IMG/VR virus record: IMGVR_UViG_3300042731_010163
Coordinates: 1 to 29,227 of that record
Length of the DNA stretch: 29,227 nt
Source: a virus
Reading direction: 5' to 3' (one strand)
The position numbers were made by a program, and so were the translations under genes. A model generated the notes under the pieces. That model searched no databases, was not told where the DNA came from, and worked only from the letters and a program-made list of their open reading frames with translations. Positions 1 to 29,227 of the stretch are shown here, piece by piece. Each line of letters starts with the position of its first letter. Within the stretch, counting starts at the first letter, position 1.

Positions 1-1
1 T

Positions 2-313
2 TTGGATGAGGATTTAGATAAAAAGTTGGATATAATTGAGAATATTTCTTTAGAATCAGATTCGATTGATAATTTTAGTATTGTTGATTCTAATATAGAA
101 GAAAATGATAAAATAGATGGTGATGATGAAGATAATTGTGACAAAGAAGATAATAAAGAGTTTAATAATTCAGATGATATTAATAATGAAGTAGGTGATT
201 ATGTATCAGTAAAAGGTGGTTTTAGATGTCTTTCTTGTGGAAAGTTTCTTAAAAGTGAGAAGAGAATGATTACTCATGTAGATAGAAAACATAAAGGGTT
301 GAAATTGTATTAA
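2..313 (+). CDS. C2H2 zinc-finger protein, 5' end outside window
   Basis: The reading frame is open to the window edge, so the true start is probably upstream; numbering here begins at a TTG codon at base 2. The first 65 visible residues are a low-complexity acidic tract rich in Asp, Glu and Asn. The last 30 residues form one zinc-finger motif: C76-x2-C79-x12-H92-x4-H97, followed by a Lys-rich tail. This spacing fits the classical C2H2 finger, which usually binds DNA or RNA. An acidic arm joined to a single finger could act as a nucleic-acid or protein-binding adaptor, but no phage function can be assigned. The stop is followed closely by the ribosome site of the next gene. The motif is clear; the role is unknown. 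Confidence 0.7.
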   Translation: MDEDLDKKLDIIENISLESDSIDNFSIVDSNIEENDKIDGDDEDNCDKEDNKEFNNSDDINNEVGDYVSVKGGFRCLSCGKFLKSEKRMITHVDRKHKGLKLY

Positions 314-325
314 ATGGAGGATTCC

Positions 326-1018
326 ATGAAAAAAACATTATTTGAGAGTAGGCTTGATAATACAATTGATGCAGGTTTAATAGGGATTGGTGAGACAGTA
401 GAGGTTAGAAATAAAATGGGTGTTCATGTTGCTGTGGGAGAGGTAGTGGCTGTTACACCTATGGGTTTATCTATTAGAGAAAATGGTTTTTTTGATCGAG
501 ATTTATATTTATTTTCTGTTTTAGAGCCAGAACAATTGGAAGTTGTTGGATATAGTTTATTGAGTTCACCTGATGATCGTGTAGCTAAAAGATTAGCTGA
601 GCTTGGTGAGGAAGTACCAATAAATGAAGCTGATAAAATGGATAATTATGTAAATAAAGATAATGGTAATAAAGATAATGGTAATAAAGATGATGAAGAT
701 GAAGAAGAAGATGATGATAAAAAAGACAAAGAAAAAGGGAAGAAATCTAATGGTGATATGGAACCATTAGCAAAACCGGAATCATCGGTGGATGTTGATT
801 CACTTCCGGAAGATATAAAAAAATCTATTATATCAATTGTTCAGATGAATGAAGACCAACTTAATGGTGTGCTATCTGAAATAGGAGATGCTACAGTAAA
901 GGCATTAAAGAGAGTAAATATAAAGGAACCTGAAATTTATAGTGTTGTTGGTAAAATACAAGATTCTGCAGAGAAGATATTGACATCACCTATTAAGCGG
1001 TCAATTGGGAAGAAATAA
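326..1018 (+). CDS. Acidic protein with Asp/Lys repeat linker, function unknown
   Basis: The start is placed at the ATG at 326 because GGAGG lies at 316-320, five bases upstream. The in-frame ATG at 314 has no ribosome site and overlaps that motif. The product is 230 residues. The first ~75 residues have alternating hydrophobic residues and Gly, suggesting a small beta domain. A linker at about 105-140 is almost entirely Asn, Lys, Asp, Glu and Gly, and includes a short tandem peptide repeat. A helical C-terminal domain follows. The family is not recognised. Its place before a neck-type gene suggests a role in head completion or morphogenesis, but that is inference only. Confidence 0.7.
   Translation: MKKTLFESRLDNTIDAGLIGIGETVEVRNKMGVHVAVGEVVAVTPMGLSIRENGFFDRDLYLFSVLEPEQLEVVGYSLLSSPDDRVAKRLAELGEEVPINEADKMDNYVNKDNGNKDNGNKDDEDEEEDDDKKDKEKGKKSNGDMEPLAKPESSVDVDSLPEDIKKSIISIVQMNEDQLNGVLSEIGDATVKALKRVNIKEPEIYSVVGKIQDSAEKILTSPIKRSIGKK
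653..692 (+). repeat. 15-bp in-frame tandem repeat
   Basis: AATAAAGATAATGGT occurs at 653-667 and 668-682, and a third, partial copy begins at 683. Each unit encodes Asn-Lys-Asp-Asn-Gly. The repeat sits in the acidic linker of the surrounding gene and is likely a slippage-prone spacer whose length could vary between related phages. Confidence 0.8.
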
Positions 1019-1023
1019 TCATT

Positions 1024-1764
1024 ATGAATTGTGGAGTAGAATGGAGTGATAATAGAGCAACTGATGTTGTGAAAGAATATATTCTTGATGAACTAGGTTG
1101 TGATGTCATAGGTGTTGAGCTCACGGATAAGCATTTGGAGAGTGCTATTCGTAAGGCACAGGAATATTGGTTAATGTGGGTTGGTAGGGTACGTTCCGTT
1201 GATTTGACGCTTACTAGTGCTAGGGAATATCCTGCTTCTGTCCTTGGTCCAGATGTTGATAGTGTAGTTGATGTTTATTTCGATGCTTATGATTCTTCTT
1301 TGAAAGATATTTTTGGGTGGGCAGATGTAGAGATAAATCCATTTCAATATGTTTATGAAGGGAGAGGGGGATATTCTGGATTAGTTCAATATATGATGTA
1401 TCGGGATGATGCTAAAAAAATTGTATCAGCTGACCGAGATTGGCAATGGGATAAGTCTAGGCGTATATTGGTAATATCTCCAGAGAATAGTAATACTAGG
1501 AAGATAAAAGTTGTTTATCTTTCAAGATGTTTTGATTATAATTATTTAAGTACATATGAGTGGCATCTATTTAAGGAATATGCTTTAATGAGAGCAATGA
1601 AAACTTTGGCTACGATTAGAATGAAATATTCTGATAAGCCATCTGCAACAGGTACATATACAATGGATGGTGAAACGATGTATGCAAATGCTGAAGCTAT
1701 GGAAATGCGACTTGAAGAGAAGATGCGGTTGATGCAACATCCAGTTGGGATAATGACCGATTGA
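1024..1764 (+). CDS. Putative neck / head-tail connector protein
   Basis: The product is 246 residues. A helix near residues 34-55 (LTDKHLESAIRKAQEYW) is followed by a beta-rich stretch, then a long helical C-terminus (about 175-240) of the form W-x-L-F-K-E-Y-A ... TMDGETMYANAEAMEMRLEE. This layout resembles the neck or connector proteins of many T4-like marine and jumbo phages, in which a Trp-containing helix and a 'DGE-x-x-Y-x-E-A' segment end the protein. The position upstream of fibre, terminator and sheath genes fits a head-tail joining role. No strong ribosome site precedes the ATG, so it may be translationally coupled to the gene six bases upstream. Alternative: another head-completion structural protein. 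Confidence 0.5.
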   Translation: MNCGVEWSDNRATDVVKEYILDELGCDVIGVELTDKHLESAIRKAQEYWLMWVGRVRSVDLTLTSAREYPASVLGPDVDSVVDVYFDAYDSSLKDIFGWADVEINPFQYVYEGRGGYSGLVQYMMYRDDAKKIVSADRDWQWDKSRRILVISPENSNTRKIKVVYLSRCFDYNYLSTYEWHLFKEYALMRAMKTLATIRMKYSDKPSATGTYTMDGETMYANAEAMEMRLEEKMRLMQHPVGIMTD

Positions 1765-1780
1765 TAGAACTAATTTTTGG

Positions 1781-1794
1781 CGAACTCGAGTTCG
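1781..1794. promoter_or_regulatory. Palindrome CGAACTCGAGTTCG, copy 1
   Basis: First of six identical 14-bp perfect palindromes in the window. It is extended here to 16 bp by flanking G and C. It lies in the 49-bp gap between two genes, followed directly by CAAGAGGGAG, the ribosome site of the next gene. A T-run precedes it, and no T-run follows it on either strand, so it does not look like an intrinsic terminator. Confidence 0.9.
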
Positions 1795-1813
1795 CAAGAG
1801 GGAGAATTTTAAA

Positions 1814-2695
1814 ATGGAAGACATCGCAAAGTTTCGCATTTTGACAGAACAAGTTCTTAGTGAAGATGAAAAAAAACTTACTGGAATAGGGCTTCAAAAC
1901 AAACAAAGGCGTGAATTAGATGAGGAAGTTGTTGGATATAAGATAGAATCTTCTAAAAAGGAAGAAGTTCCTTCTTTGGTTTCAGATAATGATAATGATG
2001 AGTTGGTTTTTGTTTTTGAAGATGAAGAAGATGCTGTGGATATGTATTCTTTTTTTGTTGAATCAAAATTTTTAGATGTTGGTGAAATAGTTTTGAGGAA
2101 TGTTAATGAGGAACATACTGTTTCTTTTAATTCTAATGTTATTACTATGAAACCAGAACTGATTCAAGCAGCATTGTTAGCATATGAAGATCGTTTATAT
2201 GTTGAGACAGAAGATGAATTGAAAGCTTTTGAAGATGTTATAGAAGGTCTTACTGATTTGTTGGAAGCATCAGGTACAAGAACATCTGGAGCGCCAAAGC
2301 GCAAAAAAGGAATGGGTAATCCTTTTCATGATAGAGATGATGGTAAGTTTTCTGGTGCAGAAAGTCATGCATCAAAAGGTGGTGGGTCTTGGGCTATTGG
2401 GAAAAGGAAACTGAAATTTACAGGTAAGGGTAAAAATAAGGATGGAGGATTGCTTGTAAAATATGGGTCAACGAAGCATCCATGTGGGCGTGCCGCACGT
2501 AAACAAAACAAAGATGTTAGATGTTGGGATGGTACAGAAATTGAAAGTGTTGAGAATAATGATACCGTTATTGAAGGTAGAATTGGTAAAAGACTTTCTA
2601 GAATAATGAAGGGAAAGAAGATAACAAAAGAAGGTATAAATATTGCTGATCTTTCTTTTATAATGGAGATGAGAGCTAAATATAATAATATGTGA
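1814..2695 (+). CDS. Putative virion protein with NPFHDxxxGKFSG motif
   Basis: The product is 293 residues. The N-terminal half is acidic and mixed alpha/beta. Residues 158-235 are strongly basic and Gly-rich, and contain NPFHDRDDGKFSG (about 169-181), a sequence style seen as 'NPxHDxxxGxF' near the ends of assorted phage head or minor structural proteins. Two Cys (C224, C237) lie in the basic region, followed by a short helical tail. The ATG is preceded by GAGGGAG about eight bases upstream, right after palindrome copy 1. A packaged, DNA-contacting or head-associated role is possible from the basic region, but this is inference. The family is not securely identified. Confidence 0.6.
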   Translation: MEDIAKFRILTEQVLSEDEKKLTGIGLQNKQRRELDEEVVGYKIESSKKEEVPSLVSDNDNDELVFVFEDEEDAVDMYSFFVESKFLDVGEIVLRNVNEEHTVSFNSNVITMKPELIQAALLAYEDRLYVETEDELKAFEDVIEGLTDLLEASGTRTSGAPKRKKGMGNPFHDRDDGKFSGAESHASKGGGSWAIGKRKLKFTGKGKNKDGGLLVKYGSTKHPCGRAARKQNKDVRCWDGTEIESVENNDTVIEGRIGKRLSRIMKGKKITKEGINIADLSFIMEMRAKYNNM

Positions 2696-2708
2696 TTTGG
2701 AGAAATGA

Positions 2709-3293
2709 ATGGGATGTATAGGCAAGGGGTACTGGGGTTCTCAAGATGAGGATTATTTTAAGGCACAGGAAGCAGAAAGGATTGCTTCTTCTGGTACATC
2801 TTGTGAATATTATTCTTTGAATAGAGGAAAGAATGTAGATCCTCTTTATGGTGAACCGGATAATGATCCTCTTTATGGTGGAACGAATCCAAAATCACCT
2901 ATTGGTACATCTCAAACTCACGATCTTGCGTGGAATTTTTGTCCAGATATAGCACAAGGTGATTCTGCTATTATTATTCCATGTTCTTTTCAATATGAAG
3001 AAGCTGAAAATAGAAGTCCAATGGTTAGACCAGAGGGTAAGATTGTGGAATATGATGCAGTAATGTCTATTGCTGTTAATCATTGGATTTGTGAAATTTT
3101 AGAATCTGGGTTGATTTGTTTGAGTGGTAGGGTACCAAAAGAAGATGATGTTGTTTATTGTTTTAATGAATGGTGGGATGTTGTTAAAGTTGGTGGGTCT
3201 GGATATATATTGGGAACACCTATTTATGTTGGATATAAATTTGAGTTAAAAAAGAGAACTCAATTTACTCCTGATAGAAAAGTTGATTTATGA
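2709..3293 (+). CDS. Putative head-tail joining / structural protein
   Basis: The product is 194 residues and starts at the ATG with GGAG six bases upstream. The N-terminus (MGCIGKGYWGSQDEDY) is followed by a duplicated DPLYG peptide, encoded by a 16-bp repeat at 2838-2853 and 2865-2880. The C-terminal ~100 residues are beta-rich with alternating hydrophobic residues: 'KEDDVVYCFNEWWDVVKVGG ... GTPIYVGYKFELKK'. This pattern resembles the small beta-barrel closure or stopper proteins at phage head-tail interfaces. The neighbouring neck-type gene supports that, but the assignment is tentative. The Cys at residue 3 is not in a convincing lipobox, since no hydrophobic signal stretch precedes it. 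Confidence 0.45.
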   Translation: MGCIGKGYWGSQDEDYFKAQEAERIASSGTSCEYYSLNRGKNVDPLYGEPDNDPLYGGTNPKSPIGTSQTHDLAWNFCPDIAQGDSAIIIPCSFQYEEAENRSPMVRPEGKIVEYDAVMSIAVNHWICEILESGLICLSGRVPKEDDVVYCFNEWWDVVKVGGSGYILGTPIYVGYKFELKKRTQFTPDRKVDL

Positions 3294-3661
3294 TAACAAA
3301 AGAAATGATTGATGTTGAGTTGTCAACTGGGTTGTGTTTTGTTTGTTCTTCTTGTGAACATTGGCATAATTCAAAGGGGAAAGAACATATTTTAATGTGT
3401 GGTCATGATAGATGTGGTGGTCCAATGGTTGGTCGTGGATTTCCTGAATACAAAGGGCCATATGAAAATAAATTGTCGGAATATTGTTTTATATGTGGGA
3501 AAGATGCAGATGGTTCTATTAAAATAGGTGATAGATTGCTTGGGTTTTGTAAAAATGTTGGTCCAAATAATGAAACATGTTTTGATAAAATGAAGAAAAT
3601 GCTTTCTGGTAATAAAGTAATTGCAAAAGAGATTGTTGTTAATAAAATTGATAGTATTTAG
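3290..3661 (+). CDS. Cys-rich putative zinc-binding protein
   Basis: The product is 123 residues with nine Cys. C16, C19 and C22 are followed by C37 and C42, then a C66-x2-C69 pair and C87 and C97. Two His (H24, H26) lie near the first cluster. Such spacing suggests two structural zinc sites. The start overlaps the previous stop by four bases (ATGA), so the two are probably translated in a coupled way. No known phage family is recognised. A small zinc-stabilised virion or assembly protein is possible. Confidence 0.65.
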   Translation: MITKEMIDVELSTGLCFVCSSCEHWHNSKGKEHILMCGHDRCGGPMVGRGFPEYKGPYENKLSEYCFICGKDADGSIKIGDRLLGFCKNVGPNNETCFDKMKKMLSGNKVIAKEIVVNKIDSI

Positions 3662-3663
3662 AT

Positions 3664-6315
3664 ATGGCCAACTATAATGCTACAACAGATATGACACTTG
3701 AAGCAGCAATTGCTGCTGGTCCTATGACTAATGGCGATAATCTTACGATTAGTAATAATGCTATTGTAACGTGTACTCAAACACCTAGTATATTAATGGG
3801 TAGAGTTATAGGTGATAGTGGCGAGTTATTTTTAGATGGTAAGAATATTTCTAGTGGTAATTTAATAAATTTTTGTGGAGAATATCAAGAAGCAATTTAT
3901 CTTTATTTTAAAGGCAAATTGAGAGTTGATGGAGATTGGTATTCAATAGGTACTACAAATGGTACAGACAGTCAGACTTTTAATCTTGCTTCATATTGGG
4001 GAGGTAGTCTTGAGGATTTAATACCTGCTATATGGGTTGAAACTGGAAGAAGAATAGATTTTGATAATGATTCAGGAGAGACACCAGAAATAGGAGATTG
4101 GCTTTACAAGACTTCTGATGATTTAGTTATGGGAAGGATTGTAGAGGTACAATCTACTTATGTTGTGGTAAAATTTTTAACAGGAAGCCTTGCTGATAAT
4201 GATGGAATAGAGATAAGAAAAATAGTTGATAATGAAGGTCCAGATTATCAAGTTTCGTGGACTGCTCAAGTTGCAAATGCAAGTGGTGATATAAAAGAGT
4301 CAGGAGTATATCAAGAATTTGCTAATGTTATTGCGAATAGTACAAGTTATATAAGTACATTTAATCATCATTTGGGAGGGTTTGTTTTCGAACATACTTT
4401 TCAATCTAATACATTAACGATGGGTTCTAGTGTTGGGGGTGGATTTGTTCCTCCCAGTGGATGTGATGTAAAGGTACCAAACGTACATTTTTCTACATCA
4501 GATATTGCAAATTATACAAGTGGAAATACTTATCAAGATGGGAGTAATTTCGAAAATAACAGATATGAAATAATCATGTCAGGAGCTGGAAAGGTTGAAT
4601 TGAGTATTTGTAATATTGGCAGTTCTTTTTTTGGTACTTCTGGTGCTTATTATTACTATGCTGATTATGTTGGGGCATCTGTATCTTTAGGTTCTGCTGC
4701 GTGTTTACAAAAATCCATATATAATAATTGTGTTGTAATAAATGATCCGTTTGCATTGGCGTCAAATTCAAATTCCGCAATAGGCGTTGTTGATTGCGGT
4801 AATGGTGCTGATATAATAGATTGTTTAGCTGTACAAGCATATGCTTATTGGATGTACCTTGGAGCAAATACTTCATCTAATATATTAATAAAGAATTGTA
4901 TTTCCGTATTGGGCGGAAATGCTTATGGAGCGAATACGTATTTATTTTGTTATTACGCTGGAAGGTGTGAAAATTTTACTATAGATAATTGCGTTGGAAT
5001 ATCTGCAGATATACATTCTAATGCTAAGGTTTTAGTTCTTAGAGATACGAATGATGCCACGGTAACAAATATTATTGCTGCGTCTTCCCAAGATTACCAA
5101 AATCCCACTTTAACAACTAACGCAATCGCAATGGAAAACGCTAAAGACGTATATTTGTGTGGTTGGAAAACATTGGGACCAGCAGGTTATAGAGTATTTT
5201 ATTTCACCGATTGTAATAGAATAAAATTTAGGTGTTTAGGAAGAATAGACTCTCCTGATGATATGAATAATAAAAGTCGGGAATTATTTACTCTTGTAGG
5301 AAGTTGTGTTGACATAGATATATCTAGGATATGGGCTGAAAATTCTAATTATAATTTTTCAGCCCCTCTTCCAACAACAGCAATAGGAACTTTGATTGGT
5401 AATTGTAGTTACGATTATGACCAAACATTCGATATTGCTGGGGTGGATACGGTTGTAAAAGGTTTACATGCGGGTTCTGGAAGCATTGGAGCGCCAGGCG
5501 GCATAAACGCATCTTATCCTGGCGATATTGGTGTACAAATTCACGATGGATTTAAATCTGATACATCGGGATTTATTGTTTGTGCATTAATACCACCTTC
5601 TGATGATAATAATTATATAACTATAGTTAGTGGTAATCCCGAATTCAATGGTGATGGTTCTTTGAATATGTCCAATGGAGATGTGATAGAAGTAGAACAA
5701 AGTTATTTTTCAAAAGGCCATATTTCGTTTACCGGTAATATAACATCCATGTTAGGTTCAGGAGCTATTTCTTGGGGAACAGATGAATGGACGGACGTTA
5801 CAGTAGAATTTCAATACGACACAGGAAGCGGTTGGAGTGGAAGTTGGTTGAATGCAAGAACAGTAGGCAATTGGACCGGAATAAGCGGCATTTCAAGCGG
5901 AATAAAATTGAAATATAGATTTACTGCTACGAATGACGTAACGGATATGTTTCTGTTTATCACAGAAACTACTACTAGTATTGCCGTACAAGAAGCTAAT
6001 TTATATTCTATTGACCAGACAGTAGTTGATTTGACAATAACGGTTGTTGATAAGAATCAAGACCCAATAAGTGGTGTACAAACTGCTATTTTTAGACAGG
6101 ATAATGGTCAGCAGTTAATGAATAAAGATACCAATGTATTAGGTGTTGCAACCGAAGAATTTGTGTATTCATCAGATATTGCGATAATAATTAGATGCAG
6201 AAAATCAGAAGATATAGATGACCCTAGATATAAGCCATTTAGTACTACTGGTACAATTAGGTCTACTGGTTTTGATTTAAAAGTGACAATTCAAGAAAGT
6301 CTTGTCCTGAATTAG
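3664..6315 (+). CDS. Large beta-rich appendage / fibre-like virion protein
   Basis: The product is 883 residues. It opens with a short beta segment in which 'GDNLTISNNAIVT' recalls parallel beta-helix rungs. A region near 135-180 has the GDW...GRIVEV...LADNDGIEI pattern also seen in other proteins here. A long central part (about 270-600) is rich in Asn, Gly, Ile and short repeated strands, typical of right-handed beta-helix fibres. The last ~110 residues (VVDLTITVVDKNQDPISGV...) resemble an Ig-like or carboxypeptidase-regulatory-like fold. No catalytic motif is evident. The start has no good ribosome site and follows the upstream stop by two bases, suggesting coupling. From about 4.7 to 6.0 kb it uses more C- and G-ending codons than its neighbours. 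It may be a neck, collar or side fibre. Confidence 0.6.
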   Translation: MANYNATTDMTLEAAIAAGPMTNGDNLTISNNAIVTCTQTPSILMGRVIGDSGELFLDGKNISSGNLINFCGEYQEAIYLYFKGKLRVDGDWYSIGTTNGTDSQTFNLASYWGGSLEDLIPAIWVETGRRIDFDNDSGETPEIGDWLYKTSDDLVMGRIVEVQSTYVVVKFLTGSLADNDGIEIRKIVDNEGPDYQVSWTAQVANASGDIKESGVYQEFANVIANSTSYISTFNHHLGGFVFEHTFQSNTLTMGSSVGGGFVPPSGCDVKVPNVHFSTSDIANYTSGNTYQDGSNFENNRYEIIMSGAGKVELSICNIGSSFFGTSGAYYYYADYVGASVSLGSAACLQKSIYNNCVVINDPFALASNSNSAIGVVDCGNGADIIDCLAVQAYAYWMYLGANTSSNILIKNCISVLGGNAYGANTYLFCYYAGRCENFTIDNCVGISADIHSNAKVLVLRDTNDATVTNIIAASSQDYQNPTLTTNAIAMENAKDVYLCGWKTLGPAGYRVFYFTDCNRIKFRCLGRIDSPDDMNNKSRELFTLVGSCVDIDISRIWAENSNYNFSAPLPTTAIGTLIGNCSYDYDQTFDIAGVDTVVKGLHAGSGSIGAPGGINASYPGDIGVQIHDGFKSDTSGFIVCALIPPSDDNNYITIVSGNPEFNGDGSLNMSNGDVIEVEQSYFSKGHISFTGNITSMLGSGAISWGTDEWTDVTVEFQYDTGSGWSGSWLNARTVGNWTGISGISSGIKLKYRFTATNDVTDMFLFITETTTSIAVQEANLYSIDQTVVDLTITVVDKNQDPISGVQTAIFRQDNGQQLMNKDTNVLGVATEEFVYSSDIAIIIRCRKSEDIDDPRYKPFSTTGTIRSTGFDLKVTIQESLVLN

Positions 6316-6324
6316 GAGACATAT

Positions 6325-8796
6325 ATGAGTAATACAATTTTGTCAGGTGATTTAACAATTTATTATTTGTCTGAAAATAGAAGAAAACAGATTACATGGA
6401 GTGGTGGTAGTACTAAAGCAGATACACAGAAGATGATTGATATTTATTCTGCGATGCAGGATTTATTTTCTTCTGCTCCTCAAATGGATGATGGGGTTAT
6501 TTTTTCAGCTGAAACACCTGGTGAATATACAATTGGTAAAATTGATGCTGCAGATGCTGAGCCATGGTTTATAGATTTGAGAACTATGCAGCATATAATA
6601 GGTGATTATGAGAATTTTACTGGATGTGCTTTAAAGACATCAGGATGGAAAAGAATAGTTGATAGTAATACTGGTATAGTTGTTGTTCCTGTTACAAATG
6701 CTAGTAATAATATAGTATTAGGTGATGTTGGAAATGCAATAACTCATACAGATGGAGATGCTGGTATATTATTAGATGTTGTTGTTCCAGGTGGTACAAC
6801 AGATTATTTGTTTGTAAGACCTGATTCTAGCGCTGCTGCGAATAATTTTGACAGTAGTAGTGGAACTTTGACTTGTAATGCACATACAGCAACTCAATCG
6901 GCGGTTTCTGTTACAGGAGAGATGATTTGGGGAAATGTATATACGCAGGGTGGAATTTTATCTGATACTCATATTTACCTTTATCAAAATGGTGAGCGTG
7001 TTACATCTTTTGATCAGACAAATCAAGATTGGTGGGAAGATGGTCATTTGGATAGAGCTATTCCCATAACAGATTATACTACAGATAATTTTCCAGTTAT
7101 AGATAGTGGTTATTTGACGGTTTATGCTAGATGTTACACAAGTGGATATTCATTTGTTGAAATTAGAATGAATACAACTTCAGGAGGTAATGTTTCTGCT
7201 CCATTGTCTTCTAGCACAGATTCTAATAATTCTACTGGATATGCAAGTATTACTCTTTCTGGAGGGTCTGGTAATTGGAATATTGGAGATGAAATTTCAG
7301 GAGATACATCAGGTGCAAGAGGTATAATAACTCTTGTTTCAGGTACTAATCCTACCCCAACGTTGCATTTTTATTATGTAGGAGACCCATTTATAGCCTT
7401 TAATGGGTCTGAAGCAATTACAAATGAGGATGATACTGGTGCAGCAACTGGGTCTGGATCTGTTGCTAATCAAGGTCCAGCATTAACCACTTGGTTTGAT
7501 GGAAATGTTTTACCAACAGTTGCTTTTACTGCGGTTACAGCCGATATTGATGATGATGGTTCAGATGAGCCATATAGTATAACATGGGATTTAAATCAAG
7601 CAAGTTTAGCTCAATTTTATGAGTATATGAAATATGTATGCAGAAGAGGTTCCACATATAATTTGGATGATCTTGATGGTCAAGAGTATATTGGTGTCAC
7701 ATATAGAGTAAATTATACTGGAACAGTTACAGGTACTGTAGACGAAGGGGATTCAGTAACTGGAGTTACTTCTGGTGCTATTGGTTTAGTTCTATCTCAT
7801 GATACAACTAATAAGGTTATACTTCTTAGAAATACAAGGGGTACTTTTATAGATGGAGAGCAAATTCAGGTTGATGTAGGTAATTATATACCAGCAAGTG
7901 GAACTACTGTTTCAACAATTACTCCTATTTCTGAATGTCCGTTTGGAACATTAGCTGGTGGTATTTTCTTTGGGTCTGTTGGGGTTTTAATTTCTGATTA
8001 TAAAAGTTCAGAAGAGAATTATTTTCAGCTAAAAGATTCAAATGGAGTAACTAGATCAAGGCCAACTTCTACATCTATGACTGTTTCGAATGTTGCACCA
8101 TATGATTGGGTTGGAGTTTACAGGTTGTTATCTCAAGGTGGAAATATAAACAAAACAGAGTATTCCGCTGCTGGAGGGGAAACACCTGGTGATAGTACAT
8201 TAGATGTGAGTGGGTCTGTAACCGTTGATACTCCAGGGAAAACAGCTGGAGGAAGATTGGTTCTTATTGATGCTAGTGAAAATAATGCTGAATATATATT
8301 AAGATATTCTTCTTGGTCTGGTTCGCAATTTATTTTGGCAAATTTTGCTGATACAGCAGAAGCAGGGACCAATTCAACAACGATTGTTGCTGTTGGTGCA
8401 TTTTCATCTTCTGAAGTTGGAGACTTGATTTATAATGTTACTAGAGACGAAGTATCTTATATATCAGAGGTTACAAGTAATGATGAAGTTCAACTTGACC
8501 CAAATTATCCAATAGTTGGACAGACTACTGGAGATTCATTTGAGGTTAATGCTGTTCCTATAACGGTTACATCTAGTGATTATATATTTGTTCCTATTAT
8601 TTTAACGTTTGTTACATCTGGTACAACAGTAAGTGCTTCGATGGTTTTTGTTTCTCCTATTTATGGAAGAACAAGAGTTAGAAATACATCTGGTGCATCA
8701 GTTAAAATTGAGCCATTTACATCAGAGGTAACGATTCCTGCTACTGGTGGTGAAACTGTTGCTGTTAGGAATCCTGATACGGTTTATAATGGATAA
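6325..8796 (+). CDS. Large virion structural / fibre-like protein
   Basis: The product is 823 residues, with AGGAG about eight bases before the ATG. The N-terminal ~110 residues form a compact domain whose order (LTIYYLSENRRKQITW ... MIDIYSAMQDLF ... TPGEYTIGKID ... PWFIDLRTMQHIIG) recalls the N-terminal domain of the smaller protein at 9.46 kb. The rest is a Ser/Thr/Gly-rich beta protein. It contains two copies of a 'GDxxxGxTSGAxGxV' module near residues 317-335 and 471-490, and C-terminal strands ending in IPATGGETVAVRN. The composition suits an elongated trimeric appendage. No enzyme motif is seen. It may interact with the preceding large gene product. Confidence 0.55.
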   Translation: MSNTILSGDLTIYYLSENRRKQITWSGGSTKADTQKMIDIYSAMQDLFSSAPQMDDGVIFSAETPGEYTIGKIDAADAEPWFIDLRTMQHIIGDYENFTGCALKTSGWKRIVDSNTGIVVVPVTNASNNIVLGDVGNAITHTDGDAGILLDVVVPGGTTDYLFVRPDSSAAANNFDSSSGTLTCNAHTATQSAVSVTGEMIWGNVYTQGGILSDTHIYLYQNGERVTSFDQTNQDWWEDGHLDRAIPITDYTTDNFPVIDSGYLTVYARCYTSGYSFVEIRMNTTSGGNVSAPLSSSTDSNNSTGYASITLSGGSGNWNIGDEISGDTSGARGIITLVSGTNPTPTLHFYYVGDPFIAFNGSEAITNEDDTGAATGSGSVANQGPALTTWFDGNVLPTVAFTAVTADIDDDGSDEPYSITWDLNQASLAQFYEYMKYVCRRGSTYNLDDLDGQEYIGVTYRVNYTGTVTGTVDEGDSVTGVTSGAIGLVLSHDTTNKVILLRNTRGTFIDGEQIQVDVGNYIPASGTTVSTITPISECPFGTLAGGIFFGSVGVLISDYKSSEENYFQLKDSNGVTRSRPTSTSMTVSNVAPYDWVGVYRLLSQGGNINKTEYSAAGGETPGDSTLDVSGSVTVDTPGKTAGGRLVLIDASENNAEYILRYSSWSGSQFILANFADTAEAGTNSTTIVAVGAFSSSEVGDLIYNVTRDEVSYISEVTSNDEVQLDPNYPIVGQTTGDSFEVNAVPITVTSSDYIFVPIILTFVTSGTTVSASMVFVSPIYGRTRVRNTSGASVKIEPFTSEVTIPATGGETVAVRNPDTVYNG

Positions 8797-9073
8797 AAAT
8801 ATAAATATTGTAGAGATAAAAAGAGTTGCATCTGTTTTGTCATGTCTAGAAAATGATTTTTTAGAGTTGGAAAAGGTAAAACATCATTTATCTAGACGAA
8901 GAGATAATTTAAATCGTCTTTTGAATGGTAGTGAATATGACAAAACTGCATTGAAATCTCAACTTGAAATGATTCCGGTTGAAGAACGAAAAGTTGATGA
9001 TTTGATGTGTGAGAACAGAAGGAAAATGACGATATATAGTAATGCAATGAAAAGATTGACATCTATAGTATAG
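8789..9073 (+). CDS. Small coiled-coil protein
   Basis: The ATG at 8789 overlaps the end of the previous gene by eight bases. An upstream in-frame GTG at 8747 would add a hydrophobic stretch encoded within that gene and is less likely. The product is 94 residues, mostly charged heptad-like helix (about 8-85) with Leu, Ile and Val at a and d positions. There is no membrane span. It pairs with the following coiled-coil gene and may be a chaperone or adaptor for the fibre proteins before it, by analogy with small helical chaperones next to phage fibre genes. Function is not shown by sequence. Confidence 0.55.
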   Translation: MDKNINIVEIKRVASVLSCLENDFLELEKVKHHLSRRRDNLNRLLNGSEYDKTALKSQLEMIPVEERKVDDLMCENRRKMTIYSNAMKRLTSIV

Positions 9074-9075
9074 TT

Positions 9076-9462
9076 ATGAGAATAAAAATAAAAAATAAAG
9101 ATAAGGATGAGAATATTAGAAAAAAATTAAGAGCTTCTAATATTGATAAAACTGATACTATTGAACAAAGTATAGAAGAGGTTAGATCTCTTAAAAAAGA
9201 ACGTTTGAAATATATTGAAATGCGTGAAGCGTGTTCTGTACAGTATGAATATATTGACCAGATTTATTATGATGGAGAAATAGATAAGGATAATAGAGAT
9301 GATATAATGGATAAAATTGAAGTTAATAAAGAGCGATTTGAAAATTTAATTGAATCATATGATTTATTAATAGAAGCTAGTGAGGATATATTAAAAAGTT
9401 TGACTGGAAGTAATTCTTTAACTGGAAAGATAAAAGATAATGGCAAGGTAAGCAAAAAATAA
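9076..9462 (+). CDS. Charged coiled-coil protein
   Basis: The product is 128 residues starting two bases after the previous stop. Lys and Glu alternate through long helices, with no Cys-based motif and no membrane span. Residues 30-115 are predicted by eye to form two antiparallel helices. It ends in a TAATG overlap with the next gene, so all three are likely translated as a unit. It may be an assembly chaperone or a virion spacer; no family is recognised. Confidence 0.55.
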   Translation: MRIKIKNKDKDENIRKKLRASNIDKTDTIEQSIEEVRSLKKERLKYIEMREACSVQYEYIDQIYYDGEIDKDNRDDIMDKIEVNKERFENLIESYDLLIEASEDILKSLTGSNSLTGKIKDNGKVSKK

Positions 9463-10082
9463 TGTCTTATTATGTAGACTGGCATAATCATTTGATTCAT
9501 ATTTTGGCTCCTCAAGTTGAGGTTATTGTCCAGGATTTATATGATTTTCTTAGTGATATTATGCAGTCTCCTGTTGGTATGAATTATGATGAAATATGTT
9601 TTGCTACTGGGAAAGATTTATTGGATGAAGATATTACTACTGGTATAACATTGACTTTATATTCTCCATGGCAATTAAGATTTTGGGATGGTGCTTATGT
9701 TGCTGTAGTTAAGGGTGGAAATCTTACTGGTGGATTAGATGGTGATCCTATTGCATATACTCCTAATGTTCAGGTTATGGTTCTTCAAGCTGTTTCTTCG
9801 ACGATAGTACAAACAGGAGGTACGGCACTTACTCAGGATGAACATGATAAGTTGATGACGGGTCTTGATGAGAGTATTCCGGAAGGTGTTTGGAATGATA
9901 CACCTCTTGGTGAATATTTAACAAAAGTTTTAAATATAGAGGAGGGTGATTGGCGAATAATAAATAATCAGATGATTTTTTTTGAAACAGACGGTGTTAC
10001 AGAGGTAGTAAGATTTGATTTATTTGATGAAAATGGAAATCCATCAATGGAATCAGTATATTATAGAAAGCGTGTAACATAG
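9462..10082 (+). CDS. Putative tail-associated structural protein
   Basis: The product is 206 residues and its start overlaps the upstream stop (TAATG). The N-terminal domain has the order 'YYVDWHNHLIHI ... VQDLYDFLSD ... TGITLTLYSPWQLRFWDGAY ... GGNLTGG'. It is followed by 'TGGTALTQDEHDKLM', a helical linker, and a C-terminal strand pair 'RIINNQMIFFETDGVTEVVRF'. This arrangement recalls a common small phage virion protein with a TPEEHDxLM-type linker and a final 'IxxxxxxLYDxDGxT' segment. It is probably a tail or fibre attachment protein. The exact place in the virion is not shown. Confidence 0.5.
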   Translation: MSYYVDWHNHLIHILAPQVEVIVQDLYDFLSDIMQSPVGMNYDEICFATGKDLLDEDITTGITLTLYSPWQLRFWDGAYVAVVKGGNLTGGLDGDPIAYTPNVQVMVLQAVSSTIVQTGGTALTQDEHDKLMTGLDESIPEGVWNDTPLGEYLTKVLNIEEGDWRIINNQMIFFETDGVTEVVRFDLFDENGNPSMESVYYRKRVT

Positions 10083-10174
10083 TTTTTGGACATGGTAATT
10101 TTGAAATTGTAGTATATTTGTATATGTAGTATTTTGTATATGTTTGTAATATATTTAAAAATCAGGAGAATATC
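10083..10174 (+). promoter_or_regulatory. AT-rich gap with tandem repeat, possible promoter
   Basis: This 92-bp gap is one of the longest in the forward cluster and is almost all A and T. It contains TAGTATATTTGTATATG (10110-10126) followed at once by TAGTATTTTGTATATG (10127-10142), a tandem repeat differing by one base of length. TATATG and TAATAT-like hexamers are present, and a TTGAAA at 10101-10106 could serve as a -35, but the spacings are not ideal. It may hold a promoter for the membrane-protein genes downstream. Confidence 0.35.
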
Positions 10175-10504
10175 ATGACTAAAAATTTTGAAACTGTAAT
10201 TTTTGTTGACCCAGTAATTTTGATTATATCTGTATTTATTTTAACGGTTGTTAGTATTTCTACTTTAGTAATTGTTTATAAAATATATAAGATGCATGAT
10301 GTTAGGAATTCTGATGGCTCTTATGCCTGGATGGTACCTACTAATTTTTTTGATATTCAAAAGCAAATTACTGATAGCCAAAATAATATGGTTGTTTTAA
10401 TTAAAGAAATGAATGAGCAACAGAGTCAGATTTGTGAAATTTTAAGTAATTTAGTTAGTGAAACGTCATCTTGGAGAGAACAAAAAGATGTCGAAAAAGA
10501 GTGA
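10175..10504 (+). CDS. Membrane protein with N-terminal span and coiled-coil tail
   Basis: The product is 109 residues; AGGAG lies about seven bases before the ATG. Residues 12-36 form one long hydrophobic segment (Val, Ile, Leu) ended by Lys and Tyr, consistent with a single transmembrane span. Residues 60-109 are polar and helical with Gln-rich heptads. No lipobox and no catalytic motif is seen. The next gene also encodes a single-span membrane protein, but with the span at the opposite end. Together they could be a lysis-related or membrane-modifying pair (holin, spanin or inhibitor type), but no family is identified. Confidence 0.6.
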   Translation: MTKNFETVIFVDPVILIISVFILTVVSISTLVIVYKIYKMHDVRNSDGSYAWMVPTNFFDIQKQITDSQNNMVVLIKEMNEQQSQICEILSNLVSETSSWREQKDVEKE

Positions 10505-11042
10505 TGAATATGATATCCGATATTTAGGAACTCTATATGAGGATTTATCAGAAGTTACTAAACGTCAAACTATTACTCTTCAGTCATTAGAGAGAATTGC
10601 TATAGAGACACAGACTTTTCTAGAAGCACAAGGAGAGAAGGTTGATGATAATAAGAAAACGATAAAAGATCATGATGTTAGAATAAGAAGTGTTGAGAGA
10701 AAACAGGATTTGTGTAATGCATCAGATGATATTAGTGGAATAAAGAAACAGTTGAATCGTCTTATAGCTTTTAAAGATATGATTTTGTCTAAAACAAATG
10801 AAGATAGTGGAGTTTTAGATATTCATGCATTGAGGATGAAGAAAGCTGTTGATGATGCGATGCTTAATCAAATACCTGTTAAGCTTTTGTTGATAAAAAT
10901 GTTACCTTGGATGATTCTTGTTTTTGTAGTAGGTATTGTATTAGCTACTATTATTACTACTAAAATGTTTTATGATGATAAAATTATTGTTCCTAATCCG
11001 CCAATTTCGCCAATAGAAACAGAAACGAACTCGAGTTCGTGA
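10488..11042 (+). CDS. Coiled-coil membrane protein with C-terminal span
   Basis: The start is set at the ATG at 10488, with GGAGAG nine bases upstream; an earlier in-frame GTG at 10458 has weaker support. The gene overlaps the end of the previous one by 17 bases. The product is 184 residues. Residues 10-125 are helical and charged, with a likely coiled coil and a single Cys. Residues 139-160 are a strongly hydrophobic span, and a short Pro-rich tail follows. The final codons (Asn-Ser-Ser-Ser-stop) are written by palindrome copy 2, so the palindrome forms the gene end. This looks like a tail-anchored protein paired with the preceding membrane protein. Function is unknown. Confidence 0.6.
   Translation: MSKKSDEYDIRYLGTLYEDLSEVTKRQTITLQSLERIAIETQTFLEAQGEKVDDNKKTIKDHDVRIRSVERKQDLCNASDDISGIKKQLNRLIAFKDMILSKTNEDSGVLDIHALRMKKAVDDAMLNQIPVKLLLIKMLPWMILVFVVGIVLATIITTKMFYDDKIIVPNPPISPIETETNSSS
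11026..11039. promoter_or_regulatory. Palindrome CGAACTCGAGTTCG, copy 2
   Basis: Identical to the other five copies and extended to 16 bp by flanking A and T. It makes up the last sense codons of the upstream gene and is followed at once by the TGA and then AAAGGAGAA, the ribosome site of the next gene. The context GTGAG after the palindrome is shared with copy 5. Confidence 0.9.
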
Positions 11043-11059
11043 GTTAAAGGAGAATTGAT

Positions 11060-11326
11060 ATGCCAAAAGATATGAGAGAATTGATAGAAAAAACAAATAT
11101 TGATTCAAAATTAAAAATATCATGGAATAAAATTTTTAAACAATTAAGTGATACTTCTGAACTTGATACTGTTATTTTTCATTTTTCAAAGTCTATTTTG
11201 AGAGCTGGAATTAATAATAAAGAATTAGAAAAAAAAAGGAAGGAATTTAGAAAAGTTGCTGATGAATTAACAGAAATAATGCATGATATTGTTTATGGAT
11301 ATTTAGAGAAAAGATCTAATATATGA
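11060..11326 (+). CDS. Small helical protein, function unknown
   Basis: The product is 88 residues with a good AAGGAG eight bases before the ATG. It is Lys- and Glu-rich and appears all-helical, with no Cys, no membrane span and no recognisable motif. It is the first gene after palindrome copy 2, and its stop overlaps the next small gene in an ATGA. Role unknown. Confidence 0.6.
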   Translation: MPKDMRELIEKTNIDSKLKISWNKIFKQLSDTSELDTVIFHFSKSILRAGINNKELEKKRKEFRKVADELTEIMHDIVYGYLEKRSNI

Positions 11327-11493
11327 ATAGGATTGTTACAAGAGGATTAGGTCCAACGCAATTATTGATTACTCGAGGTTATGGGTTTACTGGTGCAATA
11401 GTAAAAATTTATAGAGAAATTTTAAGATTAGTATCAAAAGTTACTACTAGATTGGGATTAGTATCACAATGTCAGAAGAAAGATTGTGTTTAG
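11323..11493 (+). CDS. Small protein with 'ITRGYG' N-terminal motif
   Basis: A 56-residue gene whose ATG overlaps the previous stop in ATGA. The N-terminus reads MNRIVTRGLGPTQLLITRGY, with two related 'I-V/I-T-R-G-L/Y-G' units. Short proteins with repeated 'TRGYGP' near the start occur between head-completion genes in many phages, and this looks like a divergent member. The rest is basic and hydrophobic. Coding is supported by the coupled start, the motif and a second overlapping small gene. The exact role is unknown. Confidence 0.55.
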   Translation: MNRIVTRGLGPTQLLITRGYGFTGAIVKIYREILRLVSKVTTRLGLVSQCQKKDCV

Positions 11494-11645
11494 TATCAAA
11501 AATTACTAAAGAAGTAGATTTAACATCTAATCTTAACATATCTGTCAATATTGTATCAAATATAGGATTGGTGATAGAGGAGGTTTCTATGATATCTCCA
11601 GGATTGATTTTGACATCAGCATTTCATTTAGAGGAGTGCACATAA
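11469..11645 (+). CDS. Small overlapping protein, function unknown
   Basis: A 58-residue frame starting inside the previous small gene (ATG at 11469, 25-base overlap) and ending in TAATG with the next gene. It begins MSEERLCLVSKITKEVDLTS and then alternates hydrophobic and polar residues like a small beta protein. The tight coupling on both sides argues that it is real. No strong ribosome site is visible before its ATG. No family is recognised. Confidence 0.45.
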   Translation: MSEERLCLVSKITKEVDLTSNLNISVNIVSNIGLVIEEVSMISPGLILTSAFHLEECT

Positions 11646-11962
11646 TGGCTACAGTTTGTTCTAATTGTGATCTTGATGGTAAATATTATATAGGAGATAT
11701 AGGTACTGAGATAATTGTAGATACTTGTGTTGATTTAGTTGAAGCTGGAGCTACAGTTACAAATTTGATTGTTGAAAAGCCAGATAGGACAGTTGAAATA
11801 TGGGTTGGTTCTATTTATGGAACAACAAGTATTAAATATGTTGTTCAGGTTGGTGATTTTGACCAGGCAGGTCCATATAGAATTCAAGCATATGTTGAGA
11901 TGCCTGGTTGGACTGGTAGGGGTAATACAGCAACATTCCAAGTAACGGATTTGTTTGGTTAG
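11645..11962 (+). CDS. Small Ig-like beta-sandwich virion protein
   Basis: The start is set at the ATG at 11645, which has GAGGAG eight bases upstream and overlaps the previous stop; an in-frame GTG nine bases earlier is less likely. The product is 105 residues. The order 'YYIGDIGTEIIVDT ... TVTNLIVEKPDRTVEIW ... TSIKYVVQVGDFDQAGPYRIQAYVEMPGW' is a typical seven-strand beta-sandwich layout, similar to small Ig-like proteins in phage tail and head modules. Three Cys (two in a C-S-N-C near the N-terminus) are unusual for the fold. It probably decorates the virion. Confidence 0.55.
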   Translation: MATVCSNCDLDGKYYIGDIGTEIIVDTCVDLVEAGATVTNLIVEKPDRTVEIWVGSIYGTTSIKYVVQVGDFDQAGPYRIQAYVEMPGWTGRGNTATFQVTDLFG

Positions 11963-11964
11963 TT

Positions 11965-12816
11965 TTGAGACGAATAAGAAAATATAAATGTACTAATGGG
12001 CCATCTACGTTGTGTCAGTTTTCATTAAGTAGTAAGACAATAAAATTAATGAAAGAAATTGAGAATGAATGGCCTAAAAGATTAAAGGAATCTCGTTTCT
12101 TTTTTTTACTAGATGTAGCAAATTTTTTAGTAGAGGAAGTTAAAAAGGCGAATGTATCAATTAGTATTGACGGAAAAGATAAATTATATGCAGAAGATTT
12201 GAGAATAGGGATAGTAGATAGTGAAGAAGAAAATGATGTAATTGCTATTTATTTAGATGGTGAAAATGCAGAAGTAACAGAAGAATATGCTACAAAAACA
12301 GTATTATATTTTAATTCACATAATGGTTCACCTGAATGGATATCTGTATTAAATAGATATGGTCCTTGGCCATCAAATATGGTTCCTATTGAAGTTAATT
12401 CGACACATGCTAGAATTGTTTCGAGATTGGCAAGAAAAGATGAAATTTTAGCATTACAAGAGAGAATATTTAAGAATAGAGGTAAGATTGAATTGGATTT
12501 TTTACGGTCAGGAATTCCAAATGTTGATATTGGTGAAACAACAAATGGAATAGGGCTTAAAGTTCATGAAGATTTGGGATATAATGTACTTAGAAAGGAA
12601 TTTGGGTTTGATGGTGAAAAAGGAAGAGCGCATTGGAGGCCAGCTTTTAAGGAAACAAAAAAATATGCTATGAAGTGCATGGAAAAGGTTGTAGAATATA
12701 TACAGACTGGTGATAAAAATATATTTAATTTATCATTAAAAGCTGATAGAATTAATTCGTCTGTAGTTAAATCAGGAGAGGGTTTTGCAAAAGAACTAGC
12801 TCCTTTTTTGAAATAA
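11965..12816 (+). CDS. Putative neck / tail-completion-like protein
   Basis: The product is 283 residues from a TTG at 11965. No ribosome site supports this start, and an in-frame ATG at 12049 is possible, but the frame is open through the upstream stop and the N-terminus looks protein-like. After a basic N-terminus comes a long helix (about 30-60), a beta region with acidic loops, and 'ARIVSRLARKDEILALQERI'. The end contains 'GRAHWRPAFKETKKYAMKCMEKVVEYI', which recalls the C-terminal helix of HK97 gp10-like tail-completion proteins ('RPF..PAL...'). Its position just before a terminator candidate fits. Assignment is tentative. Confidence 0.45.
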   Translation: MRRIRKYKCTNGPSTLCQFSLSSKTIKLMKEIENEWPKRLKESRFFFLLDVANFLVEEVKKANVSISIDGKDKLYAEDLRIGIVDSEEENDVIAIYLDGENAEVTEEYATKTVLYFNSHNGSPEWISVLNRYGPWPSNMVPIEVNSTHARIVSRLARKDEILALQERIFKNRGKIELDFLRSGIPNVDIGETTNGIGLKVHEDLGYNVLRKEFGFDGEKGRAHWRPAFKETKKYAMKCMEKVVEYIQTGDKNIFNLSLKADRINSSVVKSGEGFAKELAPFLK

Positions 12817-12833
12817 GAGTTGAGAGGTGAAAG

Positions 12834-13130
12834 ATGACAAAATCGGTTGATATAAATCCTAATAATGTTGATAAGAATAGTAGTAAGGTTAGTAGGTTAG
12901 ATGATTTGAATATTACTTTGATGGGAGTAGAGAATGATTTGATGGGTAGAGCTTTGGATAGAAGTAGAGATGAAGTAGAAAGAGCATATGATTTTATAAA
13001 TAAAGCTGCAGAGAATGATGTGATAGAAATAGATTGTGATGGTTGTGATGATGAATCTAATATTGTACAATCATCCAGTGATGAAGATAAAGATAAGAAT
13101 AATGAGCCTGTTAAAGAGCCATCTGATTAA
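12834..13130 (+). CDS. Small acidic protein, function unknown
   Basis: The product is 98 residues with a GAGGTG ribosome site six bases before the ATG. A central helical stretch (about 22-60) is followed by a strongly acidic tail of Asp, Glu and Ser with two closely spaced Cys (DCDGCDD). No motif is recognised. The acidic tail suggests a disordered or chaperone-like protein. The stop is the TAA that begins the T-run before palindrome copy 3. Confidence 0.55.
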   Translation: MTKSVDINPNNVDKNSSKVSRLDDLNITLMGVENDLMGRALDRSRDEVERAYDFINKAAENDVIEIDCDGCDDESNIVQSSSDEDKDKNNEPVKEPSD

Positions 13131-13138
13131 TTTTTTGG

Positions 13139-13152
13139 CGAACTCGAGTTCG
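13139..13152. promoter_or_regulatory. Palindrome CGAACTCGAGTTCG, copy 3
   Basis: Identical palindrome with G and C flanks (16 bp). Copies 1 and 3 share about 30 bases of nearly identical context: TAA, a run of five or six T, GG, the palindrome, then CAAGAGG. Here the shared TAA is the stop of the upstream gene and the AGAGGA after it is the ribosome site of the next gene. Confidence 0.9.
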
Positions 13153-13164
13153 CAAGAGGATTAA

Positions 13165-13863
13165 ATGACAGTAATAGGCACTTTGGATGTTAGGGATTTT
13201 GATTTGGGGTGTATGCTTACCATTGGTGCTGAAATTGTATATTATTCTATTGACGGTGATTTTAGAGCGCAATATGTAGTTGATGTTGATGGTGTAAATA
13301 CAGATATAGATAGGTTTCAAAACAAGGTTCCTGCTTTTTTTGATTCTCCTGAAGATGCCTATCAAGATTATATTCTTCCATGTTTTGTGTTTAAATCTAA
13401 CAGTATGAATGATGCTTTTAATAGGCAACCATATGCTGGTACTGTTGGGCGTGCTCCTTCTAAGGATGCGATTCCAATATATGGAGATAATGGTATCATA
13501 ATAGGTTATAATAAATATGAAGAGCAGATTAGGCCAGACCCATATGATATAGGTTTTGACCTTATGATTTATGCACGAAGGAAACAAGAATTAAATAGAA
13601 TGGTATCTCATGTAATGAAAAAGATGAGACCGCCATACTTTAATTTTAAAGTTGTTGACAGTTTGGGAGATGTGAGAGAATATGATGCAGGAGATATGTC
13701 ATATTCTAACGCATCAGAATTGGCTGATATTGCTGACAGAATTGCTGCTTGGACGTTGTCTTTTACTGTGCGTGGTGAAATTGACACATTTGATGGGATT
13801 TGTTCTCCAGCTATGACAGATCCTTATTCTAGCGTTCAAATGGGCGTTGAAATGGAGAATTGA
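13165..13863 (+). CDS. Putative tail terminator protein
   Basis: The product is 232 residues with AGAGGA four bases before the ATG. The N-terminal ~100 residues carry many aromatic and acidic residues ('AYQDYILPCFVFKSNSM'). The core reads 'RPDPYDIGFDLMIYARRKQELNRM ... KKMRPPYFNFKVVDSLGDVREYDAG', then 'ELADIADRIAAWTLSFTVRGEID'. A helix carrying paired Arg/Glu followed by strands and a WTLSFTV edge strand fits alpha/beta tail-terminator or sheath-stabiliser proteins (the role of T4 gp15). Its position directly upstream of the sheath gene supports that. It could equally be another neck protein. Confidence 0.5.
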   Translation: MTVIGTLDVRDFDLGCMLTIGAEIVYYSIDGDFRAQYVVDVDGVNTDIDRFQNKVPAFFDSPEDAYQDYILPCFVFKSNSMNDAFNRQPYAGTVGRAPSKDAIPIYGDNGIIIGYNKYEEQIRPDPYDIGFDLMIYARRKQELNRMVSHVMKKMRPPYFNFKVVDSLGDVREYDAGDMSYSNASELADIADRIAAWTLSFTVRGEIDTFDGICSPAMTDPYSSVQMGVEMEN

Positions 13864-13864
13864 T

Positions 13865-14323
13865 ATGTCTTGGTATTATTATTCAGGAAGAGTTGTTAGG
13901 CCCGTTATGGTTGAGAAAGGACGATCTGTTTCTGTTAGACCTAATACAAAGGTTGAAATTATAGATGAATCTACGATTGAATTTAAATCGCTTTGTAGAA
14001 GAGGTTTTTTTCGTAGGACGAGTAGACCAAAAGATTTAAATGTAGATAAAAAGAATATTTCTGATAAAACATTTAAAGATGTTATTAAGAAATCAAAAAT
14101 GGCAAGGCTTATTGCTGAAAAAGGTGTTACAATAGCTATGGATGTTCCTCCAGTATCGAAAGTTAAAGTTGAATTAACTGAAGGTGAAATGGAGAATATT
14201 TCATTGGATGAAATGAGTGAAGAGAAGAAAGTTGATATAGGTGATTTTTTAGATGTTGACCAGGGTGAAGCGTTGCCGAATATTGAAATAAAAAAAGAAG
14301 AAAAAAAGAAGAAACGCCGTTAG
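13865..14323 (+). CDS. Basic/acidic protein upstream of sheath, function unknown
   Basis: The start is the ATG at 13865 with GGAG seven bases upstream, rather than the in-frame TTG at 13847 inside the previous gene. The product is 152 residues. A short N-terminal beta segment (MSWYYYSGRVVRPVMVEKGR) leads to basic and helical regions. It ends in an acidic tract and a run of Lys and Arg. Small proteins with a WYYY start and a K-rich end occur before sheath genes in some phages, but no function is known to me. It may be a tail-assembly accessory protein. Confidence 0.55.
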   Translation: MSWYYYSGRVVRPVMVEKGRSVSVRPNTKVEIIDESTIEFKSLCRRGFFRRTSRPKDLNVDKKNISDKTFKDVIKKSKMARLIAEKGVTIAMDVPPVSKVKVELTEGEMENISLDEMSEEKKVDIGDFLDVDQGEALPNIEIKKEEKKKKRR

Positions 14324-14349
14324 GTCGGCTTGGCAACATGGAGTAAAAA

Positions 14350-17145
14350 ATGACTGATTACACATATCCTGGGGTCTATATTCAAGAGGTTCCTAGTGGT
14401 CCTGGTCCGATTACTGGTGTTTCAACATCTAATTTGGGTCTTATTGGTTTTTCTACCAAAGGTCCAGTTAATGAACCAATTATATCGACAAGTTTTCAGG
14501 AATTTTCGAACAGATTTGGAAGTTTTACAGAGAAGGGTTTATCTGCTCATGAAGCGTTTGCTTTTTTCTCTAATGGTGGACAAGTTTTGTATTTTGTTAG
14601 GGTTGTGGCTAGTGATGCTGCAACAGCTTATTGGGATTTTGCTGCAACAGTATCAAGTGAAAATGTATCAAATACTGCTGAAGGAACAGGGATTTATGAT
14701 TTGGAATTAGATCATTCTCCGGTTGTTCCTGCTACATTGACATTGACTTTTACAAATTCTGGTACACCAGCAAATCAAAACGTATTTGTTGCTGATGCTA
14801 GTGGTGTGTTAACGTTAGATACAACAGCATCGGGTGTTTCAGCTGATGGTGGTACTGGTTCTGTTGATATGGAAACAGGGGAGATTCATGTAGAATTGAC
14901 TACACCTGGTCAATTTACAGGAAGTACTGATTATATTGTAGCTGAATATAATTATACGATATTCAGGTTTAGAATGGCATGGCCAGGATTGGCTGGGAAT
15001 TATTTTAGAGTAAGGATAATTCCAGGAAGTGATGATTATCTTGTTCAGGCTGAAGCTAGGTGGACAAGATTTACAGTAATCGTTGAAGAAGATGTAAATT
15101 ATGATGCAACAAATCGTTCATGGTCAATTGTTGAGACATGGGCAGATCTTGTATTTGATGATTCAGAGGATCCAAATTTTGTTGCTACAGTAATAAATGC
15201 TGATGGTGCTGGGTCTGATTATATCGAAGTAGTTGATTATGGAAACGGAATGAATCCTGCAGCGCTTGCAGGAACACAAATTACGTCTGAGGATATTTCT
15301 GATACTCAATTACCACAAGGCAGCACTTCTACTCCTCCTGTTGCATATGACGGAACAACAAAGGCTTGGGAATATACATTGGCAAATGCTCCATTTCAGA
15401 AGACTTTGAATATGGATTTTCAGATGGCTGATGGCTTAGTATCTTTTACTGGTGCAGCCACAGCGGATAATGTAGTTCTTACAGATTCTGGAGCAAATTT
15501 TACTGGTGGTGGGGCAGCAGATAATTTAGCTGGTAAGATTGTTGTAAATATATCAAAGGGAGCATCTGCAGTAATAACTGCAAATGATGCAACGACAATA
15601 ACAGGTGTATTAACAGGTGGGGCTGTAACATGGTTAACAGGTGATTTGTATGCTGTTATTGAGGCATCAACAAAGATAGGAACAGGAACTGCTCAAGCAA
15701 GTGGTCAAGAATCTGTAATATCACCTGGTAATACATCAAATCCTGTTCAGATTGTTCCTGGTTCAGTTGTGATGGAATTGACTCTTACTGGACCTACAAC
15801 TGTTCATGTTATAGATGATGGATCTGGTAATTTATGGGATGGTTCTGGTGGATCGTTGGCAACAATTGATTATACAACTGGTCAGATTACAGGTATAAGT
15901 CCTACAACTGATGATCTTATTACGATACAGAGTGTTACAGCATGGGCAAGTGACACAGTTGCTGTTGGTAGCGAAATTAAATTTGGTTGTATATATGCAG
16001 TTCCAATTGCATTGGAGGATGATGCGGATGGGAATATGGTAATGTCAGATACCCAAGCAACTGGGTATCCTGCTAAGTTTTCGCTTAATCTTGTTTCTGG
16101 TGTAAATACTGTTAATTATACAACTGGTGTTGTTGATTTAACATGGAAAATTGAGGGTAATCCAGTTGCAGGTCCAGCAGGAGTATATTCTGAAACAGCA
16201 GATTATTATACAAATCCAGATGATGAGATAGCAACGGTATTAACAGGAGGGTCTGATGGTTCTTCTGTTTCTAGTGATGATGTTGTAGGTGCAGATTTGG
16301 CAGTTGACCAGGAAGGCATATATGCTTTTGGAAAAGTAAATGCCTTGATGCAACTTGTAGCTGCTGATTTTCAGACAGATACAAATGTTGCTGATGCACT
16401 TATTACATATGCTGAATTGGTGAAGGATAAATTTGTTATTTTGACGGTTCCTCATGGTCTTAGTTATCAAGAGGCTGTTAATTGGAAGAAATTTCAACTT
16501 AATAAATATACTTCATATGCTGCTTTGTATTATCCGCATATCAAGATTAAGGACCCTGTGAGTGGAGTAAATCAGGATATTCCTGTTGGTGGACATGTAG
16601 CTGGGGTTTACGCAAGGACTGATACTATAAGAAATGTTGGTGAAGCTCCTGCTGGTACCGAAAAAGGTGTTTTGAATTGGTCAACTGGTCTTGAAGTTGA
16701 GTTGACTGATACACAGGTTGGTATTATATATCCAGAAAAGATAAATGCTTTAGTAGCATGGGCTAATACTGGACGTGTTGTATGGGGTGCTAGAACATTA
16801 GATATTTCTGGAGGTGAATGGCCATATATTCAGATGCGTAGGCTTTTCATGTTTGTTGAAAAATCAGTGTTTAATAGTACTCATTTGCATGTATTTAAAA
16901 ACAATGGTTCTTCATTATGGAGTGCAATAAGAACTCAGGTCGTTTCTTTCTTGTTAGGTTTGCACCAATCAGGATATTTTGCTGGAAATAGTCCAGATGA
17001 GTCATTCTTTGTGATTTGTGACCGGTCAAATAATCCTCAGAATACAGTGGACCAAGGTATCGTGTTTTGTGATGTAGGGATTGCACCTAATAAGCCAGCG
17101 GAATTCATAGTGTTCAGATTTCAGCAAAAGGCACTCACTAGTTAA
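14350..17145 (+). CDS. Tail sheath protein
   Basis: The contractile sheath subunit that surrounds the tube and shortens during DNA injection. The N-terminus reads 'YTYPGVYIQEVPSGPGPI ... GLIGFSTKGPVNEP', the standard sheath start, and residues 38-96 continue with 'GSFTEKGLSAHEAFAFF' and 'GGQVLYFVRVV'. The C-terminal third has 'VPHGLSYQEAVNWKKF', 'VVWGARTLDIS', 'WPYIQMRRLFMFVEKSV' and ends in 'IAPNKPAEFIVFRFQQK', all typical. At 931 residues it is much longer than ordinary sheaths (about 400-500) and longer than T4 gp18 (659). The extra length is a large Gly/Thr/Asp-rich region at roughly 110-660, probably surface domains. GGAG precedes the ATG. Confidence 0.95.
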   Translation: MTDYTYPGVYIQEVPSGPGPITGVSTSNLGLIGFSTKGPVNEPIISTSFQEFSNRFGSFTEKGLSAHEAFAFFSNGGQVLYFVRVVASDAATAYWDFAATVSSENVSNTAEGTGIYDLELDHSPVVPATLTLTFTNSGTPANQNVFVADASGVLTLDTTASGVSADGGTGSVDMETGEIHVELTTPGQFTGSTDYIVAEYNYTIFRFRMAWPGLAGNYFRVRIIPGSDDYLVQAEARWTRFTVIVEEDVNYDATNRSWSIVETWADLVFDDSEDPNFVATVINADGAGSDYIEVVDYGNGMNPAALAGTQITSEDISDTQLPQGSTSTPPVAYDGTTKAWEYTLANAPFQKTLNMDFQMADGLVSFTGAATADNVVLTDSGANFTGGGAADNLAGKIVVNISKGASAVITANDATTITGVLTGGAVTWLTGDLYAVIEASTKIGTGTAQASGQESVISPGNTSNPVQIVPGSVVMELTLTGPTTVHVIDDGSGNLWDGSGGSLATIDYTTGQITGISPTTDDLITIQSVTAWASDTVAVGSEIKFGCIYAVPIALEDDADGNMVMSDTQATGYPAKFSLNLVSGVNTVNYTTGVVDLTWKIEGNPVAGPAGVYSETADYYTNPDDEIATVLTGGSDGSSVSSDDVVGADLAVDQEGIYAFGKVNALMQLVAADFQTDTNVADALITYAELVKDKFVILTVPHGLSYQEAVNWKKFQLNKYTSYAALYYPHIKIKDPVSGVNQDIPVGGHVAGVYARTDTIRNVGEAPAGTEKGVLNWSTGLEVELTDTQVGIIYPEKINALVAWANTGRVVWGARTLDISGGEWPYIQMRRLFMFVEKSVFNSTHLHVFKNNGSSLWSAIRTQVVSFLLGLHQSGYFAGNSPDESFFVICDRSNNPQNTVDQGIVFCDVGIAPNKPAEFIVFRFQQKALTS

Positions 17146-17157
17146 TAGGGGTTTAAA

Positions 17158-17886
17158 ATGGCTCTAATAAAGGTAATTCCAAATGTGCTCATTCATGAGT
17201 TTTTGACTGGAGCTTCTTTATCAGGTGTTGCTCCAGTCAATGTAGAATATTCATTTGATTATGATAATGAAGCTAGTGGACCATTTGTAGTTGGTGACGC
17301 ATTATCTTGGACTGGTGGAACGGGTCTTTTAGCAGATTTAGTAGATAATGGTACTACGGGAAGTATGACTATTGTATTGATAAGTGGAGTTGTACCAACT
17401 GATGGTTTGACTATTACAGGGGCACCGTCTGGTGCTACTTGTGATGTTGATGGTGTTGTAACATTAGTGGGTGATTGTGATTCTAATGAGACTATAAAGA
17501 GAGGGCGTTATAGAAGATATTGTAATTTGGCAGATGGTGGATTGATAGATATTGAAGAATCTGTTGCAATAAATGGTTTCAGAGTAAAAGATGTTTTGAT
17601 TAGTGCACCTGGTATTACTGCGGTTATTTTTTATGTTGTTGATAGGGATTCGAATGCTGTATGTGCTGGTAGTGCAACTGTTACAACAGGGAATGGTTTT
17701 AATGAATGGATAGAACCTGGTTTACTTGTTGCTCCAGGATGTAAATTTAAAGTAGTTGGCACAGGTACATTAACTGATGCTGGAAGAATAATGTTTATTC
17801 TTGATAATGGATGGGGAGCAAGTGTATTTGATTTTGCACCATCGATAGGCAGGGAAAGTCGGCCTCCTGGTATGGATAGGCCATAA
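17158..17886 (+). CDS. Virion protein between sheath and tube genes
   Basis: The product is 242 residues; AGGGG lies seven bases before the ATG. Residues 40-105 contain two units of a Gly/Thr module ('VGDALSWTGGTGLLADLVDN' and 'DGLTITGAPSGATCDVDG') also seen in the fibre-like proteins. The C-terminal half is beta-rich and ends in a short Arg/Pro tail. No known enzyme motif is present. Lying between sheath and tube, it may decorate the tail or take part in the neck or sheath. It could also be the remnant of a fibre-type module moved next to the tail genes. Confidence 0.55.
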   Translation: MALIKVIPNVLIHEFLTGASLSGVAPVNVEYSFDYDNEASGPFVVGDALSWTGGTGLLADLVDNGTTGSMTIVLISGVVPTDGLTITGAPSGATCDVDGVVTLVGDCDSNETIKRGRYRRYCNLADGGLIDIEESVAINGFRVKDVLISAPGITAVIFYVVDRDSNAVCAGSATVTTGNGFNEWIEPGLLVAPGCKFKVVGTGTLTDAGRIMFILDNGWGASVFDFAPSIGRESRPPGMDRP

Positions 17887-17898
17887 GGAGTTAATGAA

Positions 17899-18426
17899 AT
17901 GCGAGCAGCAAATACAGATTTCATGCAAGGTTTTAGATATCATGTTGTGGCAAATAATGGGGAGGGCGATCCACTTCAACCATCAGTTCAATCTGATCGT
18001 GATGGTCATGATACAAATGGTCAAGCTGGTTTTCAATCGGTTACAATTCCAGAAATTTCGGTGGAAGCAGCTGAATATAGAGAAGGTATTTTTAAATGGA
18101 CAGAAAAATTTCCTGGTCCACCTACTGTATCAGAATTGACTATGATGAGAGGTATTACAAAGCGTGATACTACATTTTATGATATGGTAATGGCATCTGT
18201 TGAAGGTGCGGAATATCGAGCAGATGTAATAATATATCATTATCAGAGATCTGAGATGGATTTAGCTACATCAGCTACAGTTGGTGATGATATTCGTAGG
18301 ATTGAGTGTGGAGAATGTTTTGCTATTCGTGCTAAACCAAATGGAGATTTGGATTCTACGGCTGGAGATGTTTCTTTAGGTGAAGTAGATCTTGCAGTGG
18401 AAAAATTTGAAGTAAAATATTCTTAA
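17899..18426 (+). CDS. Tail tube protein (T4 gp19-like)
   Basis: The inner tube subunit through which DNA passes. The product is 175 residues, close to T4 gp19 (163). It starts at the ATG preceded by AAGGAG; an ATG five bases earlier is out of frame. Typical tube features are the N-terminal 'NTDFMQGFRYHVV', a central 'ISVEAAEYREGIFKWTEKFP', 'ELTMMRGITKRDTTFYDMV', and the final 'GDVSLGEVDLAVEKFEVKY'. It is followed by a second, related gene. Position directly after sheath is standard for contractile phages. Confidence 0.88.
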   Translation: MRAANTDFMQGFRYHVVANNGEGDPLQPSVQSDRDGHDTNGQAGFQSVTIPEISVEAAEYREGIFKWTEKFPGPPTVSELTMMRGITKRDTTFYDMVMASVEGAEYRADVIIYHYQRSEMDLATSATVGDDIRRIECGECFAIRAKPNGDLDSTAGDVSLGEVDLAVEKFEVKYS

Positions 18427-18447
18427 TATTTTTATGAAGGTGCATAA

Positions 18448-19005
18448 ATGGCAAGAAATCGTTTATTGGATTTTATGCAAACTCATAAATTTTGGCTATT
18501 CGATGTAGTTCCAAGTTTGTCGCCTCCTTTTTGGGTTTTAGGGACACCCTTTTTAGGTTTTTCGAGTATTACAGCACCACAATATACTGCTGAAGTTGAT
18601 AATATAAAACAGATCAATTCTATGTTTCGGAAATATGCTTATTCTGGAGGACAAGTTGATCCAATAGTATTAACAAGAGGTGTTCGTGGTTTTGATGATA
18701 CTATGTGGGAATGGATGTATAGGGCAATAACTGGTCTAGAGGTTACAAATAGACATTTGTTATTGCTTCATTTTACGAATATTAGATTATCTGATAGTCC
18801 TTTTCCAAATGTGGCTGAAGGATTTCAATTTCCGATGACTGCTGGAATTTTTCTTCCTGGTAAAGCATGGCTTCTTTGGAATTCTATTCCAATACGGTAT
18901 AAAGCTGGATCAGATTTTGATGGCAAAAGTGGTGAAGTTAGTTTGGCTGAATTAGAGGTTCAGCCAGAAGCTATAACAGAATTTACATTGTTAGATCCTG
19001 TATGA
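18448..19005 (+). CDS. Second tail-tube-like protein (paralogue)
   Basis: The product is 185 residues with AAGGTG before the ATG. It shares the tube layout with the preceding gene: 'PIVLTRGVRGFDDTMWEWMY' aligns with 'ELTMMRGITKRDTTFYDMV', and 'PIRYKAGSDFDGKSGEVSLA' aligns with 'AIRAKPNGDLDSTAGDVSLG'. The N-terminus differs and is more hydrophobic and aromatic. It may be a tube initiator, a distal tube protein (T4 gp54/gp48-like role) or a minor tube ring. The paralogy is visible in sequence; the specific role is inference. Confidence 0.75.
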   Translation: MARNRLLDFMQTHKFWLFDVVPSLSPPFWVLGTPFLGFSSITAPQYTAEVDNIKQINSMFRKYAYSGGQVDPIVLTRGVRGFDDTMWEWMYRAITGLEVTNRHLLLLHFTNIRLSDSPFPNVAEGFQFPMTAGIFLPGKAWLLWNSIPIRYKAGSDFDGKSGEVSLAELEVQPEAITEFTLLDPV

Positions 19006-19018
19006 TAATTTATAGATA

Positions 19019-19498
19019 ATGGAATTTCAATATACTTCAACAATGACGAGAAGAGAACTTGCTGTAAAACTAATGAATGTTTTACGTGAAGGGTTCAATA
19101 AAAGATTCACAAAGAGAGCTTTTATTTCTCCTGTTCCAAGATCTTTTCCTGGTGGTCATGTAATGGTTATGTTGTCTCCGTTATATAATAAAAAAGGTGA
19201 AAATGTTGGTGAAATAAGGATTTATATCTATGTTTCAGAAGATGAAAATATACCAATTCTTATAAGATCAGAATGGACAAGAAATGCATTTGGTTTTTGG
19301 TATAGATACGATAATAGATTATTTGATAAAGATAATGTAATAGTTGATTTGTATTCAAAAATAAGAGACATTTCAAAATGGTTTTCTGTTACAGCAGATG
19401 GGACGGTTAAGGTTTTGTCAATGAATCGTATGTTTAGAAAAATAAAGAAAACATCTGCTCGTGACAAAGCAGTCAGAGTTGGAATGGTAATGGGATAA
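19019..19498 (+). CDS. Conserved-type small tail-region protein, function unknown
   Basis: The product is 159 residues. No clear ribosome site precedes the ATG at 19019, and an in-frame ATG at 19043 is possible. The protein is basic, with 'REGFNKRFTKRAFISPVPRS', two strand regions, and a helical basic end ('MFRKIKKTSARDKAVRVGM'). No membrane span or Cys motif is present. It is the first of six small genes between the tube genes and the reverse-strand insert, a segment that in contractile phages often carries assembly factors. Confidence 0.5.
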   Translation: MEFQYTSTMTRRELAVKLMNVLREGFNKRFTKRAFISPVPRSFPGGHVMVMLSPLYNKKGENVGEIRIYIYVSEDENIPILIRSEWTRNAFGFWYRYDNRLFDKDNVIVDLYSKIRDISKWFSVTADGTVKVLSMNRMFRKIKKTSARDKAVRVGMVMG

Positions 19499-19510
19499 GG
19501 AATTGGTAAA

Positions 19511-19834
19511 ATGAGGAATAGATTATCTGATTTTATTATTGATAAGCCGGTTAAAGAGGAACATGTATTATCTTACAAAGGTAAACGTCTTTTTAGGGCA
19601 TTAAAATCCTTGGGAGAACGTTCCATTAAAGGACGTGATGTTGATAAATATATTTTTGAAGTTGTATATAAAAATGGTGTAGAAACATTAAGAATGCTTA
19701 TCGAAGGTAGACATGCTTTATCTATTAGTAATCAGATAGCAAAAGGACTTTCAAATATGGACGAACTCGAGTTCGTTGATGTTGTGAAAACAAAAAATGG
19801 TGCGAAGATTGTACTTCGTTCTATTGGAGAGTAG
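19511..19834 (+). CDS. Small protein containing an internal palindrome copy
   Basis: The product is 107 residues, with AAGGA before the ATG. It appears alpha/beta: 'RLFRALKSLGERSIKGRDVD' is followed by 'YIFEVVYKNGVETLRMLI'. Palindrome copy 4 is embedded at 19762-19775 and encodes part of Asp-Glu-Leu-Glu-Phe-Val-Asp. This is the only copy wholly inside a reading frame away from a gene end. The function is not recognised. Confidence 0.55.
   Translation: MRNRLSDFIIDKPVKEEHVLSYKGKRLFRALKSLGERSIKGRDVDKYIFEVVYKNGVETLRMLIEGRHALSISNQIAKGLSNMDELEFVDVVKTKNGAKIVLRSIGE
19762..19775. promoter_or_regulatory. Palindrome CGAACTCGAGTTCG, copy 4 (within CDS)
   Basis: Identical palindrome with A and T flanks (16 bp), inside a coding region 60 bases before its stop. 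Its retention here, where the codons must also encode protein, argues that the DNA or RNA sequence itself matters or that it inserted recently. Confidence 0.9.
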
Positions 19835-19843
19835 GAGAGTAAA

Positions 19844-20254
19844 ATGGGAAAATTAAAGATATATTCTGATAGTATAGATGAGTTACTGGTTAATAGGGTT
19901 GATGCTGATGTAATGAGTGAATCATCTGAGTTAGGTAATGATGATGAAAAGATTGATGAGGCTTGGAAGATTGAAGACTATATGTCTAATTTTGTTTCGG
20001 TAAAAGCTTTGGTTGCGTTGTCATTGTCGATAGTAAAGCGAATGAAAGGCAGTGCTCTTTCTAAATTTCAAGGAAAATTATCTGATATTGATAATGAGAT
20101 GGAAAAAGAAATAGACAGAATGGATAGCAAAAAAGAGATGGAATTTAATAAATTATATATGAAAAAGATAAAAGGTGTTAAGGCTAAAATATTAGAAGAA
20201 TTTGGTGGCGATTTTTTGAAAGAAATTGAAGAAGATAAAAGGGAAAAAGAATGA
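19844..20254 (+). CDS. Charged helical protein, function unknown
   Basis: The product is 136 residues with GGAGAG before the ATG. An acidic N-terminal region (about 10-45) leads to a short hydrophobic helix ('VKALVALSLSIVKRMKG', about 52-68), probably amphipathic rather than a full membrane span. A long Lys/Glu coiled coil runs to the end. The stop overlaps the next ATG (ATGA). No family is recognised; a tail-assembly helper is possible from position. Confidence 0.55.
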   Translation: MGKLKIYSDSIDELLVNRVDADVMSESSELGNDDEKIDEAWKIEDYMSNFVSVKALVALSLSIVKRMKGSALSKFQGKLSDIDNEMEKEIDRMDSKKEMEFNKLYMKKIKGVKAKILEEFGGDFLKEIEEDKREKE

Positions 20255-20550
20255 CAATATCTTCTGGTAATATTGCTGGTGTGATAAAACCTATTGGAAT
20301 GTTAAAATTACCGTGGTGTCCATGTAGTGGTAGAATTTGTAAAATTGAAGAAATTCCAGTTAATAAAAAGAAGAAGAGAAAGATTAGTGTGTATGAGATA
20401 TTGAATATTGATGGTCATACTATGCTTGAAGAAGCAAGAGAAAAACGTCATATTGTGAACGGTAAACGTGGAATATGGCGCACAATAAGAGGAAGACATT
20501 ATTTTTTTCCGGATGATAAATCAGGTGTTATTCCTCCAATTAAGGGTTAA
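20251..20550 (+). CDS. Small basic protein with RTIRGRHYF motif
   Basis: The product is 99 residues, coupled to the previous gene by ATGA. It starts 'MTISSGNIAGVIKPIGMLKL', contains C-P-C and one further Cys, and ends 'GIWRTIRGRHYFFPDDKSG'. A 'W-R-T-I-R-G-R-x-x-F' strand is met in several unrelated phage structural proteins as a short conserved segment. It may be a capsid- or tail-associated protein, but nothing more can be said. Confidence 0.5.
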   Translation: MTISSGNIAGVIKPIGMLKLPWCPCSGRICKIEEIPVNKKKKRKISVYEILNIDGHTMLEEAREKRHIVNGKRGIWRTIRGRHYFFPDDKSGVIPPIKG

Positions 20551-20552
20551 TA

Positions 20553-20762
20553 ATGGTTATTATGAAGGATATTATAGAGTCTAGTGGTTCAGAAATTATG
20601 GAGGGTATTTCATATGGTGCTGCTGAGAAGTTAGCAGATAATATGATAAAAAATCCTAGAAGTGTAGCTATGTTGGATAGATATGGTGTTGAGGCATCTG
20701 AGGATATTACTAGATTGAAAGATGCTCTAGTTAGATTTCTAATAAATTATTTTAAGAGATAA
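20553..20762 (+). CDS. Small helical protein, function unknown
   Basis: A 69-residue product. The ATG at 20553 follows the previous stop by two bases; an in-frame ATG at 20562 is also possible. Neither has a strong ribosome site, so coupling is likely. The sequence is helical ('EGISYGAAEKLADNMI', 'EDITRLKDALVRFLINYF'), with an amphipathic C-terminal end. No motif is recognised. Confidence 0.5.
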   Translation: MVIMKDIIESSGSEIMEGISYGAAEKLADNMIKNPRSVAMLDRYGVEASEDITRLKDALVRFLINYFKR

Positions 20763-20774
20763 TAAAAAAATTGA

Positions 20775-20790
20775 TGTTTCACGTGAAACA
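20775..20790. promoter_or_regulatory. parS-like palindrome TGTTTCACGTGAAACA
   Basis: A perfect 16-bp palindrome in the gap between two small tail-region genes, just upstream of a GAGAGG ribosome site. It matches the bacterial chromosomal parS consensus (TGTTNCACGTGAAACA) bound by ParB/Spo0J. Only one full copy was seen; a CACGTG near 22147 lacks the outer half-sites. As RNA it could also fold into a 6-bp stem with an ACGU loop, like the other palindrome family here. Confidence 0.85.
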
Positions 20791-20805
20791 GAGAGGATGT
20801 GTAAG

Positions 20806-21096
20806 ATGTGTAAAAAGAAGACTGTAAATGTTGTGAATTCTGATGATTTGAGGAAGAAAGTTTCTGATGTTGAGATATTTGGTAATCCAGATACTTTTCA
20901 GTTAATTTGTAAGGCAAGTTCCAAAAATGAAGGATGGATGAAGTCAACAAAGGCTATGGAGATTCCCGGAAGAGGATGTATAATACAAGTTTCTACACAG
21001 CAAGGTGATAATGTTGCAGAAGCTATTTGTTTTGTTCCAGATGTTGTTATTTTAGTTGATGATGAAAGTGGAAATAAAAAGATAGTAAAAGGGTAA
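20806..21096 (+). CDS. Conserved-looking small phage protein (MCKKK type)
   Basis: The start is put at the ATG at 20806, nine bases after GAGG; the earlier in-frame ATG at 20797 directly abuts that ribosome site. The product is 96 residues: 'KTVNVVNSDDLRKKVSDVEI', 'FQLICKASSKNEGWMKSTKA', 'GRGCIIQVSTQQGDNVAEAI', then a strand-rich end. The regular beta pattern and the balanced composition look like a well-conserved small phage family that I recall only as hypothetical proteins. Cys are present at residues 2, about 45 and others, but no zinc pair is certain. It is the last forward gene before the reverse-strand insert. Confidence 0.6.
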   Translation: MCKKKTVNVVNSDDLRKKVSDVEIFGNPDTFQLICKASSKNEGWMKSTKAMEIPGRGCIIQVSTQQGDNVAEAICFVPDVVILVDDESGNKKIVKG

Positions 21097-21101
21097 TAAT
21101 T

Positions 21102-21119
21102 GTGTTTTATGTCAAACAC
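21102..21119. terminator. Weak bidirectional hairpin between convergent genes
   Basis: GTGTTT (21102-21107) and AAACAC (21114-21119) form a 6-bp inverted repeat with a 6-base loop, six bases past the forward stop and overlapping the reverse gene's stop. Flanks are AT-rich (TTATT on one side, AATTATT on the other). It could stop transcription from both sides, but the stem is AT-rich and the T-runs are short. Confidence 0.3.
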
Positions 21120-21457
21120 TTATTGATCCATTCAGTAATGAGAGCATCATAGATTTCACAGACATCGCATGGTTTAGTAAGAATATGTATATTGGGCATA
21201 TCATATTTGAGTGTATAGTTTGCTGTATATATTACGAATGGTATTGTTGAATGTTGAACTATTTTTAGTCCGTCTGATTTGTTTGGGCAATCCCAATCGC
21301 TAAGGATTATGTCAAAATTTCCGTCTTGAAGAGCTATTAGTCCATCATCACAGGAATGTTTGACTGTTATACTTTTCCAAGTATTTTTCATTACTCTGGA
21401 AAGCATACGAGTAATTTGTTCATCATCATCAATGATTAGTAAATTCAGGTTTTTCAT
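21107..21457 (-). CDS. Stand-alone CheY-like response-regulator receiver
   Basis: A 116-residue single receiver domain on the reverse strand. It begins 'MKNLNLLIIDDDEQITRMLS': D11 and D12 form the acidic Mg2+ pocket. D54 in 'FDIILSDWDCPNKSDG' is the phosphoacceptor, T78 ('VIYTAN') the conserved Thr/Ser and K95 ('ILTKPC') the conserved Lys. All residues for phosphorylation are therefore present. There is no output domain, so it would act by protein contact, as a decoy, or as a phosphate sink for a host histidine kinase. It is co-directional with the zinc-ribbon gene seven bases upstream and shares its promoter. Opposite strand and unrelated function mark it as accessory cargo in a tail module. 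Confidence 0.88.
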   Translation of the reverse strand: MKNLNLLIIDDDEQITRMLSRVMKNTWKSITVKHSCDDGLIALQDGNFDIILSDWDCPNKSDGLKIVQHSTIPFVIYTANYTLKYDMPNIHILTKPCDVCEIYDALITEWINKCLT

Positions 21458-21464
21458 TGTTTTT

Positions 21465-21674
21465 TTACCATACGGCTATTTGTTTTTTGCATGAATCACA
21501 ATGTTCAGTGTTTGATTTGGAGAGATGTGAATTCATAATAAAAATAGCAGTTCCTTCTTTTTCTAGTCGTTTAGCACATTCTGTACAATAGAGATAACCT
21601 CTGTTGTCGACTATTCCTGTAATTGTATTATTTGGGTCATTTTTTTGATAGATATAAATTTCTGAGGCTTTCAT
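21465..21674 (-). CDS. Small zinc-ribbon protein
   Basis: A 69-residue reverse-strand product. Its ATG has an AAGGA site eight bases upstream. Two Cys pairs, C30-x2-C33 and C59-x2-C62, are separated by 25 residues, consistent with one zinc ribbon. The N-terminal strand region contains a polar loop (KNDPNN). It is the first gene after the strong reverse promoter, immediately followed by the receiver gene, so the two are probably co-transcribed. It may bind a host protein or nucleic acid. No specific family is recognised. Confidence 0.7.
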   Translation of the reverse strand: MKASEIYIYQKNDPNNTITGIVDNRGYLYCTECAKRLEKEGTAIFIMNSHLSKSNTEHCDSCKKQIAVW

Positions 21675-21690
21675 TAGTTTGTTCCTTTCT

Positions 21691-21707
21691 GTCGAAATCT
21701 TATCGAC
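21691..21707. promoter_or_regulatory. Inverted repeat GTCGA-N7-TCGAC
   Basis: GTCGA at 21691-21695 and TCGAC at 21703-21707 flank seven AT-rich bases, between the reverse promoter and the ribosome site of the zinc-ribbon gene. It is placed as an operator would be, for repression of the reverse operon. Confidence 0.4.
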
Positions 21708-21718
21708 TATCTATATGA

Positions 21719-21746
21719 ATATTAACATTATGATAAAGTTTGTCAA
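21719..21746 (-). promoter_or_regulatory. Sigma70-like promoter for the reverse-strand pair
   Basis: Read on the reverse strand, TTGACA (21746-21741) is followed after 16 bases by TAATAT (21724-21719), 45 bases before the zinc-ribbon ATG. The -35 is a perfect consensus. This is the best housekeeping-type promoter seen in the window and would let host polymerase express the cargo pair independently of the tail genes. Confidence 0.6.
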
Positions 21747-21750
21747 CTTT
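21735..21750. promoter_or_regulatory. Inverted repeat AAAGTT-N4-AACTTT over the -35
   Basis: AAAGTT (21735-21740) and AACTTT (21745-21750) form a perfect 6-bp inverted repeat centred on the -35 of the reverse promoter. A regulator bound here would block the reverse operon; the adjacent ribbon-helix-helix gene encodes a plausible candidate. Confidence 0.4.
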
Positions 21751-21773
21751 TTTGATAAAAAAATGCAAAAGTG

Positions 21774-21803
21774 TTGATAATAATAGCATAAAAGTGGTAT
21801 TAT
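21774..21803 (+). promoter_or_regulatory. Candidate sigma70-like promoter for RHH gene
   Basis: TTGATA (21774-21779), an 18-base spacer, and TATTAT (21798-21803), 33 bases before the ATG of the ribbon-helix-helix gene. It is divergent from the reverse promoter, and the 161-bp gap is the longest non-coding stretch in the window. Confidence 0.45.
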
Positions 21804-21835
21804 TTACTCAAGTAGTGTTTTAGGAAGGTTGTTAT

Positions 21836-22015
21836 ATGCCAAGGTTGAATGTTGAAATAAAAAGTGGTGTATATAAGAGGTTTCTTGATCAATGTAAGGA
21901 GGATGGTAGAAGTGCTAGTGATGTTGTTAGAGAGTTGATTTTAGATTATGTGGAGAGAAGAGTTAGGGAAAAATTTAGGATTGCTAAAATAGAGAAAGAA
22001 GTTACAGATGAATGA
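21836..22015 (+). CDS. Ribbon-helix-helix DNA-binding protein
   Basis: A 59-residue gene with AGGAAGG seven bases before the ATG. 'PRLNVEIKSGVYKRF' supplies the N-terminal beta ribbon and first helix, and 'KEDGRSASDVVRELILDYVE' gives the turn and second helix, followed by a charged tail. This is the Arc/MetJ/CopG-type fold, which binds DNA as a dimer of ribbons, usually to repressor sites. It begins 161 bp from the divergent cargo operon and overlaps the next gene by eight bases. It is likely an autorepressor and possibly the controller of the reverse promoter; a link to the palindromes elsewhere in the window is possible but untested. Confidence 0.75.
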   Translation: MPRLNVEIKSGVYKRFLDQCKEDGRSASDVVRELILDYVERRVREKFRIAKIEKEVTDE

Positions 22016-22835
22016 GATGAATGATGAAAAGGTTATCGATGATAAAATTGTATTAGGTAAGACAAAAGGTCATGTTCTTGATATAGGGCCAGGTTGTATT
22101 ACTATTGAGTTGCCAGCAGGATATATTCATGAGGATGGAGAGCTTCACGTGCATGCTGTATTACGTGAGATGAAGGGACCAGAAGAAGAATTGTTGGCTA
22201 GTAAAGGTTCAATAGTTTCTAGATTGAATGTTATAATTGGGAATTGTTTAGAGCAAATAGGGTCTATTAGTGATAAGTCTTTATTAAGAAAAATAGCTTG
22301 TAATCTGATAGCTCAAGATAGAATGGCTATTCTTTTGGCTCTTCGTAGAATATCACTTGGTGATTTTTATGATTGTACAGTTACATGTCCAGAGTGTAAT
22401 GTGAGTCAGCATGTTACGGTAAATTTATCAGAAATTGAAATTTCACCAATGCCAAATAGGATGGAAAGAGAAATGGTTAATGTTCTTCCTAGTGGAAGAG
22501 AAGTAAAATGGCATGTGATAAGGATAGAAGATGAAGAATGGCTTACAGAGCAGCGTAAAAGAAAAAGAGATAAAGAACTTTTAACATTACATTTATTGTC
22601 TCGTGTTGATTCGATTGATGATATTGAAGTAGATAGAAAGAATAAGTATAAAGAAGCTATTGATTTGTTGATGGATTTACCGATAAGGGATAGAGCTACT
22701 TTGAGAGATCTTTTTGATAAAAAAGAAGATAATATAGATACGTTGGTGCAGTTTATGTGTGAGAGGTGTGGACATGAATGGGAAGGTAAGTTGGATGTTG
22801 GTCAGCCAAGTTTTTTCTTCCCATCGGTCAAATAG
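22008..22835 (+). CDS. gp26/gp51-like tail assembly protein, zinc-ribbon type
   Basis: The product is 275 residues. The N-terminal half carries a beta region ('IGPGCITIELPAGYIHEDGE') followed by helices. Two Cys pairs, C127-x2-C130 and C251-x2-C254 ('CPEC' and 'CERC'), look like two halves of one zinc site. The layout matches the T4 baseplate-assembly family (gp26/gp51). In this phage it sits just upstream of the tape measure, the place of a tail assembly chaperone. The stop lies 18 bases past a TTTTTTC heptamer, so a minority of ribosomes may continue into the -1 frame to give a longer form. An ATG nine bases further in is an alternative start. Confidence 0.65.
   Translation: MNEMNDEKVIDDKIVLGKTKGHVLDIGPGCITIELPAGYIHEDGELHVHAVLREMKGPEEELLASKGSIVSRLNVIIGNCLEQIGSISDKSLLRKIACNLIAQDRMAILLALRRISLGDFYDCTVTCPECNVSQHVTVNLSEIEISPMPNRMEREMVNVLPSGREVKWHVIRIEDEEWLTEQRKRKRDKELLTLHLLSRVDSIDDIEVDRKNKYKEAIDLLMDLPIRDRATLRDLFDKKEDNIDTLVQFMCERCGHEWEGKLDVGQPSFFFPSVK
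22811..22817 (+). other. Candidate -1 frameshift slippery site TTTTTTC
   Basis: The heptamer is in the right phase: reading-frame codons are ...AGT TTT TTC..., giving T-TTT-TTC (X-XXY-YYZ). After slippage the ribosome reads TTT TTT CTT CCC ATC and continues. The -1 frame is open from 22790 (last stop TAA at 22787-22789) to the TAA at 23015-23017. The normal stop TAG is only 16 bases after the heptamer, as is common for tail-chaperone shifts. Confidence 0.65.
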
Positions 22836-23017
22836 ATGTCCTTGAGGATGAAATGTTTTATTTAATGGAAAGACAAGGACAGAGTTATTTGACCATTATG
22901 AATATGCCATATTCAAGAAGAAAGCGGTTTGTAGAAAAAAAATCTTCATTAGATAGATCTGCTATGAATGTTAAAAAGAATCAGCAAAGTTATAGCAGAC
23001 CAAGACGAAGAAGGTAA
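22817..23017 (+). CDS. -1 frameshift extension (or short separate gene from 22853)
   Basis: In the -1 frame this adds 66 residues after residue 270 of the gp26-like protein, for a 336-residue fusion. It begins LPIGQIDVLEDEMFYLMERQ, continues to 'TIMNMPYSRRKRFVEKK', and ends in a basic tail. An independent start is also possible at the ATG at 22853 (GAGG five bases upstream), giving 54 residues. The frame stops at 23017, directly before palindrome copy 5 and 25 bases before the tape measure gene. Gene order and the basic extension match the G/GT-type chaperone of many tailed phages, in which the extension binds tape measure or tube proteins. Both expression modes may be used. Confidence 0.6.
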   Translation, partial: LPIGQIDVLEDEMFYLMERQGQSYLTIMNMPYSRRKRFVEKKSSLDRSAMNVKKNQQSYSRPRRRR

Positions 23018-23031
23018 CGAACTCGAGTTCG
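23018..23031. promoter_or_regulatory. Palindrome CGAACTCGAGTTCG, copy 5
   Basis: Identical palindrome with A and T flanks, starting the base after the frameshift-extension stop and ending 11 bases before the tape measure ATG. Following GAGG serves as the tape measure ribosome site, as for several other copies. It shares ACG...CGTGAG context with copy 2. Confidence 0.9.
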
Positions 23032-23042
23032 TGAGGTAAATA

Positions 23043-26000
23043 ATGAGTTTTCTTGGTATATCATTGGAGATGGCAGCTGTTGATGCTGGGATGAAGGATG
23101 GCATTATAAAGGCTGCAAAAGCACTTGATGATGTTAACAAAATGTTAATAGACCAGGATAGTGTTATCAAGAAAATCAAGAAAGAGAATTTTTTTGAAGA
23201 TACAGAAAAAAATGCCGGTAAAGCATCTAATAAAGTAGGTATTTTATCTAAGACATTTAAAGAGCTTGGCAATATTGGGTCAAAATCTGCAAATAAAATA
23301 AAATCATCTTTTGATAAAATAAGAAATTCTGTGATGCAATTTAATATTGCTGATATGGCATCAAATGTTAGAACATTAACTGGAGAGACTGGTAATCTTA
23401 CAAATAGTTTGGAAGCTACAATGGTGAGTATGCTTCAGTCTACTAAACCAGTTGCTGCATCATTGAATTTATCAGGAAAGGAGATGAGGAAGTTTGCAAG
23501 TCAAGCGGCAAGTATGGCCTATAGTATGAATACATCGGCTGATGCTGTTGCAGAGACAATGAGGTCAATTCATGTAGCTAATAAGGGAGCAACAGAGGCT
23601 ATGAATGAATTGGGATTGTCTACAAAAGATTGGGTAAAAGTTGTTCAAACAACTAACGTTCCTATGTCTGAATATACAGCTATTCTTGGTGATATGACAA
23701 CAAGTTGGCAAGCTTCACCAAAAGAGGCCGCTAATATGATTGACAGCCTTATGGCAATAGGAAAGGCTGCTGGAACTGGAACTGGTGCTGTAAAGAATGC
23801 AAAAGTTCAGTTGGATGAATTAGGGGAAGTTTTTAAAACATTGCCTCCTTCTATGGCAAGAACTTCTGACGAGATAATGAGTTTAATGCAATCATCAGCT
23901 AGAATGTCTGGTGTATTTAGAGAGATGGGAGATACGCAAGAAGAAGCTATAACAAAGGCAAATACTGTAGCAAGAATGTTTGCTGAACAGGATGTAGCTA
24001 TTAGAAAAGCTTTAAATATTGGTGATGACCGTGCTCTTATGGATAATCCATTGCTTAAGTATCTTATGAGACTTGGTATTGGATTTGATTCGGCCAGAAA
24101 GATTATTGAAACTGGTAGTCGTGATGTAGTTGCTGGTATGAAGATGGTTAATAATGTTTATGCACGTTTTGGAACTGATGTGTCTCCACAAGTTCAAAGA
24201 GCTTTATCTGGATTAAGTGGTGCTCTTGGGGAAGGAGCTGCTGGATTATCATATTTGGCGACTAATACAAAACAAGGAACTGCTGCATTAGATAAAATGG
24301 CAAAAATGGCTGTTGATGGGTCTGGTGCATTAAAGAAATTTGGAAAAGATGCATATAGTTCCGGGTTAACCTTACAAGAAACATATGATAGAGCAAAAGA
24401 GTCATTTGATACAACTGTTAGAAGTATAGCTAGACAAAATGTAAGAAATCTTGTTGGAAAACAAATTGCTGGTATGCGTGAAGCAGGAAAAGAAATAAAA
24501 GAACTTGGTTCTGATAAAACTTGGGGACCATGGGTAAATGCATTATCTCAATTTCGTCAGATGGGTATTAGTGGTGTATTTGCATCTATGGCTGAATATA
24601 CAGGGGTTGGTGCTAAAAACGCGGCAAAATTTGGATCTAAAATTGGATTAGTATTTGATACAGTTAGTCAGTTTGGAAGTGAACTTGCTCCAATAATGCA
24701 TATGTTGGGTATGGCAGGTCCTCTTGCTCCATTAATTGCTGCTGGAGGTATTGGTGCTTTATTATTTATGGATGATTCGTCTGTTAGACAAATTTTAGGT
24801 CCATTTTATAAAATTTTTAATGATTTAAAAAATAAGGCTGCAAAAATATGGGATTATTTTATAGGTATTTGGGATAATAAAGTTGTTCCTAGGATTAAAG
24901 TATTTTGGAAATATGATATGAAACCAGCAATGATTGATTTTTGGAATGAAGATTTTATTCCTTTTTTGAAAGAAAATATTCCTAAATTGGGGATGGCAAT
25001 ATGGGATGGAATTAAGTGGGCTTGGAATAAATTAGGAGAGATGACAGGAACTACTGGTCAGGCAGGTGTTATAGGTGGAGCTATGTTGGCTGGTTTTGGA
25101 CCAGGAATGGTCGGAGCTGGTACTCAAGCTGGAATAGCTTTTTTGAAAGCTGTTGCATCTCATCCAACTGCTGCTGGTGCTACAGGTCTTGCTGGTTTAG
25201 CTGCTTATGCTGGGTGGAAAATGGCAGAGTCTATTTTTGGGCCAAAATCTGTTAGTAATGCAATAGCTGAAGCTGAGGTAATAGCTGGTGGAAGTGCTGA
25301 TAAATTTGGAATGTATAAGTTGGCATGGCAGCGTAAACCGGAAGAGATGGCAGGTCAATTGGGCAGATTAAGAGCTGCTCTTAAAGCGGAAAAGGAAAGT
25401 TGGTTTCCTGATAGTGATGATGTTAAAATTCTTGAAAAAGCTATATCTTTATTAACAGATGCCCAAAGTGAGCTTATTCTTGATAAGACGGAATCGAATG
25501 TTGAAAAATATACTTTGGGTGGAAAGACGACAGCAGAGCAATTTATAAATGGTCTAACATCAGGATTAGAAGAAGGTAGGCAATCTGTTGATGATGGTCT
25601 TGATTTTATAGCAGATGGAATGATAGCACATTCTCCAATAAAATCTGGTCCTCTTGCTGGTGAAGGAGAGTCTAACGCTGCATATCGTGGTGGATATTTT
25701 ACGATGGAACAGTTTGCTTTAGGTATTACAGATAGTACTGATATTATTAGGAGAGCAATTGAAACAACTCTTAATGATTCTGTTATACTTACTATAGATA
25801 CATATGCTGCTAAAATGAGAGACCTTGCTAAACAAAAGATGTTTTTGGCATCTGTTGCTAAAGCAATGGTAAAAGATTTAGGTGGAAATATAGAAACATC
25901 TATTGATTCCGAATCTGATATAAATGTGAAAAAGAATTTTGAAGCTGCTATGAATTTACCTGGTCTTGCTAGTGTTGTTTTGGCTGTTTCAAATGAAGGT

Positions 26001-26117
26001 GCTCAAACAAGGAAATTATTAAAACGTATTTTAGAAGAAAATATACGTCAAACTAGTGTAATGAGTGGTGGTGTGAGTATTCCTGTGACAGGAACTACTA
26101 CTCCACCACCAAGTTGA
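23043..26117 (+). CDS. Tail tape measure protein
   Basis: The product is 1024 residues. The tape measure sets tail length and is ejected or relocated during injection. It shows the usual order: a charged coiled N-terminal region (about 20-90), a Met/Ala/Ser-rich helical middle with many 'MSGVF', 'GTGTGA' and 'AKAL' stretches, hydrophobic segments near 553-580 and 670-725 (possible membrane-active parts), and a C-terminal 'HSPIKSGPLAG' segment near 862-875, typical of tape measures. No lysozyme or peptidase motif is visible. At the usual rough rule of 0.15 nm per residue, the tail would be about 150 nm. GAGG lies before the ATG. Confidence 0.9.
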   Translation: MSFLGISLEMAAVDAGMKDGIIKAAKALDDVNKMLIDQDSVIKKIKKENFFEDTEKNAGKASNKVGILSKTFKELGNIGSKSANKIKSSFDKIRNSVMQFNIADMASNVRTLTGETGNLTNSLEATMVSMLQSTKPVAASLNLSGKEMRKFASQAASMAYSMNTSADAVAETMRSIHVANKGATEAMNELGLSTKDWVKVVQTTNVPMSEYTAILGDMTTSWQASPKEAANMIDSLMAIGKAAGTGTGAVKNAKVQLDELGEVFKTLPPSMARTSDEIMSLMQSSARMSGVFREMGDTQEEAITKANTVARMFAEQDVAIRKALNIGDDRALMDNPLLKYLMRLGIGFDSARKIIETGSRDVVAGMKMVNNVYARFGTDVSPQVQRALSGLSGALGEGAAGLSYLATNTKQGTAALDKMAKMAVDGSGALKKFGKDAYSSGLTLQETYDRAKESFDTTVRSIARQNVRNLVGKQIAGMREAGKEIKELGSDKTWGPWVNALSQFRQMGISGVFASMAEYTGVGAKNAAKFGSKIGLVFDTVSQFGSELAPIMHMLGMAGPLAPLIAAGGIGALLFMDDSSVRQILGPFYKIFNDLKNKAAKIWDYFIGIWDNKVVPRIKVFWKYDMKPAMIDFWNEDFIPFLKENIPKLGMAIWDGIKWAWNKLGEMTGTTGQAGVIGGAMLAGFGPGMVGAGTQAGIAFLKAVASHPTAAGATGLAGLAAYAGWKMAESIFGPKSVSNAIAEAEVIAGGSADKFGMYKLAWQRKPEEMAGQLGRLRAALKAEKESWFPDSDDVKILEKAISLLTDAQSELILDKTESNVEKYTLGGKTTAEQFINGLTSGLEEGRQSVDDGLDFIADGMIAHSPIKSGPLAGEGESNAAYRGGYFTMEQFALGITDSTDIIRRAIETTLNDSVILTIDTYAAKMRDLAKQKMFLASVAKAMVKDLGGNIETSIDSESDINVKKNFEAAMNLPGLASVVLAVSNEGAQTRKLLKRILEENIRQTSVMSGGVSIPVTGTTTPPPS

Positions 26118-26125
26118 GATATAAA

Positions 26126-26515
26126 ATGAGTATTGGAACAGACCCAAATCCAAAGAAGAATTTATTGAGAGCTAGTACATTTTCTTATATGAATTTTATG
26201 CCTGAGCAGTTGATTTATGATAAGGAAAAGAATAATTTGATTAGATTTAGATCTATGTTTGAAATGCCTAATTGGGATGGTGTGGAGGATGGAGAATTTA
26301 GTTATGTTATTAGTGGGCAAAATGAACGTTTGGATAAAATAGCTGCTAAATTTTGGGGAATTGATAGACAGGAACTTTATTGGGTAATTGCAGCAAGAAA
26401 CAATTTGGATCTTCCAGATGTTCAACTTTATCAAGGTAGGACAATAAAAATTCCATCTAAAAGTTGGATAGATACATATTTGTTACCTCAAACACAGAAT
26501 TATATTGAAAGATGA
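26126..26515 (+). CDS. Baseplate wedge protein, T4 gp53-like
   Basis: The start is at the ATG at 26126, with no strong ribosome site; an in-frame TTG at 26114 overlaps the upstream stop. The product is 129 residues. Residues 58-111 form a LysM-like fold: 'GEFSYVISGQNERLDKIAAK', 'FWGIDRQELYWVIAARNNL', 'LYQGRTIKIP'. This arrangement is that of gp53, which connects baseplate wedges. The position between tape measure and hub fits. Confidence 0.7.
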   Translation: MSIGTDPNPKKNLLRASTFSYMNFMPEQLIYDKEKNNLIRFRSMFEMPNWDGVEDGEFSYVISGQNERLDKIAAKFWGIDRQELYWVIAARNNLDLPDVQLYQGRTIKIPSKSWIDTYLLPQTQNYIER

Positions 26516-27840
26516 CAGTTAGATTTATAGATCCTGTTGCACAAGTAATAATCAAAGACCATGAAAGTGGTGAGGAATGGCATTGGGGGTCTCCATCACA
26601 TCCTTTTTTGACTTCTCTGACTATGATATGGGAAGGTGATATGGTTATAACTGGTATAGTTATAGGTGTAGATATGCCTTATGATTATGCTATGACTGCG
26701 CTTGACGCATCAAAAACGCCATTTAAAAAAGATAATCTTGTGAGAGTTAGAATGGGATATGCATCAGGGGAATGGACAGAATGGGCTCATGGTGTATTAG
26801 CTGTTGGAGGAAAAGGATTATCAATAGGACCAGATGGTTTATCTGGTAATTTAGAAGTTAGTCATGTACCGATGAAGCTATCGGGATATACAGTTTCGAA
26901 AGATATCTTGAAGAATGCTGGATATGATGTTGAAAAATTATTAAAATTACTAGGGGAAGAGATAGGTTGTGAAGTTGATATAACATCAAATGCTTTATCA
27001 AATATGAATGCATGGAAGCTTGCTGAACCAAGAACGATTTCTTATAAAGAAAAGGCTAATTTCTATGCTGGTCTTGAAGGTATGAGTATTTGGCAAATTT
27101 TTATAACTGTTTGTAAAGATAATGATTGTTCATTTTTTATTAAGAAATATAAGGGTGAGAAGACAATAATTGTTCATACTGAAAAAGATATAACGAGTGG
27201 TAATTTGAATGAAACTGATTATGTAAATAAATATGTAATAAGAGGTATTGTAGATCCTTTAAATAATCAATATCCTTGTTTTGGATTTACACCTAAATCT
27301 GATGAGGCAGTGTGGTTGAGTAGGATACCTAGTTCTGCATCAGCAGGAACAAATGGTAGGGGAATAGATTCTGAGACTGCTGAAGATGTTGAATATGATG
27401 TTAGGTCTGAAGATCAAGAAGATGCAAGAGATGGTAAAGTTGAGAATACTGAGCCACAAGATATAAAAGCATCTGATGGATATGAAAAATATATAGCTGA
27501 TGCTTTTAAAAATGATGGTTCTCTTGGAACTTTTATGAGTGCACCAATTTTACCATATGGAACAGAAATTTTTAAAAATCAGGTTAGAAAATTTCAACGT
27601 CAAGGTGATCCTGGTATGCATATGGAAATAAACAGTATTGGTGTTCCTAGTGAAATGGTTGGTAATCTTTGTCAGTTGTGGGGTGCTGGTGTGTTATTTA
27701 ATGGTACGTTTTGTATAGAGAAGATGGTTCATTCGTGGAGTCCTGGTTCATGGGAAATGCGATTGAATGTTTATAGACGTGGATATAAGGCTGTGTCTGG
27801 AGAGCAGAAAGAATCTTCTGGAGGTCAGCTTCCAAAATGA
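26512..27840 (+). CDS. Baseplate hub protein (T4 gp27 / gpD-like)
   Basis: The product is 442 residues and overlaps the previous gene by four bases (ATGA). It starts with strands typical of a hub ('TVRFIDPVAQVIIKDHESGE', 'LTMIWEGDMVITGIVIGV') and has the 'FKKDNLVRVRMGYASGEWTE' barrel turn, a helical insertion (about 135-190), and a C-terminal domain ending 'FCIEKMVHSWSPGSWEMRLN', which matches the 'W...GS..T.L.L' end of gpD/gp27 hubs. It joins tube and spike. Residues 285-330 are an acidic, probably disordered loop. Confidence 0.75.
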   Translation: MTVRFIDPVAQVIIKDHESGEEWHWGSPSHPFLTSLTMIWEGDMVITGIVIGVDMPYDYAMTALDASKTPFKKDNLVRVRMGYASGEWTEWAHGVLAVGGKGLSIGPDGLSGNLEVSHVPMKLSGYTVSKDILKNAGYDVEKLLKLLGEEIGCEVDITSNALSNMNAWKLAEPRTISYKEKANFYAGLEGMSIWQIFITVCKDNDCSFFIKKYKGEKTIIVHTEKDITSGNLNETDYVNKYVIRGIVDPLNNQYPCFGFTPKSDEAVWLSRIPSSASAGTNGRGIDSETAEDVEYDVRSEDQEDARDGKVENTEPQDIKASDGYEKYIADAFKNDGSLGTFMSAPILPYGTEIFKNQVRKFQRQGDPGMHMEINSIGVPSEMVGNLCQLWGAGVLFNGTFCIEKMVHSWSPGSWEMRLNVYRRGYKAVSGEQKESSGGQLPK

Positions 27841-28787
27841 AATGGATTGAATGGCTTAGGGATTATCTTGCAGATGTTACGCATGGTCTAGAGAGGTTCT
27901 GCGGTAGATATTATGGTAGTTATTTGGGAAGGGTAATTGATATAGCAGACCCTGATAACAGGGGAAGGATAAGAGCTACATGTCCAGCTATAAATATGCC
28001 AAAGGCTGAAGATGTTCCAGGTGGATATTGGATATTACCATGTATGCCAGGATTAGGAGAGGATTCTGATGGAAAAATGACTGGTATATTTCATCCTCCT
28101 GAAGAAGGTTCTCTTGTGTGGCTTCAGTTTGAATTTGGTGACCCAAGAAAACCTTTATATATGGGAGGATTTTTAACAACTAGAAATACTTCAGATACAT
28201 TTTTTTCTGATGATGCTGAAAAAAAAGGGCCATCAAAGAGAGGTATAAGGACAAAAGCTGGTCATTTTTTAAGATTCAATGATGACCCAGATAAGTTGGA
28301 AATTACAATTGCTAGAGGAGATGGTGAAGGAGAGCCAACATCTCAATTCATAAGTATGACAACAGAAGGTCATACACTGATAACGAATAGTAATGGGTCT
28401 TCATTATATATGAATGCCGAAGATAATGAAACTACACTTCAGACATTGGATTCTAATGGAAATGTATTATCGATGCTTTTTCTAGGTGATGACAAGATTA
28501 CTTTGACTACAAAGTCAGGTGGTGCAATAGGTATAGATGGGAAAGATATTGTGTTAACAGGGGATAATGTTGTTGCAGATGCAAATAAACAATTTTCTGC
28601 AAATGCTGGTACTGTAATGCTTGGAAAAGGTGCATCTGAGCCAGCAATTAGGGGTAATAAGTTTGCTATTGGTTGGGGAATTATGCATCAGCATACTTCT
28701 ACTGCTCCAGGAAGCCCTACAACACCAGGTGCAACACCTCCTGTGATGCTTTATAGAGAATTAAGTGAGAATGTTTTTATATCATGA
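27837..28787 (+). CDS. Baseplate spike protein (gp5 / VgrG / gpV-like)
   Basis: The product is 316 residues and overlaps the hub stop by four bases. Residues 25-115 are the OB-fold: 'GRVIDIADPDNRGRIRATCP' ... 'GYWILPCMPGLG' ... 'GSLVWLQFEFGDPRKPLYMG'. Residues 138-150 (RTKAGHFLRFNDD) are the conserved turn leading into the beta-helix spike, which continues with Ser, Thr and Gly repeats to about 265. There is no lysozyme domain, unlike T4 gp5. The C-terminus has His-rich 'MHQHTS' and 'PGSPTTPGATP', perhaps the metal-binding tip. It punctures the outer cell envelope. Confidence 0.85.
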   Translation: MKWIEWLRDYLADVTHGLERFCGRYYGSYLGRVIDIADPDNRGRIRATCPAINMPKAEDVPGGYWILPCMPGLGEDSDGKMTGIFHPPEEGSLVWLQFEFGDPRKPLYMGGFLTTRNTSDTFFSDDAEKKGPSKRGIRTKAGHFLRFNDDPDKLEITIARGDGEGEPTSQFISMTTEGHTLITNSNGSSLYMNAEDNETTLQTLDSNGNVLSMLFLGDDKITLTTKSGGAIGIDGKDIVLTGDNVVADANKQFSANAGTVMLGKGASEPAIRGNKFAIGWGIMHQHTSTAPGSPTTPGATPPVMLYRELSENVFIS

Positions 28788-29137
28788 GTAAATGTAAAAT
28801 TGCATTATTACCTGTTCCTGGATTAGCGATACCTATTCCACAACCACCATTTAGTATGCCGTCAAGGCCAAAGATACCTGGGATTCCAAAGACTCCTAAT
28901 ATACCTGGAATAAGTATTGAGGTTAAAATTCCAAAGTTAGCGATACCTATACCGCAACCACCATTTAGTATGCCAGCAATACCTAAGATACCTAGGATTC
29001 CCGGTAAAGTACCTGGTATTGCGGTTAGGGATTTTTCTGTTAAATTGGCAGTTCCTATACCACAACCACCATTTAGTATGCCAGCAAGGCCAAAGATACC
29101 TAATGTTCCTAAATTGCCAAGATGTCCTTTGGATTAA
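28784..29137 (+). CDS. Proline-rich triple-repeat protein after the spike
   Basis: The product is 117 residues and overlaps the spike stop by four bases. It is built of three near-identical units, 'LAIPIPQPPFSMPxxPKIP', at residues 14-32, 52-70 and 88-106, separated by 'IP'-rich linkers. Pro and Ile dominate, and only two Cys are present. The repeats could form a polyproline helix or a spike-associated sleeve. The gene occupies the place where many contractile phages encode the PAAR or spike tip, but no PAAR motif is seen. Function is unknown. Confidence 0.65.
   Translation: MSKCKIALLPVPGLAIPIPQPPFSMPSRPKIPGIPKTPNIPGISIEVKIPKLAIPIPQPPFSMPAIPKIPRIPGKVPGIAVRDFSVKLAVPIPQPPFSMPARPKIPNVPKLPRCPLD
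28823..29101 (+). repeat. Three 57-bp coding repeats
   Basis: Copies at 28823-28879, 28937-28993 and 29045-29101 encode the same Pro-rich 19-residue unit with few changes. CAACCACCATTTAGTATGCC is identical in all three, suggesting recent duplication or strong constraint. Confidence 0.85.
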
Positions 29138-29140
29138 TTG

Positions 29141-29154
29141 CGAACTCGAGTTCG
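29141..29154. promoter_or_regulatory. Palindrome CGAACTCGAGTTCG, copy 6
   Basis: Identical palindrome, four bases after the proline-rich gene's stop. The flanking pair is G and T, which could pair only as a wobble in RNA. It lies 19 bases before the ATG of the last, partial gene. Confidence 0.9.
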
Positions 29155-29173
29155 TTGTGATAGGGTATAGAAT

Positions 29174-29227
29174 ATGAGTATTGTTAATACGGTTCCTTCT
29201 GCAAAAGATTTGGATATTATTAAGACG
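29174..29227 (+). CDS. Partial gene, probably baseplate, cut by window end
   Basis: ATG at 29174 opens a frame that runs off the window; 18 codons are visible (MSIVNTVPSAKDLDIIKT). GGG at 29163-29165 is a weak ribosome site. The place after spike and palindrome copy 6 suggests a baseplate component, such as a gp25-like or wedge protein, but too little is visible. Confidence 0.4.
   Translation, partial: MSIVNTVPSAKDLDIIKT

Follow-up and report, generated by a model that had tools for sequence, protein, structure and literature searches.

What use would a phage have for a response regulator receiver with no output domain, and why would it carry the gene backward among its tail genes? These questions are raised by open reading frame 21107 to 21457 (minus strand) of a 29,227-base virus record, the whole of which is referred to here as the window. 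The window holds myovirus tail genes, with a tail sheath recognized through tblastn matches to many sheath proteins. The frame has an ATG start and encodes a 116-amino-acid protein. In the reading that we prefer, host kinases or Hpt proteins pass phosphate to this protein, which serves as a passive phosphoryl sink, decoy, or relay intermediate. We infer the phosphorylation, the partner, and the role, and we place the probability of this reading at about one half. The features on which the argument draws are as follows.

21107 to 21457, minus strand: stand-alone receiver, with D10/D11, D54, T78, K95-P96, Cys57 (position D+3), Ile92 (position K-3), and alpha4 at residues 83 to 86
21465 to 21674, minus strand: 69-amino-acid small protein with two CxxC pairs (zinc-ribbon-like; zinc-ribbon matches were subthreshold), first gene of the receiver operon
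21683 to 21688, minus strand: Shine-Dalgarno-like AAAGGA before the first cassette gene
21691 to 21707, minus strand: leader hairpin GTCGA-TAAGATT-TCGAC, with a stem that covaries in relatives and a conserved AAGAT loop
21718 to 21746, minus strand: sigma70-like promoter, with TTGACA (21746 to 21741), 16 to 17 bp, and TAATAT/AATATT
21836 to 22015, plus strand: ribbon-helix-helix (CopG/Arc-like) gene, divergent from and adjoining the cassette in every relative
22008 to 22835, plus strand: T4-type baseplate-family gene (domain match)
23043 to 26117, plus strand: tape measure gene

Identity of the receiver

The window protein is a genuine stand-alone receiver that carries every phosphorylation residue. 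Searched on its own against the Pfam Response_reg model, it scored 29.3 bits (E = 1e-6), just missing the curated cutoff of 30.2. That cutoff was exceeded by the homolog in a related record (L012), and the model matched nine of nine members of the receiver family described below (E values below 0.1). The family profile reached CheY in the Protein Data Bank (PDB) at 6.5e-11. AlphaFold2 predicts a receiver fold (pLDDT, 90.5; pTM, 0.86) in which the alternating beta/alpha arrangement is present and alpha4 is shortened, and the model matches CheY and other receivers in the PDB with TM scores of ~0.8. Fold and catalytic residues are the same as in CheY and Spo0F, at about 20% identity to CheY, whereas the CheY-type switch tyrosine is absent from the phage family. 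Because this tyrosine is missing and alpha4 is reduced, the CheY output face is not preserved in the phage receiver.

The initial annotation assigned the active site to D11/D12, D54, T78, and K95. The last three residues stand as placed, and the acidic pair moves to D10/D11 upon alignment to the DD pair of CheY. Its statement that no output domain follows holds as well: the frame stops, and the next gene converges on it at 10 bp.

A phage receiver family and its spread

Family members were collected by profile-guided scans of viral sequences and occur in three contexts, with identities that go down to 35%. The first context comprises the window and related myoviruses (L002, L003, L005, L006, and L012). 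The second is an unrelated phage lineage (L010, L011, L022, and L023) in which the receiver is followed by a gene of 88 to 97 amino acids (not called in L023) and then by an ATP-dependent DNA ligase gene; in L010, a terminase gene lies further along. The third is a phage represented by a 120-kb contig (L013). Among the cultured phages of INPHARED, a tblastn search with the window protein gave no match; queries with the L010 and L013 members returned bacterial-looking records, an unannotated record of 2.5 kb, and 57-kb "Acinetobacter phage" records carrying the annotation atoC.

In a receiver tree built with 57 cellular receivers, the eight phage sequences included come together as a single clade (support, 100/98). 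As the cellular receivers were drawn by pattern search, this clade denotes separation from the sampled cellular receivers and not from all receivers. Within the tree, members do not group by phage type; since forced grouping was not rejected (p = 0.31 and 0.13), transfer of the receiver between phage lineages is left unproven.

Scanning of cellular genome contigs retrieved generic receivers only, at about 23 to 39% identity and in most cases over the N-terminal half. No match at 1e-16 was obtained in 1,585 cellular genomes from five phyla, and in a sixth set of 297 genomes from the Acidobacteria (the phylum of L072), the best score was 51 bits, versus 160 to 183 bits in phage records. These cellular searches cover a sample, and in large genomes, the top candidates alone were scored. 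A traceable donor, which phylogeny had been expected to reveal, did not emerge, as no close cellular relative was found in the genomes sampled.

Other viral receivers lie at or beyond the edge of the family. Two more distant ones (L122, positions 4839 to 5312, and L119, positions 4980 to 5351) have a short alpha4 and an aliphatic K-3 residue and lack the cysteine at D+3; given these, the family may be broader than described here. Viral matches in L015 to L017, L120, and L121 are receivers that do not belong to the family. One of them, a separate 139-amino-acid receiver (L015, positions 5989 to 6408; also in L016 and L017), resides in other viral contigs, and receivers may have entered phages on more than one occasion.

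Retention of the active site and loss of the read-out

Across the family, the phosphorylation chemistry is retained. The acidic pair, the Asp, the Thr, and the Lys-Pro are kept in nine of nine aligned members, with position 10 being D or E in relatives and D11 invariant. Both D54 and K95, the residues whose fate in relatives had been proposed as a check, are among those kept in all nine. Conserved noncatalytic residues are M18, R21, W55, and C57.

The surroundings of the active site differ from those of cellular receivers. An aromatic residue at K-3, found in 86% of receivers and linked to Y-T coupling (J. Bacteriol. 2025 review, PMC12632262), is present in 41 of 46 cellular receivers and in 0 of 9 phage receivers, which have I or V instead. 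Position D+3 is Cys in all nine phage sequences and in none of the 46 cellular ones, where it is M or L without exception. An acid occupies D+2 in 9/9 phage versus 2/46 cellular receivers. The spacing from the Thr to the Lys is 14 to 17 residues in the phage family (21 in one member), as opposed to 22 in 41 of the 46 cellular receivers, and alpha4 in the AlphaFold2 model of the window protein amounts to one turn. These comparisons show that alpha4 and the K-3 aromatic, the elements of the standard allosteric read-out, are reduced or gone family-wide. With these elements, one read-out is lost; its place may be taken by an alpha1-alpha5 read-out or by a surface for a new partner.

Receivers in viruses as such are already known, as the structural matches attest. 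Novelty appears to lie in a separate phage-only family that spans at least three phage contexts and consistently lacks the read-out while its chemistry stays intact, and, in the window's group, in carriage by a promoter-tagged hot spot. An exact-phrase literature search for phage-encoded response regulators or histidine kinases found none; its coverage was partial, and it counts as weak evidence of novelty.

An accessory cassette with its own promoter

As first reported, the receiver gene is reversed inside the tail module, lying on the minus strand amid plus-strand tail genes. A two-gene operon on that strand, driven by a promoter of its own, contains the receiver gene in second place; the initial annotation does not mention this operon. 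At one end, the pair is convergent with a plus-strand gene that ends at 21096; at the other, it is divergent from the ribbon-helix-helix gene at 21836. The 69-amino-acid protein encoded by the first gene is 62 to 88% identical in two relatives. The ribbon-helix-helix gene, a possible local regulator, shares the orientation of the baseplate gene, and its product could silence the cassette promoter, which is divergent from it, at a late stage of infection.

The receiver occupies the same site in the same orientation, with homologous flanks, in L002 and L003 (near-identical phages), L005/L006, and L012; relative to the window, baseplate protein identity is 69% in L005/L006 and 55% in L012. The cargo varies, from two genes in the window to three in L003 and six in L006, and in L012, a 274-amino-acid frame precedes the receiver. 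Two further contigs (L089 and L090) have the same baseplate gene and reversed small genes at the same place, but the receiver is missing from this site, and neither contig gave any match in a Response_reg search. Part of the L089 cargo is a 140-amino-acid pentapeptide-repeat protein (positions 4889 to 5311, minus strand) with its own promoter and hairpin copy.

Comparison of the window with L003 gives a synonymous divergence of 0.12 to 0.16 in the cassette, as opposed to ~0.02 in the flanks (p = 2e-5 for counts of synonymous changes in cassette and flank), a pattern that suggests exchange of the cassette between close phages. The site between the tail genes is an accessory-gene hot spot, and the cassette has the traits of a moron: its own promoter, an independent orientation, and presence/absence or cargo change at one site. 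The odd orientation of the receiver is explained by its status as cargo at this hot spot and calls for no special meaning. Any benefit from the gene would be conditional, since the window phage has relatives that do without it.

The region upstream of the cassette has a fixed order: TTGACA (conserved in all six contigs compared), a -10-like hexamer ~17 bp on (TATAGT in L090), the hairpin, and an AAAGGA-type ribosome-binding site. The stem of the hairpin varies in sequence between copies. In an alignment of nine copies, 94% of cells pair versus 67% in shuffles, and the covariation score is 0.85 versus 0.33 in shuffles and 0.18 at most in slid versions; the loop reads AAGAT in most copies. Five contigs together contain 9 instances of an exact TTGACA followed by this kind of hairpin, compared to 0.25 expected from first-order Markov shuffles. 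Rfam had no match anywhere in the window, and a consensus scan found no terminator for the cassette. Since a sigma70-like promoter with a structured leader sits inside late genes, early transcription of the cassette by host RNA polymerase is probable, as judged from promoter shape.

Module copies also stand before other genes, at G010 67157, G001 2051, and G001 336 (all minus strand), the products of which have 305, 106, and 89 amino acids, respectively. Across the phage group, the promoter-hairpin module may mark accessory genes, and it offers a sequence tag for finding such genes in the window's relatives.

Comparison with known receivers and proposed function

A close functional parallel is found in the FATGUY receivers of alphaproteobacteria (MrrA, SdrG, Sma0114, and the receiver of CckA). 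As in the phage family, alpha4 is missing or short in these proteins and the phosphoacceptor site is intact; Sma0114 likewise lacks the K-3 aromatic. FATGUY receivers are phosphorelay intermediates (PMC9981736, PMC5964349), with MrrA taking phosphate from and passing it among many kinases (PMC5964349). Receiver-only relay proteins such as Sma0114, which lack alpha4 and the beta5 aromatic, have been argued not to depend on allosteric control of the alpha4-beta5-alpha5 face (Nat. Commun. 2023, PMC9981736). The FATGUY motif itself (F-x-[TS]-G-Y at beta4) is unmatched, as the phage proteins have V or I at the F position and T-G/A-N thereafter (T in L011). For this reason, we liken the phage family to FATGUY receivers in manner of working and do not file it among them. 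The phage family further differs in the Cys at D+3, the acid at D+2, and its occurrence in phages in which no kinase was found.

A search of ten phage records, several of which are fragments, gave no HATPase_c or Hpt domain, while positive controls matched; a kinase partner would therefore have to be the host's. With alpha4 and the K-3 aromatic reduced or gone, a passive sink, decoy, or relay appears the most likely role, and by analogy with the FATGUY relay receivers, whose intact chemistry without the usual read-out the family resembles, a sink or relay for host kinases would fit best. In the proposed mechanism, the receiver is delivered together with the second small protein as a two-gene cassette from an accessory hot spot amid the tail genes and would be transcribed early from the host-type sigma70 promoter. 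D54, set in a complete and conserved active site, would accept the phosphoryl group from host histidine kinases or Hpt proteins, and a receiver without the usual read-out would then drain or reroute host two-component signaling. The earlier suggestion of a phosphate sink or host kinase partner accordingly fits what was found (phosphoacceptor site kept, read-out lost, and no phage kinase or Hpt detected), with the mechanism stated here as a proposal; the targets named alongside it (motility, stress, or defense) are not supported.

Phages that interfere with host kinases are already on record. Pseudomonas phage LSL4 encodes PIT4, a small protein that binds several host histidine kinases and is not described as a receiver in the abstract of its report (PMC10714779). 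A further case is CDS-30 of Alteromonas phage V22, a marine myovirus; this gene for a receiver-like protein is annotated as CheY-like and classed as a signaling auxiliary gene (PMC7289586). A 149-amino-acid V22 protein (A0A6C0R1B8) is a structural match to the window receiver at 17% identity in the structural alignment; it was not returned by the tblastn search of the phage collection with the window protein.

A wider proposal can be built on the sink reading: that a phage-specific class of receivers, present in unrelated lytic-type phages, has evolved into phosphoryl sinks that lack an output and that, in the window's group, these are delivered by an early-promoter cassette that silences or reroutes host two-component signaling. 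We regard this as tentative and as distinctly less probable than the sink reading by itself. If true, a phage receiver that keeps its phosphate-accepting chemistry without a read-out would represent direct mimicry of host two-component signaling and would offer a naturally occurring tool with which to drain kinases. The question of whether passive relaying is the general rule among receivers without alpha4 would then also become testable.

Alternative explanations

The strongest competitor is a phospho-regulated adaptor, in which phosphorylation or its absence controls binding of one host protein through a surface other than alpha4-beta5-alpha5, on the model of CpdR with ClpX or CheY with FliM. 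Single-domain receivers often act through direct binding, and CpdR, which has a FATGUY-like motif, binds ClpX only when unphosphorylated (PMC9981736). The conserved M18, R21, W55, and C57 could mark such a partner surface. Against this, all members lack Y-T coupling and have a reduced version of the classic switch surface, and we consider an adaptor a possible but rather doubtful role.

A counter-defense factor, working either through phosphate chemistry or as a cyclic-phosphate-processing enzyme similar to cREC, is unlikely. Small accessory cassettes with variable cargo often carry counter-defense genes, and the receiver sits in just such a setting. The cREC domain (PF20274) of jumbo phages is likewise receiver derived and phage carried, and it has been proposed to process cyclic phosphates (PMC7824862). 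It is linked to NAD/ADP-ribose genes; none were recognized beside the phage receivers, among the neighbors listed and nine scanned with Pfam. We rejected the cREC assignment, as its Pfam model weakly matches one of nine members (0.077), in contrast to all nine for Response_reg, and as ordinary receivers come far ahead of viral cREC structures in the structural comparison. The sole PADLOC match was weak (0.0012) and uninformative.

That the gene is a passenger from a host, without selected function in the phage, would agree with its accessory position and its absence from relatives and is nevertheless very improbable. The window and L003 carry close alleles of the receiver, and of the 10 changes between them, 8 are synonymous (Ka/Ks = 0.058; p = 8e-5), which shows that the receiver is under purifying selection; for L022 and L023, the ratio is 0.28. 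All catalytic residues are, moreover, kept across deep divergence, and the members form the one tight phage-only clade described above relative to the sampled cellular receivers instead of scattered host copies. Last, a structural or regulatory part in the tail module, suggested by the location of the gene, which related phages share, between tail and baseplate genes, is largely refuted already and the least credible of all, given the opposite strand and separate promoter, the two relatives that pair the same flanking baseplate gene with other cargo, and the occurrence of the same family beside DNA ligase in unrelated phages.

Other elements of the window

A 14-bp perfect palindrome, CGAACTCGAGTTCG, occurs in six copies on the plus strand of the window (positions 1781, 11026, 13139, 19762, 23018, and 29141), compared to 0.02 expected. 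The copies mostly lie just 3' of a stop codon and just 5' of the next ribosome-binding site. Relatives contain the element with a variable center (7 copies in G004, 7 in G011, and 20 in G010). Although the palindrome resembles the Gram-positive LexA box, it may instead function as an RNA hairpin between cistrons or as an operator of the phage. Near the end of the window, positions 28784 to 29137 (plus strand) encode a 117-amino-acid protein composed of three proline-rich repeats (PIPQPPFSMP), in which the DNA contains a 65-nucleotide direct repeat.

Follow-up and report, generated by a model that had tools for sequence, protein, structure and literature searches.

The gene at 22008-22835 on the plus strand of the window (the whole stretch of viral DNA analyzed, 29,227 nucleotides, IMG/VR record IMGVR_UViG_3300042731_010163) very probably encodes a tail assembly chaperone of the T4 gp26/gp51 (PF12322) kind, with a short form, TAC-N, and a longer form, TAC-NC, predicted to be made by -1 frameshifting. 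The probability of this reading, which was reached by sequence comparison, was put at about 0.92. The phase of the slippery site, its conservation, selection on the -1 frame, a conserved potential stem, fold resemblance, and gene order support it at the sequence level, and we infer the slippage itself, its efficiency, its stimulation by the stem, and a division of labour between the two forms. An earlier note on this DNA had proposed a G/GT-like pair in which a gp26/gp51-like, zinc-site protein serves as the chaperone. Heptamer conservation, purifying selection on the -1 frame, the stem-loop, and matches to chaperone folds all bore this out; the downstream stem-loop and the breadth of heptamer conservation had been missed.

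The slippery site and the two reading frames

The 3' codons of the gp26-like gene read AGT TTT TTC TTC CCA TCG GTC AAA TAG. By codon reading, the slippery heptamer T_TTT_TTC (22811-22817, plus strand) lies in phase, and it is identical in the related contig L003. A 0-frame tail of 15 nt separates it from the stop codon TAG (22833-22835, plus strand), which lies within a downstream stem. A tandem -1 slip would join 22008-22817 (270 aa) to 66 codons at 22817-23014, closed by TAA at 23015-23017. The -1 frame extension (22811-23017, plus strand), which is intact in L003, would thus form the C-terminal part of a predicted 336-aa fusion, TAC-NC, and 25 nt separate its stop from the start codon of the tape measure gene (ATG, 23043). 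The claim of the earlier note that T-TTT-TTC stands in exact phase, with a stop shortly after and 66 added codons ending before the tape measure gene, was confirmed in each of these points. The predicted junction peptides of the fusion are LDVGQPSFFLPIGQIDVLEDEMFYLMER in the window, GIEDFFR in phage KVP40, and ...SFFR in cultured cyanophages. The corresponding short-form ends are GIEDFFV in KVP40 and, in cyanophages, ...SFF plus a single variable residue.

The heptamer was found in phase only twice in the 8539 codons of window genes, and the chance expectation for it over the final 15 codons of a single gene is about 0.0035. Third-position C makes up about 3% in the window genome, and Phe-Phe was written TTT TTC in 2 of 17 cases. 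As in G/GT pairs, the heptamer precedes the 0-frame stop and is overlapped by a conserved -1 frame.

Relatives of the window lineage and selection on the -1 frame

Two distinct sequences were found in the window's own lineage, represented by five contigs from several samples. The near-identical IMG/VR contigs L002 and L005 had the same bases at the site, and the lineage of L003 and L004, with 69% protein identity, had the same junction and an uninterrupted -1 ORF. These contigs bear on the possibility that the true run is seven T and the gene one continuous frame, interrupted here by a sequencing or assembly error. A homopolymer site in a metagenome assembly might invite such an error, but the six-T run was present in all five contigs, including those of the 69%-identical lineage, and also in cultured phages with finished genomes. 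Since the same run recurs in independent contigs, a base-calling error is very unlikely, and this explanation was ruled out for practical purposes.

Within 35 nt past the heptamer, two bases differed between the window and L003. Only one of them, at 22828 (T to C), falls within the overlap; as read from the alignment, it alters the 0-frame residue and leaves the -1 residue unchanged. Across the extension as a whole, differences fell on the three -1 codon positions as 16/16/26, with a dN of 0.28 and a dS of 0.82. The other two frames of the extension held 9 and 11 stop columns, without a comparable dS excess. Judged by these comparisons, purifying selection acts on the -1 frame.

The downstream stem-loop

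A stem-loop, the probable frameshift stimulator, was found at 22826-22894 on the plus strand (arms 22826-22835/22885-22894 and 22837-22844/22874-22881). The spacer between it and the heptamer is 8 nt, and the 0-frame stop is held in its stem. Its z score was -3.2 to -4.3, varying with the stretch folded and with the shuffles. In the window background, about 0.5% of 75-nt stretches reached a z of -3.8 (P about 0.005). L003 kept 17 of the 18 stem pairs, with one compensatory change, two one-sided changes, and one pair broken. In the covariation control, which had two sequences only, shuffles reached the observed counts in 265 of 500 cases, a non-significant result, and the conservation of the stem between the window and L003 is suggestive. 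Both elements of a -1 signal, the heptamer and a stable RNA structure 5-9 nt past it, were present in the window and in L003.

Stable downstream structure (z of -3.5 or lower at 80 nt) was also found in KVP40, VH7D, Atu_ph07, Phosso, and Bellamy, and strong downstream structure was absent from the heptamer-bearing phages RaK2, SCTP-2, and Vibrio 2.275.O. No consensus stem-loop emerged from 80 cyanophage loci (mean z of -1.7 and consensus energy of -1.8), which means that the stem is not shared by the whole family. Upstream of the site, no strong structure was seen in the lineages folded, and inspection by eye gave no conserved Shine-Dalgarno-like stimulator.

The site could also act at the level of transcription, if RNA polymerase slipped on the six-T run and an extra U in some mRNAs fused the two frames. 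This run is common to all heptamer-bearing relatives, but six T is short for efficient transcriptional slippage, and the C at the seventh base, the way the run is phased against the codons, and the stem-loop 8 nt further on fit tandem tRNA slippage. We regard polymerase slippage as very improbable, and tandem tRNA slippage as the preferred explanation.

The chaperone body, its probable zinc site, and its modelled fold

The body of the protein (short form, 275 aa) matched PF12322 (T4_baseplate; T4 gp26/gp51) with an E value of 1.6e-13 and 51.3 bits, above the curated cutoff of 24.5, and matched phrog_150, "baseplate hub", with an E value of 6.5e-16. Two CxxC motifs, C127/C130 (22386-22397) and C251/C254 (22758-22769), both on the plus strand, form a probable four-cysteine zinc site and were invariant in eight relatives, all of them distant ones.

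The AlphaFold model of the body (pLDDT 82) matched viral gp26-like models. Among 991 aligned PDB chains, the top match by VIA-align was 2OB9, the HK97 tail assembly chaperone (Z 6.4, 100 of 104 residues), followed by 3KLU, YqbN (Z 6.3), with the next row at 3.4. YqbN is a tail assembly chaperone homologue. Foldseek alone gave no match in the PDB at E <= 0.001 (E 2.5 for 2OB9); the chaperone fold match emerged on VIA realignment of solved chains. A phmmer search against solved structures returned nothing credible. With these moderate Z scores, the modelled body appears, with moderate confidence, to resemble the tail assembly chaperone fold.

The window extension aligned weakly by hhalign with the cyanophage and RaK2-like extensions (E about 0.01) and with T4 gp51 (E 0.22). 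A scan of bacterial genomes with the fusion protein found no relative, and neither the alignment of eight distant relatives nor that of 25 rows contained a stretch conserved enough for a collection scan.

Conservation in jumbo phages, KVP40, and cyanophages

Distant relatives were found by tblastn against public phages. An in-phase T_TTT_TTC with an open -1 ORF was present in 13 jumbo phages (Vibrio 2.275.O, 121Q, CBB, XbC2, XaC1, Munch, GAP32, RaK2, Hallingskeid, Atu_ph07, Phosso, PA5oct, and SCTP-2), and also in the T4-like phage KVP40 and the cyanophage Bellamy. XacN1 had the -1 extension without an in-phase T_TTT_TTC. Given the residues, the chance of the heptamer arising by codon choice alone was 0.05-0.18 per phage, the phages not being independent. 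The earlier note had named conservation of the heptamer in relatives as one check of its proposal, and the heptamer was kept in the 69%-identical relative, the jumbo phages, KVP40, and the cyanophages.

In KVP40 (L028:2474-3489), gene 26 overlaps the ORF annotated as gp51, with an in-phase T_TTT_TTC GTA TAA. From this arrangement, gene 26 and the gp51 ORF are likely to be one chaperone in two forms.

All 80 cyanophage loci carried the heptamer. The Phe codons were always TTT TTC, and the preceding codon was TCT, AGT, or GGT. The flanking codons varied freely, and synonymous variation vanished exactly over the heptamer. The Arg that follows the slip in the -1 frame was kept in 79 of 80 loci, while the 0-frame residue varied (Ala, Gly, Val, Glu), which fits -1 translation and not a separate downstream start.

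These data also weigh on the reading in which the -1 ORF stands as a small gene in its own right (a short gp51), started by coupling or internal initiation, with the heptamer incidental. Annotators of KVP40, Bellamy, 121Q, and others did list it as an ORF of its own, an in-frame ATG occurs by codon 8 of the -1 frame in most cyanophages, and an internal start in T4 gene 26 is known to yield a product of its own, annotated gp26'. In the window, GAGG at 22844-22847 precedes an internal ATG at 22853-22855 (22844-22855 in all, plus strand), which the earlier note took as a second way to make the C-terminal part. The motif and the ATG are present, but L003 has ATT in place of this ATG, so that a second start is unsupported and was judged unlikely; in a few cyanophages, too, the early ATG that most of them have is missing. 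Constraint on the -1 frame reaches upstream of any start, to FFR with its nearly invariant Arg, and the freezing of synonymous codons exactly over the heptamer would be needless for a separate start. We consider a separate gene improbable and retain the frameshift as the origin of the long form.

Relatives with extensions in the +1 frame

In SP-15, LIS04, and GXN1, the gp51-like extension lay in the +1 frame (L007:3983-5000, L025:2501-3440, and L026:2501-3446, respectively), and all three had the motif CCCGATT ahead of the 0-frame stop. In 17 of 17 Streptomyces-type sequences, a set made up of 15 IMG/VR loci and two named phages (L010:3866-4973, L011:3896-4970, and L120-L134), the 0-frame stop of the gp26-like gene was followed by a conserved +1 extension of 70-78 codons. 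In annotations, the extension of the Streptomyces-type phages appears as a shorter ORF from an internal ATG, or not at all.

The PF12322 family may have changed repeatedly in how it reaches its extension: by -1 frameshifting at T_TTT_TTC in the window, the jumbo phages, KVP40, and the cyanophages, by a +1 shift in SP-15-like Firmicute and Streptomyces-type phages, and by duplication in T4. That this holds and that the stem-loop of the window is a real stimulator, completing a full two-element -1 signal, is a combined proposal to which we give even odds. If it is true, the family would be a natural series of frameshift signals arising, switching direction, and being replaced.

Comparison with T4, lambda, and other known systems

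T4 gp26 (208 aa) and gp51 (249 aa) both matched PF12322 (8.8e-64 and 3.9e-52, respectively). The last residues of gp26, GLKEFFELL, lined up with the terminus of the short form, and gp51 passed through the junction into a segment resembling the cyanophage/KVP40 extension, the profile of which matched T4 gp51 in a two-sequence search. Because gp26 ends at the short-form end and gp51 runs into the extension, the two T4 proteins look like the short and long forms kept as separate genes. Frameshifting is reportedly conserved in several T4-like groups, with T4 itself said to use genes 26 and 51.

A review of the T4 tail describes gp26 and gp51 as hub assembly chaperones, with gp51 not in the final particle. 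In a 2010 comparison of T4-like genomes, cyanophage gp51 was only about 20% of the usual length, and the word "frameshift" was not found in the text; a 2016 review described the G-T frameshift as general except in T4. Slippery sequences in the TAC-N genes of T4-like phages were described by Vladimirov, Gautam & Davidson (2022, Virology 566:9-15), as related in PMC12846349. Going by that account, a gp26/gp51-like chaperone with a frameshift is a known kind of system, published in 2022 for T4-like chaperones, and not a new combination. The present analysis may add to it the lineage, the stem-loop past the heptamer, the statistics on codon-level conservation, and the relatives whose extension lies in another frame.

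The window shares with the T4-like gp26 (TAC-N)/gp51 (TAC-NC) system the PF12322 match, the short/long pair, and a poly-T slippery site. In T4, however, the two forms are on separate genes on opposite strands, whereas the window has a single gene with a predicted frameshift, followed directly by the tape measure gene. The window also differs from the T4-like phages in its 0-frame tail of 15 nt past the heptamer and in its different, basic extension. With lambda gpG/gpGT (Xu, Hendrix & Duda 2004; review PMC5009743) it has in common the overlapping frames, a -1 slip near the end of the first, and a tape measure gene next in order; in contrast, the sequences are unrelated or extremely diverged, and the window has a body with a probable zinc site and the heptamer T_TTT_TTC. 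In Vandenendeviridae and Andersonviridae, according to the paper on phage Adele (PMC12846349), a -1 frameshift is conserved and its GTTTTT motif is invariant. The conserved -1 frameshift, the poly-T motif at the end of TAC-N, and the extension before the tape measure gene are shared with the window, where the motif is T_TTT_TTC in place of GTTTTT.

Under the proposed mechanism, most ribosomes would end at 22835 and produce the short form of 275 aa (TAC-N, comparable to lambda gpG). A minority would pause at the stem-loop 8 nt past T_TTT_TTC, where both tRNAs would re-pair one base back (TTT TTC to TTT TTT), and -1 translation through 66 codons would yield the long form of 336 aa (TAC-NC, comparable to lambda gpGT). 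If the parallel with lambda holds, the body would coat the tape measure protein, the extension would recruit tail tube subunits, and both chaperone forms would leave before the virion is completed. In public annotations of KVP40, cyanophages, and jumbo phages, each half of this protein is given a gene of its own, or the second half is missing. The comparative data suggest that in these phages the halves belong to a single chaperone with a short and a long form, which supports what was proposed in 2022 for T4-like phages and extends it to the window lineage and the jumbo phages.

Neighbouring genes

Further tail genes lie on the plus strand on either side of the chaperone gene. The tail sheath protein (14350-17145) matched PF04984 (E 4.1e-9) and PF17482 (E 2e-7). 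A gp19-like tail tube protein (17899-18426; PF06841, E 9e-13) is adjoined by a second one (18448-19005; PF06841, E 1.1e-6). The tape measure gene (23043-26117, 1024 aa) matched phrog_167, tail length tape measure (E 1.5e-7), and PhageMin_Tail (E 0.0027, below the Pfam cutoff). The order of tube genes (17899-19005), chaperone gene (22008-23017 with its extension), and tape measure gene (from 23043) places the chaperone gene where G/GT genes lie; small ORFs on both strands sit between the tube genes and the chaperone gene.

A receiver-like protein (21107-21457; Response_reg, E 1e-6, just under the Pfam cutoff) is encoded on the minus strand between tube and chaperone, opposing the tail genes. 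The gene for a small ribbon-helix-helix (Arc/CopG-like) protein (21836-22015) overlaps the chaperone start by 8 bases. The perfect 12-bp palindrome GAACTCGAGTTC was found in six exact copies, at 1782, 11027, 13140, 19763, 23019, and 29142, against an expectation of 0.37 even with two mismatches allowed. The copies are mostly intergenic, just 5' of a start codon, and one directly follows the stop of the -1 ORF. Two copies occur at the same places in L003, and the palindrome is possibly a regulator site or an RNA hairpin.
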